From: Meghimatium bilineatum
Lineage: Eukaryota; Mollusca; Gastropoda; Stylommatophora; Philomycidae
Assembly (NCBI GenBank): GCA_034231615.1
Contig: CM067298.1
Coordinates: 804,834 to 868,833, forward strand
Reading direction: 5' to 3'
DNA: 64,000 nucleotides
The position numbers and the translations under genes are program-made. Below are positions 1-64,000 of this stretch, one piece after another (within the stretch, counting starts at the first letter, position 1; every line of letters begins with the position of its first letter). The notes under the pieces are model-generated. The model was given only the letters and a program-made list of their open reading frames with translations, made no database searches and had not been told where the DNA came from.

Positions 1-237
1 TCAATAAGTTACAGTCTGTCACAGATGTCAATAAGTTACAGTCTGTCACAGATGTCAATAAGTTACAGTCTGTCACAGATATCAATAAGTTACAGTCTGT
101 CACAGATGTCAATAAGTTACAGTCTGTCACAGATGTCAATAAGTTACAGTCTGTCACAGATATCAATAAGTTACAGTCTGTCACAGATGTCAATAAGTTA
201 CAGTCTGTCACAGATGTCAATAAGTTACAGTCTGTTG
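1..237. repeat. 27-bp minisatellite
   Basis: Nearly nine head-to-tail copies of a 27-bp unit (core caataagttacagtctgtca) run from the left edge to about 237. Because 27 is a multiple of three it reads as a 9-residue peptide repeat, so the open frame at 25-474 is a by-product. Variation is limited to ATG/ATA at one position. The array is probably cut by the window edge. Confidence 0.95.
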
Positions 238-269
238 TCTGTATGTGTGATATCCATTGAAATGTGGAT

Positions 270-369
270 ATCCATCCATCCATCCATCCATCCACCCATC
301 CACCCACCCACCCAATCAATCCACCAATCTATCCATCCATCCATCCATCCATCCATCCATCTATCTATA
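270..369. repeat. (CATC)n microsatellite
   Basis: Imperfect tetranucleotide run of tccatcc units with CACC and CAAT interruptions. It directly follows the 27-bp array. Confidence 0.9.
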
Positions 370-516
370 TGCTGCGGCCCTTGTTTGCCTTGCGTCATCA
401 GCGGTGGAGGAGTTCTCTTGAGATGGCCTTCTTGTGTGCTGTTTGTAAGCTTGTTATCTGTGTATTCTAAATGAGTTTGATGTGACACTGCTCTTCTCAT
501 CTGGAAGGTAACATCT

Positions 517-540
517 GTTGGTTGGTTGGTTGGTTGGTTG
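517..540. repeat. (GGTT)n microsatellite
   Basis: Six copies of the tetranucleotide ttgg/ggtt sit just before the 3' end of the LINE family A element. This may be the tail or target of that insertion. Confidence 0.8.
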
Positions 541-561
541 CTGATCCAGCGGTCCATGGGC

Positions 562-1847
562 TCATGCCCTTTGACCCAATGCCATTGTGTGATATATGCA
601 TGTGTTTGTGAGTTGTTGTTTTGTTCCATATAATGTGTTCCATTTATCTCGCCCTGGAGGGAGAAGCATTTTGCTGATGTCATCCAGCGCTGGACATTCA
701 AAAAAGTGGTGGTCAACAGTTTCATACGGATGAGTGCACAGCCGGCACCCTGGAGTGTGTTGTGGTTGTATTCTGTTCAGGTGATTGTTAGGCTGTACAT
801 GTTGTGTGCGCAGTCGGAATATGATACTCTGGTCTTTTCTTTCCAGGAGGTAGATATTGTCTTTAGGATTTGGGCTGGTCATATATTTATAGATTTCCCT
901 CCCAGTGTTTCCCATGGCTCATCTGTTCATCCAATTTTCTTTGTTCACAGATTTCAGAATCATTTAAACTGTGTGCATTGTTGTGTCTGTATAAGGCTGT
1001 TCTTGTTGTGCTCCCCTCTTTGCTAGTCTGTCTGCCTTATCATTACCAGGTGTGTTTGAGTGGCCAGGAATCCACTGCATAACAATGTTGACATCATAAG
1101 ATGTGAGCAGCTGGTTTGCATGGTGGTATATTTCAGCTAGCTGGGGTTTACAATGTCCATCACATTCCATTGCTTGGAGAGCAGACATAGAGTCTGTAAA
1201 AATAGCAATGTTTTGGACTTTTGATGGGAAGGCATCAAATATGGTCTTCAGGTGGTACAAGGCAATTTCTAGTGCTGTTATTTCAGCTTCATAGTTAGAA
1301 CATATCTCCCCACAGGCATCAAACAACTCATCAGATGTTTTGTCTGGATATTCTATATAGACACCATAACCTGCTTTGATGATGGTGGCTTTGAAGGCAG
1401 ACCCATCAGTATAGACATGAATCCAATGTTCTGGGTAGGTGTCTATTGTTTTCTGTGTTTTTTCATAAGACTTACTGGGTCGAAACATTTCATTGCATTA
1501 TCTCTTAACTGTGTTTTTATTTCCGGCAATTTAAAGCCTGCGTGTGGTGGTAAACAATTTTCTACTCTTTGCAGTTCTTGTCTCTTGTCTGGAAGGTGAT
1601 AACTGTCTTTTATTTCATTGACATGGCTCAGGACTGACTTTTGTTTTATTCTGTGGTTTGGTTCCCAGTTTTCTACAAGTTGTTTATTTGGGTGGTCTTT
1701 GTTCATTCTTTTGCTTCTTTCATAAGCCTCCATTGCTGCCATATCTCTCTGCATCTCAAGGGGTTCTACATTCGTATGTATTTCACATGCAGCCGTTGGT
1801 GTAGATCTTATTGCTCCACTAATAAGACGTAGGGCATTGTTCTGCAC
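562..1847 (-). pseudogene. RT tail, RNase H and C-terminal Cys motif of LINE family A
   Basis: Three minus-strand frames follow each other. Positions 1443-1847 hold the RT thumb/connection (QNNALRLISGAIRSTP). Positions 964-1488 hold an RNase H with the four acidic positions visible (VYTDGSA, YEAEITALE, FTDSMSALQ, GNDKADRLA). Positions 562-915 hold a C-terminal segment with a CxLC..H..C pattern ([18 protein letters not shown]). Frameshifts near 1,480 and 940 separate them. The sequence between 1848 and 2013 is in another frame and continues the thumb. RNase H here would remove the RNA strand during second-strand synthesis. Confidence 0.8.
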
Positions 1848-2013
1848 TATGTCTAGAGATTCTACATTTGTCTTGGAACATGTTGTGAGGAGTGCACTGT
1901 TATATTCTAAAGCAGAACGTATGTAACCAAGGTATAGTCCTCTAAGATTATCCTTGTCTGATCCCCAAGATGTGCCAGTGAGTCTTTTCAGTAGTTGTAA
2001 CTGTTTAAGTGCT

Positions 2014-2898
2014 TTATTTTTGATATTCTACATGCTTCTTGAGGGTGAGCTGTCGATCAAGCGTGATTCCAAGATATGTGGGGTGTTCTTCTCTTGGCAA
2101 TTTCTGTGTATCCAACCATAGATTGATATTTTCTTTGGCTACTTTATGACTTTTGGTAAAGATGTTATAGACAATTTTCTCACAGTTTATATTTAGTTTC
2201 CATGTTTGACAGTGCTCGTGTAGTCTTCTTAAATCTCCATTAAATTTTTTGGAAGCACTTTCAACATTCTCATGGCTCTGCCATATTGTTAAGTCATCAG
2301 CATATAGTGCTTTTTCAGCTTTGATATGTTTGGCAAGGTCATTGACGTAAATGAGAAAGAGGGTGCAGCTTAAAGCAGAACCCTGTGGTAAGCCTTCCTC
2401 TAGAACTTCTTTAGGTGAGCCAGAGGTTTGGACTTTTTCTTGCTGCTTCAGTAGGTACAGACGCTTCTTGTCAGCCTCGGACAGCTTCCCTACTCTGTTC
2501 ACACTGGCAAAACAGTGGTTACAGTGTTCTGCCTTTTTCTGATCTGTGGTGATTGTTCTGTTTCCATCGATCACAGGTTTATCGTTTGTTCTTCTTCTTT
2601 TTCCAGACAAATTATTGATCAGCCCCCAGGCCTTTCGGCCATTTTTCCTTAGATCTAAATTTGCGCATGTTTTTGCCCATTTATCATGTTTGACCTTCTT
2701 CACTATTAGTTTTACTTTGGCACATGTTTTATTGTACAGGATTTTTGCTTCTTGTGAAGGTGAGATCTCAAGGGCTTCTCTTGTTTTTTTTCTATTGAGG
2801 ATTCCAGCTTGCATTTCTTTGTTGTAGAATGGTTTGTATGATTTCCTACTGCCCCTTGGGATGCTTTGTGATGCTGAATTGAGGATAGCTTTTGTCAC
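2014..2898 (-). pseudogene. Reverse transcriptase of LINE family A with internal deletion
   Basis: This 294-codon minus-strand frame starts with the linker that precedes LINE RT domains (SIPRGSRKSYKPFYN) and ends with RT motifs: LPQGSALSCTLFLIYVNDL, the YADD catalytic box (KALYADDLTIW) and YLGITLDRQLTLKKH. Around position 2,410 the linker passes directly into the LPQG motif. The fingers and first palm aspartate, over 200 residues in the family B copy, are absent. The deletion kept the frame. The catalytic aspartate pair survives but the enzyme cannot be functional. Confidence 0.8.
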
Positions 2899-2957
2899 CT
2901 CTGCAGGAAATGTTTCTGCTTTTTATGTTATTGCTTTTGATTTTACCTAGCAGGAAA

Positions 2958-3927
2958 TCAGATGTTTCTTGGAATAGTTTCCAATCTGCCTTGCCAAAAT
3001 TCCAGCGAAGTGTTCTGTTTGAAATATGTTGTGTTGGGTGTAGTTATGGTGGTGAGGATTGGTCTGTGGTCACTTCCAATGTCATCAAGTATTTCTAGAG
3101 AGCAAGAGTTTATTATATCAGATGAACAGATAGTCAAGTCAGGTCGACTGAGAGATAGATGGCTCCTGTGCAAAAGTGTTGGTACAGACTGTATCTTGAA
3201 GGACAGACAGGTTTGTTGTTTCACAGAGTTCTTCTATATATCTTCCTGTCTTATTGTGATTCTGGTAACCCCAATGGGGTGAGTGACCATTAAAGTCACC
3301 AGCAAGTATTGTTTTGAAGAATTGTGTTGAATGGATGTCCGTTAAATTGCATGTTGTCTGAGGTGGGCTGTATATGTTGTAGATTGTGTATTTTCCTCCA
3401 GTGTGCCAGATGGTCACCTTATGCATGTCTGTGGGATTGGCTGTTAGTTGGGTGACTTGTCCCTGAATGTCATTCCTGATATAAGTAATTATGCCACGGC
3501 AGTTGGTACACTTACAGGCATAGCTGGTATATCCTGACAGATATGGGTCAGTGTCTTTGTGTATAGTCTCCTGTAAGAGGGCCACATGTATCTTATGAGC
3601 ATGTAATAAATTAGCGAGCTCTAGTGTTTTGTTTCTTATTCCACAGATGTTCATTTGTAGAATATTAAGTGAAGACTTTGTTTTATGAAAATCTTGGCTC
3701 TGCTGGTTCTTCCTCCAAGGTATTCTGGGTTTAATGTTTTGGTGCTTGTGCAGGTGTTGTTGCTGTGTTGTGTATTGTGCATGTCTGTGTTTGTGCTGAT
3801 GTTTTGGATGCATTCCAGTAGTTAATTTCTCAGCCAGAACAGCCTGGTTACCCATTGCCTGCCGTGGACCTTGATAACCGAGGTGATGTCCGATCTCATT
3901 TGTAATTAGTATGTTTTGTACTGGCAT
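2958..3927 (-). pseudogene. Endonuclease domain of LINE family A
   Basis: Two overlapping minus-strand frames (3139-3927, then 2958-3224) make one APE-like endonuclease split by a frameshift near 3.2 kb. Visible signatures in order are LNILQMNICGIRNK (catalytic Asn), HVALLQETIHK (catalytic Glu), ILAGDFNGHSPHWG (Asp/Asn pair), RPDLTICSS (Asp) and IGSDHRPIL (terminal Asp-His). In an intact element this domain nicks target DNA to prime reverse transcription. The first 90 or so residues are His/Gln-rich and carry no recognised domain. Confidence 0.8.
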
Positions 3928-4360
3928 TATATTGCTGGGGAGTCTGTGGATTTTCGTCCCACCCCGGGCCAGAGCCAGAGAAAAACTATCACACTACTAG
4001 GAATGTAGGTTTCAACCTATGAACTGCTCCGAGCCACTGCAGCCAAGATAGGGTTCACTGTGCTCATTCCCCGCCACCAATTGACTACTGGTTATGCCGA
4101 ACTTCTCTATTGTTCCAGGCATGCAACCTTACGTTCAAGTCAAAAGGATCGTCTCGTCCTGATTCAGTGTGCCTCTATGATGGGCCTCAGCCATAGGAAA
4201 AACAGTGCTGTCAGTTTCCTCCTCCCCACTGCTGTGCAGCAAATCTCTAGCTCTCTCCCAACCACAGAGGGTGCATACATAAACAAATAAAGAAAAAGAA
4301 AACAACATGGCATAAAATACATTGTAACAAAAAATTAAAAGTATCGGAGGAATAATTGTA

Positions 4361-4420
4361 TAGATGACATGCCATGAAGCTTCTATAATAGATAACCTCA
4401 ATATAATGGCATGTCATCTA
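4361..4420. repeat. Perfect 15-bp inverted repeat
   Basis: tagatgacatgccat at 4361-4375 is exactly complementary to 4406-4420, with a 30-bp spacer. It could fold as a hairpin or mark a small palindromic element. No function can be assigned. Confidence 0.7.
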
Positions 4421-4513
4421 CTTAGGTTTTTCTGTTGCATGGGTGGTTTGTCTAATGGGCCATTGGTGAGACCCACAGACGCAAACCATGCGTATAACAT
4501 CTGTTAAAACAGA

Positions 4514-4700
4514 GAATCTAAAGAACTTGTATCTTCAATGTTAAACTTATCTGCCTGTTTTATATAAGATTCTAAAGAACTTGTATCTTCAATGTTAAAC
4601 TTATCTGCCTGTTTTATGTAAGATTCTAAAGAACTTGTATCTCCAATGTTAAACTTATCTGCATGTTTTATTGTAGATTCTCACGCACTTGAATCTTCAG
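4514..4700. repeat. 54-bp tandem repeat (3.5 copies)
   Basis: gattctaaagaacttgtatc recurs at 4514, 4568, 4622 and, diverged, at 4676. The spacing is exactly 54 bp. Confidence 0.85.
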
Positions 4701-4881
4701 TTAAACATGTTTGTTTTATGTAAGAAAGAACAGATATTCCCAGATAATGAAGCAATTTATAACAGATTAAACAGTACAGAATAATGATTAATGTTGTCAT
4801 CTTGAATGTTGAGTTAGATTAAAAAATATCACATACTAATTTAACACAATATTATGTAAGCGCAAGAGAATCATATCTCAC

Positions 4882-5098
4882 ATCAATAGCCTTCTTCAGA
4901 TCTGACATCGCTTCAGCAGTGTCACTTAAGACAGATGTCTTTGATTTTCCCTGGGAAATAGCTTTTACTCCTTTGCCTTTGACAGGTTTTGGAGTGATGT
5001 CTTCCATTGACTTGGCTACATTTAGTATGACAGCTGCACAAGGTCTTATGAGTCCTTGAGCCAGAGCATTACAGATATTCACAAGCATCAGGGTTTCA
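4882..5098 (-). CDS. CFAP46: CFAP46-like gene, exon 12 of this window
   Basis: This 217-nt exon is read as T plus 72 codons. The first base completes the codon GG|T left by exon 11, giving GHSG-ETLMLVNICNALAQG. The acceptor is CTCATAG|TGAAACC and the donor is ATTGAT|GTGAGA. The peptide continues LIRPCAAVILNVAKSMED, a helical stretch like the TPR-type repeats upstream, then a Lys-rich loop (KPVKGKGVKA). The exon ends in phase 0, so the next exon should lie left of 4.88 kb; I saw none before the LINE at 4.3 kb and it is probably outside the window. A minisatellite starts at the acceptor itself. Identity rests on the joined product. Confidence 0.75.
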
Positions 5099-5590
5099 CT
5101 ATGAGTAAACAATCAGAACATTAGAGTTTCACTATGAATAAACAATCAGAACATTAGAGCTTCAATATGAGTAAACAATCAGAACATTAGAAATTCACTA
5201 TGAGTAAACAATCAGAACATTAGAGCTTCAATATGAGTAAACAATCAGAACATTAGAGCTTCAACATGAGTAAACAATCAGAACATTAGAAATTCACTAT
5301 GAGTAAACAATCAGAACATTAGAGCTTCAATATGAGTAAACAATCAGAACATCAGATTTTCACTATGAGTAAACAATCAGAACATTAGCATTTCGTTATG
5401 AATAAATAATCACATTAGTTTCATTATGAGTAAACAATCAGAACATCAGAATTTCACTATGAGCAAAAAAAATCAGAGCATTATAATTTTAATATGAGCA
5501 AACACAGAATATTAGAATTTAACTATGAGCAAACAAACAGAACATTAGAGTTTCACTATGAGAAAACAAACAACATTAGAGTTTGAGGTA
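5085..5590. repeat. 32-bp minisatellite seeded at the exon 12 acceptor
   Basis: About fifteen copies of a roughly 32-bp unit (core gagtaaacaatcagaacatt). The first copy overlaps the 5' edge of exon 12, so each unit carries a version of the acceptor (minus strand GTTTACTCATAG|TGAAA). About half the units keep CATAG; the others read CATAT, CATGT or similar. Copies degrade to the right. Confidence 0.9.
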
Positions 5591-6224
5591 TAAGTAATCA
5601 AAATGTCAGAGGATGTCTGACAAAGTAGAGAGTACTGTAGTAACAAAATAAATAAGCAATAAAATAAAGCAATAAAATATAAAGTACTATAGTTACTGTT
5701 ATAGCTTAACTATCAATATAAAAAAATAATAAATAGCCATAAACAAACACACAAGGACTATCTTCTACATTATGGTCCATCTGGGACCTTTTCCAAGAAG
5801 CACATAAACAAGAAACACACAATTATTACAATATAAATGTGATTATTTGGAGATATCTTTCTCACTGCAAGACATACCAAATAAAGAAGCACATTGAGTA
5901 GATGTCGAATTATGTGCATTCACAATGATTACACACCACTGATGGATAATTATTACACACCACTGACAGACAATGATTACACACCACTGACAGACAGAAA
6001 TTCCAGTAGATTAAAGAAAATGAGATACCAAAAGTGAATAAATTAATAGGTGATAAATCAGATCCAATTAAATCTCAAAGTTAAAGATGAAAAAAGCAAA
6101 CACAGACCACACACATACACAAACTAAATATTGTGAATGTGTAAAATAACATCAGGACAACAGCAGAGTTGGAGGCAATGTCAAAATAAGCAATGTCTAG
6201 AATTGGAGATGGTGGGGGAATTGA
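5591..6224. other. Intronic AT-rich sequence, no gene seen
   Basis: The segment holds A-rich and AATAAA-like tracts. A short triplication of acacaccactga occurs at 5.93-5.99 kb. No coding frame or recognisable transposon was seen. Confidence 0.6.
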
Positions 6225-6395
6225 GGGGAGTGGAAGAAAATATATGAAAACATTTTAAAATGTGAAAAATTTGATACATAAACATAAAATCGGTAGCAAG
6301 AGGGCTACCAATACACAACATCGAGACTATGGACAGGGAAGGAAATGAATAAATGAATAAAGGGGGGGGGCGAGGGAGTTCAGTAGTTGAAAGCA
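6225..6395 (+). repeat. Dispersed repeat, left member of an inverted pair
   Basis: The segment beginning gaagaaaatatatgaaaac and passing through gggctaccaata to a G-run matches, in reverse complement, positions 9185-9335. The two copies face each other across the TA repeats and Tigger element. Divergence is clear by eye, perhaps 25-30%. The family is unknown. Confidence 0.6.
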
Positions 6396-6445
6396 TCTGG
6401 AATAGATGGTGCACTAAACAAAAAAGAATGAAAAAAGTAATGTCG

Positions 6446-9090
<2,645 letters not shown>

Positions 9091-9184
9091 ATACATGTAT
9101 ATATAAACATAATCACATACATTTCCACAACTAAATACATATACATAAACATATGAACATAAAATTTAAAACTGACACATATGT

Positions 9185-9335
9185 ATACGATCAGTCAACT
9201 ACTGATCCCCTCCCTACCCTTTCCTTTCCCTCCCATCATCTCGGCATTCTCTATTGGTAGCCAACTGGTACCAATTTTCTGCATCAAATTTTTGAAATTT
9301 TAAATATTTTCATATATTTTCTCCCCCCCCCCTTT
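9185..9335 (-). repeat. Dispersed repeat, right member of an inverted pair
   Basis: Reverse complement of the 6225-6395 repeat, including the motifs atatatgaaaa and ggctaccaata and a terminal poly-G/C run. Two C-runs (9 or more bases) lie at about 9324-9360; their minus-strand G-runs could favour G-quadruplex or slippage. Confidence 0.6.
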
Positions 9336-9438
9336 TCAAAGTCCACACATCCCCCCCCCCCAAATTCTCAACAGTGCTATTGGGGCACACACACATACCC
9401 TGACAGACACAGTCAACAGATGCTCAACAGACACGTAC

Positions 9439-9651
9439 CCTGAGTGTCCAAATTGATGTAGGCCATCTAATACAGCAGTGAGATGTGGAACAATTTCTGC
9501 ATGTCGGCCCTGACTCAGGATGTGGTTGTTATAGTTCCATATGTAAGTGGCAGCATTAAACACAAGCCAGGCTTCTTCAAGTTGAATACCAATGACCATG
9601 CCACGTAAGAAATTTGATGTTGCTTGATCAGATATCTCTTTAATCCAGGTA
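9439..9651 (-). CDS. CFAP46: CFAP46-like gene, exon 11
   Basis: This 213-nt exon is T + 70 codons + GG. Exon 10 leaves TG, so the junction codon is TGT (Cys): DWDYY-C-TWIKEISDQ. The peptide runs on with EEAWLVFNAATYIWNYNNHI and ends LDGLHQFGHSG. The acceptor is ATAATGTACAG|TACC and the donor TCAGG|GTACGT. The Trp/Tyr-rich EEAWLVFNAATYIWNYNNHI stretch looks like a conserved helical repeat. The 41-bp minisatellite begins within a few bases of the acceptor, so its polypyrimidine/branch region lies in repeat sequence. A second donor-like site, TCAGG|GTATGT, lies 40 nt downstream at 9393-9398. Confidence 0.8.
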
Positions 9652-9653
9652 CT

Positions 9654-10560
9654 GTACATTATAGAACAATAGATCGACATCAGACATTTACACATTCTAT
9701 TATAGAACAATAGATCGACATCAGACATTTACACGTTCTATTATAGAACAATAGATCGGCATCAGACATTTACACGTTCTATTATAGAACAATAGATCGA
9801 CATCAGACATTTACATGTTCTATTATAGAACAATAGATCAACATCAGACATATGCACATTCTATTATAGAACAACAGATCGACATCAGACATTTACACGT
9901 ACTATTATAGAACAATAGATAAACATCAGACATTTATACAGTCCATTATTGAAACAATAGATCGACATCAGACATTTACACGTTCTATTATAGAACAACA
10001 GATCAACATCAGACATTTACACGTACTATTATAGAACAATAGATAAACATCAGACATTTATACAGTCCATTATTGAAACAACAGATCGACATCAGACATT
10101 TACACGTTCTATTATAGAACAACAGATCGACATCAGACATTTACACATACTATTATAGAACAACAGATCGACATCAGACATTTACACGTTCTATTATAGA
10201 ACAACAGATCAACATCAGACATATGCACATTCTATTATAGAACAACAGATCGACATCAGACATTTACACGTACTATTATAGAACAATAGATAAACATCAG
10301 ACATTTATACAGTCCATTATTGAAACAATAGATCGACATCAGACATTTACACGTTCTATTATAGAACAATAGATCAACATCAGACATTTACACGTTCTAT
10401 TATAGAACAATAGATCAACATCAGACATATGCACATTCTATTATAGAACAACAGATCGACATCAGACATTTACACGTACTATTATAGAACAATAGATAAA
10501 CATCAGGCATTTATACAGTCCATTATTGAAACAACAGATCGACATCAGACATTTATACAT
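9654..10560. repeat. 41-bp minisatellite abutting the exon 11 acceptor
   Basis: About twenty-two copies of a 41-bp unit (core atagatcgacatcagacatt). Unit variants (acgtact, cagtccattattg, atgcacatt) recur in a fixed order, which indicates higher-order repeats. Each unit has a small inverted repeat TTCTA-TTA-TAGAA. The first unit abuts exon 11. Confidence 0.95.
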
Positions 10561-10639
10561 TCTACTTCTCTACGCAATGGAAATAAAAGTTTGAGAATAG
10601 CAATATAATGGCAAACAGAGATGACAACATGACTCCTGT

Positions 10640-11220
10640 TAATATCTGGGTGAATGGACAAAATTAGAAGTTGTTGATGCCTTGAAATATTTCAGATCTT
10701 ACATGAGCAGCAATGGAAGCACTAACAGAAATATAGACTAAATGTGAAATAGGTCTGGCTGCAATGTACACATTAAACACTATATGAAAGAGCCAATAAA
10801 TATCAGCAGCGAAGACAAAACTATATAAATCTGTAATACCTACTACCTTATACGGGTGTGAGACACTATTGCACATACATTATACAGAACTTAAAGCCAG
10901 CGATTATGTCAGAAATAAAATAAATACTCTTGCAGGTCAACAAGAAAATCCCATCTCACATTTTCAATGGTGAAGTATCGCAAACTTCTGGTTTTTATCC
11001 ACTTGATGAGGCATGATTCGCTTTCTAAAACTATCTTACAGGAAATAGTTGAGTGTGGAGGAAGAAAAAGAACTCAAAAGTATGAATTGATAATATTAAA
11101 TACTGGACAGGATTGAGATTATCACACTTAAACAAAGTACTGAGAACAGAGAAGCATTGTGAACATTTTATGGTGGTGTTTCCAGAATGACACAGCTATG
11201 ATCCTGAATGGTTATGGGTT
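10640..11220 (+). mobile_element. LINE 3'-end fragment, decayed
   Basis: Plus-strand frames, shifted several times, read like a LINE RT C-terminus: VDALKYFRSYMSSNGSTNRN (an xxYLGSxxSSxG motif), a broken LLYGCET-like box, and WTGLRLSHLNKVLRTEKHCE near 11.1 kb, the typical terminal block. No intact frame remains. Confidence 0.6.
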
Positions 11221-11227
11221 TAATGAT

Positions 11228-11587
11228 AGCGCTGTAGTGGAGAATTAGTACTTACACAGAACACAGATTTTTGAAAGTTTCACTTGAACACAACATATAC
11301 TATTGATACTGGGTTTATCAGGTGTAAACATGCAAACATACAAATTACAATACACAAGACAATTTCAACATTTCGAACCCATTAATGAAAGACCAAACGG
11401 TTTTTGAAAGACCTAATTGTAAAAGATCGAACGGTTCGATACATTGAAAATGTCCTGTGTATTGTAATTTGTATGTTTTCATGTTTACACCTCATAACTC
11501 ATTAGCGATAGTCCGCTGTGGTAAGTGAAGCTTTCAAAAACCCGTGTTCTACATAAGTACTATTGTTGTTCCGCTTCACGCAGTATT
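11228..11587. mobile_element. Foldback/MITE-like element with ~105-bp inverted arms
   Basis: The arm at about 11247-11366 (starting agtacttacacagaacac and including gtgtaaacatgcaaacat) is repeated in reverse complement at about 11437-11555. The arms are 80-90% similar by eye and the central spacer is about 70 bp. There is no coding capacity. This is the structure of a foldback element or MITE. The outer ends and target duplication are uncertain. Confidence 0.7.
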
Positions 11588-11712
11588 ATCTAATATTGAT
11601 AGAGGAGGATTGCAGAAGAACAATACATAATGAGAAGAAAGTGAAAAAATGTGAGCAAACTGCAGTAGAAAATGTCAACATATGAAGAAGAATTAATTTA
11701 TGATTAAATTAC

Positions 11713-11846
11713 CAATAGTAATCCCAGTCTGAAATTTCCTCTAGATTTTTTAGCTCTTCATCTTTATGGACATTCCTTTTAGCCTCAGGGAATACTGGTC
11801 TATCATTCAGATGGACATTCTCTGACCTCAGTAACTGAATCAAAGC
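11713..11846 (-). CDS. CFAP46: CFAP46-like gene, exon 10
   Basis: This 134-nt exon (44 codons + TG) opens in phase 0 after exon 9, giving INGE-ALIQLLRSENVH. It continues PVFPEAKRNVHKDEELKNLE and ends EISDWDYY. The acceptor is TTATTTCTGCAG|GCTTTG, with a good pyrimidine tract, and the donor is TATTG|GTAATT. The acidic DEELKNLEEISDWD segment is a charged linker between helical repeats. No minisatellite touches this exon. Confidence 0.8.
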
Positions 11847-11974
11847 CTGCAGAAATAAACCTCATAATTACCATACAATGTAAGCTGCATAACGTCAGGT
11901 CTGTTTTCACCACTCTTAAGATAAGTGCACAATCTGATGGTCTTTCTATAGCCATCTCTCGTACTATTTCTTCA

Positions 11975-13200
11975 TTCATTCATTCATTGGTACCATGCCT
12001 TCCAGCATAGATGACCATGTCTCTCCATAGTCTTCTGTTTGTTATACATTTAAATATAGTTTCTGATGATTCTGCATCATGCCAGGTTTTCAAGTCATCC
12101 AACATTTTCTCATGTTGTCTTCCTCTGTCTCTCTTACTCTCAATCTTTCCAGTTGTTACGATGTTCTCCCGCCAACTTCTTCTCATGGCATGACACAGAA
12201 ACTGTGATTGTCGTCTTCTAATACAGTTAATAAGTTCTATATTTGAGTTGACCAGTTGTAGAATTATAGCATTAATCTTTTTAGCTGTCCATGATGTTTT
12301 CAACATTCTTCTATAAAACCACATCTCTGTGGCCTGCAGATGTTTTCTTGCAATATTGTCAATTGTCCATACTTCACTACCATATAACAGGATGGGCTCT
12401 ATATAACATTTTAGTATGTTCTTTCTTACTTCTATTGATAATGAATTATTACACAAGATGTTTCTCATCTTCTGGAATGCTGCTTTTGCCTGTGCTGTTC
12501 GACTTTTATCTCAGTGACGCATTTACCATCTGAAGTAATAATTGTGCCCAAATATTTAAATTTGTCTACTTGTTTAAGAACTGTCCCGCCGACCTTGATA
12601 TTACATTTAGAAGGGTTAGATGTTTTATATGTAACCATTACCTCTGTTTTCTTGGTGTTCAAGTTGAGACCTTTGTTTCCGCTTTCTTCTACTATAGTTG
12701 TAATCAATTGTTGTAGTTCTTTTTCACTCTTTGCTACCAGAACCGTGACATCAGCACATCTCAGGTTATTCACATTATACCAAACAGCAACTATTCCTGG
12801 TATATTTTCTATAGATATAAAAATCATGTCACTCTATAGGTTAAAACAGATCAGGTGATAGCACACACCCTTGTCGGACCCCATGTCTTATTGGATGAAA
12901 TTCCCCTATTTGGTTGTTGATTTTGATTGCTGCTGTTTGTTGCCAATATATGTTCTCTATTATTCTAAGATCTTTACTATCAAAGTTGATATCCTTGAAC
13001 ATACCTGATGATGATTTCCTTATGTTTCACTTTGTCCAATACTTTTGTATAGTCAATGTAGCACAAAAACAGATCTGTCTTTACTTTAATTTATTGCCTC
13101 CTACATGCATCAACTTTTTCATTGCCTCCTATATGACCTGGACAGTAGATTCATGTGCTACTTATCAAGCGAGTGTTGTCAGTTGATACACTCCTTTCTT
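11975..13200 (-). mobile_element. LINE RT 3' half, decayed
   Basis: Minus-strand pieces in order are a palm block FLCYIDYTKVLDKVKHKEII (about 13.0 kb), GVRQGCVLSP (about 12.87 kb), the catalytic box changed to LRCADVTVLVA (YADD has lost its second Asp), KFKYLGTIITSDGKC, then ILLYGSEVWTI and FYRRMLKTSWTAKK. The frame ends in KRDRGRQHEKMLDDLKTWHD and AGRHGTNE (stop at 11980). Open pieces are 12465-12827 and 11980-12468. The element is 5'-truncated and dead. Confidence 0.8.
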
Positions 13201-13414
13201 GTATACACCTCTCTACCTTCTGTAGCATGCTCTGAGAGTGATAGAATTACTGTTTATGATGCATAGCTGTCAACTAGTATGGATTTTCCACATTGATGCA
13301 GATTTCTGGCCCCCAAAAAAGTTCATTTGTTATTAAATTTCAGTAATTATTGCTTATGCAAACATTTTTATCTTACATGCATATATTGATGAGCCAAAAA
13401 ACAATGGTCTTTTG

Positions 13415-14010
13415 GTACTAAATACTGACTTTTTTGGTACTAAATACTGACTTTTTTGTACTAAATAATGATTTGTTTGGTACTAAATACTGACTTTTTT
13501 GGTACTAAATACTGACTTTTTTGTACTAAATAATGATTTGTTTGGTACTAAATACTGACTTTTTTGGTACTAAATACTGACTTTTTTGTACTAAATAATG
13601 ATTTGTTTGGTACTAAATACTGACTTTTTTGGTACTAAATACTGACTTTTTTGTACTAAATAATGATTTGTTTGGTACTAAATACTGACTTTTTTGGTAC
13701 TAAATACTGACTTTTTTGGTACTAAATACTGACTTTTTGGGGTACTAAATACTGACTTTTTTGGTACTAAATACTGACTTTTTTGGTACTAAATACTGAC
13801 TTTTTTGTACTAAATAATGATTTGTTTGGTACTAAATACTGACTTTTTGGTACTAAATACTGACTTTTTTGTACTAAATAATGATTTGTTTGGTACTAAA
13901 TACTGACTTTTTTGGTACTAAATACTGACTTTTTTGGTACTAAATACTGACTTTTTGGGGTACTAAATACTGACTTTTTGGTACTAAATACTGACTTTTT
14001 TGGAATAACA
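13415..14010. repeat. 22-bp minisatellite with a longer compound unit
   Basis: Units of 22 bp (core tttggtactaaatactgact) alternate with a variant reading gtactaaataatgatttg, giving a compound unit of about 65 bp repeated several times. Indels of one or two Gs are common. Confidence 0.9.
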
Positions 14011-14085
14011 TCTGCAAATAAATTGTCAATATGAATTTCTGAAAGAATAAGTTAATAAATTAACAGCTTATGGTTATTGTCAGCC

Positions 14086-15618
14086 ATGTCATCAGCTCTA
14101 CCCTACCATGTTATCAGCTCTACCTTACCATGTCATCAGCTCTACCTTACCATGTCATCAGCTCTACCTTACCATGTTATCAGCTCTACCTTACCATGTC
14201 ATCAGCTCTACCCTACCATGTCATCAGCTCTACCCTACCATGTCATCAGCTCTACCTTACCATGTCATCAGCTCTACCCTACCATGTCATCAGCTCTACC
14301 CTACCATGTCATCAGCTCTACCCTACCATGTCATCAGCTCTACCCTACCATGTCATCAGCTCTACCCTACCATGTCATCAGCTCTACCCTACCATGTCAT
14401 CAGCTCTACCCTACCATGTCATCAGCTCTACCCTACCATGTCATCAGCTCTACCCTACCATGTCATCAGCTCTACCCTACCATGTCATCAGCTCTACCCT
14501 ACCATGTCATCAGCTCTACCCTACCATGTCATCAGCTCTACCTTACCATGTCATCAGCTCTACCCTACCATGTCATCAGCTCTACCCTACCATGTCATCA
14601 GCTCTACCCTACCATGTCATCAGCTCTACCCTACCATGTCATCAGCTCTACCCTACCATGTCATCAGCTCTACATTACCATGTCATCAGCTCTACCCTAC
14701 CATGTTATCAGCTCTACATTACCATGTCATCAGCTCTACCCTACCATGTTATCAGCTCTACCTTACCATGTCATCAGCTCTACCCTACCATGGCATCAGC
14801 TCTACCTTACCATGTCATCAGCTCTACCCTACCATGTCATCAGCTCTACCTTACCATGTCATCAGCTCTACCCTACCATGTCATCAGCTCTACCTTACCA
14901 TGTCATCAGCTTTACCTTACCATGTCATCAGCTCTGCCCTACCATGTCATCAGCTCTGCCTTACCATGTCATCATCTCTACCTTACCATGTCATCAGCTC
15001 TACCCTACCATGTCATCAGCTCTACCCTACCATGTCATCAGCTCTACCCTACCATGTCATCAGCTCTACCCTAACATGTCATCAGCTCTACCTTACCATG
15101 TCATCAGCTCTACCCTACCATGTCATCAGCTCTACCTTACCATGTCATCAGCTCTACCCTACCATGTCATCAGCTCTACCCTACCATGTCATCAGCTCTA
15201 CCCTACCATGTCATCAGCTCTATCCTACCATGTCATCAGCTCTACCTTACCATGTCATCAGCTCTACCTTACCATGTCATCAGCTCTACCCTACCATGTC
15301 ATCAGCTCTACCTTACCATGTCATCAGCTCTACCCTACAATGTCATCAGCTCTACCCTACCATGTCATCAGCTCTACCTTACCATGTCATCAGCTCTACC
15401 TTACCATGTCATCAGCTCTACCCTACCATGTCATCAGCTCTACCTTACCATGTCATCAGCTCTACCCTACCATGTCATCAGCTCTACCTTACCATGTCAT
15501 CAGCTCTACCCTACCATGTCATCAGCTCTACCCTACCATGTCATCAGCTCTACCCTACCAGGTCATCAGCTCTACCCTACCATGTCATCAGCTCTACCCT
15601 ACCATGTCATCAGCTCTA
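14086..15618. repeat. 22-bp minisatellite, ~70 copies
   Basis: Head-to-tail copies of a 22-bp unit (core catcagctctaccctaccat) vary mainly at CCC/CTT. Because 22 is not a multiple of three, one repeat reads through all three plus-strand frames, and no unit contains a stop. This explains the overlapping 334-, 509- and 529-codon frames here. They should not be annotated as genes. Confidence 0.97.
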
Positions 15619-15629
15619 TTTCAATGTTC

Positions 15630-16605
15630 ATACTTGATGTCCCACTTTCCTACCCTACCATGTTGATCAAGATCTCTCTCCCACTTTCCTACCCTACCAT
15701 GTTGATCAAGATCTCTCTCCCACTTTCCTACCCTACCATGTTGATCAAGATCTCTCTCCCACTTTCCTACCCTACCATGTTGATCAAGATCTCTCTCCCA
15801 CTTTCCTACCCTACCATGTTGATCAAGATCTCTCTCCCACTTTCCTACCCTACCATGTTGATCAAGATCTCTCTCCCACTTTCCTACCCTACCATGTTGA
15901 TCAAGATCTCTCTCCCACTTTCCTACCCTACCATGTTGATCAAGATCTCTCTCCCACTTTCCTACCCTACCATGTTGATCAAGATCTCTCTCCCACTTTC
16001 CTACCCTACCATGTTGATCAAGATCTCTCTCCCACTTTCCTACCCTACCATGTTGATCAAGATCTCTCTCCCACTTTCCTACCCTACCATGTTGATCAAG
16101 ATCTCTCTCCCACTTTCCTACCCTACCATGTTGATCAAGATCTCTCTCCCACTTTCCTACCCTACCATGTTGATCAAGATCTCTCTCCCACTTTCCTACC
16201 CTACCATGTTGATCAAGATCTCTCTCCCACTTTCCTACCCTACCATGTTGATCAAGATCTCTCTCCCACTTTCCTACCCTACCATGTTGATCAAGATCTC
16301 TCTCCCACTTTCCTACCCTACCATGTTGATCAAGATCTCTCTCCCACTTTCCTACCCTACCATGTTGATCAAGATCTCTCTCCCACTTTCCTACCCTACC
16401 ATGTTGATCAAGATCTCTCTCCCACTTTCCTACCCTACCATGTTGATCAAGATCTCTCTCCCACTTTCCTACCCTACCATGTTGATCAAGATCTCTCTCC
16501 CACTTTCCTACCCTACCATGTTGATCAAGATCTCTCTCCCACTTTCCTACCCTACCATGTTGATCAAGATCTCTCTCCCACTTTCCTACCCTACCATGTT
16601 GATAA
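15630..16605. repeat. 39-bp minisatellite, ~25 nearly identical copies
   Basis: The unit (core gttgatcaagatctctctcc) is repeated about 25 times with no difference I could find until the last copy. It shares taccctaccatgt with the 22-bp array it follows. It reads as a 13-residue peptide repeat with no biological meaning. Confidence 0.97.
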
Positions 16606-16648
16606 ATTTCATCGAAACTGGTTGATCTCTTTTATTACCAAACCATTT

Positions 16649-16725
16649 GTAAATGATTATATCTTGTGTAATCACAGCTTGTAAATGATTATATATTGTG
16701 TAATCACAGTTTGTAAATGATTATA
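16649..16725. repeat. 32-bp minisatellite, left part
   Basis: Just over two copies of a 32-bp unit (core aatcacagcttgtaaatgat) lie before the mariner insertion. The array continues at 18061. Confidence 0.9.
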
Positions 16726-18060
16726 CGAGGGGGAGTCAATAAGTAAGTCACAAATTGATGTTGGATGGCAGGAAAATGCAGTAGGTGGTTTCTAAAGCTG
16801 TTTATAGTTGATATCATCATAGAACTTTATGTTTATGTTCGCTAGATGGCGCTAGCTGTACCTTGCGCATGCGCAGCACAAAAAACAAAATGGCTACTGT
16901 ACTTACAGAGTGTACAATCAATGAACAACGTGCTGTTGTGCGTTTTTTATGGGCAAAAGGACTGCCTGCAAAAGACATTCATAAAGAAATGCTTCCTGTT
17001 TATGCTGACAATTGTTTGTCCCGCAAAGCGGTGCACAGCTGGGTAAAAAAATTTTCTCAAGGACGCTCTAAAATTGTTGACGAAATCCGATCTGGTCGTG
17101 CTGTTGAAATTGCAACAGACGCATCTGTGCAGCGGGTTGAGGAGATGATTCGAGGTGACAGACGAGTAACGATAGACGCTGTAGCAGCTGCAATAGGGTG
17201 CTCACATGGTTCAGCATACAGCATCATGCATGACCGATTGAAATTTAAGAAAGTGTGTTCAAGGTGGGTGCCCAGACAATTGACGGACGAACACAAAATG
17301 AACCGATTAGGCTTGTCATTGGAGCATCTCTGTCAATACGCAAATGAAGGAGAAGACATGATGAACAGGATTATTACTGGGGACGAATCATGGGTGCATC
17401 ACTACCAGCCTGAATCAAAGCGTGCTTCAATGCAATGGAAACATCCTTCTTCGCCTTGTGTCCAAAAATTCAAGGTTACACCATCAGCAGGGAAGGTTAT
17501 GCTGACAGTGTTCTGGGATTGTCAAGGAGTGCTTTTAACCAATTTCAAAAAGAAAGGTGACAATGTGAATTCTGAATCATACTGTGAAGTTCTATCAGTG
17601 CTTCGGGATGCAATTCGAAGAAAATGTCCAGGGCTGCTGACTAGAGGAGTGCTACTCCTTCATGACAATGCTAGACCACATACGGCTCGATTAACTCAGG
17701 AGAAAATAAAAAATCTTTGTTGGAAAATTCTGGAACATCCTCCTTACAGCCCCGATTTAGCCCCTAGTGATTTTCACCTTTTTGGTCCACTAAAAAGCCA
17801 CCTTGGCGGGAAGCATTTCGCGACTGACGCAGAAGTTGAATGTGAAGTGAAAATGTGGCTTAAAAAGCAGAGCACGCAGTTCTACGCAGCAGGTTTGGGA
17901 GGACTCATAAAACGATGGGATAAATGCATCAATGTTGGTGGAAATTATGTTGAGAAGTAAAGGGATAATGTATGTGTAAAAATAAACAGTTTTCAGGTTT
18001 TTATCGTCTTCAGTTTTTTTCTAAAGAGCCATTTGTGACTTACTTATTGACTCCCCCTCG
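16726..18060 (+). mobile_element. Full-length mariner transposon
   Basis: The 1,335-bp element has 30-bp terminal inverted repeats that are identical (starting cgagggggagtcaataagta) and is flanked by TA on both sides (16724-16725 and 18061-18062). Removing it restores an exact 32-bp minisatellite unit (aaatgattaTATcttgtg). Intact TIRs, an uninterrupted transposase and a clean target duplication point to recent insertion. Confidence 0.95.
16863..17960 (+). CDS. mariner transposase (uninterrupted, 365 aa)
   Basis: This is a cut-and-paste transposase that binds its own TIRs and inserts at TA. The N-terminal half has two helix-turn-helix modules (LPAKDIHKEMLPVYAD... and VTIDAVAAAIGCSHGSAYSI). 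The linker motif WVPRQLTDEHK corresponds to the mariner WVPxxLT block. The catalytic triad is DD34D: Asp in IITGDESWVHHY, Asp in LLLHDNARPHTA, and Asp in SPDLAPSDFHLF, with exactly 34 residues between the last two. Length is usual for mariner (about 350). The start at 16863 gives nine extra residues; ATG at 16890 (MATVLTEC) is the more likely start because it aligns with the usual N-terminus. There are no stops or frameshifts, so it may be active; expression is not shown. Confidence 0.92.
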   Translation: MRMRSTKNKMATVLTECTINEQRAVVRFLWAKGLPAKDIHKEMLPVYADNCLSRKAVHSWVKKFSQGRSKIVDEIRSGRAVEIATDASVQRVEEMIRGDRRVTIDAVAAAIGCSHGSAYSIMHDRLKFKKVCSRWVPRQLTDEHKMNRLGLSLEHLCQYANEGEDMMNRIITGDESWVHHYQPESKRASMQWKHPSSPCVQKFKVTPSAGKVMLTVFWDCQGVLLTNFKKKGDNVNSESYCEVLSVLRDAIRRKCPGLLTRGVLLLHDNARPHTARLTQEKIKNLCWKILEHPPYSPDLAPSDFHLFGPLKSHLGGKHFATDAEVECEVKMWLKKQSTQFYAAGLGGLIKRWDKCINVGGNYVEK

Positions 18061-18495
18061 TATCTTGTGTAATCACAGCTTGTAAATGAGTACATCTTGT
18101 GTAATCACAGCTTGTAAATGATTATATCTTGTGTAATCACAGCTTGTAAATGAGTACATCTTGTGCAATCACAGCTTGTAAATGATTATATCTTGTGTAA
18201 TCACAGCTTGTAAATGATTATATCTTGTGTAATCACAGCTTGTAAATGATTATATCTTGTGTAATCACAGCTTGTAAATGATTATATCTTGTGTAATCAC
18301 AGCTTGTAAATGAGTACATCTTGTGTAATCACAGCTTGTAAATGATTATATCTTGTGTAATCACAGCTTGTAAATGATTATATCTTGTGTAATCACAGCT
18401 TGTAAATGATTATATCTTGTGTAATCACAGCTTGTAAATGATTATATCTTGTGTAATCACAGCTTGTAAATGATTATATCTTGTGTAATCACAGC
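18061..18495. repeat. 32-bp minisatellite, right part
   Basis: About thirteen to fourteen copies of the unit seen at 16649-16725, with two variants (gattata and gagtaca). Confidence 0.95.
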
Positions 18496-19055
18496 TTATG
18501 TCCTGGTGGCAGACTACTTTCTGCCAAGGTGTATCACAACATCTGTGAAAGAGTTTCTCATCTTGCTTGCATCAATTCATTCCCTGCCTCTTCCTAATTC
18601 CTTCAGTTGGCATACTTATCTATGAAATGGGCGAGATTTTCTTCATATACGAACATTCTCATTTCATGTGCCTTTCTCTATGTTTTTTAGAGACATGGAA
18701 TTAAAGGGTAATCAGTGCCTGTGACTGTATTCTCTGACTTCTGTTACTTGATATCTGACATTGACAATGGGAAGATTGAGGAGAACCTCATGGTTGTCAT
18801 GCATCTATCTGATTCATTAGAGACCTGCTCTCATTATCTCATTCTGGACTCTCTCTCTACATTTGATCAACCTGCATTTATGATAGTATTAGTAGTAGTC
18901 TAGACCACAGTCCCATATTATGGAAAGTATCATTATTTGCATAAATAGGAATGTTGCATCTCTGCAGATATGACTTTATTCATGTTGTAACAATTGCCTA
19001 CTCTCTTGTTTTAACTAGACATTTCTAGACAGAATAACAGCAAGAAACAACTGAC
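18496..19055. other. Intronic sequence, no feature recognised
   Basis: This is pyrimidine-rich, unique-looking sequence. The 62-codon plus frame at 18715 has no recognisable similarity and I regard it as chance. Confidence 0.5.
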
Positions 19056-19218
19056 CTCTCCATTTATAAATGCAACTTCTGCCATCATAAGGTTGAGATC
19101 TCTGCTGTAAAGTGAAATAACGTGAGATGATGCTTGTCCTACACTGCTAGTCTCAGTTGGTTTCTCTGCTGATTCTACACTGCCTTCCACGACACCCTGA
19201 CTGTCTAGCTGTTTGGAG
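19056..19218 (-). CDS. CFAP46: CFAP46-like gene, exon 9
   Basis: This 163-nt exon is C + 54 codons. The C completes AG|C from exon 8. The first half is a polar Ser/Glu/Gln-rich loop (VVEGSVESAEKPTETSSVGQ). The second half is conserved-looking helix: YSRDLNLMMAEVAFINGE. The acceptor is TTAACATCAG|CTCC, with a weak pyrimidine tract. An alternative AG 23 nt upstream (TTACTTAG) breaks the frame. The donor is GGAGAG|GTCAGT. It ends in phase 0, matching exon 10. Confidence 0.75.
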
Positions 19219-19261
19219 CTGATGTTAATAAGCTGGTATGACTAAGTAACTTACCAACATG

Positions 19262-20160
19262 TCTGAACGAGTGAATAATTCATGTCTGTGTAAGTTAATA
19301 ATTTATGTCTGAGTGAATGTCTGAGTGAGTGAATAACTCATGTATGAGTGAGTGAATGTCTGAGTGAGTGAATAACTCATGTCTGAGTGAGTGAATAACT
19401 CATGTATGAGTGAGTGAATGTCTGAGTGAGTGAATAACTCATGTCTGAGTGAGTGAATACTTCATGTCTGAGTGAGTGAATAATTCATGTTTGAGTGAGT
19501 GAATGTCTGAGTGAGTGAATAACTCATGTCTGAGTAAGTGAATACTTCATGTCTGAGTGAGTGAATGTCTGAGTGAGTGAATAACTCATGTCTGAGTGAG
19601 TGAATGTCTGAGTGAGTGAATAACTCATGTCTGAGTGAGTGAATAATTCATGTCTGAGTGAGTGAATGTCTGAGTGAGTGAATAACTCATGTCTGAGTGA
19701 GTGAATGTCTGAGTGAGTGAATAACTCATGTCTGAGTGAGTGAATAATTCATGTCTGAGTGAGTGAATGTCTGAGTGAGTGAATAACTCATGTCTGAGTG
19801 AGTGAATACTTCATGTCTGAGTGAGTGAATAACTCATGTCTGAGTAAGTGAATAATTCATGTCTGAGTGAGTGAATAATTCACGTCTGAGTGAGTGAATT
19901 TCTGAGTGAGTGAATAACTCATGTCTGAGTGAGTGAATAATTCATGTCTGAGTGAGTAAATAATTCATGTATGAGTGTGGTGAATAATTCATGTCTGAGT
20001 GAGTGAATTTCTGAGTGAGTGAATAACTCATGTCAGAGTGAGTAAATAATTCATGTCTGAGTGAGTTAATGTCTGAGTGAGTGAATAATGCATGTCTGAG
20101 TGAGTGAATAATTCATTTCTGAGTGAGTGAATGTCTGAGTGAGTGGATAACTCATGCATC
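19262..20160. repeat. Compound minisatellite (gagt/gaat-rich)
   Basis: Units with the core gagtgagtgaataactcatg, separated by variable gaatgtct inserts, form higher-order blocks of about 60 bp. Single-base variants (ttcatg/ctcatg) are frequent. Confidence 0.9.
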
Positions 20161-20164
20161 CATC

Positions 20165-20535
20165 TAACAGTGCATGAGTAACTCACCCACCTTATTAGCA
20201 TTGGATGAGTAACTCACCCACCTTATTAGCATTGGATGAGTAGCTCACCCACCTTATTAGCATTGGATGAGTAACTCACCCATCTTATTAGCATTGGATG
20301 AGTAACTCACCCATCTTATTAGCATTGGATGAGTAACTCACATACTTGTCTAATAGCAAATGAATAACTCGCACATCTGTCTGAGAGTGAATTAGTAACT
20401 CACCCATCTCTCTGAATGAGTAAATCACACACCTGTCTGATAGTGAATGAGAAACAAATCTATCTGAGAGTGAATGAATACCTCATACATATGTCTGAGA
20501 ATGAATGAATAATGCATGCACCTGTCTGAAAGTGA
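20165..20535. repeat. 31-bp minisatellite decaying rightward
   Basis: Five good copies with the core cttattagcattggatgag occupy 20165-20345. They are followed by degenerate units (gtctgagagtgaatgaata) to about 20535. Confidence 0.8.
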
Positions 20536-20589
20536 ATGCATAACTCACACATCATTTATGTCTCACTTCCTACATCAATCTTTGACATA

Positions 20590-21010
20590 TTGCACATTAC
20601 AGCAACAATAATTCATGCCTCACTAGCTACTACAATCTGTGATTCATGGTCCATTATAATAACAATCATTCCTGTCTCACAGACTGCTACAATCTGTGAT
20701 TCATGGTCCATTATAGTAACAATCATTCCTGTCTCACAGACTGCTACAATCTGTGATTCAAGGTCCATTATAGTAACAATCATTCTTGTCTCACAGACTG
20801 CTACAATCTGTGATTCATGGTCCATTATAGTAACAATCATTCCTGTCTCACAGACTGCTACAATCTGTGATTCATGGTCCATTATAGTAACAGTCATTCC
20901 TGTCTCACATACTGCTACAATCTGTGATTCAAGGTCCATTATAGTAACAATCATTCCTGTCTCACAGACTGCTACAATCTGTGATACTATGGTCCCTTAT
21001 GGTAACAATG
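20590..21010. repeat. 57-bp minisatellite, ~7 copies
   Basis: The unit (core tctcacagactgctacaatc) has a period of 57 bp. Being 19 codons long, it keeps both strands open (169 and 113 codons). These frames are repeat artefacts. Confidence 0.93.
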
Positions 21011-21472
<462 letters not shown>

Positions 21473-21559
21473 TTAGTGACAATTATCCATATACAATATT
21501 GCTGGTCACATTTATCCCCATTATGTTGCAAACCAATTACAATAGGACAGGAAATTACC

Positions 21560-21740
21560 ATATATATATATATATATATATCCATTATCTTCTGTATTAC
21601 CAAATATATCCAAATTCCAGCAGATACAAGATTCCACAAATAAGATATGCAGATGACCCAGTCATCCTTACTACACATCCTGAAACAGCTAATCAACAAG
21701 GAAATACAGCCCTCTCGTTTCTTCGGACTCCAGCATGATC
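21560..21740 (+). mobile_element. Small LINE RT fragment (YADD box)
   Basis: After a short TA run (21560-21582) a plus-strand frame reads IPQIRYADDPVILTTHPETA, which looks like the catalytic box of a LINE RT. Nothing else of the element is evident, so this is a tentative call. Confidence 0.4.
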
Positions 21741-21984
21741 AGGGCAATATATACATGTAATGTTCTGGACAATTGAGTTATTCAATTAAATCCCACTATT
21801 TCCGGTAAAAGATGGTGTCATGAGTGGTGACAGTTTACTTTGATGTGTTTGTGATTTCTTTTTTTCCTGAGGATCCCATAGTTGCAATCATAGGTAACTT
21901 TGATAACAGTTACCATGTTCTTCCGACAGGTCGATGTTGTGCTTGAACTAAAGAGTTTAACCTTCACGACACTTATGTAAACAA

Positions 21985-22375
21985 TTGTTGACACACAAAA
22001 ATGGCTGTATTAAGTGTATTATTACTGTAGTAGACTCTAATTCTCACATTCCACAAATTGAGTGTATTATTACTGTAGTAGACTCTAATTCTCACATTCC
22101 ACAAATTGATTGTATTATTACTGTAGTAGACTCTAATTCTCGCATTCCACAAATTGAGTGTATTATTACTGTAGTAGACTCTAATTCTCACATTCCACAA
22201 ATTGAGTGTATTATTACTGTAGTAGACTCTAATTCTCGCATTCCACAAATTGATTGTATTATTACTGTAGTAGACTCTAATTCTCGCATTCCACAAATTG
22301 ATTGTATTATTACTGTAGTAGACTCTAATTCTCACATTCCACAAATTGAGTGTATTATTACTGTAGTAGACTGTA
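21985..22375. repeat. 48-bp minisatellite, ~8 copies
   Basis: The unit (core attattactgtagtagactc) has a period of 48 bp, or 16 codons, and is open on both strands. Variants alternate between ctcaca and ctcgca. Confidence 0.95.
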
Positions 22376-22454
22376 AGTCAATTGAGTTGACAAGCATAAT
22401 GATATTCTTTATATTATAAGTTGTATGATTCTATCATTTATATGCTATAAGTTG

Positions 22455-22640
22455 TATGTCTGGCTCTGTGATGAAGTGGTACAGAGCACATTTGTGATGG
22501 CCAAGGTACTGAGTTCAATCCCCATCACAGGAATTTGAGCATTTGGACCGTTCAGAAAGCAATGGCAAACTACAGTCATATTTATATTGCCTAGAAAATC
22601 ACTACAGCCAAATAATGCTAAGTTGATGGCTACATCGTGA
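22455..22640 (+). mobile_element. tRNA-derived SINE
   Basis: The head resembles a tRNA with an A-box-like region (tgatgaagtggtacagagca) and a B box (gagttcaatcc). The body contains ttgcctagaaaatcac. A second copy in reverse orientation lies at 35690-35825. SINEs of this form are transcribed by RNA polymerase III and moved by a LINE. Confidence 0.7.
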
Positions 22641-23034
22641 ATAGTATATGCTACCAATTACCATGTGATACAGATTCAACGACTCTTGAAATGTCTGCAT
22701 GATCAATGTTTTCAATATTTATTGCTCAAATACGAAAATAGTCACCTTACCCTATCACATGCGTTGTACCATGAACATGAAACATGTGTGCTGCAGATAT
22801 GATATGAATTTATATCCTCTGAATCACTACCAGTATCACAATGCAACTCAACACTTTCTAAATTACTTCCTGCATCAGATAAATTCATGCTCAAAGTATC
22901 CGAGAAAACTTCCTGGATAAAAGTTGATACATTTCTAATTAACAAGTCTATGCTTAGCCATATTTGTTGATCTGAGTCTGAGTAAGACAGTTACACAAAG
23001 AAACTCCAGCTTTGTCAATACACAAATGCAGAAT
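22641..23034. other. Intronic sequence, nothing recognised
   Basis: The short frames on both strands at 22.70-22.95 kb show no recognisable motif. Confidence 0.4.
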
Positions 23035-23395
23035 GGATAAAAACAATCTTCCTATGACTGAGTGGATTAAAACAATCTACCAATGACTTCTAGAGTGGAT
23101 GAAAACAATCTTTCTATGACTTACAGTGGGTAAAAACAATCTTCGTATGACTTCTAGAGTGGATGAAAACAATCCTCCTATGACTTCTATAGTGGATTAA
23201 AACAATCTTTCTATGACTTAGAGTGGATGAAAACAATCTTCCTATGACTTAGAGTGGATGAAAACAATCTTCCTATGACTTAGAGTGGATGAAAACAATC
23301 TTCCTATGACTTAGAGTGGATGAAAACAATCTTCCTATGACTTAGAGTGGATGAAAACAATCTTTCTATGACTAGAGTGAATGAAAATCTTCATA
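23035..23395. repeat. 31-bp minisatellite, ~12 copies
   Basis: The core is gagtggatgaaaacaatctt. Units at the left are more diverged than those at the right. Confidence 0.9.
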
Positions 23396-23569
23396 AATAA
23401 ACCTTCATGTGGAAGGTAAAAAAACTAGGTCAAGGAAAAGAAACTCTACGCAGAACAAAGCTCAATAGAAAAAGCTAAATATTGGGTATAAGCAGTAGGG
23501 CTTACACACAAGCACTACATCAGTTAACAACAAAGTACTCAAAAGGAAACAAATGTCTTCTGCCCTTTT

Positions 23570-23725
23570 TTTAGTCATTTTTCCCTCCGAAGATGTATGT
23601 GTCGGGTCATTGGTGCAAATAAAACGGTACAAAACGCATTTCCATTCTGCAGACTACATCCTGCTGGAATTCTAGTAGATCCAGCGGGATTTTGAGAATG
23701 AATGCTGAAGAAGAAGAAGAGCCAT
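23570..23725 (+). mobile_element. Dispersed SINE-like repeat with (GAA)n tail, copy 1
   Basis: The segment with agactacatcctgctgga and the tail gctgaagaagaagaag matches 43370-43500 (plus) and 55405-55548 (minus). The (GAA)n tail resembles the 3' tail of LINE family B. This copy is the most diverged. Confidence 0.55.
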
Positions 23726-23929
23726 TTTTGGCTCAAAAGAAACAAACTAACCATCTGTTACCTTCTGAGGACAGAAAGAAAAAAACATAATTACCCACAT
23801 TTAGACATCACTTATGTCTCTTTTCTTTTGTCAAGGAAAGAAGACAAGTTACCTTTTTTTAAACAGACCTAACATGCAGTACTCATAAAGTAAGTCAAGA
23901 GAGAAAGAAAAACCATTATTTCTGCAAAC

Positions 23930-24053
23930 CTCTCTCTGTCATTCACATCACTAAATCTCTTGAAGTGTCCCTCAGCCTTGCTCACGCAGTTATTGAAATG
24001 TTGGACCTTTCCTGCAAATTTCTTAGTCAATGACTCCTTGCCATCAGAATATT
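23930..24053 (-). CDS. CFAP46: CFAP46-like gene, exon 7
   Basis: This 124-nt exon is AA + 40 codons + AG. G from exon 6 plus AA makes Glu: NETR-E-YSDGKESLTKKFA. The peptide continues KVQHFNNCVSKAEGHFKRF and ends SDVNDRER. The acceptor is ATATCACCAG|AATATT. The donor is GAGAG|GTTTGC, the weakest of the twelve; it was chosen because it alone gives the phase required by exon 8. A 17-bp piece of the exon (ttagtcaatgactcctt, 24023-24039) is repeated 51 bp upstream in the intron at 24074, next to the 33-bp array. Confidence 0.75.
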
Positions 24054-24099
24054 CTGGTGATATGATACAATATTTAGTCAATGACTCCTTACAAATAGA

Positions 24100-25600
24100 G
24101 TAGAATTTTAGATGGAGAAAGTATCTTGCACTTGGGGTAGAATATTGAGAAAGGAGGTATCTTGTATATGAATTAGAACATTAGAGAAGATATCTTGTAT
24201 ATGAATTAGAACATTAGAGAAGATATCTTGTATATGAATTAGAACATTAGAGAAGATATCTTGTATATGAATTAGAACATTAGAGAAGATATCTTGTCTA
24301 TGTAGTAGAACATTGAGGAAGGAGGCATCTTGTCTATGGACACAGAGTAAAACATTAGAGAAAGTATCTTGTATATGTGGTAGAACATTAGAGAAGGTGT
24401 CTTTTACATGTAGCAGAATATTAGAGAAGGTATCTTGTATATGTGGTAGAACTATGAGGATAGAGGCATCCTGTATATGAATTAGAACTATGAGGATAGA
24501 GGCATCTTGTATATATGGTAGAACATTGATGAAACAGGCATCTTGTATATGTGGTAGAACTATGAGGATAGAGGCATCTTGTATATATGGTAGAACATTG
24601 AGGATAGAGGTAACTTGTATATATGGTAGAACACTGATAAAAGAGGCATCTTGTATATGTGGTAGAACACTGATAAAAGAGGCATCTTGTATATATGGTA
24701 GAACATTGAGGATAGAGGTAACTTGTATATATGGTAGAACTATGAGGATAGAGGCATCTTGTATATATGGTAGAACATTGAGGAAAGAGGCATCTTGTAT
24801 ATATGGTAGAACATTGAGGATAGAGGCATCTTGTATATGTGGTAGAACTATGAGGACAGAGGTAACTTGGATATGGTTTAGAAAATTAGATGGAGATCAT
24901 ATCTTGTATATGTGATAGAACATTAGAGAAGGTATTTTGTATATGGAGTAGAACATTGAGGAAGGAGGAATCTTGTCTATGGACACAGAAAAGAACATTA
25001 GACAATGTATCTTTTATAAGTGATGGAACATTTAAGAAGATATCTTGTATATGTGGTAGAACATTAGGGAAGATATCTTATGTATTATATATGGGGTAGA
25101 ATATTGAGAGGAGGCATCCTGTCTATGAAGTAGAACATTGAGGAAGGATGTATCTCATATATGAAGTAGAACATTGAGAAAAGAGGTATCTTGTCTATGG
25201 AGTAGAACATAAGACAAAGTATCTTGTCTATGGAGCAGAAAATTAGAGAAGGTATCTTGTGTATTGAGTAGAACATTAGAGAAGGTATCATGTGTATTGA
25301 GTAGAACATTAGAGAAGGTATCTTGTGTATTGAGTAGAACATTAGAGAAGATATCTTGTGTATTGAGTAGAACATTAGAGAAGGTATCGCGTGTATTGAG
25401 TAGAACATTAGAGAAGGTATCATGTGTATTGAGTAGAACATTAGAGAAGGTATCGTGTGTATTGAATAGAACATTAGAGAAGGTATCATGTGTATTGAGT
25501 AGAACATTAGAGAAGGTATAATGTGTATTGAGTAGAACATTAGAGAAGGTATCATGTGTATTGAGTAGAACATTAGAGAAGGTATCATGTGTACGGAGTA
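24100..25600. repeat. 33-bp minisatellite, long and graded
   Basis: About forty-five units with the core tagaacattagagaaggtat lie close upstream of exon 7. Units are diverged near the exon and almost identical at 25.26-25.59 kb. A 33-bp period (11 codons) keeps frames open on both strands. Confidence 0.92.
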
Positions 25601-25779
25601 TAAGAATTGGTTAAATAAAGAGCATGAGAAAGCAGATGATAGGCCAGGATCAATCATATGATGAATATGTTTAACATTTCCACTAGCACAGACTCTGATT
25701 TCTGTCATTCTAATCCTGGTTTACTCAACAATTTCTACATGAAACTATCCTATACATCATCACTTGCAATTCTTTCACA

Positions 25780-28700
25780 AATCACTTCCAAAACTATAAT
25801 TCATCACTTGCATCATGAAACTAATAAATCATCACTTGCATCATGAAACTAAAAAAATCATCACTTGCATCATGAAACTAAATAAATCATCACTTGCATC
25901 ATGAAACTAATAAATCATCACTTGCATCATGAAACTAATAAATCATCACTTGCATCATGAAACTAAATAAATCATCACTTGCATCATGAAACTAAATAAA
26001 TCATCACTTGCATCATGAAACTAATAAATCATCACTTGCATCACGAAACTAATAAATCATCACTTGCATCATGAAACTAATAAATCATCACTTGCATCAT
26101 GAAACTATAGATCAGCACTTGCATCATGAAACTAATAAATCATCACTTGCATCATTAAACTAATAAATCATCACTTGCATCATGAAACTAAATAAATCAT
26201 CACTTGCATCATGAAACTAAATAAATCATCACTTGCATCATTAAACTATAAATCATCACTTGCATCATGAAACTAAATAAATTATCACTTGCATCATGAA
26301 ACTAATAAATCATCACTTGCATCATGAAACTAATAAATCATCACTTGCATCATGAAACTAATAAAACATCACTTGCATCATGAAACTATAGATCAGCACT
26401 TGCATTATGAAACTAATAAATCCTCACTTGCATCATTAAACTATAAATCATCACTTGCATCATTAAACTATAAATCATCACTTGGATCATGAAACTAATA
26501 AATCATCACTTGCATCACTAAAATAATAAATCATCACTTGGATCATGAAACTAATAAATCATCACTTGCATCATTAAACTATAAATCATCACTTGGATCA
26601 TGAAACTAATAAATCATCACTTGCATCACTAAAATAATAAATCATCACTTGCATCATGAAACTATTAAATCATCACTTGCATCATTAAACTATAAATCAT
26701 CACTTGGATCATGAAACTAATAAATCATCACTTTCATCACTAAAATAATAAATCATCACTTGCATCATGAAACTAATAAATGATCACTTGCATCATTAAA
26801 CTATAAATCATCAATTGGATCATGAAGCTAATAAATCATCACTTGCATCATGAAACTAATAAATCATCACTTGCATCATGAAACTAATAAATCATCACTT
26901 GCATCATGAAACTAATAAATCATCACTTGCATCATGAAACTAATAAAACATCACTTGCATCATGAAACTATAGATCAGCACTTGCATCATTAAACTATAG
27001 ATCAGCACTTGCATAATGGAACTAATAAATCATCACTTGCATCATTAAACTATAAATCATCACTTGCATCATTAAACTATAAATCATCACTTGCATCATT
27101 AAACTATAAATCATCACTTGCATCATGAAACTAATAAATCCTCACTTGCATCATTAAACTATAAATCATCACTTGCATCATTAAACTATAAATCATCACT
27201 TGGATCATGAAACTAATAAATCATCACTTGCATCATGAAACTATTAAATCATCAATTGCATCATGAAACTATAGATCAGCACTTGCATCATGAAACTAAT
27301 AAATCATCACTTGCATCACTAAAATAATAAATCATCACTTGCATCATGAAACTAATAAATCATCACTTGCATCATGAAACTAATAAAACATCACTTGCAT
27401 CATGAAACTATAGATCAGCACTTGCATCATGAAACTAATAAATCCTCACTTGCATCATTAAACTATAAATCATCACTTGCATCATTAAACTATAAATCAT
27501 CACTTGGATCATGAAACTAATAAATCATCACTTGCATCACTAAAATAATAAATCATCACTTGGATCATGAAACTAATAAATCATCACTTGCATCATTAAA
27601 CTATAAATCATCACTTGGATCATGAAACTAATAAATCATCACTTGCATCACTAAAATAATAAATCATCACTTGCATCATGAAACTATTAAATCATCACTT
27701 GCATCATTAAACTATAAATCATCACTTGGATCATGAAACTAATAAATCATCACTTTCATCACTAAAATAATAAATCATCACTTGCATCATGAAACTAATA
27801 AATGATCACTTGCATCATTAAACTATAAATCATCAATTGGATCATGAAGCTAATAAATCATCACTTGCATCATGAAACTAATAAATCATCACTTGCATCA
27901 TGAAACTAATAAATCATCACTTGCATCATGAAACTAATAAATCATCACTTGCATCATGAAACTAATAAAACATCACTTGCATCATGAAACTATAGATCAG
28001 CACTTGCATCATTAAACTATAGATCAGCACTTGCATAATGGAACTAATAAATCATCACTTGCATCATTAAACTATAAATCATCACTTGCATCATTAAACT
28101 ATAAATCATCACTTGCATCATTAAACTATAAATCATCACTTGCATCATGAAACTAATAAATCCTCACTTGCATCATTAAACTATAAATCATCACTTGCAT
28201 CATTAAACTATAAATCATCACTTGGATCATGAAACTAATAAATCATCACTTGCATCATGAAACTATTAAATCATCAATTGCATCATGAAACTATAGATCA
28301 GCACTTGCATCATGAAACTAATAAATCATCACTTGCATCACTAAAATAATAAATCATCACTTGCATCATGAAACTAATAAATGATCACTTGCATCATTAA
28401 ACTATAAATCATCAATTGGATCATGAAACTAATAAATCATCACTTGCATCAGGAAACTAATAAATCATCACTTGCATCATGAAACTAAATAAATCATCAC
28501 TTCCATCATTAAACTATAAATCATCACTTGCATCATTAAACTATAGATCAGCACTTGCATAATGGAACTAATAAATCATCACTTGCATCATTAAACTATA
28601 AATCATCACTTGCATCATTAAACTATAAATCATCACTTGCATCATTAAACTATAAATCATCACTTGCATCATGAAACTAATAAATCCTCACTTGCATCAT

Positions 28701-29357
28701 TAAACTATAAATCATCACTTGCATCATTAAACTATAAATCATCACTTGGATCATGAAACTAATAAATCATCACTTGCATCACTAAAATAATAAATCATCA
28801 ATTGCATCATGAAACTATAGATCAGCACTTGCATCATGAAACTAATAAATCATCACTTGCATCACTAAAATAATAAATCATCACTTGCATCATGAAACTA
28901 TTAAATCATCACTTGCATCATTAAACTATAAATCATCACTTGCATCATGAAACTAATAAATGATCACTTGCATCATTAAACTATAAATCATCAATTGGAT
29001 CATGAAACTAATAAATCATCACTTGCATCAGGAAACTAATAAATCATCACTTGCATCATGAAACTAATAAATCATCACTTGCATCATGAAACTAATAAAA
29101 CATCACTTGCATCATTAAACTATAAATCATCACTTGCATCATTAAACTATAGATCAGCACTTGCATCATGAAACTAATAAATCATCACTTGCATCATTAA
29201 ACTATAGATCAGCACTTGCATCATGAAACTAATAAATCATCACTTGCATCATGAAACTAATAAATCATCACTTGCATCATGAAACTAATAAATCATCACT
29301 TGCATCATGAAACTAATAAATGATCACTTGCATCATGAAACTAATAAATCATCACTT
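25780..29357. repeat. 28-bp minisatellite, main block
   Basis: About 125 units of 27-29 bp (core aataaatcatcacttgcatc) with recurring variants (ctatagatcagcac, cattaaactata, cactaaaataat, cttggatcat). Variant order repeats with an offset of about 1,022 bp (26391 onward against 27413 onward), so a kilobase block was duplicated. The array is interrupted by LINE family B and resumes at 33412. Confidence 0.97.
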
Positions 29358-32300
29358 GCATCTTCTTCTTCTTCTTTCGTTCACTTGAAACATGTCTATA
29401 TCTGTAATTCTGTCTCCTTAATAAAACTCACTGTCTTTTGTAGTTCATACAGTGTCCCATAGAGTTTTGAGTCCAGTGTTGTTTCCTCTGGCCAATATGT
29501 CTGCCTCAGCGTTTCATGCTCAGAACACTCTTGAAGTATATGTTTGGCACTCTGTGCTGCCTGTCCACATGTACATGGCCGTGTTGCCAATCTTGAACTT
29601 TGTATACATGTGACTGCGGAGTCGGTTGTGTCTTGTTCTGAGACGTAGAATTATAACTTGTTCTGGTCTGTTCATAATATGATAGTCATCTTGTGTTGGT
29701 GTTTGTGGCTTTCTTATTGACTTGATCATCTGTTTTTTCTGATGGTAGGTGATTGGTATATCTGGTTGGTCTTCGGCAGCACCTTCATTAGCCAGTTGGT
29801 CTGCTTTTTCATTTCCTGGTATTCCACAGTGAGAGGGTATCCACTGCATGGTTACCCTATACTGGTAAGACAATTCGCTAAGTAGTTTTTTTAAGTCTGT
29901 TAGTTTTCCAGACTGGAGAGCTTGAAGCACTGACCTTGCATCTGTCAGGAATACCACAGGCTGTATGTCAGAGTTCGAGTTCAGCAGTTTTTTAGCTGCC
30001 ACACTAATTGCCTGGATTTATGCATCATAATTATTGCAGAATTTTCCTGTCGGTGTTCTGATTGTATCTCTAGGCTTGTGTGGATATTCTATATATACAC
30101 CTGCACCTCCATTCCTCACAGCATTCTGTGCTGACCCATCTGTGCACACTCTGACCCATATATCTTGTGGATATTCCTCATCCAGGAAACTGAGGGTGAC
30201 TGTCCTTCGCTGCACACTGTTCTGTTCGTCCTCGCTTAGTATTCCTTTCACATGGGTCTGAATGTATATTGGCATTCCATGGCTTTCACTCCACGGGGTT
30301 TGCTCTGGTACAGACCTTAAGGGGCTGTCAACTTCAGGTAGGTCTGTAAGTTGTCTACGGAGTCGTTTAGCTTGATGGATAAAGCTGCTCTTTTTCAGTC
30401 GTCCCATTGCTAGATTTTGGAATCTTTCCTTCATTGGATGACTTGGCATACACTGAAACTTTTCTGCTTGAATTAGTACTTTTGTGTCTCTGCGTTCGCC
30501 AAGTGTTTGCATTCTTCCCATTTTCTGCATCTCTGCTATGGGTGTTGATTTCATTGCTCCCAACATTATTCTAAGTGCCTGGTTTTGCACTTTATCTAGA
30601 TCTTGTAATGTGGTGTTTGATGCAGGACACCACGCAGCTGAACCGTATTCCAGGTGTGGTCTTATGCCTTGCTGGTAAACTTTACTGAGTATATTTCCAC
30701 TGGCTCCCCATGTGGTTCCACTTAGTTTTCTCAGGATAGCTAGCTTCCTCCTGGCTTTTGTTGTTGCTTTGTTTATGTGCTGCTTCCATGTCAGCTTATC
30801 ATCAAAAGTAACTCCGAGGTATGTGGGTTGTTTGTCTTCTTTCAAGAGCTCTCCATCTATCTTGATATGACCAGCTTTTTGTTTTGGTGAGAGGGTAAAG
30901 AGTGTAGTGCTGCACTTATCTGTGTTAATGCTGACGCACCATCTATTAGCCCATAAGGTTAGGGCATCGATAGCTCTTTGTATTTGTTTAGTGGCCACTG
31001 TTGCATGTTCTTCCGTGCACCAGATCACCAGGTCATCAGCATACATTGCCACTTTGATCCCGTGTGGTAGTTCAGCAACTAGGTCATTGATGTAAACCAA
31101 GAAAAGTCTGGGTGACAGGACTCCTCCCTGGGGGACTCCATGACGCAGTAGAACTTTCTTGCTCTTGCGACCATCTAATTGTACCCTGGCTCTTCTATTA
31201 TGCAGGTATGCTTTTACCCATTTGTACATTCTTGAGCTAACCCTGCAATTTCACAATTTCTTTAGGAGCCCTTCTTTCCAGACCTTATCAAATGCTTTCC
31301 TGAGGTCTATCCATGCTGCTAGTACCAGTTTCTTTTCTTGGAAGGCATCCTCAATCTCTTGGGAGAGGTAGGTTGCCTGATCTTCAGTAGAGTGGCACTG
31401 TCTGAAACCTGCTTGCTGTGATACCAGAAGGTTTTCACTTTCAAGGTACCACTGCATCCTAAGATTGATAATGCGTTCCATTGTTTTACATAGACAGCTT
31501 GTGAGGCTGATGGGCCTGTAGTTGGAGACTGTGTTGCCATCTTTTCCTGATTTGAGGAGTGGTATCATTATTGCTTCTCTCCACGCCTGTGGTACATTAC
31601 CTGTGGACCAGCTTGTGTTAAAGATCTGCAGTAGCTTTGCTCTTGCTGCACTTCCCAGGTTTCTAATCATTTCATTGGACACTCCATCAGCTCCAGGGGA
31701 CTTTTTCATTTTCAATTTGGATATTGCATGCTCCAGTTCTCTCATTGTGATTGGTGCCTCCATGACTTCAGGTATAGGTTCACCTTGTCCAATGTTTTGC
31801 TGGTTCTCTCGAACCTCCTGTTGTTTGTCTGGGCTGACTTTGACATTATTGTCTTCTGCAAAGGAATCTGCAAAGTAATCAGCTGCATGTTTACCTGTTA
31901 AAATGTTTCTATCTTTATAAGGTGTGATCCTGGTATTTCTCCCTGTACCTTCATCATTTAGTTGTTTTACAAGTTTCCATAATTTCCTAGTATCTCTTTC
32001 TAGGTTCAGCGACTCTGTTTTTTCTTTCCAGCTGCTCCGTCTGGCTTGTAACTTGGCTCTTTGAAATTTAGCCTTTGTTTGCTGATATTTGTTGTGATGT
32101 TCTTGGCTAGGTCTGTTCTCAGCCTGCTGTCTAGATGTTTCCATCTCATTTTGCAGCTTTTCCAGTTCATCATTCCAGTAGGGTTTGTAGTTTTTGCGTG
32201 CCCCCCTGGGTATGGTTTTACTAGCAGCATGTAGTATACATCTATTAAATTCACTCACTGCTCTATTGATGTCTTTGTCCAAGTTCATGTCCTTAGCTAG

Positions 32301-33411
32301 AACACTGGTTAAATGCTGGTACATTTTCCAGTCTGCCCTTTTATAGTTCCACCTAGTGAGCGTGCTGCTGTCCTTGGTAAATTCATTGTGGATTTCCAGA
32401 AATACTGGTCTGTGGTCACTACCTCCAAGCTGCTTTCCAACAACACGTGTGATGTTCCATTCCAAGCCTGGTGAGTGGAATGCTAGGTCTGGTGTAGAGG
32501 TGGTGTGCCATGCTCTCGAGTAGAAGGTTGGCGAGTCTGCTGGCTGGTTAATAAGGATGAGATTATTTTCATCCTGCCAGCTCTCAAGTTCCTCACCTCT
32601 CTTGTCGATATGATCATAGCCCCAGCTCTGAGAGTGGCTGTTGAAGTCACCACACACCATAAGTCTCTCTTTGTCTGGAATTGTGTCTAGTGCCAATGGT
32701 TTATCATTTGGGCAGTAGTAATTCAGGAGATGGAATTCTGCACTGTCTGTTTTTAGGTGGAGCATCTGGTATTCTGCCCCTTCCATATATACTTCAAGCT
32801 GACATGCGCTGATATTGTTTTTAACAAGTGTCAGAATTCCACCCTTTCGCCTGTCCTTTCGGTCAGATCGGTAGCACTGGTAGCCTCTGATTTTGAAGGC
32901 TATGTCGCTGCTGAGGTGTGTTTCTTGGATACAGCATATGTTAACTTGTTCTTCACTGAGGACATTTTCAAGTTCCAATTTTTTGCTGTATCCATCTCTT
33001 TTACTGTTGACACCCTCAGCATTCCAGTGCATTATTTTTATTGGTCGTTTGTTTGTTTGGCCAGTAGCTCTATTCCCTTGCCTCCTGGCTCCTCGGGGCA
33101 ATTGAGAAGGACTTCCAGTAACTGAGGTTGGGCCCTTTCGAGGTATAGGGCCCGGCACCGTCCCTGCCTGAACGTCCGCCACAGGGCAGGCACCATAACT
33201 ATTTATAGATGTAGACATGTTTCCATTGTGTTTTGTGCGTGGCATCCTGATTATCTGTGCGCCTTTTGGCTGGATGCCTCCGTCTTCAGCACTCTGCTTA
33301 CTAGGGCAGGACTATGGTCCTGCTCGAGTGGGACTGCCCGACCAGTCTTAGTTTCCAGCCCCTGATGGCTGAACTAAGCCCCATCACCTCTGCACGGTGC
33401 TGGTCTCGATG
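29358..33411 (-). mobile_element. LINE family B, nearly full-length (RNase H-bearing, Jockey-like)
   Basis: The 4-kb element lies on the minus strand inside the 28-bp array. The 3' end (left) is a short (GAA)n tail and the 5' end (right) starts near GGTCTCCATC... at about 33411. The 9-bp sequence acttgcatc occurs at both junctions and would be the target-site duplication, although it is also part of the repeat unit. A second, 5'-truncated copy at 58546-59782 differs by only a few percent by eye, so the family was recently active. Confidence 0.9.
29396..33245 (-). pseudogene. LINE family B polyprotein (EN-RT-RNase H), three lesions
   Basis: One minus-strand frame from ATG at 33245 is broken only by a TGA at 31251-31253, a TAA at 30018-30020 and a 2-bp deletion near 29570. 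The endonuclease shows IMHWNAEGVNSK, CCIQETHLS, MVCGDFNSHSQSWG, STPDLAFHS and GGSDHRPVFLE. The RT shows KKSPGADGVSNEMI, VSNYRPISLTS, WIDLRKAFDKVW, HGVPQGGVLSPRLFLVY and AMYADDLVIW. The RNase H shows CTDGSAQN, LTDARSVLQ and GNEKADQLA. The TAA replaces the Glu codon of YDAEIQA, an RNase H active-site position that is intact in the second copy. The C-terminus carries CxCGQ...H...C. It is not functional as a single protein. Confidence 0.9.
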
Positions 33412-33957
33412 GAGACTTGCATCATGAAACTAATAAATCATCATTTGCATCATTAAACTATAGATCAGCACTTGCATCATGAAACTAATAAATCATCACT
33501 TGCATCATTAAACTATAGATCATCACTTGCATCATGAAACTAATAAATCATCACTTGCATCATGAAACTAATAAATCATCACTTGCATCATGAAACTAAT
33601 AAATCATCACTTGCATCATTAAACTATAAATCATCACTTGCATCATGAAACTAATAAATCATCACTTGCATCATGAAACTATAAATCATCACTTGCATCA
33701 TGAAACTAATAAATCATCACTTGCATCATGAAACTAATAAATCATCACTTGCATCATGAAACTAATAAATCATCACTTGCATCATTAAACTATAGATAAG
33801 CACTTGCATCAGGAAACTAATAAATCATCACTTGCATCATGAAACTAATAAATCATCACTTGCATCAGGAAACTAATAAATCATCACTTGCATCATGAAA
33901 CTAATAAATCATCACTTGCATCATGAAACTAATAAATCATCACTTGCATCATGAAAC
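33412..33957. repeat. 28-bp minisatellite, block right of LINE family B
   Basis: Continuation of the 25780-29357 array with the same unit and variants. It ends about 70 bp from the donor of exon 6. Confidence 0.95.
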
Positions 33958-34019
33958 ATGTATCCTTGAAATAATCATACTAAATGATCAGACAGATCAA
34001 CTGCTGAAGAAGAATATCA

Positions 34020-34142
<123 letters not shown>

Positions 34143-35080
34143 CTAACCAGAAAATGTATAAATGTTATTTTTAGCTCTACAGAAATAATAGTAAGCATTT
34201 TTAAACTCCACCAATACATCAAATATACATCAAATATACATCAAATATACATCAAATCATCATAAAACATGAAATCATGACCATATGTCACATCATGATA
34301 ATACCATTAGCTGTCAACCAGTTGAGATTAAAAACCATATAAAAGTTCTGAAAAATCATAATTGAGCATGAAAAACCATACACAATGTCAAGCGGGGGGG
34401 CTCCACACACACACTCATGCACGCACACACACACAAAGAAGGTCCTTTGAGATTGTTTGCCACCCTTTTTGGCTATGTCAATTAATAGTAGCCTGCTCAT
34501 ATTCATAATCTGTTTTGCTGGGAGGGTGTGTGAACATCCTCCTCCTATCTACAGCCTTGTCATCAGGGCGTGTTGTTGGGCGTAATAAGTAATTTATTAT
34601 TTTTAAAACCCTATTATTATATTTTTGGTGGAATGTACATTTATCCACATTTGTTTGTGAAAGTTTAGTTGTTTGTGAAAGTTTAGTTGTTTGTGCAGGT
34701 TTACCCCTTACTTGTTGCTATGTGTAAATTTCATGATTTACATTGAACCCCCTCCCTCCCCATCCCTTTTACAAAAAAGGTTTTGAATGACAACACCAAG
34801 GATCACAACAAACTCCTTTAGCAGATGTTTTGTGTTACATACTGCCAATACATACACAAATCGGATTTAGGACCTAATATTAAAAAAAATAGGCTGTATA
34901 TCCTATTCAGGATATAGCCATGAACCCAGCCTTTTTTTTAAATGTAGTATCTTCTAGGAATATGGACTTTTCTAGACTAGGAATATATTCTTTTCAAAGG
35001 ATATGGACTGGATATAAATATCAAAAACCATGATAATCAGCAACGACACAGAAGCATAAGAGCTAAACATAAGCATTACA
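34143..35080. other. Intronic sequence, no gene seen
   Basis: It contains short repeats (catcaaatatacatcaaa at 34.21-34.26 kb, a doubled gtgaaagtttagttgttt at 34.66 kb), a G-run and a CA-rich tract at 34.39-34.44 kb. No coding signal. Confidence 0.6.
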
Positions 35081-35084
35081 TGGA

Positions 35085-35690
35085 GAGAAATTACAAGTAA
35101 AGAATTATCAATATCTTGGACACATAGTCACAAATGATGGCAGGTGTGAAACAGAAGTTAAAAGGAGAATAGGAATGGCTAAAAGTACCTTCAATGGCAT
35201 GAGGAAAATAGTAACATCTAAAAATATTACAAACAAGTTAAAAATGAGAAGTAGGCTATAAAATGCTAAATCTATTCTATATTAATGTGTGGCTCAGAAA
35301 CATGGACACTAAATAAACAATTAGAAGACAAAATTGATGCCTTTGAGATGTGGGTATATAGAAGAATAGGAAGAACATCATGGAAAAAGAAGAAAACACA
35401 GAGGTGCTAAAGACACTTAATATGAAGAAAGAATTACTAAGAGAAATAAAGATCAGGCAAACAAAATATTGTGGACACATTAAAACATGACAGGACACCT
35501 TATTGAAAACCTTACTAGAAGGTAAAGTCAAAGGGAAGCGAACAAGACTGGCAAGAGGTAGGAGGAGATACAAGTGGGAGAGTAACATCACAAGATGAAT
35601 AGGTTACAGTCTATCAGAGTGCACCACCAAAACAAGAGGCAGGCAATGTTGCAGACGACCTTCATTGCGGAATCGGCACTTGATGATGAT
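35085..35690 (+). mobile_element. LINE RT 3'-end fragment, decayed
   Basis: Plus-strand frames read YQYLGHIVTNDGRCETEVKR, SILY(stop)CGSETWTLNKQ and AFEMWVYRRIGRTSWKKKK, and end near a CGIGT-stop-type terminus at 35.69 kb. Numerous stops and shifts break it. It abuts the reverse-oriented SINE at 35690. Confidence 0.7.
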
Positions 35691-35825
35691 TATTATTTTC
35701 TAGGCAATTATAAATACGTTCAATAGATTGCCTTTATTTTGTGTGCCTGTTGCTGGGATCGAACTCAGTACCATAGCCGTCACAGACACAATCTGTACCA
35801 CGCTGTCACAGAGCCAGACCTAATA
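35690..35825 (-). mobile_element. tRNA-derived SINE, second copy
   Basis: On the minus strand the head reads ggctctgtgacagcgtggta with B box gagttcgatcc, then ttgcctagaaaataat. It matches the SINE at 22455. It joins the LINE fragment tail to tail. Confidence 0.7.
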
Positions 35826-36299
35826 TTATTATTTAATAAAGGATAATATATATTTATTACAGATCTAATAAATAAAAAAAAGTTTAATATTTCCATATGC
35901 AGTAAATAAAGTGTAATGCTTTATTACCAGCATCATATGTGACAGAATAAACACACAATCATATATATATATACATTGTATTTGTTGTTCTGTATTTTCC
36001 AGCAGCAGATTTACAACTTTATGCCGTACAAATTGTTATAAAAGTATTATGCAAAGATAAGTCTAAAGATGGGCTTCCGGTCAAAATGGTGGATAGCAAC
36101 ACAAGTGTTTTGTGTGTCGCCTACAGTTTCACTTGAACAATGGATATATTCATTGTTTTCATTTAGGAGATTGTGTGATGATGTGTTGTTATTCTCTGAC
36201 CAGGAGGTCCACTAATTAAGATCTTCACCGGTGCTAACGGAGTGCGTGCATCTGAGCTGAAGTCTTCGTGAGTGTATTAGCTGTCACACTGTTTGAAAA

Positions 36300-37124
36300 A
36301 TGGCGGCCAATATCAAGCGGCCTAAACGAGGTGGCTCAAAAAGGAAAAGTCACTGGGCGGGTGCTAGAAGAACGAGATCGAAAACAGCTAGGCTAGGAAT
36401 TAAAAACATGCGTGTGCTGTTTTGGAATATGGCCAGTTTACACAAGCATAGAACAGAGCTAGAAAAGATGTGTTATGAGGCTGACGGCATTGCATTGCAA
36501 GAAACACAGCTAGGTGAAAGTGGTAATATCAGGATAGCCGGATTTCAGTGTTTCTACAACAGGCAACATCTGGGACAGGCAATCTTAGTACGCGAGGGTT
36601 TTAGTGTATGCGAGGTTGATATGTCCAAGTGGGATAGCGACAATATCCAGTTACAGGCAGTGAGGGTCCAGCACCCAATCATGATTGCAAATGTGTATGC
36701 CTGCAACACGAGCATTGATCTTCAGGGTTGGAAGATCCTAGGGGAGATAATGGAACAGGAAAAGCAGATCCTCTTTTGTGGTGACTTCAATGCGAAAGGT
36801 ACAGCATCATGGGGCAATAGTGCTTCGGACAAACAGGGAAGAGAACTTGAGGAGGCCCTGACGGATACGGACCTGGTGTGCCTTAACGATGGCCGTATAA
36901 CAAGGATGGCAAGCAGGGATGGTGATGATGATAGCGCTATCGACCTGGCAATGGTGTCATCAGCTTCTGTGGCTATCTGCAAATGGGACGTGCTGGGGCA
37001 TCATGGCAGTGACCACCTCCCATGTGTTGTTCTCTTAAAAAATGACAAAAGTAAGCAGATAAGGCCAAAGGTAAGATCCTTTAAGTATGATCGCAGAGGA
37101 GTGGATGTTTTGAGCAGAATTTGA
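36300..37124 (+). pseudogene. Endonuclease of LINE family C
   Basis: The 274-codon frame begins with a basic segment (MAANIKRPKRGGSKRKSHW), then an APE endonuclease: MRVLFWNMASLHKH (Asn), GIALQETQLGE (Glu), ILFCGDFNAKGTASWG (Asp, Asn), SAIDLAMVS (Asp) and GHHGSDHLPCVVL (Asp-His). All catalytic positions look present. It ends at a premature TGA (37122-37124); the same frame continues past it into the RT linker. Confidence 0.85.
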
Positions 37125-38538
37125 CAAGACAAATGTAAGGCTCAAGTAGTGGGAAATCAGGTGTGGGATAGGCCCCCCCTGGTGGAATGAAGAGGTTCAA
37201 AGGGCATGGAGCGAGAAACGGAAAGCAGTATCACTATGACACGGAAACGTGTTGCGGCTCAGCCCATGGAGGTCGCACAATGGAAACGGAAGAAAGATAT
37301 CTTTGTCCAAACATTCAAAGATATTGCAAAGTCAGCAAAGGCGTCAAAATGGGACGAATTTTGCAAGGAGATCACATGCGAAAAGTCACTAAAATTGTTC
37401 TGGCGGTTACACAAGTCCATGAATGGTCTGACAAGACACGTGACTATTGCCGATTTCCAGAGCGACGATACAGTCTGGCAGAAGACGGACGAGACAAAAG
37501 GTGGGCGTTGTTGGCACACTACACCGCACAAATTGGTCAGAGAAATGTGGAGGCATATCAAGAAATCAGGAAAACGCTCACAGACACGTGTAAGAACTTG
37601 AGCATGGAAAACCATATGGTAATCACAGTTGAAGAAATCAGGAAGGCACTGAAAAGTACAAAAAACATAGCACCAGGGCCAGATGGCATTAGATACGATG
37701 ACATTAGTCGAAGAACGGATGAGGAGTTGGGAGAGTTGGCGGACATGTTCAATAATAGCCTTCTAAAGGGCACAGTGAAAGAAGACTGGTTGCACAGCTA
37801 TTTAGTTCCACTACACAAACCTGGGAAGGACCACACCAGGATACATGGCTACAGAATAATAACTATGCAGAATACGACTGGCAAGCTTTTGGAAAAAATT
37901 GTGGCCCGGAAGGTATCGTGTTATCTTGAAAGAAATAAGTGTTTACCAACATTGTTAGGAGGATATCGTCCAGGAAAGAAGACATGGCAGAATGCAGCCA
38001 TATTTGCGCAGGATGTTTTTGAGGGGTTCGATTCGCGCATGGAGACATGTGCAGTAGCAATAGACCTTGAGGATGCGTACAATAGAGTGTCCTTGGATAT
38101 CTTGATGCACCAGCTGTTAAATCTTGCAGTTAATCCTTTGTCGTGCGTTGGGTTGGCGCCGCCCTGATGCACAGGGTTGTAGTTCTTAAGTGTGGTAACT
38201 GGATATCTACACCAACGGTTATTAGCCCTGGCCTGCCACAGGGATCGCCTCTATCTCCTGTACTTTTCAATGTATACACAGTACATATCGCTGGCAATCA
38301 AATCACAGGTGTTGGCAGAACGATGTCATATGCCGATGATATCCTGGTGTATAGACAGGGCAGAAATCGAGAAGAGTGCGTCGTGGAACTACAGAAGGAG
38401 CTGGACAGACTGACAAATTGGTGTCAAGATACGGGAGCAGTGGTTAATCCGTCTAAGGCATTCGTGACGTGGTTTTCCTTGAACAATCACATGGTAAAGA
38501 CACCCATGCCACAAGTTTCATTGTCCGGAAAAGTTTAG
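37125..38538 (+). pseudogene. Reverse transcriptase of LINE family C
   Basis: The linker continues in the endonuclease frame to about 37.5 kb and then shifts into the 37187-38167 frame. RT motifs are NIAPGPDGIRYDDI, VPLHKPGKDHTRIHGYRI, CAVAIDLEDAYNRV (palm Asp), then after another shift near 38.15 kb PGLPQGSPLSPVLFNVY and TMSYADDILVYRQG (catalytic Asp pair). The first half of the 37187 frame is out-of-frame shadow. No single frame encodes an active RT. Confidence 0.82.
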
Positions 38539-39875
38539 AAAGAACTAGCACAATGAGATATCTGGGTGTGTTTTATGACAGAAGCCTGAGTTTCAGGGAA
38601 CATGTTGACCACATTATCATAAGGGCAGGCAAAGGCTTAGGAGCAATGAAGGTTATGACTGCTTCGCAGTGTGAGCAAAGATTGTTATTTCTTTTGTACC
38701 AGGGTTTGGTTGTGGCTGTGGTGGAATATGCACTGGCAATTCTGACTCTTAGCCAATTTCAGATCGAAAGACTGGATAGAATCCAGAATGCAGCAATGCG
38801 TATCATTCTGGGATGCACAAGAGACACATCGACAAGAGCTATGCGATACTTACTTGACTGCCCAACAGCTGAGCATAGATTACAGTATTGCCGTGCACGG
38901 GCGTACCTTCAAATACATGCAGATAAGGAACACCCGTTGCATTCCGAAATACAGAAAGTTAAAGGCAGCAGACTCAAGAGAGGAAGGTCATGGATGGGAC
39001 GTGCTGAGGATGTAATACAAAGCGTGTGCAGATTACAGGATGTGGCAGCAGGTGCGGAATGGATAAGTCTACCCACAGATTTCGAAACTTGTTTGAGAGT
39101 AGTAATATCACTTAGCAGGGAATGCAGAGAATGGTGTCCCACAGCTGTGGAGAAAGAAGTGCAGGCTTTAATCAGTGAGAATACAAAAGAGGGGGATGTG
39201 ATTATATACACTGATGGATCTGTAATTAGACATGTTCGCAGTGCTTGGGCCTTTACAGCTCAGTGTGCAGGTAAAACAATCAAGGAGGAAAGTGGTGCCT
39301 TTGCGGTCACTACGAGTAGTATGACCATGGAGACTATGGCGGTGACCAAGGCATTTGAGTGGCTACGCACACAGAAGGTAACGCAGGTCTTCATCTTGAG
39401 TGACTCTATGAGTATGATTAAGAAGGTACAAAGTGGGTCTCGTTCACGAACAGTGGATTGAGGCCTTGAGAAATGTGAGCTTGAAAACGGTTACATTTAT
39501 TTTCGTGCCGGGACATGTGGGCGTTCAAGGCAATGAAAGAGCGGATCAACTGGCATCATGTGCGATTGTGGCACAGGGCGATGGGGCGATGGGGCAATGG
39601 ATCATACTGACGTTTTGAACTCCTTAAGAGATATAACACGCGAGAGTGAGACTAATGTAGATGATGATTCCTTTTCAATGGCTAAGATTAAAGATCAGGG
39701 ATTGAAATGCGGTGTTGCTAGAGGTGAACATTTTGGAGGGCGCAGAAGAATGATGGTCAACCAGCATATGACCGGTACTGTCAGCAGAAGTGTGATGGCG
39801 AATACACTCAAGGAGAGATCGGAGCAACTATGGATGTGTCCAGTTTGCAGTGATGATGATCCGACAACTAACTAA
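38469..39875 (+). pseudogene. RT thumb, RNase H and C-terminal motif of LINE family C
   Basis: The thumb begins TMRYLGVFYDRSLSFREHV in the 38469-39461 frame. RNase H acids are seen in VIIYTDGSVIRHV, METMAVTKAFEWL, FILSDSMSMIKK and, in the next frame, GNERADQLAS. The shift near 39590 falls in a slipped GATGGGGC repeat, suggesting replication slippage. The last frame ends MCPVCSDDDPTTN, probably half of a zinc motif. Confidence 0.82.
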
Positions 39876-39890
39876 CTAAGTCTAAAGATC

Positions 39891-40439
39891 AGATTTAGAT
39901 CTACATATTAAATTATATTATTTAACTTTAGGCCTACATACACTACCTAGGAGGTAAACAAAAACTTACAATATAAATTAAATGATGTATAGGCCTAGAT
40001 ACAAAATACATGTGTACTGTAGATACACTGTCAATGCACGTGGTCAAAAATTCCCTAGTTTCAGTATAAAGACAACTTCCTCAGCACAAAGAATAATTAA
40101 AGTACTGGAAATGTGTTGAAAGCAGTGCTGCCACCAACACCACACCCCAAGACCAGCATCAAATGTTAAAACCCACAAAAGCATTTGTTGTCAGAAATAT
40201 TAAATAATAACCACATAAATTACTGTTGCCACTAAAATATATGCAAAAATATCAGTGTCACAACTAAATTTAGTTAAAAACCCAAAAACATACAGAACTG
40301 CAGAAATTCACGTAAAAATACGTAAATGCCGATATACACCCATACAGCAGTAAATCTTGGGAAAAACCGTACAAAATATGGCTATTTACGGGAAATTGAC
40401 ACCTATGCAATACATCAAATATACATCAAATCATGACAA
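39891..40439. other. Intronic sequence between the two LINE family C copies
   Basis: AT-rich, with short ggcctagata motifs and a cgtaaaaatacgtaaatg stretch. No gene or transposon was recognised. Confidence 0.5.
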
Positions 40440-41940
40440 TACATATAAATCACAACATCTGTGTCATCGGTATGCTCACAGATGAGTGCAGCATCCACAC
40501 TCATGGGGCTGTGTTCCCTGCGCTCTCTATTGTGTGTAATGACGGTCTTGACTGACTCTTGAAAGACCACAGTAATAGGTATCCATTCCTCGCCAGGAAT
40601 TATGACTTCTGAAGTGCAGATCTGTTTAACTGTATCCTCAGCACGACCCATCCACGATTTGCCTCTCTTGAACCCGCTTCCTCCACACGTGAAAGCTCCT
40701 GTGCAGTGGGTGGTCTATGTCAGAACTCACTCTGAGGTAAACACGGCCATGCCACAAATCAATTCTATGAGATATTCCTTGAAAATCAAGGAGAAATCTC
40801 ATAGCCACACAGGTTGTGTCCCTTGTGTAACCAAGAATGATCTGCATCACTTAATTTTGAATTCTCTCCAGCCTCTCAATCTGTGTGTGACTGGCAGTCT
40901 CTCCAGTCTCTCAATCTGTGTGTGACTGGCAGTCTCTCCAGCCTCTCAATCTGTTTGTGACTGGCAGTGATAGTGGTGGCTGCATATTCAATGACAGGGA
41001 GGACAAGAGTCTCATATAAAATTATGAATTGTGGTTGTTTAGTGTCAGCCACTGTCATCACTCTCAGAGATGAAAGTCCTTTGCGGGCCTTTGTGATAAC
41101 ATGATCAACATGTTTCTGGAAACACAGACTATGATCAAATCGCGCGCCCAGGTATTATAAGGATGAGGTCCTGATTACATTGTACCCTCTCATCTCCACC
41201 ATCGGTGTCACAAACTGTACAATGTGATTGTTAAGAGAGAACCATATCACTGCAGCTTTCTCTTGGTTGATCAGTGCCCTTGAATCATCATACCAGAAGG
41301 CATTACGGTCTAGCACATTCTGCAGTGATCCTACAGTTTCTGTTCTATCACAGTCTAGCTCATTCTGCAGTGATCCGACAGTTTCTGTTCTATCCCTTCC
41401 CTGTCTGTATATCAGAATATCATCCGCAAAAGACACTTTTCTACCTCTTCCGTCGAGCTGATGATGTGATTGCCACGGTGTAGATATTGAATAATACGGG
41501 TGAGGGGGGAGATCCCTGTGGAAGGCCTTGGCATATTGTTATGGGTTTGGATGTTCAAAAACCACACCTGAGAACTACCTTTCTCTCTGGCAACACCCCT
41601 GATACCAATCTGAAAATGAAAGGGTTAACATTAAAGAGCAAATGCATGTTGATGAGGTACTTGAACAGCACTCTGTTATATGCGTCCTCCAAGTCAATCG
41701 CGACAGCACACATTTCTAGACCTGCATGGAAGCCCTTGAATAAATCATAGGTGAAAACAGTGATGTTGTGCCATGTTTCTTTCTGACGTCTGTAGTCTCT
41801 GAGCATTCCCGGAAAAATGCTGCTCTCTTCCAGGTCTCGAGCGAGGTGCGGTACTACAATCTTCTCAATGAATTTGCCTGTTAAGTTCTGCATCATTATG
41901 ATTTGGCAGCCATTGATCTGGTCGTAGTTTTTAATTGAGC
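40440..41940 (-). mobile_element. LINE family C, second copy, truncated and decayed
   Basis: Minus-strand frames match the family C RT: MCAVAIDLEDAYNRVLFKYL (41555-41896), MSFADDILIYRQGRDRTE (41155-41436; YADD has become FADD), MQIILGYTRDTTCVAMRFLL (40638-40850) and MGRAEDTVKQIC (40415-40651). A 45-bp internal duplication repeats DRTETVGSLQN, and a 35-bp unit is nearly triplicated at 40868-40965. The endonuclease and RNase H are missing. Confidence 0.8.
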
Positions 41941-42747
41941 TTCTTTAGTGGCAATAGGTAGCTGTGCAGCCATTCTTCCATGGTATTACCGCTCATGATG
42001 CTTCCGTTAAACTCACCAACCAGGATGTTTATATCACTCTCCTTAAGGATAGCAAAGTCCTCATATTTCATACCTTCAGGGCCTGGGAAGTGTTCTGTGA
42101 ACATTTAGTATCTGGCATTCAATACCTGCTTCCTATTGTCAAGTTCAATACCTGCTTCATATTGTCAAGTACAGTACCTGCTTAGGAACACTACTTGCAG
42201 ATGGGCATATATTCCAACTTTTTATAAACATGCGGCAGCTCAAAAATGTTGTGTAATTCTGTGACCTTACTAACTGTGTCAGCTACAAAATGGCTAGCAT
42301 AATCCTAAGTTTGATGAGCTTACTAGTGACCAATAAACATGAAGCACATCTGTTACAGTAGCAAGGACTGCTGCCAGATGCAAGTATCCATGCCACTCAC
42401 TGAAAGCTCCCCTCATACAACCCCCTCCTAAATAAAAAAACTTCACCTGTACCCACGATGGGTAATTATAGCCAAGGGAAATAACTGCTGAAAAACTGAA
42501 GAATAAATATTTGCCTGTCCCCAGTAATTTATCTTATTTCACTATCTGCAAAATAAATTAGGCTTGTCTATGGGAATTATACCTTTATTACATATTGTCA
42601 AGTTCAATGTTTGCTTCATATAATATTTGCTTCATATTGTCAAGTTCAATGTTTGCTCCATTTTGTCAAATACAATATTTGATATACATTTTTATTTAGA
42701 ACTAGACATTAGAAAATATAAAATATTCCATTCACATCCCAGCTGAC
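41941..42747. other. Intronic sequence, no gene seen
   Basis: Short recurring cttcatattgtcaagt motifs occur at 42.12-42.17 and 42.59-42.67 kb. Nothing else was recognised. Confidence 0.5.
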
Positions 42748-42879
42748 CTGTTCAATTATCATGGCTGCCTGATCTTCTGCTTTTTCTGGCTGCTTGTACA
42801 ATTGTGATCTGAGTTCAAGTCTACGAAGTAATACTTCTAGTCTCTCACAATAGAGTTTTCCTACGTCCAGTGACAATGC
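42748..42879 (-). CDS. CFAP46: CFAP46-like gene, exon 5
   Basis: This 132-nt exon is 44 codons, phase 0 at both ends: HLKK-ALSLDVGKLYCERL, then EVLLRRLELRSQLYKQPEKA and EDQAAMIIEQ. The acceptor is GATATATCCACAG|GCATTG and the donor GAACAG|GTCAGC. The pattern is a TPR-like helix pair with the Tyr-x-x-Pro-Glu turn. The frame stays open 168 nt upstream of this acceptor, but only the internal acceptor at 42880 matches the phase of exon 4, so the upstream part is read as intron. Confidence 0.82.
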
Positions 42880-43099
42880 CTGTGGATATATCAGACTGAC
42901 TGTTTGCAAAAAATTCATACAATACTGACCAGATTGATGATTGATGCTAGCAGGCACAGTCTCTAGAACATGATGACACAACTCTGCTACGTTTGTCACT
43001 AAGCCTTTAGCAGAATGTATTAAAACTGTGTTATTTTCCCATGTCACTACATTATTTTTTGACTTTACCAGTTATTTCTGGAATGATATTTAGAAAGCT

Positions 43100-43500
43100 C
43101 AATAACTAATCTGTGTGTGAGTTTTTTGTATCCTTTTTGTATGGAAATAAATTAATGGTATCTGAATCTAATGATATAAAATTATTTGGTGTATATGTGA
43201 TATGTGCAAAAATATATGTGATATGTGAGAAAATATGCCTGTGTGTTGCCAGGGCCCGAAAGGGGAGAAAAGAATAACAACACTGTTTACCTTCCATGCA
43301 TGTCATAAAAGGTGACTAAGGAGGTTATGGGATGGAGTTGGCTGTCCCATCCCATATAGGGTCAGTGACCCAAAGCCATGCTGAAGTCGGATGTGTCAGG
43401 CCGAAAGGCGCAGATATTAAATCATGGCACAACTCATTCCGTTGTCCGGACTACATCCTGCTAATCTGCAGGAGGTTGAAAACGAATGCAGAAGAATAAG
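43100..43500 (+). mobile_element. Dispersed SINE-like repeat with GAA-rich tail, copy 2
   Basis: The right part (tgaagtcggatgtgtcaggc ... agaagaataagaagaag) matches 55405-55548 in reverse and 23570-23725. The left part (ggtgtatatgtgatatgtg) resembles 47390-47500. This is the longest copy in the window. It has no coding capacity. Confidence 0.55.
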
Positions 43501-44137
43501 AAGAAGAGAAATATATTAATAAAACCACAAACATAAAGTGACTCACCAATTCTTGTTGAATATATTCAATGCAGTATATAACGCTGCTAAGTTCTATCTC
43601 TAATGTCATTTCATAACCAAACTATATGTGTTAATAATAGTATCTGTGAAACAAACACATTGACCTCACTAAGTTATCACTTAAAGAAAGGTTGCAAAAA
43701 TAGATATCAATTTGAATTATTTTGGTGCTTTTCAGAGATGACTTTAAACTATTCACCTGACATCTTGAACACAATATATTGTCATGAGAACTAATAGGAG
43801 AGAAAATTAATTATTTCTATTTTTGATTACTGTGTTACCCGGAAGAATAACGTTAGTTTACAACTGCAATTTCTTTTCTGAAAAAGGTGCACTGCAACTG
43901 TAAACACAAGTCACAGACAGTGGCTCAAAATACATTGAGTCTAGTGACTACTGTCACTAACAGCATACTGAGGGTTAATATTTGATTTGATTTGGAAACC
44001 ATATCCTTATGATTATTTTATATATTTTCCATGACAACAATGCAATAACAGCATGTAGTAATACATTTATTTTCTTCTTTTTTTTTCCTTCCTTCCCACA
44101 GACTCAGAATGTCCCTGTCACCAGTTGATATCACATC
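43501..44137. other. Intronic sequence with plus-strand pyrimidine tract
   Basis: No exon with matching phase was found. At 44075-44100 a long T/C run ends in ccttcccacag, an excellent acceptor on the plus strand, just before the 21-bp array. Confidence 0.5.
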
Positions 44138-44157
44138 ATGAGGTATCTAAAAGTGCA

Positions 44158-45415
44158 TAGTCTGAGATATGAGAACTGTAAGCTGAGATATGAGAACTGT
44201 AAGCTGAGATATGAGAACTGTAAGCTGAGATATGAGAACTGTAAGCTGAGATATGAGAACTGTAAGCTGAGATATGAGAACTGTAAGCTGAGATATGAGA
44301 ACTGTAAGCTGATGCATGAGAACTGTAAGCTGAGATATCAGAACTGTAAGCTGAGATATCAGAACTGTAAGCTGATGCATGAGAACTGTAAGCTGAGATA
44401 TGAGAACTGTAAGCTGATGCATGAGAACTGTAAGCTGATGCATGAGAACTGTAAGCTGAGATATGAGAACTGTAAGCTGATGCATGAGAACTGTAAGCTG
44501 AGATATCAGAACTGTAAGCTGAGATATGAGAACTGTAAGCTGAGATATGAGAACTGTAAGCTGAGATATGAGAACTGTAAGCTGATGCATGAGAACTGTA
44601 AGCTGAGATATGAGAACTGTAAGCTGATGCATGAGAACTGTAAGCTGAGATATGAGAACTGTAAGCTGATGCATGAGAACTGTAAGCTGAGATATGAGAA
44701 CTGTAAGCTGATGCATGAGAACTGTAAGCTGAGATATGAGAACTGTAAGCTGATGCATGAGAACTGTAAGCTGAGATATGAGAACTGTAAGCTGATGCAT
44801 GAGAACTGTAAGCTGAGATATGAGAACTGTAAGCTGATGCATGAGAACTGTAAGCTGAGATATGAGAACTGTAAGCTGATGCATGAGAACTGTAAGCTGA
44901 GATATGAGAACTGTAAGCTGATGCATGAGAACTGTAAGCTGAGATATCAGAACTGTAAGCTGAGATATCAGAACTGTAAGCTGAGATATCAGAACTGTAA
45001 GCTGATGCATGAGAACTGTAAGCTGATGCATGAGAACTGTAAGCTGAGATATCAGAACTGTAAGCTGAGATATCAGAACTGTAAGCTGAGATATGAGAAC
45101 TGTAAGCTGATGCATGAGAACTGTAAGCTGAGATATCAGAACTGTAAGCTGAGATATCAGAACTGTAAGCTGATATATCAGAACTGTAAACTGAGATATC
45201 AGAACTGTAAGCTGAGATATCAGAACTGTAAGCTGAGATATCAGAACTGTAAGCTGAGATATGAGAACTGTAAGCTGAGATATGAGAACTGTAAACTGAG
45301 ATATGAGAACTGTAAACTGAGATATCATAACTGTAAGCTGAGACATGAGAACTGTAAGCTGAGATATCAGAACTGTAAGCTGAGATATCAGAACTGTAAA
45401 CTGAGATATCAGAAG
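44158..45415. repeat. 21-bp minisatellite, ~60 copies, open on both strands
   Basis: The unit (core gagatatgagaactgtaagc) is exactly 21 bp, so each strand has a frame of over 430 codons. The plus frame repeats a 7-residue peptide (LRYENCK/LMHENCK) and the minus frame VLISQLT. Alternating ATATG/TGCATG variants form 42-bp dimers at 44.6-44.9 kb. I treat both frames as artefacts of repeat length. Confidence 0.95.
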
Positions 45416-45915
45416 TGGTGTTTTATGAAAGTTGTTTTTGATGGACAATCAAGTATGTGCTTATTTTTTGTACTAGCTACTTTGCGTACTTAACAGGCAA
45501 CTAGTGTGTTAAAAGAATTTTGGAAGTCCAAAATGACTCCAGCCATTTCCAACATTTGGCATGAGCGCACACTTTGATAACACAATAGTAGATGATTTTA
45601 ACTAACAAACTAAGCATCAACATGATCTTGTATCTCTAATTATTATAGCGCTGCATGTTGTGCACCTATAACTTTCTCTGCACAAGTCATTGTTAAAGAG
45701 TGATGGCACAGTCCTACAGGAATGCTCATCTAAGAAATGAGTACAAGATTCAATTCCACCGTGAATTAGAAACAAGTACTCTTCCCTTTCTTAATCTCTC
45801 TCACACACAGACACGTGCATACAGCTTCCTGCTCCACCTTAAGCACATCTAAAGCAGACTATGCTGCATGCCAAGATGTTAAATTGTGCAGTACTAACTA
45901 ACAGGTGGTACTAAC
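45416..45915. other. Intronic sequence, nothing recognised
   Basis: Unique-looking sequence between the 21-bp array and exon 4. Confidence 0.5.
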
Positions 45916-46012
45916 CTTTTTTAAATGACCAATGGCCACTTGAATTTGCTCCTTATCTTCATGGCAGTGAGCTAATTCTATGTGCATCTCAGATCTCAGT
46001 TGGACAAGAAGG
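45916..46012 (-). CDS. CFAP46: CFAP46-like gene, exon 4
   Basis: This 97-nt exon is C + 32 codons. AG from exon 3 plus C gives Ser: LDNIE-S-LLVQLRSEMH. It continues IELAHCHEDKEQIQVAIGHL and ends KK in phase 0. The acceptor is GTTTATCATCCTCAG|CCTTC and the donor AAAAAG|GTTAGT. It is too short for most gene finders. A 43-bp minisatellite derived from this very acceptor lies directly upstream, interrupted by a LINE fragment. Confidence 0.82.
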
Positions 46013-46078
46013 CTGAGGATGATAAACTACAGATGAGAGGACAAGACAGCCGAGGATGACATGTACAAACTACAGATG
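46013..46078. repeat. 43-bp minisatellite at the exon 4 acceptor, first copies
   Basis: The unit (core aaactacagatgagaggaca) contains a copy of the exon 4 border. The first copy reads gacaagacagccgaggatg: on the minus strand the acceptor CCTCAG is changed to CCTCGG. The array is split by a LINE at 46079 and continues at 46793. Confidence 0.85.
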
Positions 46079-46792
46079 AATAGATTCACATATCTAGGCA
46101 GTACGTTATCACAAAATGCCAATGTTGATGATGAAGTGTATACAACTTCCAGTGCTGTTATATGCTAGGGAAACATGGACTGTGTATAGACGTCATGTGA
46201 AAAAGTTCAATCATTTTCATACAAATTGTCTCAGAAAAGTTATGAACATCAGATGGCAGGACAAGATTCCAGATACCACTGTCCTTGATAGAGCTGGTAT
46301 CCCAAGCATTCACACGATCCTGATGCAGACACAGATTCGTTCGGCATGTCATTTGGTGCGTATGCCAGACCATTGTCTGCCAAAGATACTTCTCTATGGT
46401 GAGCTAGAGGGTATATGATCTCAAGGTGGCCAAAGGAAGCGCTACAAGGACTCGTTAAAGAACTCACTGAAAGCCTTTGAAATAGACCACGATACATGGG
46501 AAGAACTTGCACAAAATAGATCTACATGGCATTCTAAAATAAAAAAGAGCGCATCATCTTGTGAAAAGAAGAGAATTGCAGCAGCTCAACAGCGGAGAGC
46601 AGCTAGAAAGTCATGGATAGACCAAGATCCGTCTACAGTCGTCATTCCATGTCTGAACTGTCCAAGGACATTTACAGCTCGAATAGAGCTCATTAGCCAT
46701 CTACGAACTCATAATCAAGAACATAACTAAAATTGAATTTTCAAAAGTGAATGTAACAAATGGTCATCATGTGATGGACGAATTACATAACA
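46079..46792 (+). mobile_element. LINE 3' fragment with C2H2-type C-terminus
   Basis: The plus-strand fragment starts RFTYLGSTLSQNANVDDEV and continues through RETWTVYRRHVKKFNHFHTN, DRAGIPSIHTILMQTQIRSA and (after a stop at 46416) KDSLKNSLKAFEIDHDTWEE. It ends CLNCPRTFTARIELISHLRT, a C2H2 zinc-finger-like terminus, at 46.73 kb, then a 3' UTR. It is 5'-truncated and inserted in the 43-bp array. A second fragment of the same family lies at 61150-61445. Confidence 0.8.
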
Positions 46793-47035
46793 TAACACAG
46801 ATGAGAGGACAAGAAAGTTGAGGATGACATGTACAAACTACAGATGAGAGGACAAGAAAGTTGAGGATGACATGTACAAACTACAGATGAGAGGACAAGA
46901 AAGTTGAGGATGACATGTACAAACTACAGATGAGAGGACAAGAAAGTTGAGGATGACATGTACAAACTACAGATGAGAGGACAAGAAAGTTGAGGATGAC
47001 ATGTACAAACTACAGATGAGAGGGCCAGATATGCT
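46793..47035. repeat. 43-bp minisatellite, right block
   Basis: About five and a half copies of the 43-bp unit. Here every copied acceptor reads CCTCAA on the minus strand (plus gttgagg), so none keeps a usable AG at that point. Confidence 0.9.
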
Positions 47036-47840
47036 ATCATATAAAATGTACCAGTCCAATCCCTGTTGTCGGGTCTACATTTCGTACTTTTTAAGAACTC
47101 AGTACCAATCCATAATTTTTAGTCATTTCTACTGCTGTATTCCTAGTTACAAAATGGCTTCCACAATTGGGCTCTGATCAATAATATCATTATTAGCTTT
47201 GCAATGACAATTCCCAGAAACAAAGAGAGACACTGGGAACAAACTATGATGTTATGTTTACCTACTATTTTATGGTAAGGACATGCTTGTTAACCTTCAC
47301 TGCATTAAAATTGAGTAATTTCCCCCTGCCACTGCATTCCCTTTTTGTCCTTAAGTGCTATGTGTAGAGGGTATTTGGAAAATGCAGTAACTTGTTTGTT
47401 GTTAAAGCTGTGTTTATAATTTTTCTGTGTGGAAATAACGGGATTGTTACTGAATATAATGATGTCAGTTTTGTTGGTGTATGTGTGATGTCTGAGATAA
47501 ACTGTCAACTAACATTATTGACTAGACCTAGAATTTATGTGAAAACTTCTGATACTTTTAATCCAGGATAAAATGCTGTTTAATAGGCCTAGATCACTCT
47601 GCTGCTATTTTATAATCAAACTTCCTGTTCATATAACATTCGTCTTGGTAAACAAACGCACCATGTCAATTGAACTAACACTATTAGTACCACAAAATAA
47701 ATCTGAATGTAGAATAAAAAATCCTCGAAAATGGTTGTAATTTTGAAACATTTTCACAGATTATATCGGCGGATGTATTTTGCGCCAATGGGTTAAGAAT
47801 AAATACTGCGTTAGTGTTTAGTTTTTAACACCAGGGTAAT
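47036..47840. other. Intronic sequence with a partial dispersed repeat
   Basis: The segment 47370-47510 resembles the left part of the repeat at 43100 (ttggtgtatgtgtgatgt). The rest was not recognised. Confidence 0.4.
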
Positions 47841-47844
47841 AATA

Positions 47845-48410
47845 ATTTTTTTGGAATACTGATTTGGTTTGTGCTATTCGATAAAGAGCCGAACAGCACA
47901 AGCCAAATTTGCATTCCAAAAAATGAGAACAATTTTGTGCAATGGAAGACTATCAATGCAGACCCGAATTTGAGTGCTGAGATGTTGTATCGAACCAATT
48001 CTTTTTTATGGATGTGAAGCATGGACTGTAAACAAAAAAATTCAAAGTGAATTAGAGGCATAAATACAGAGATGTGGTTTCTGAGAAGAATGATGAAAAT
48101 ACCATGGACAACCAAGAAAACTAATGCAGAGGTTCTCATTGATGCTGGCGTAAAAAGATCAATCATATCAAACATTAGGGGCAGACAGTCAAAGTTGCTA
48201 GGGCATGTGCTGAGAAGAACACAGCTTGAACGCTTAATAACCGGAGAAGAGATAGGGGACAACATAGAGAAAAGTTACTAGATGGACTAGTATTGTGGCA
48301 CGGTAGAAGTTCACCAACTGAGTTTATTGACAACACAAGAGACAGAGAGTCGTGGAGAAACATGATCGCCTACGCCATTCAGCATGGCACTTGATTGATT
48401 GATTGAATAA
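47845..48410 (+). mobile_element. LINE 3' fragment with inverted 5' end
   Basis: Starting at about 47879, plus-strand frames read RTAQAKFAFQKMRTILCNGR, EPILFYGCEAWTVNKKI, MWFLRRMMKIPWTTKKTN and SWRNMIAYAIQHGT, ending in ttgattgattgattga. Immediately before the start, 47845-47879 is an imperfect inverted copy of 47890-47924 (about 34 bp), making a snapback hairpin with a spacer of about 11 nt. Confidence 0.75.
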
Positions 48411-48664
48411 TCAGAAACATCAATAAGATGAACTATATTGTCTCTCTTTTTGGGGATTCCCTTTTTGAGACCATTTAGTTCATTTCATGACAATTTTGTT
48501 TCGTTTACAATGTAGGCCTGACAACTGGGATTAGACCAATTGCTCTAGACACCAAGTACAAATGTGTGGGCAAGATATTTTATCATATCAAATGTAACTA
48601 CCCGGTACTCCTTTCATCACGAAATGCACAACAATAGTAATAATGTAACTGTTAATACCTGTAA

Positions 48665-49115
48665 AAAATCATCACTAACCATGTTCATCACTAACAGTGT
48701 TCATCACTAACCATGTTCATCACTAACCATGTTCATCACTAACCATGTTCATCACTAACCATGTTCATCACTAACCATGTTCATCACAAACCATGTTCAT
48801 CACTAACCATGTTCATCACTAACCATGTTCATCACTAACCATGTTCATCACTAACCCTGTTCATCACTAACAGTGTTCATCACTAACCATGTTCATCACT
48901 AACCATGTTCATCACAAACCATGTTCATCACTAACCATGTTCATCACTAACCATGTTCATCACTAACAGTGTTCATCACTAACCATGTTCATCACTAACA
49001 GTGTTCATCACTAACCATGTTCATCACTAACCATGTTCATCACTAACCATGTTCATCACTAACCATGTTCATCACTAACCATGTTCATCACTAACCATGT
49101 TCATCACTAACCATG
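48665..49115. repeat. 16-bp minisatellite, ~28 copies
   Basis: Unit ccatgttcatcactaa, with occasional cagtgtt and cacaaac variants. Confidence 0.95.
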
Positions 49116-49124
49116 CCACAGTTC

Positions 49125-49764
49125 TCAGGAAAGAAATCCAGATGGGAATTAAGGAAATGAATCTTTAGAGACATATTGCAACCAAGTATCTGATACTTCA
49201 TCAGCATGTCTTCTACTAGTTCCTTGTAGTCTTCTACTAGTTCCTTGTAGTCTTCTACTAGTTCCTTGTAGTCTACTAGTTCCTTGTAGTTTTCTGCCCT
49301 AACATTATCGAGAAAGTTGATGGGTACTAGGAGAAAAACATTCCGTGCTTGTTTTACATCACTCTGCAGCAAGTTGTTGAGCAGGTCATCTTTTAAGAGC
49401 TCTTGAATCTGAGAACCCACAAAAACTCCCTCTTTAATCTTTCCTTCATTGAGTCGAGGGAATATTTCATGCAGGTATCGGAAAGCTGACGAAGTCCAGT
49501 CCATGGCTTTCATGAAGTTCTTCATCAAACCAAGTTTGATGTGAAAGTGCGGTAGCAGGATTTTGTGAGACTTGACCAGAGCTGGGTGCTGGATATTCTT
49601 CTCTCCAACTACCACATTTTGTCTGCAAATCTATTCTTCCACAAATAGTGCAGTTCCCTTGCTCGGCTATCCCACTAACATAAAAAGCACATGTATTTTG
49701 TATATCCCTGTGGCAGCCCCAATAAAAGGGCAACTTCCTTCACATCACCACATAGGTGTCAGCT
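49125..49764 (-). pseudogene. Transposon-like conserved ORF of unknown function, C-terminal part
   Basis: The minus strand reads CGDVKEVALLLGLPQGYTKY, (shift) LVKSHKILLPHFHIKLGLMK, NEGKIKEGVFVGSQIQELLK and NMSLKIHFLNSHLDFFPENC, ending near SDEHG at about 49.09 kb. I recall this protein type as a multi-copy, unnamed ORF in many invertebrate genomes, probably transposon-derived; I cannot name the family. A 12- to 15-bp unit encoding YKELVED is tandemly expanded in the middle. The N-terminal part lies at 50975-51680, beyond a LINE insertion. Confidence 0.65.
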
Positions 49765-50970
49765 GTACTTATGTGTCATGTCATGTATTTTCTCCAGAAC
49801 ATTGTCTTCCCAATGAACTCCCTGAACACTTCTCTGTCTTGGGTGATGGGAGCTTGCATTTTCCAATGATGTATTCATGTTATCTTTAATGTCGTCAGAC
49901 CATCGTCTTCTTGGTCTGCCTTTCCTCCGCCACTCAGGTGCTCTGCCCTCCATTATTTGTCTTTCTAAACAGTTGTGTCTCTTTATATGACCAAACAGGT
50001 TTAGTTTTCTTTTTGTTTCCTTCTTTGCCGCCTTTTTACTTAGGGTCCATGTTTCACAGCCATATATTGCAACCAGAAAAATAAAAGTTTGTAAGTTCGT
50101 AGCATTAACAGTTTCATTTCTATTTTGTTGTTTTTCCATATGTTTTTCAACCATGTTATTTTACAATATGCAATTGCCAATCTCTTCCTTATTTCTGCCA
50201 TGCAGTCTCCTGCACCGTTGATGTTTGTTCCTAAGTATTCAAATTTATCCACACATTCTATCTCGGTATTGTCTATTCTGATTTTTGGTTGTTGTGTTGT
50301 TATATGTTGACATGATTTTTGTTTTCTGCGCGTTTAAATATAACTTTTGCGATGTATTTCTTTGTGTTTTTCATTAGTTGTTACAATCCCTTTATATCGT
50401 TTGAAAGAAGCAATGTGTCGTCTGTGTAGCGTAGTTCAGGGATTTCAAATCCACCAATGTTTAAAGCGTGATAGTCAGCGTTGTGTATATCTTCTCTCAC
50501 ATTCCTCATTATACTTTCTGCGTAGATGTTGAACAGGTATAGGGAGAGTGTGCATCCCTGCCTTACTCCACTCTGTTCCTCAAACCACTCTGAAAGATCT
50601 CCCTTTAACTTCAATGAAGCCTTTTGATCTTTGTTATATTCTTCTATAAGATGGATCAGATGCCTTGGGAAACCCATGCTGTTCATTATTTCCCATAGCT
50701 TTTGGTGTTGACACAGTCGAATGCTTTTCAGTAATCTATGAAGCATATGTGCAGTTCAGTTGAGAATTCCCTACACTTTTCTATAATAAGCCTCATTTTA
50801 AGAATGTGATCTCTTATTCCTCTGGTCGATCTGAAGCTGGCCTGTGTTTCATTTATCTCCATCTTTAATTTTTGTTTGTATCTTTGCATTATGATGTTTA
50901 GCATTATTTTACTTGCTTGACTTATAAGGGCTATAGTTCGGTAATTTGAGCAAATCTGAAGGTCGCCTTT
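49765..50970 (-). mobile_element. LINE fragment inserted in the conserved ORF
   Basis: The minus strand reads GDLQICSNYRTIALISQASK (about 50.96 kb), ELHICFIDY, SGVRQGCTLSLYLFNIYAES, ELRYTDDTLLLSNDI (YADD changed to YTDD), DKFEYLGTNINGAG, AIYGCETWTLSKK and APEWRRKGRPRRRWSDDIKD. Several frameshifts break it. Its outer borders coincide with the break in the flanking ORF, so it inserted into that ORF. Confidence 0.78.
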
Positions 50971-50974
50971 TTCA

Positions 50975-51680
50975 AATATATGTTTTAAGTTATCGGTCTG
51001 TCTCTTCCATGTGGACAACATGTGCTACTAGAATAGATGGAAGACAGTTTCTATTGTGAAAAAGCACAGCCTTAAGACTCAATTTCGGCAAGTCTACAAA
51101 TAGTCTCCATTCTTGTGAGTCATGAGTTATTTTTAAGGCATTCATGAGTCACTCAATATTGGAACAGAATACCAGATTACTTTTCTTTCTGAAGAAAGGC
51201 TCCAAATTCTAGTGGTGCTTTTGATATGAAGTAATTCTGACATCTTCTTGTAGAAGATTCCATCCATTGTTGAAGTACTGATACGAGAAATTCTGCCTTG
51301 TTCTTGGATAAGTCCAAATCACGAACCAGGTCATTTAGTACTTTCTGTGTTATTGTGTGTGGGGGTTGATGATGCACCACAGTGAAAATCTGGATCACTG
51401 CATGCGGATGGACCAGGAGAACCGATCGACTCCCCCTTGTCCTCATTAGATGAATCACAGGAATATTCTGCTGGAAGTTCTGGAGCAGAAAGTCTCCCAC
51501 AATTTGGAACTGGTCTCAATGCGGACGGAATGTTTGGGTGGACTATTATTGACTTCTTTTTGCTTCATTATTCTGCTGGAAAGAAGAGGAATCAAACAGA
51601 AGTCAGTTATGTGGTTGCTAGGCTCTCTCCACACCACAAGAACTGCAAACAGCATTGATGATCTTTTGCCATTCAACCAC
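50975..51680 (-). pseudogene. Transposon-like conserved ORF, N-terminal part
   Basis: Minus-strand pieces are PNIPSALRPVPNCGRLSAPE (about 51.52 kb), a Ser/Asp-rich spacer, LNDLVRDLDLSKNKAEFLVS (51.3 kb), and after a shift DSQEWRLFVDLPKLSLKAVL with FHNRNCLPSILVAHVV (51.1-51.0 kb). The order is that of the family and continues with 49125-49764 once the LINE is removed. Several shifts and stops show long decay. Confidence 0.6.
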
Positions 51681-51834
51681 TGTGAAAGTTATTTTGAACA
51701 TATAACATGGCATGTGCAGTGCCCAAGGCTTGTCTGGTCACCAACTTCACAAATGAAGTAAAGATGGCACTAAGTACAGATATGTTTATACCTTTGTATA
51801 TCTGTGGTAAAGATCTTAGTGGATCACAAACTCA

Positions 51835-52000
51835 ACTTGCTTATATTTGTGTATATCAGTGGTAGAGAGGTTGGTGGACCACAAACTCAACTTGCTTATA
51901 TTTGTGTATATCAGTGGTAGAGAGGTTGGTGGACCACAAACTCAACTTGCTTAAATTTCTGTATATCAGTGGTAGAGAGGTTGGTGGACCACACACTCCA
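51835..52000. repeat. 55-bp tandem repeat (3 copies)
   Basis: The core gtagagaggttggtggacca recurs every 55 bp. Confidence 0.85.
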
Positions 52001-52007
52001 CTTACTT

Positions 52008-52620
52008 ACATAAAACTAATACTAGCTGAGCTGTGGCTTACATAAAACTAGCACTAGCTGAGCTGTGCTTACATAAAACTAACACTAGCTGAGCTGTGCT
52101 TACATAAAACTAACACTAGCTGAGCTGTGCTTACATAAAACATAAAACTAACACTAGCTGAGCTGTGCTTACATAAAACTAACACTAGCTGAGCTGTGCT
52201 TACATAAAATTAACACTAGCTGAGCTGTGCTTACATAAAAATAACACTAGCTGAGCTGTGGCTTACATAAAACTAACACTAGCTGAGCTGTGATTACATA
52301 AACCTAACACAGCTGAGCTGTGCTTACATAAAACTAACACTAGCTGAGCTGTGGCTTACATAAAACTAACACTAGCTGAGCTGTGCTTACATAAAACTAA
52401 CACTAGCTGAGCTGTGCTTACATAAAATTAACACTAGCTGAGCTGTGCTTACATAAAAATAACACTAGCTGAGCTGTGGCTTACATAAAACTAACACTAG
52501 CTGAGCTGTGATTACATAAAACTAACACTAGCTGAGCTGTGATTACATAAAACTAACACTAGCTGAGCTGTGCTTACATAAAACTAACACTAGCTGAGCT
52601 GTGGCTTACATACAAAATTC
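52008..52620. repeat. 31-bp minisatellite, ~20 copies
   Basis: The core is actaacactagctgagctgt. Variants (gtggctt, gtgatt, aaaatt, aaaata) recur in the same order, so a block of about 250 bp appears duplicated. Confidence 0.93.
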
Positions 52621-52647
52621 TTATTCATAGAATGCTCTTCACAGAAT

Positions 52648-53012
52648 AAATGTTATTCACACAGAACACTCTTCAAATGTTATTCACACAGAACACTCTT
52701 CAAATGTTATTCACACAGAACACTCTTCAAATGTTATTCACACAGAACACTCTTCAAATGTTATTCACACAGAACACTCTTCAAATGTTATTCACACAGA
52801 ACACTCTTCAAATGTTATTCACACAGAACACTCTTCAAATGTTATTCACACAGAACACTCTTCAAATGTTATTCACACAGAACACTCTTCAAATGTTATT
52901 CACACAGAACACTCTTCAAATGTTATTCACACAGAACACTCTTCAAATGTTATTCACACAGAAAACTCTTCAAATGTTATTCACACAGAACACTCTTCAA
53001 ATGTTATTCATA
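52648..53012. repeat. 27-bp minisatellite, ~13 copies
   Basis: The unit (core ttattcacacagaacactct) is almost invariant. It ends about 25 bp from the exon 3 donor. Confidence 0.95.
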
Positions 53013-53039
53013 GAATGCTGGCAAAGTTCATCAAATTAC

Positions 53040-53230
53040 CTTTCTATATTGTCTAAAGCCTCAGCAACAAGAGTCAGTGGTTTATGTACTAAATGTCTGA
53101 GATTTGGCTGCAGAAGTGGCAAGCATAGGTTCCACTGGGTTACACATCCCAACTGTATCACTTTAGGATTACCTAATCGTATTGCATTCATAACTGCTTC
53201 TTCACATCTCTTGATTGCTTGCAGACGAAC
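53040..53230 (-). CDS. CFAP46: CFAP46-like gene, exon 3
   Basis: This 191-nt exon (63 codons + AG) starts in phase 0: KSIVD-VRLQAIKRCEEAVMN. It continues AIRLGNPKVIQLGCVTQWNL, CLPLLQPNLRHLVHKPLTLV and AEALDNIE. The acceptor is CACTTTGTAG|GTTCGT and the donor GAAAG|GTAATT. The RCEEAVxNAIRLGNPxVIQ and TQWNLCLPLLQ blocks are strongly reminiscent of CFAP46 and underlie the naming. The plus-strand frame over it, joined to the 27-bp array, is a shadow. Confidence 0.87.
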
Positions 53231-53407
53231 CTACAAAGTGGATATTTAAAGTAATTGTTGGCACATCCAGCTAATAATCATGTTTTGGACATGAATAATC
53301 ATTATAAACATGGAGACATTTCCCTTCAAATAATTACCAAAGTCTCAGAAGATAATCTGACAAAGTGGAGACAGTGTTTCTGTAACAAATAATCATATCT
53401 GTTACAG

Positions 53408-54030
53408 GATGTCAGTCCATAAGGTTATACAACTGTTTGACATCTGTTACATCATGTCAGTCCATAAGGTTATACAACTGTTTGACATCTGTTACATCAT
53501 GTCAGTCCATAAGGTTATACAACTGTTTGACATCTCTTACATCATGTCAGTCCATAAGGTTATACAACTGTTTGACATCTCTTACATCATGTCAGTCCAT
53601 AAGGTTATACAACTGTTTGACATCTGTTACAGGATGTCAGTCCATAAGGTTATACAACTGTTTGACATCTCTTACATCATGTCAGTCCATAAGGTTATAC
53701 AACTGTTTGACATCTCTTACATCATGTCAGTCCATAAGGTTATACAACTGTTTGACATCTGTTACATCATGTCAGTCCATAAGGTTATACAACTGTTTGA
53801 CATCTGTTACAGGATGTCAGTCCATAAGGTTATACAACTGTTTGACATCTCTTACATCATGTCAGTCCATAAGGTTATACAACTGTTTGACATCTCTTAC
53901 ATCATGTCAGTCCATAAGGTTATACAACTGTTTGACATCTGTTACATCATGTCAGTCCATAAGGTTATACAACTGTTTGACATCTGTTACAGGATGTCAG
54001 TCCATAAGGTTATACAACTGTTTGACATCT
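53408..54030. repeat. 45-bp minisatellite with 180-bp higher-order unit
   Basis: Thirteen to fourteen copies of a 45-bp unit (core ccataaggttatacaactgt). Variants of the last positions (ctgttacatc, ctcttacatc, ctgttacagg) follow a four-unit order that repeats at least twice, a 180-bp higher-order repeat. Confidence 0.93.
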
Positions 54031-54150
54031 GTTAATCTTACAACTGTTTGATGTGTACATCTTACAACTGTTTGATGTGTACATCTTACAACTGTTTGAT
54101 GTGTACATCTTACAACTGTTTGATGTGTACATCTTACAACTGTTTGATTG
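54031..54150. repeat. 24-bp minisatellite, 5 copies
   Basis: The unit (core acatcttacaactgtttgat) shares caactgtttga with the 45-bp array before it. Confidence 0.9.
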
Positions 54151-54151
54151 T

Positions 54152-54600
54152 CTATTGTCTTTCCCCAGGTGGTTTGTGATCCACTCTTGCCATTAAGCAT
54201 AGGGGTGATTGGAGCTCGAGCTTGCGTTCTAAAGCCAGATGTGTGGCCTCGGCTGTGCTATGGCCGTGTCTGTACAGGATGTCTCTGACGTTTTCTATCC
54301 ATCTTTTCCGTGGTCTTCCTCTGGCTTTGTACCCTGATCTCATTTGGTTATATGCTTGTACGAGCAACTTTTCGTGATGCATTCTCATAATGTGGCCAAA
54401 CCACTCGATCTGTTCTCTCTATGTAATCTGTACAAGATATTATACCTATTCTTTCCCTGATATATTCATTTCGTAATCTATCAAGCCTGGTGACACCGGC
54501 AGCTTTCCTCAAGCATTTCATCTCACATGTCAATATCTTTCTGTAATGTGAAGATGAGAGAGACCAGGTTTGGCACTGGTAAAACAGTAACACTGGTAAC
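54152..54600 (-). mobile_element. LINE RT 3' fragment
   Basis: The minus strand reads FYQCQTWSLSSSHYRKILTC, MKCLRKAAGVTRLDRLRNEY and, after a shift, MRMHHEKLLVQAYNQMRSGY with RGRPRKRWIENVRDIL. This is the usual C-terminal block of a LINE ORF. It is 5'-truncated. Confidence 0.75.
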
Positions 54601-54949
54601 ACACTGGTAACTGTTTGATAACTGTTATAAATCTTATAACTGTTTGATGTGTACATCTTATAACTGCTTTTATAAATCTTATAACTGTTTTTATATCTAT
54701 CTCAGACATAAAAATAACATTTGAGCTACAGGCCTCACAGTTTGTGGACAGCCTCAACATGGGTGGTTGAATTAATGAAGAAATCTATTGCAAGGGTCAG
54801 AGTTGTGCCCTGTTGTTGACAGCATCATTTTCGAAATACCATCAATCAAAAAATGTGATAATCTGGGGGTGTTAATAAAAGGGGAAAGACGAAATTCATA
54901 AAGAAAACAGATAGAATGATATTGTCTAAAAATATGACACACAACTAAC

Positions 54950-55259
54950 ATCAACAATAGATGTGTGACATACAACTTACATCAATAATACATGTGTGAC
55001 ATACAACTTACATCAATAATACATGTGTGACATACAACTTACATCAACAATAGATGTGTGACATACAACTAACATCAAAAATAGATGTGTGACACACAAC
55101 TTACATCAATAATACATGTGTGACATACAACTTACATCAATAATACATGTGTGACACACAACTAACATCAACAATAGATGTGTGACACACAACTAACATC
55201 AACAATAGATGTGTGACACACAACTAACATCAACAATAGATGTGTGACACACAACTTAC
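54950..55259. repeat. 31-bp minisatellite seeded at the exon 2 donor
   Basis: About ten copies of a 31-bp unit. On the minus strand each reads CTATTGTTGATGTAAGTTGT or the variant GATGTTAGT, a near copy of the exon 2 end and its donor (CTATTGTCGAT|GTAAGT). Roughly half keep the consensus GTAAGT. Confidence 0.92.
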
Positions 55260-55358
55260 ATCGACAATAGACTTGTGATAGGTTTCCTGCTTGTCTCCCA
55301 ATGTTCTCACCATAAGCTCACACTCAGCAAACTCCAGCTCTAGGCGAAAGGCTGGATC
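55260..55358 (-). CDS. CFAP46: CFAP46-like gene, exon 2
   Basis: This 99-nt exon is 33 codons, phase 0 at both ends: CDVK-DPAFRLELEFAECEL, then MVRTLGDKQETYHKSIVD. The acceptor is TATATTCTCAG|GATCC and the donor GTCGAT|GTAAGT, the best donor of the set. The intron just past the donor is a minisatellite made of copies of this donor. The plus side is unremarkable. Confidence 0.82.
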
Positions 55359-55404
55359 CTGAGAATATAATATCATGTATATACATATAATGTCATTTCT
55401 ATCC

Positions 55405-55548
55405 ATATCTTCTTCTTCTGTGTTCGTTCTCAAACTCCTGCAGATTAGCAGGATATAGTCTGAAGAACGGAATGCGTTGTGTCATGGTTTACAGCATTGC
55501 TGTAATATCTGCGCCTTTCGGCCTGACACATCCGACTTCAGCATGCTA
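55405..55548 (-). mobile_element. Dispersed SINE-like repeat with (GAA)n tail, copy 3
   Basis: Minus-strand match to 43370-43500 (gtcggatgtgtcaggccgaa ... agaagaag). The tail is (GAA)n at about 55405. Confidence 0.6.
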
Positions 55549-55549
55549 T

Positions 55550-56125
55550 CCATATGTCATGTCTATACCTATAATGCTATTTCTATCCATGCCATGTCTA
55601 TACATATAATGCCATTTCTATCCATATATCATGTTAGATAATATAATGTCATGTCTATAAATATAATGTCATGTCTATACATATAATGTCATGTCTATAC
55701 ATATAATGTCATGTCTATACATATAATGTCATGTCTATATATATAATGTCATGTCTATACATATAATGTCATGTCTATATATATAAGGATATGTCTATAC
55801 ATATAATGTCATGTCTATACATATAACGTCGTGTCTATACATATAATGTTATGTCTATACATATAATGTCATGTCTAGATATATAATGTCATGTCTATAA
55901 ATATAATGTCATGTCTATAAATATAATGTCATGTCTATAAATATAATGTCATGTCTATACATATAATGTCATGTCTATACATATAATGTCATGTCTATAT
56001 ATATAAGGATATGTCTATATATATAAGGTTATGTCTATACATATAATGTCATGTCTATACATATAATGTCATGTCTATACATATAATGTCATGTCTATAC
56101 ATATAATGTCATGTCTATACATAAT
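55550..56125. repeat. 20-bp minisatellite
   Basis: About 27 units of atgtctatacatataatgtc with variants (ataaata, atatata, aaggat). Confidence 0.93.
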
Positions 56126-56202
56126 GAAAGTGATTTTTAAAATATAATAGTAAAAATAAAAAAATGGATGATACCAGAGTAGACATAGCAGAAGGACTAT
56201 AT

Positions 56203-56412
56203 ATGTGAAGTCTATATATGTGAAGTCTATATATGTGAAGTCTATATATGTGAAGTATATATATGTGAAGTATATATATGTGAAGTCTATATATGTGAGT
56301 TCTATATATGTGAATTCTATATATGTGAAGTCTATATATGTGAAGTCTATATATGTGAAGTCTATATATGTGAAGTCTATATATGTGAATTCTATATATG
56401 TGAAGTCTATAT
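56203..56412. repeat. 15-bp minisatellite, ~14 copies
   Basis: Unit tgtgaagtctatata. It may have evolved from the neighbouring 20-bp array, since both contain gtctata. Confidence 0.9.
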
Positions 56413-56441
56413 TACTGTATGGTACTGAAACATGGCATATA

Positions 56442-57558
56442 CAGTCATCCCTCAGTTATTGCGGTTAATAGGGACCAGAACCGACAGTTATAAGTGAAAA
56501 ACCGCGAAGTAGTGCCATCCTCTCAATTTTAACATGCGTACATTTTTTGTGTATGTATAATATCAATAAGTGTATATGAAACCATATAAGTGCATATGTT
56601 ATCATTAGAACATTAAAGAATAGTTTCAAACATGTAAATAAAATATGAATAGTATAAATAACATACATAAAATAATGTATAAATAATATAAATATGATAT
56701 GTGTGTGTGTGTAACATATGTAGATATAACTAATGTGTACATACTGTAAATATGGTACTAGGCTGAGGTTCATTTTTGTCGTTTTTGTTCAACTCTCCTT
56801 CAGGAACCAGGCTATCATACAGGCCTTTGGCTTTAGTCCGAATCATATTGGTATCGAGACTAACCTTCTTTTCCCGACAGTCCGATATCCACACTGATAG
56901 GCATTCTCCATTTTCACCATTCGCTTATTATGAGAAGTCACAACTCGCTTAGTGACCTTGGAGAATGATATCGAGGCAGTTTTACGAATATTCACTTCAT
57001 CTTTTTTTATGTAGTGAACCGTCGATTCGTTCAATCCGTAATGGCGTGAAACAGACGCATAGCTATGGCCTGCCTTAAGTATGTCCAATAAATTAACTTT
57101 CTCATTCAATGTCATCATTTTTCTCTTCTTCTTGGGTTCACTAGAGGATTTAGAGAGTGGAGGACGTTTAGGAGCCATTTTCAAGGGCATCACAAGCACT
57201 ATTTTGAACAAAAAGACACAAGAGAACAGCAAATATTAGCCACACCTCGAGACTAAGCATCACTCAAACATTGATTTGAATGAGTGCAGTCGTCTTCACT
57301 GGGTATGAGAGCAATGGTGGGGGAAACGTCTAGTCCAATCAGCTTGCACGATTCCAGAGTCTGGAAGGATATCAAATGGTGGGATGCTAGCCAGCCAATC
57401 AGAGATGTGGATTTTGAATTGTGTGGGCACACCCTGCCTTCTGCTGGCTTGCTGGTAACTTTCACACCATAATTCCTCAATTTTTATGAATATTTTGTAA
57501 CACACCGCGATGTACTGAGACCGCGATAAATGAACCTCGAAGTAGCGAGGGATGACTG
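56442..57558 (-). mobile_element. Tigger deletion derivative
   Basis: The 1,117-bp element has terminal inverted repeats starting CAGTCATCCCTC on both ends and TA on both sides (56440-56441, 57559-57560). Only the N-terminal, DNA-binding part of the transposase remains, so it is non-autonomous. Its TIR differs from the ends proposed for the Tigger at 6571-9054, so two families are present. Confidence 0.88.
56765..57180 (-). pseudogene. Tigger transposase N-terminal fragment
   Basis: The minus frame starts MAPKRPPLSKSSSEPKKKRK (ATG at about 57178) and shows a CENP-B-type helix-turn-helix, MTLNEKVNLLDILKAGHSYA followed by SVSRHYGLNESTVHYIKKDE. The frame then shifts near 56.9 kb; the other frame continues KKVSLDTNMIRTKAKGLYDS LVPEG. 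The DDE catalytic domain is absent. It could bind TIRs if expressed but cannot catalyse transposition. Confidence 0.8.
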
Positions 57559-57644
57559 TAATCCAGAAAATTACATCAAAACTGAAGATATTTCTCAATA
57601 GATGTCAGACATTTACTTCACATTCGATGGTCACGGTTAATGAG

Positions 57645-58545
57645 TTATAGAAGAGATGATGAGTTATAGAAGAGATGATGAGTTATAGATGAGATGATGA
57701 GTTATAGAAGATGATGTGTTATAGATGAGATGATGAGTTATAGAAGAGATGATGAGTTATAGATGAGATGATGAGTTATAGATGAGATAATGAGTTATAG
57801 AAGAGATGATGAGTTATAGATGAGATAATGAGTTATAGAAGATGATGTGTTATAGATGAGATGATGAGTTATAGAAGAGATGATGAGTTATAGATGAGAT
57901 GATGAGTTATAGATGAGATAATGAGTTATAGATGAGATAATGAGTTATAGATGAGATGATGAGTTATAGATGAGATAATGAGTTATAGATGAGATAATGA
58001 GTTATAGAAGAGATGATGAGTTATAGATGAGATGATGAGTTATAGATGAGATAATGAGTTATAGAAGAGATGATGTGTTATAGATGAGATGATGAGTTAT
58101 AGAAGATGATGTGTTATAGATGAGATGATGAGTTATAGAAGAGATGATGAGTTATAGATGAGATGATGAGTTATAGATGAGATAATGAGTTATAGATGAG
58201 ATAATGAGTTATAGATGAGATGATGAGTTATAGATGAGATAATGAGTTATAGATGAGATAATGAGTTATAGAAGAGATGATGAGTTATAGAAGAGATGAT
58301 GTGTTATAGATGAGATGATGAGTTATAGAAGATGATGTGTTATAGATGAGATGATGAGTTATAGAAGAGATGATGAGTTATAGATGAGATGATGAGTTAT
58401 AGATGAGATAATGAGTTATAGATGAGATAATGAGTTATAGATGAGATGATGAGTTATAGATGAGATAATGAGTTATAGAAGAGATGATGAGTTATAGATG
58501 AGATAATGAGTTATAGATGAGATGATGAGTTATAGATGATCTTTC
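57645..58545. repeat. 19-bp minisatellite, left block
   Basis: Units with the core gagatgatgagttatagaag and variants atgagataatg and gatgatgtgtt. Block order repeats over several hundred bases. It is split by LINE family B copy 2. Confidence 0.93.
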
Positions 58546-59782
58546 TTCTTCTTCTTTCGTTCACTTGAAACATGTCTATATCTGTAATTCTGTCTCCTTA
58601 ATAAAACTCACTGTCTTTTGTAGTTCATACAGTGTCCCATAGAGCTTTGATTCCAGTGTTGTTTCCTCTGGCCAATATATCTGCCTCAGCGTTTCGTGCT
58701 CAGAACACTCTTGAAGTATATGTTTGGCACTCTGTGCTGCCTGTCCACATGTACACATGGCCGTGTTGCCAATCTTGAACTTTGTATACATGTGACTGCG
58801 GAGTCGGTTGTGTCCTGTTCTGAGACGTAGAATTATAACTTGTTCTGATCTGTTCATATTGTGATAGTCATCTTGTGTTGGTGTTTGTGGCTTTCTTATT
58901 GACTTGATCATCTGTTTTTTCTGATGGTAGGTGATTGGTATATCTGGTTGGTCTTCGGCAGCACCTTCCTTAGCCAGTTGGTCTGCTTTTTCATTTCCTG
59001 GTATTCCACAGTGAGAGGGTATCCACTGCATGGTTACCCTATACTGGTAAGACAATTCGCTAAGTAGTTTTTGCAAGTCTGTTAGTTTTCCAGACTGGAG
59101 AGCTTGAAGCACTGACCTTGCATCTGTCAGGAATACCACAGGCTGTAGGTCAGAGTTGGAGTTCAGCAGTTTTTTAGCTGCCACACTAATTGCCTGGATT
59201 TCTGCATCATAATTATTGCAGAATTTTCCTGTCGGTGTTCTGATTGTATCTCTAGGCTTGTGTGGATATTCTATATATACACCTGCACCTCCATTCCTCA
59301 CAGCATTCTGTGCTGACCCATCTGTGTACACTCTGACCCATATATCTTGTGGATATTCCTCATCCAGGAAACTGAGGGTGACTGTCATTCGCTGCACACT
59401 GTTCTGTTCGTCCTCGCTTAGTATTCTTTCACATGGGTCTGAATGTATATTGGCATTCCATGGCTTTCACTCCACGGGGTTTGCTCTGGTACAGACCTTA
59501 AGGGGCTGTCAACTTCAGGTAGGTCTGTAAGTTGTCTACGGAGTCGTTTAGCTTGATGGATAAAGCTGCTCCTTTTCAGTCGTCCCATTGCTAGATTTTG
59601 GAATCTTTCCTTCATTGGATGACTTGGCATACACTGAATCTTTTCTGCTTGAATTAGTACTTTTGTGTCTCTGCGTTCGCCAAGTGTTTGCATTCTTCCC
59701 ATTTTCTGCATCTCTGCTATGGGTGTTGATTTCATTGCTCCCAACATTATTCTAAGTGCCTGGTTTTGCACTTTATCTAGAT
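58546..59782 (-). mobile_element. LINE family B, 5'-truncated copy 2
   Basis: The minus strand aligns to 29358-30600 with few differences and ends at the same (GAA)n tail. agttatagatgat (13 bp) is present at both junctions, a likely target-site duplication, although the site is itself a repeat unit. The 5' truncation lies at the RT thumb. Confidence 0.92.
58576..59771 (-). pseudogene. LINE family B copy 2: RT thumb, RNase H and Cys motif
   Basis: The frame 59418-59771 (QNQALRLMLGAM-like thumb) is joined to 58576-59397 by a single missing C near 59425. At the matching place in copy 1, about 30242, both Cs are present. The RNase H is intact here: VYTDGSAQNA, YDAEIQAISV, FLTDARSVLQ and GNEKADQLAKEG. 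The C-terminus is CTCGQAAQSAKHILQECSEH. This copy shows the sense codons at both C-terminal lesions of copy 1 (TAA and the 2-bp deletion). Confidence 0.88.
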
Positions 59783-60700
59783 CAGTTATAGATGATGAGT
59801 TATAGATGAGATGATGAGTTATAGAAGAGATGATGAGTTATAGATGAGATAATGAGTTATAGATGATGAGTTATAGAAGAGATGATGAGGTATAGAAGAG
59901 ATTATGAGTTATAGAACAGATGATGAGTTATAGATGAGATGATGAGTTATAGAAGAGATGATGAGTTATAGAAGAGATGATGAGTTATAGAAGAGATGAT
60001 GAGTTATAGATGAGATGATGAGTTATAGAAGAGATGATGAGTTATAGATGAGATGATGAGTTATAGAAGAGATGATCAGTTATAGATGAGATGATGAGTT
60101 ATAGAAGAGATGATGAGTTATAGATGAAATGATGAGTTATAGAAGAGATGATGAGTTATAGAAGAGATGATGAGTTATAGATGAGATGATGAGTTATAGA
60201 AGAGATGATGAGTTATAGAAGAGATTATGAGTTATAGAAGAGATGATGAGTTATAGATGAGATGATGAGTTATAGAAGAGATGATGAGTTATAGAAGAGA
60301 TGATGAGTTATAGATGAGATGATGAGTTATAGAAGAGATGATGAGTTATAGATGAGATGATGAGTTATAGATGAAATGATGAGTTATAGAAGAGATGATG
60401 AGTTATAGAAGAGATGATGAGTTATAGAAGAGATGATGAGTTATAGAAGAGATGATGAGTTATAGATGAGATGATGAGTTATAGAAGAGATGATGAGTTA
60501 TAGAAGAGATGATGAGTTATAGATGAAATGATGAGTTATAGAAGAGAGGATGTGTTATAGAAGAGAGATGAGTTATAGAAGAGATGATGAGTTATAGATG
60601 AGATGATGAGTTATAGAAGAGAGATGAGTTATAGAAGAGAGGTTGTGTTATAGAAGAGAGATGAGTTATAGAAGAGATGATGAGTTATAAAAGAGTTTAT
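59783..60700. repeat. 19-bp minisatellite, right block
   Basis: The same unit as 57645-58545. The last 150 bp contain shortened 17-bp units (agagatgagttataga) and more mutations. Confidence 0.93.
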
Positions 60701-60955
60701 GACTTAAAGGAAGAAAACATACCAGTGCCTGTAAAGGTAGAGATAAAAAGTAAAAATATGAAGATGGACAGTAAATACCCTCAGAAATAAGCATGACAAC
60801 ATAACTAAACAGGCACGGGACTGAAAACCACAGGGAAAGAGCTAGAAGATTAAAGAATACCTGGAGAAGAACAGTGGAGGAAAATACCAAATCAATGGTG
60901 ACCTCATAGACCAAAATGTTGTTTGTCCACATGATGATGATGACCATTTGTTACA
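60700..60955 (+). mobile_element. LINE 3'-end scrap
   Basis: A plus frame reads NHRERARRLKNTWRRTVEEN followed by TKSM, a LINE C-terminal block ending in a gatgatgatgac tail. It is very short. Confidence 0.5.
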
Positions 60956-60974
60956 TCTACTTGTGAAATTCAGT

Positions 60975-61150
60975 TAGAGATGTGTCCTTGCCTATAAGTT
61001 CATAGATGGATAAAAGTTCTATATGTCCTTGCCTATAAGTTCATAGATGGATAAAAGTTCTATATGTCCTTGCCTATACGTTCATAGATGGATAAAAGTT
61101 CTATATGTCCTTGCCTATAAGTTCATAGATGGCTAAAAGTTCATAGATGG
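60975..61150. repeat. 41-bp tandem repeat (4 copies)
   Basis: The core tataagttcatagatggata repeats at 41-bp spacing, with the last copy shortened. Confidence 0.88.
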
Positions 61151-61445
61151 CTAAAAGACCTATTCAAGCCGCAAATGTCCTTTGACAGTTTGGGCATGGA
61201 ATGACCACTGTCGACAGTTTTTGGTCTATCAATGACTTTCTAGCTACTCTCAGCTGTTTAGCTGCTGCATTTCTTCTCTTTTCACGAGATGATGCGCTCT
61301 TTTTGACTGTAGAGTGTCATGACTTTTTGACTGTAGAGTGTCATGACGTTTTGACTGTAGAGTGTCATGCAGATCTGTTTTGTGCAAGTTATTCCCATGT
61401 ATCTTGGTCTATTTCAAAGACCTTCAGTGAGGTCTTTCATGAGTA
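61150..61445 (-). mobile_element. LINE 3' fragment with C2H2-type terminus (same family as 46079)
   Basis: The minus strand reads SLKVFEIDQDTWE, KKSASSREKRRNAAAKQLRV and VVIPCPNCQRTFAA, matching the 46.5-46.7 kb element. Inside, a 24-bp segment (tttttgactgtagagtgtca) is present three times in tandem at 61302-61373. Confidence 0.75.
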
Positions 61446-61724
61446 GACACAGATAAAAAGGACAGTGCAGCACATAAGTTGTTGGAGGGCAACAACTGCA
61501 GCCTTGTGTTCTACAGGGAACTGAAAGGAAATAGAGAGAGACATTCATGTGGAGCATACATATGATGTAAGCCAAGTACAATGATATCAATTCTCTAATA
61601 TCCAAGATCAGATCTGAGATTCAAATATGATCAACATCTAAGTACAATGATATCAATCATCTAATATCAAAGATCAAATCTCAATGATATCAAATATGAT
61701 CAATATCTAATTAGTAAGTAAAGT
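61446..61724. other. Intronic sequence with diffuse 45- to 60-bp repeats
   Basis: Segments containing tcaaatatgatcaacatcta and atcaatcatctaatatcaaa recur loosely at 61.6-61.95 kb, on both sides of the SINE-like insert. Confidence 0.5.
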
Positions 61725-61890
61725 AACCCATAGCATTTATTAATGCCGGTCGACTTAGCCTTAAATGGGTACTGGATTAATCCTGGAAGTAAAGACTGCA
61801 AGGGAGAGGAGATGGCTGCCGCCCTCATTTACAGAGTTTCTGAAATGTGAGATCACTAACATCTTACACCCCTAAAAGATATCTAGTACA
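61725..61890 (+). mobile_element. Possible SINE (GC-richer insert)
   Basis: A segment running from catagcatttattaatgccg to gtgagatcactaacatctt is much richer in G+C than its surroundings and interrupts a loose repeat. It looks like a short interspersed element, but I see no clear A/B boxes. Confidence 0.4.
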
Positions 61891-61991
61891 AAGATATCAA
61901 TCATCTAATATCAAAGATCAAATCTCAATGATATCAAATATGATCAACATCTAAACCAATTGCTCTTTATTTTTTCCAAAAAGTAGATTAC

Positions 61992-62091
61992 CTTAACATC
62001 ACATTCCTTCATAGCCTGCACACAGGTCAAAGCCAATTCATGTAGACCTAGCTCCAGGCATAGATGGCATACTTCCAACAACAATAGTGGT
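61992..62091 (-). CDS. CFAP46: CFAP46-like gene, exon 1 of this window (internal exon)
   Basis: This 100-nt exon is A + 33 codons, so the previous exon (outside the window) must end with two bases of a codon. It reads PLLLLEVCHLCLELGLHELA then LTCVQAMKECDVK, a TPR-like helix pair. The acceptor is TTTTTCTTTCAG|ACCACT, the strongest of the set, and the donor GTTAAG|GTAATC. It ends in phase 0, matching exon 2. The frame does not begin with a start codon; it is not the first exon of the gene. Confidence 0.8.
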
Positions 62092-62344
62092 CTGAAAGAA
62101 AAATCATCTTATGCATACATTCATACTGACATCTTCATGTCAGAGCTGTGACAGCTGTACAAACACAAACAATAGAATGAATACATGAAATGATTAACAT
62201 ATACAATATAGGCCCTATGCAAGCTTGCTTTTTCTCATTCAATCTCAGGGAATTATACAGTGTGTACAGCAGAATCACTACCAATAAACAAATATTAACA
62301 TTTCTTATACTATTATTACTGGCAGAATGACCAGATTTTTATTC
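62092..62344. other. Intronic sequence, nothing recognised
   Basis: Upstream intron. No further exon with matching phase was seen before the right edge. Confidence 0.4.
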
Positions 62345-62655
62345 AAATGTGAGCGAAATACAACAAGTTTCAGTAGATCTCAACATGAGAGGGAAATACA
62401 ACAAGTTTCAGTAGATCTGAACATGAGAGGGAAATACAACAAGTTTCAGTAGATCTCAACATGAGAGCGAAATACAACAAGTTTCAGTAGATCTCAACAT
62501 GAGAGGGAAATACAACAAGTTTCAGTAGATCTCAACATGAGAGCGAAATACAACAAGTTTCAGTAGATCTCAACATGAGAGGGAAATACAACAAGTTTCA
62601 GTAGATCTCAACATGAGAGGGAAATACAACAAGTTTCAGTAGATCTCAACATGAA
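62345..62655. repeat. 38-bp minisatellite, ~8 copies
   Basis: The core is acaacaagtttcagtagatc, with gagagg/gagagc variants. Confidence 0.93.
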
Positions 62656-63000
62656 CACTTTTAGTGACTTGAAGACGGAATTCTATCTCTCTCATCGTGA
62701 TTGGAAGCATCTCAAGTGTGAGATGTATGCACAAGTATCAATTATTCACTCCTGAAGCTTAGCAAATCTTTGCAGTGGAGCTTGACAGAAAAAAGGTTTT
62801 TACATATTCCCATAACAAGAAATCTTAGGGGGTCAAATTATGTGACCTTGGTGACCATTCAATGGGACCTCATCTTCCAGTCCATCTGTCTGGAAATTAT
62901 TGATTAAGTTAGTTTTTACTTTATTGGCATAATGTGGAGGTGCTCCATCTCGCAGGAATATGAATCATTCTGGTATCCTAAGAACTGCAAACGTTTTCTG
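62656..63000. other. Possible mariner-like scrap
   Basis: The minus strand around 62.85-62.98 kb reads pieces resembling a mariner/IS630 C-terminus (for example FLRDGAPPHYANKV), but they are short and broken, so this is tentative. Confidence 0.35.
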
Positions 63001-63004
63001 CACG

Positions 63005-63227
63005 TACATGCTATAAACAGTAATTATATGTTATAAACAGTTCAATGCTATGAACAGTAATGCTATAAACAGTTGAAGTATTGAAGTTACAAGCTATAAA
63101 CAGTTAAATACTATGAACAGTTACATCATATAAACAGTTCAAGCTATGAACAGTTACATGATATAAACAGTTACAGCTATGAACAGTTACATGATATAAA
63201 CAGTTCAAGCTATGAACAGTTACATGA
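63005..63227. repeat. ~33-bp minisatellite (ataaacagtt-based)
   Basis: Units alternate ctataaacagtt and ctatgaacagttacatgat. The right side is regular at 33 bp. The mariner at 63230 is inserted in a unit at acatgaTA. Confidence 0.88.
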
Positions 63228-63229
63228 TA

Positions 63230-64000
63230 CGAGGCGTGTTCAAATGAAAACGGGACTTGTGGATTTATTTAAAAAGTATCATACGCAATTTAATATTTTC
63301 AACGGAATTGAACAAAGCAACCACTTGTGAATAAGAATGCACCTGGGTTCATCAGAAAAAATCTCCGTATGCATTTAGGCAAGCATCCCACTGTTTAGGT
63401 AGACGTCGAATGCCGTCCGAGAAAAAGTTGCGTGGCTGTTCTCTGAACCATGTGGTCACCGCTGTCTTCACCTGCGATTCATCACCTGCCACAATGCTCA
63501 ACAGAAATGCATCACCCTCTGCCCTGTAACGCATCAGGTGGTTCAAACTCCACCCCATCCGTTCTTCCTTATGGTGGTCAGTCAACATCCGTGGGACCCA
63601 CTGTGAACACACCTTCCGATAGTTCAATTTCTTCCGAACAACCATGTGGGCTGTCCCAATTGACATATGGAATTCTTCTGCAAGCGAACGAATGCTCCGA
63701 CGACGGTCAGTCAGTACTGCTTTATCAAGCACGGCTATGGCTTCTTCTGTTGCAAAAATATGCGCCTGACCTGGCCGTGCAAGATCTGCCGTTAACTCAC
63801 GTCCGTCTTTAAACATACGCACCCACTCCATCACTCTGGTCCTCGACAAACATTTGTCACCATATGCTGCCTTCATTCTCCGATGAATGTCTACTGCTTG
63901 ACATCCTTCAAATGAAAGAAACTGGATCACAGCACGCTGATTCACTTTGGACGGGTTCGGAATCACACCCGCCATATTGTTATCAGTCTTCTGCAGCACA
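63230..64000 (-). mobile_element. mariner-like element, internally deleted, cut by window edge
   Basis: The left terminus starts cgaggcgtgttcaaatgaaa after the target TA (63228-63229). The element is oriented minus and its 5' end lies beyond the right edge. It is a different mariner lineage from the one at 16.7 kb (TIR and protein differ). Confidence 0.85.
63352..63975 (-). pseudogene. mariner-like transposase lacking most of the catalytic domain
   Basis: The frame from ATG at 63975 (MAGVIPNPSKVNQRAVIQFL) is open to the natural stop at 63352. It keeps both HTH modules (GCQAVDIHRRMKAAYGDKCL; RRSIRSLAEEFHMSIGTAHM), the WVPRMLTDHHK linker and the first catalytic Asp (IVAGDESQ). It then jumps directly to the C-terminal tail (VKTAVTTWFREQPRNFFSDG). 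The second and third Asp are lost in an in-frame deletion of roughly 120 residues, judged from usual family length. It could still bind DNA but cannot transpose. The alternative start at 63999 adds eight residues. Confidence 0.85.

Follow-up and report, generated by a model that had tools for sequence, protein, structure and literature searches.

How does an intron come to open with a row of copies of its own splice donor? This question is raised by a stretch of 64,000 nucleotides of the gastropod Meghimatium bilineatum (the window in the following; C1:804834-868833 in an assembly of 1.61 Gb and 32 contigs), in which an exon on the minus strand is followed by an array of 31-bp units, each of which resembles the exon end together with its donor.

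Judged by homology the window is located inside the gene of CFAP46, a protein of the cilium, with 12 exons on the minus strand and further exon matches in the sequence that flanks it to either side. Joined across GT-AG introns the 12 exons form a single open frame of 514 aa, the product of which matches the solved CFAP46 chain 9ijj_A with E=3.8e-114 and the FAP46 chain 7n6g_1N with E=1e-14, the homology extending in order and in frame over several exons. The exon in question (E2; 55260..55358, minus strand, 99 bp) aligns without gaps over both of its edges to approximately residues 323-355 of 9ijj_A, and E2 together with two neighbouring exons gives an ungapped match with E=3.2e-29. Based on the 9ijj_A alignment and the splice model, E1, with a provisional start, was placed upstream of E2 at 61992..62097 and E3, which is in frame with E2 (phase 0), at 53040..53230; the splice model and the match to the chain place E4 at 45916..46012, E11 at 9439..9651 and E12, with an exact start and a provisional end, at 4951..5098 (all on the minus strand). 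The initial annotation, made from the letters of the sequence, had named a CFAP46-like gene and is borne out by the 12-exon frame. Its “exon 2” is likewise a real exon, but it is the second within the window only, since five CFAP46 exon matches were found upstream of the window.

E2 ends on the minus strand in CTATTGTCGAT/GTAAGT (the slash marks the junction), with the donor GT at 55259, and this donor opens the array, which was detected by TRF at 54935..55278 on the same strand with a period of 31, 11.1 copies and a match of 93%. In register, the array consists of 11 units of 18 exon-like and 13 intron-like nucleotides, unit 1 being the real exon end with its donor and the others being ten copies. 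The donor positions accordingly run from 55259 via 55228 to 54949 in steps of 31 nt, and the ten decoy donors occupy 54949..55228. GTAAGT is present in five of them (55135, 55104, 55042, 55011 and 54980) and GTTAGT in the other five (55228, 55197, 55166, 55073 and 54949), while the sequence before the GT reads CTATTGTTGAT in five units, GTATTATTGAT in four and CTATTTTTGAT in one. In both sequence and coordinates this agrees with the earlier description of an exon end followed by GTAAGT and about ten tandem units of 31 bp. Some units are identical and others are diverged and patterned; in a comparison of the units, similarity showed no trend with distance from the junction. The array reaches into the exon by its first unit only. 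At the opposite edge of E2 a short array (55365..55408, minus strand; TRF), with a 20-bp unit resembling that of a larger array at 55589-56123, stops 6 nt before the acceptor, abutting the exon edge and not spanning it.

The predicted fold of a transcript comprising the exon and the array has an energy of -132.4 kcal/mol compared to -120.0 +/- 5.1 kcal/mol for 60 dinucleotide shuffles; this surplus is modest and expected of a repeat containing TGTGTGTCACACA. A search of viral contigs for the exact E2 unit gave 0 matches.

The similarity between the junction and its copies is beyond chance. All 22 splice edges of the window were compared, with 12 nt on each side, to the same-strand sequence within 2 kb, and three edges stood apart from the rest: the E2 donor, the best copy of which matches 11 of 12 nt on each side, the E12 acceptor (12+10) and the E4 acceptor (10+10), the next best edge scoring 8+8. 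Each of these three scores was equalled by one of 400 non-array positions in the window, and the E2 score was reached by 24 of 3000 non-array positions in a 264-kb region around it; as both control sets omit array positions, they gauge chance similarity and not the frequency of contact between arrays and edges. In a reverse test the units of 64 TRF arrays (period 15-80) were compared on both strands to the 12 exons with 12 nt of flank. The E2 unit matched 19 of 20 nt, the maximum of 384 shuffled units (one strand) being 17, and the shuffled maximum was exceeded by the arrays of these same three edges, with 19, 19 and 18 of 20 nt, none of the others scoring above 16. All three matching units are located at the edge of their own intron and on the strand of the gene. 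An origin of arrays from the inside of exons or from the opposite strand was also considered, and none of the 64 units tested supported it above the shuffled maximum.

If the decoys were used, CFAP46 transcripts would be altered. The predicted pairing with U1 amounts to -5.4 kcal/mol for the real E2 donor and for the GTAAGT decoys and to -1.5 for the GTTAGT decoys. Thus, the earlier statement that the array supplies many decoys of consensus quality holds for five of the ten, which equal the real donor (in itself a modest one), but not for the five weak GTTAGT sites. The expectation that a decoy would shift the frame unless the number of added units were a multiple of three had to be abandoned: an in-frame TGA is located 28 nt into the intron, ahead of the first decoy, so that all ten decoys would truncate the protein whether or not the number is a multiple of three. 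Selection for this early stop in the first unit was considered and rejected, as an in-frame stop within 31 nt was likewise found at five of the ten other donors in the window.

The decoys may nevertheless be imagined to serve as alternative donors, generating extended, early-stopped transcripts which tune the CFAP46 level, in the manner of a poison extension that would act more or less strongly according to array length. Such a role would fit with half of the decoys being predicted to pair with U1 as well as the real donor does, with the early stop common to all ten, and with the authentic E4 donor of the same gene being a GTTAGT, which there follows AAAAAG (predicted U1 pairing -8.1). However, the three decoys nearest to the exon are all of the weak GTTAGT type, an early in-frame stop is ordinary among the donors of the window, and comparable arrays at exon-intron boundaries of amphioxus, known as mirages, reportedly leave regular splicing undisturbed (PMC3087553). 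We therefore consider a use of the decoys unlikely.

The initial annotation had pointed to a single junction array. The E2 case is real, and CFAP46 harbours at least five such cases among the 53 edges examined, two of the others being located in the window. The acceptor of E4 forms the end of a second junction array, which comprises 5.3 copies of a 43-bp unit, 100% alike, at 46797..47023 (minus strand; TRF, unit register and reverse test) and, at 46013..46083 on the same strand, a last, diverged copy together with the intron side of the real acceptor. The AG of the acceptor is kept in none of the six copies, having become AA in all five of the former and GG in the diverged one. The two parts are separated by an insert of about 0.7 kb on the plus strand (46076..46800, approximate limits) with TCATCTGT at each end; by eye it looks like the 3' terminus of a non-LTR retroelement in plus-strand orientation. 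The third array spans the acceptor of E12 (5086..5584, minus strand; TRF and unit register) with 15 copies of a 33-bp junction unit including the real one, TTCTGATTGTTTACTCATAG/TGAAACTCTAATG. AG is kept in seven of its 14 decoys, and all seven would meet an in-frame stop. Many of its units furthermore contain an exon-derived CTAAT or CTGAT, which by eye resembles the branch-point consensus with respect to the next AG.

Other edges of the window are merely approached by arrays. A 41-bp array (9658..10564, minus strand; TRF) stops 6 nt before the acceptor of E11, which it abuts with the exon uncopied, and a 27-bp array (52648..53010, minus strand; TRF) begins 29 nt past the donor of E3, the donor remaining outside of it.

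To cover the rest of the gene, 16 more exons were located by tblastn with human probes in the 264 kb around the window (minus 5,000 bases). Their E-values lay between 4e-16 and 0.046; the weaker matches rest on order, frame and GT-AG borders, and three with E >0.05 were dropped. The edges of these exons were placed by eye from homology and GT-AG, and 31 of 32 were counted, the unclear donor of exon Mf being dropped. Copies in which 10 or more of the 12 nt agree on each side were found at five of the 53 edges and at 30 of 3000 non-array control positions; Fisher values from this contrast were set aside because the controls omit array positions. In addition to the E2 donor and the E12 and E4 acceptors, the five include a donor at C1:794237, with two copies of a 62-bp unit, and an acceptor at C1:729502. 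The latter has seven junction copies including the real one (C1:729481-729841; L016 4648-5008), which are spaced 49-53 nt apart and all keep CTACAG/GTTTACT; this acceptor is the less secure, as homology does not support the beginning of its exon (the first residues). From the copy 102 nt upstream, the sequence can be read through without a stop in the frame of the exon, and this copy is a possible candidate for an in-frame exon extension. Two further CFAP46 edges are borderline cases (10+9 and 7+11).

With 171 arrays seeded at random positions, 0.81 edges would be expected and five or more would occur with P=0.0015, or, if the E2 case is left out (four of 52 edges), with P=0.009; the estimate of over-representation rests on this simple model. 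The window contains 49 minisatellite arrays with a period of at least 9, which cover 34% of its length, and 40% of the 264-kb region is array. The coverage declines toward the exon edges, from 0.50 at 400-800 nt to 0.13 within 10 nt. Edges are thus not the places densest in arrays, and it looks as if only seeds straddling an edge are over-represented.

A search for myosin heads gave 67 exon matches, from which the first 40 without internal stops were taken with 350 nt on each side. An array was detected within 45 nt of the match in ten of the 40 exons. Nine of these ten were inspected, and of the tenth the flank; one represents a clear case of junction copies (L039, C1:3049867-3050734). Its exon ends in VGGHISNYLLEK/GTAATC, and the next 160 nt contain another four copies of AACTACTTGTTAGAAAAG/GTAATC (L039 497-702, C1:3050363-3050568), which hold the codons of the exon end SNYLLEK, presumably a motif conserved in myosins. 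Among the other loci, L064 shows by eye a doubling of the last 6 exon nucleotides and the donor as a 14-bp unit, which the junction-copy test missed, and in L057 an array begins at the donor with the exon uncopied. L063 was rejected, as the only position at which it reached the threshold was an AG of a nearby array, about 40 nt ahead of the match and away from the exon edge. In the rest of the 40 exons these tests found no edge-spanning case within 350 nt on each side.

The direction of copying can be read from the differences between the exon and the units. The exon end of E2 lies inside the ungapped CFAP46 alignment, which continues on both sides of the junction. Its AAG codon (Lys, aligned to Arg) is replaced by ACA in each of the ten units, and in place of its GTC they have GTT (five units), ATT (four) or TTT (one). 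Since it is the units that have drifted while the exon retains the protein-like state, the array is, on sequence grounds, derived from the E2 exon and originated at its splice junction. This origin, already proposed in the initial annotation, is supported by the ungapped homology, the drift from Lys to ACA and the unit match of 19 of 20 nt alike.

According to the opposite scenario, an ordinary intronic minisatellite, perhaps a member of a dispersed family, came first, and the exon end and donor were captured from it later by intron sliding or partial exonisation. Exon-adjacent minisatellites are indeed abundant in this genome, two CFAP46 acceptors are abutted by arrays free of exon sequence, and arrays elsewhere have words of 15-18 nt in common with the E2 unit. 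This is opposed by the gap-free fit of the E2, E4 and E12 edges to CFAP46, by the basic residue which the exon keeps and the E2 units have lost, and by the myosin case, in which the copied exon motif is presumably conserved across myosins. A genome search with the E2 exon and array returned at least 122 matches, all of which except the own locus are at most 76% alike. On C9, C1 and C19 there are arrays with 32-bp units which match the E2 array at 70-75% over about 340 nt and have words of 18 nt (C9), 15 nt (C1, at 130 Mb) and 15 nt (C19) in common with it, the longest word in common with the rest of the 264-kb region being 13 nt. The seven returned loci which were examined by TRF (L002-L008) represent three places, five overlapping on C9, one on C1 and one on C19. 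A dispersed repeat family as the source of the E2 array was rejected on the basis of the similarity of at most 76% and the differing 32-bp units. According to a rough estimate we take the common words to be chance among very many arrays, although they are the one observation that leaves some room for a remote, older and dispersed relative of the E2 unit. Overall, precedence of the array over the junction appears very improbable.

That the array or its length was created by the assembler is hardly conceivable, for although tandem arrays are prone to misassembly, the E2 units are diverged and patterned despite some identical ones, junction arrays with different units exist at other exons, and the E4 array is interrupted by an insert that has a repeated sequence at its flanks.

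We thus regard the E2 array as a mirage, i.e. a minisatellite spanning an exon-intron boundary, with a probability of roughly 85%. Such an array would have been seeded by the tandem duplication of a stretch straddling the junction (18 nt of exon and 13 nt of intron) and may have grown by slippage or unequal crossing-over. It would have spread on the intron side only, because selection on the protein holds the exon side. The outermost unit would remain the working donor, the other ten being untranslated copies. The real donor presumably wins by being transcribed first and by being coupled to the exon and exonic signals, and a slip onto a decoy would lead to the early stop and probably to nonsense-mediated decay.

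Since four more edges of CFAP46 and at least one myosin gene are affected, the birth of arrays at junctions is likely to be a general feature of this genome, filled as it is with minisatellites. More tentatively, splice junctions might be a recurrent birthplace of minisatellites in a lineage outside the cephalochordates, with transcription, R-loops or a selective hold on one end causing the junction DNA to seed and keep arrays. If this were true, thousands of introns would carry rows of splice-site copies and be longer for it, and junction arrays would be a source of cryptic splice sites and branch points and, occasionally, of exon extensions in frame.

Several other repeats of the window were observed beside relics of mariner-, Tigger- and LINE-like elements. 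An ORF at 49094-49630 (minus strand), which has no Pfam match and presumably resembles a mobile-element protein, contains an in-frame 21-bp tandem repeat at 49208-49295 (YKELVED), a minisatellite growing inside a coding frame. Two large arrays are adjacent to each other, one at 14084-15618 (22 bp x 70, 95% match) and one at 15640-16603 (39 bp x 24.7, 100% match), the second of which looks very young. One 28-bp unit occurs in two arrays about 4 kb apart (25791-29362 and 33415-33957) with LINE-like ORFs between them (29520-33311, minus strand), probably representing one array split by an insertion. Similar arrays of 19-bp units at 57640-58539 and 59790-60706 flank a retroelement RNase H ORF (58579-59466) and also look like an array split by an insert. 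Outside the window, the array L002 (C9:52293786-52297128) has a 32-bp unit with ATGTAAGTTGTATGTCAC, 18 nt that recur unchanged in the E2 unit and take in its donor; it is perhaps a chance likeness or another donor-derived array.

Among known systems, the repeat in human ABCA7 is not known to be built of splice-junction copies. It is an intronic VNTR linked to splicing (PMC5954066), and its likeness to the E2 array lies in being an intronic tandem repeat, the splicing link being that of ABCA7. Tandem duplication as a source of introns is covered in PMC4974935, including the Rogers model, fission yeast introns across 24-bp duplicates and the potato RdRp, and has tandem coding copies with splice signals in common with our case. 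In contrast to such intron gain, it is the junction of an existing intron that was copied here, with no sign of a new intron.

The founding paper on amphioxus mirages reportedly appeared in NAR in 2002. Two later sources describe mirages in the genes Adh3, globin, TnC and PGBD5 of amphioxus (Branchiostoma) as length-unstable tandem repeats over exon-intron boundaries, at donors or acceptors, with units of 10-72 bp in Adh3 and 150-160 bp in globins, in which GT or AG is kept in many but not all copies and edge units escape homogenisation (PMC3087553, PMC3902484); regular splicing, as mentioned above, is described as undisturbed in the former. The E2 array resembles them in several respects: its unit of 18 exon and 13 intron nucleotides spans an authentic boundary, its 11 units of 31 bp are arranged head to tail and within the reported range of 10-160 bp, its copies are located on the intron side with the authentic junction as the terminal unit, and many but not all copies in the present arrays keep GT or AG, edge units escaping homogenisation. 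Among the titles and beginnings of abstracts listed from a largely open-access literature, no boundary-spanning minisatellite was recognisable outside amphioxus, the tandem-duplication introns of PMC4974935 coming nearest.

Unlike in amphioxus, at least five cases are present here in one gene, a myosin gene is affected as well and one array is split by an insert. The amphioxus genome has a size of about 0.5 Gb compared to 1.61 Gb here, and it is this second, large genome, with at least five mirages in CFAP46 and a further one in a myosin gene, that makes the phenomenon countable. New with respect to the known mirages are the number per gene, the spread to a second gene and probably the host lineage, and the interest of the locus lies in this recurrence more than in the single E2 array.
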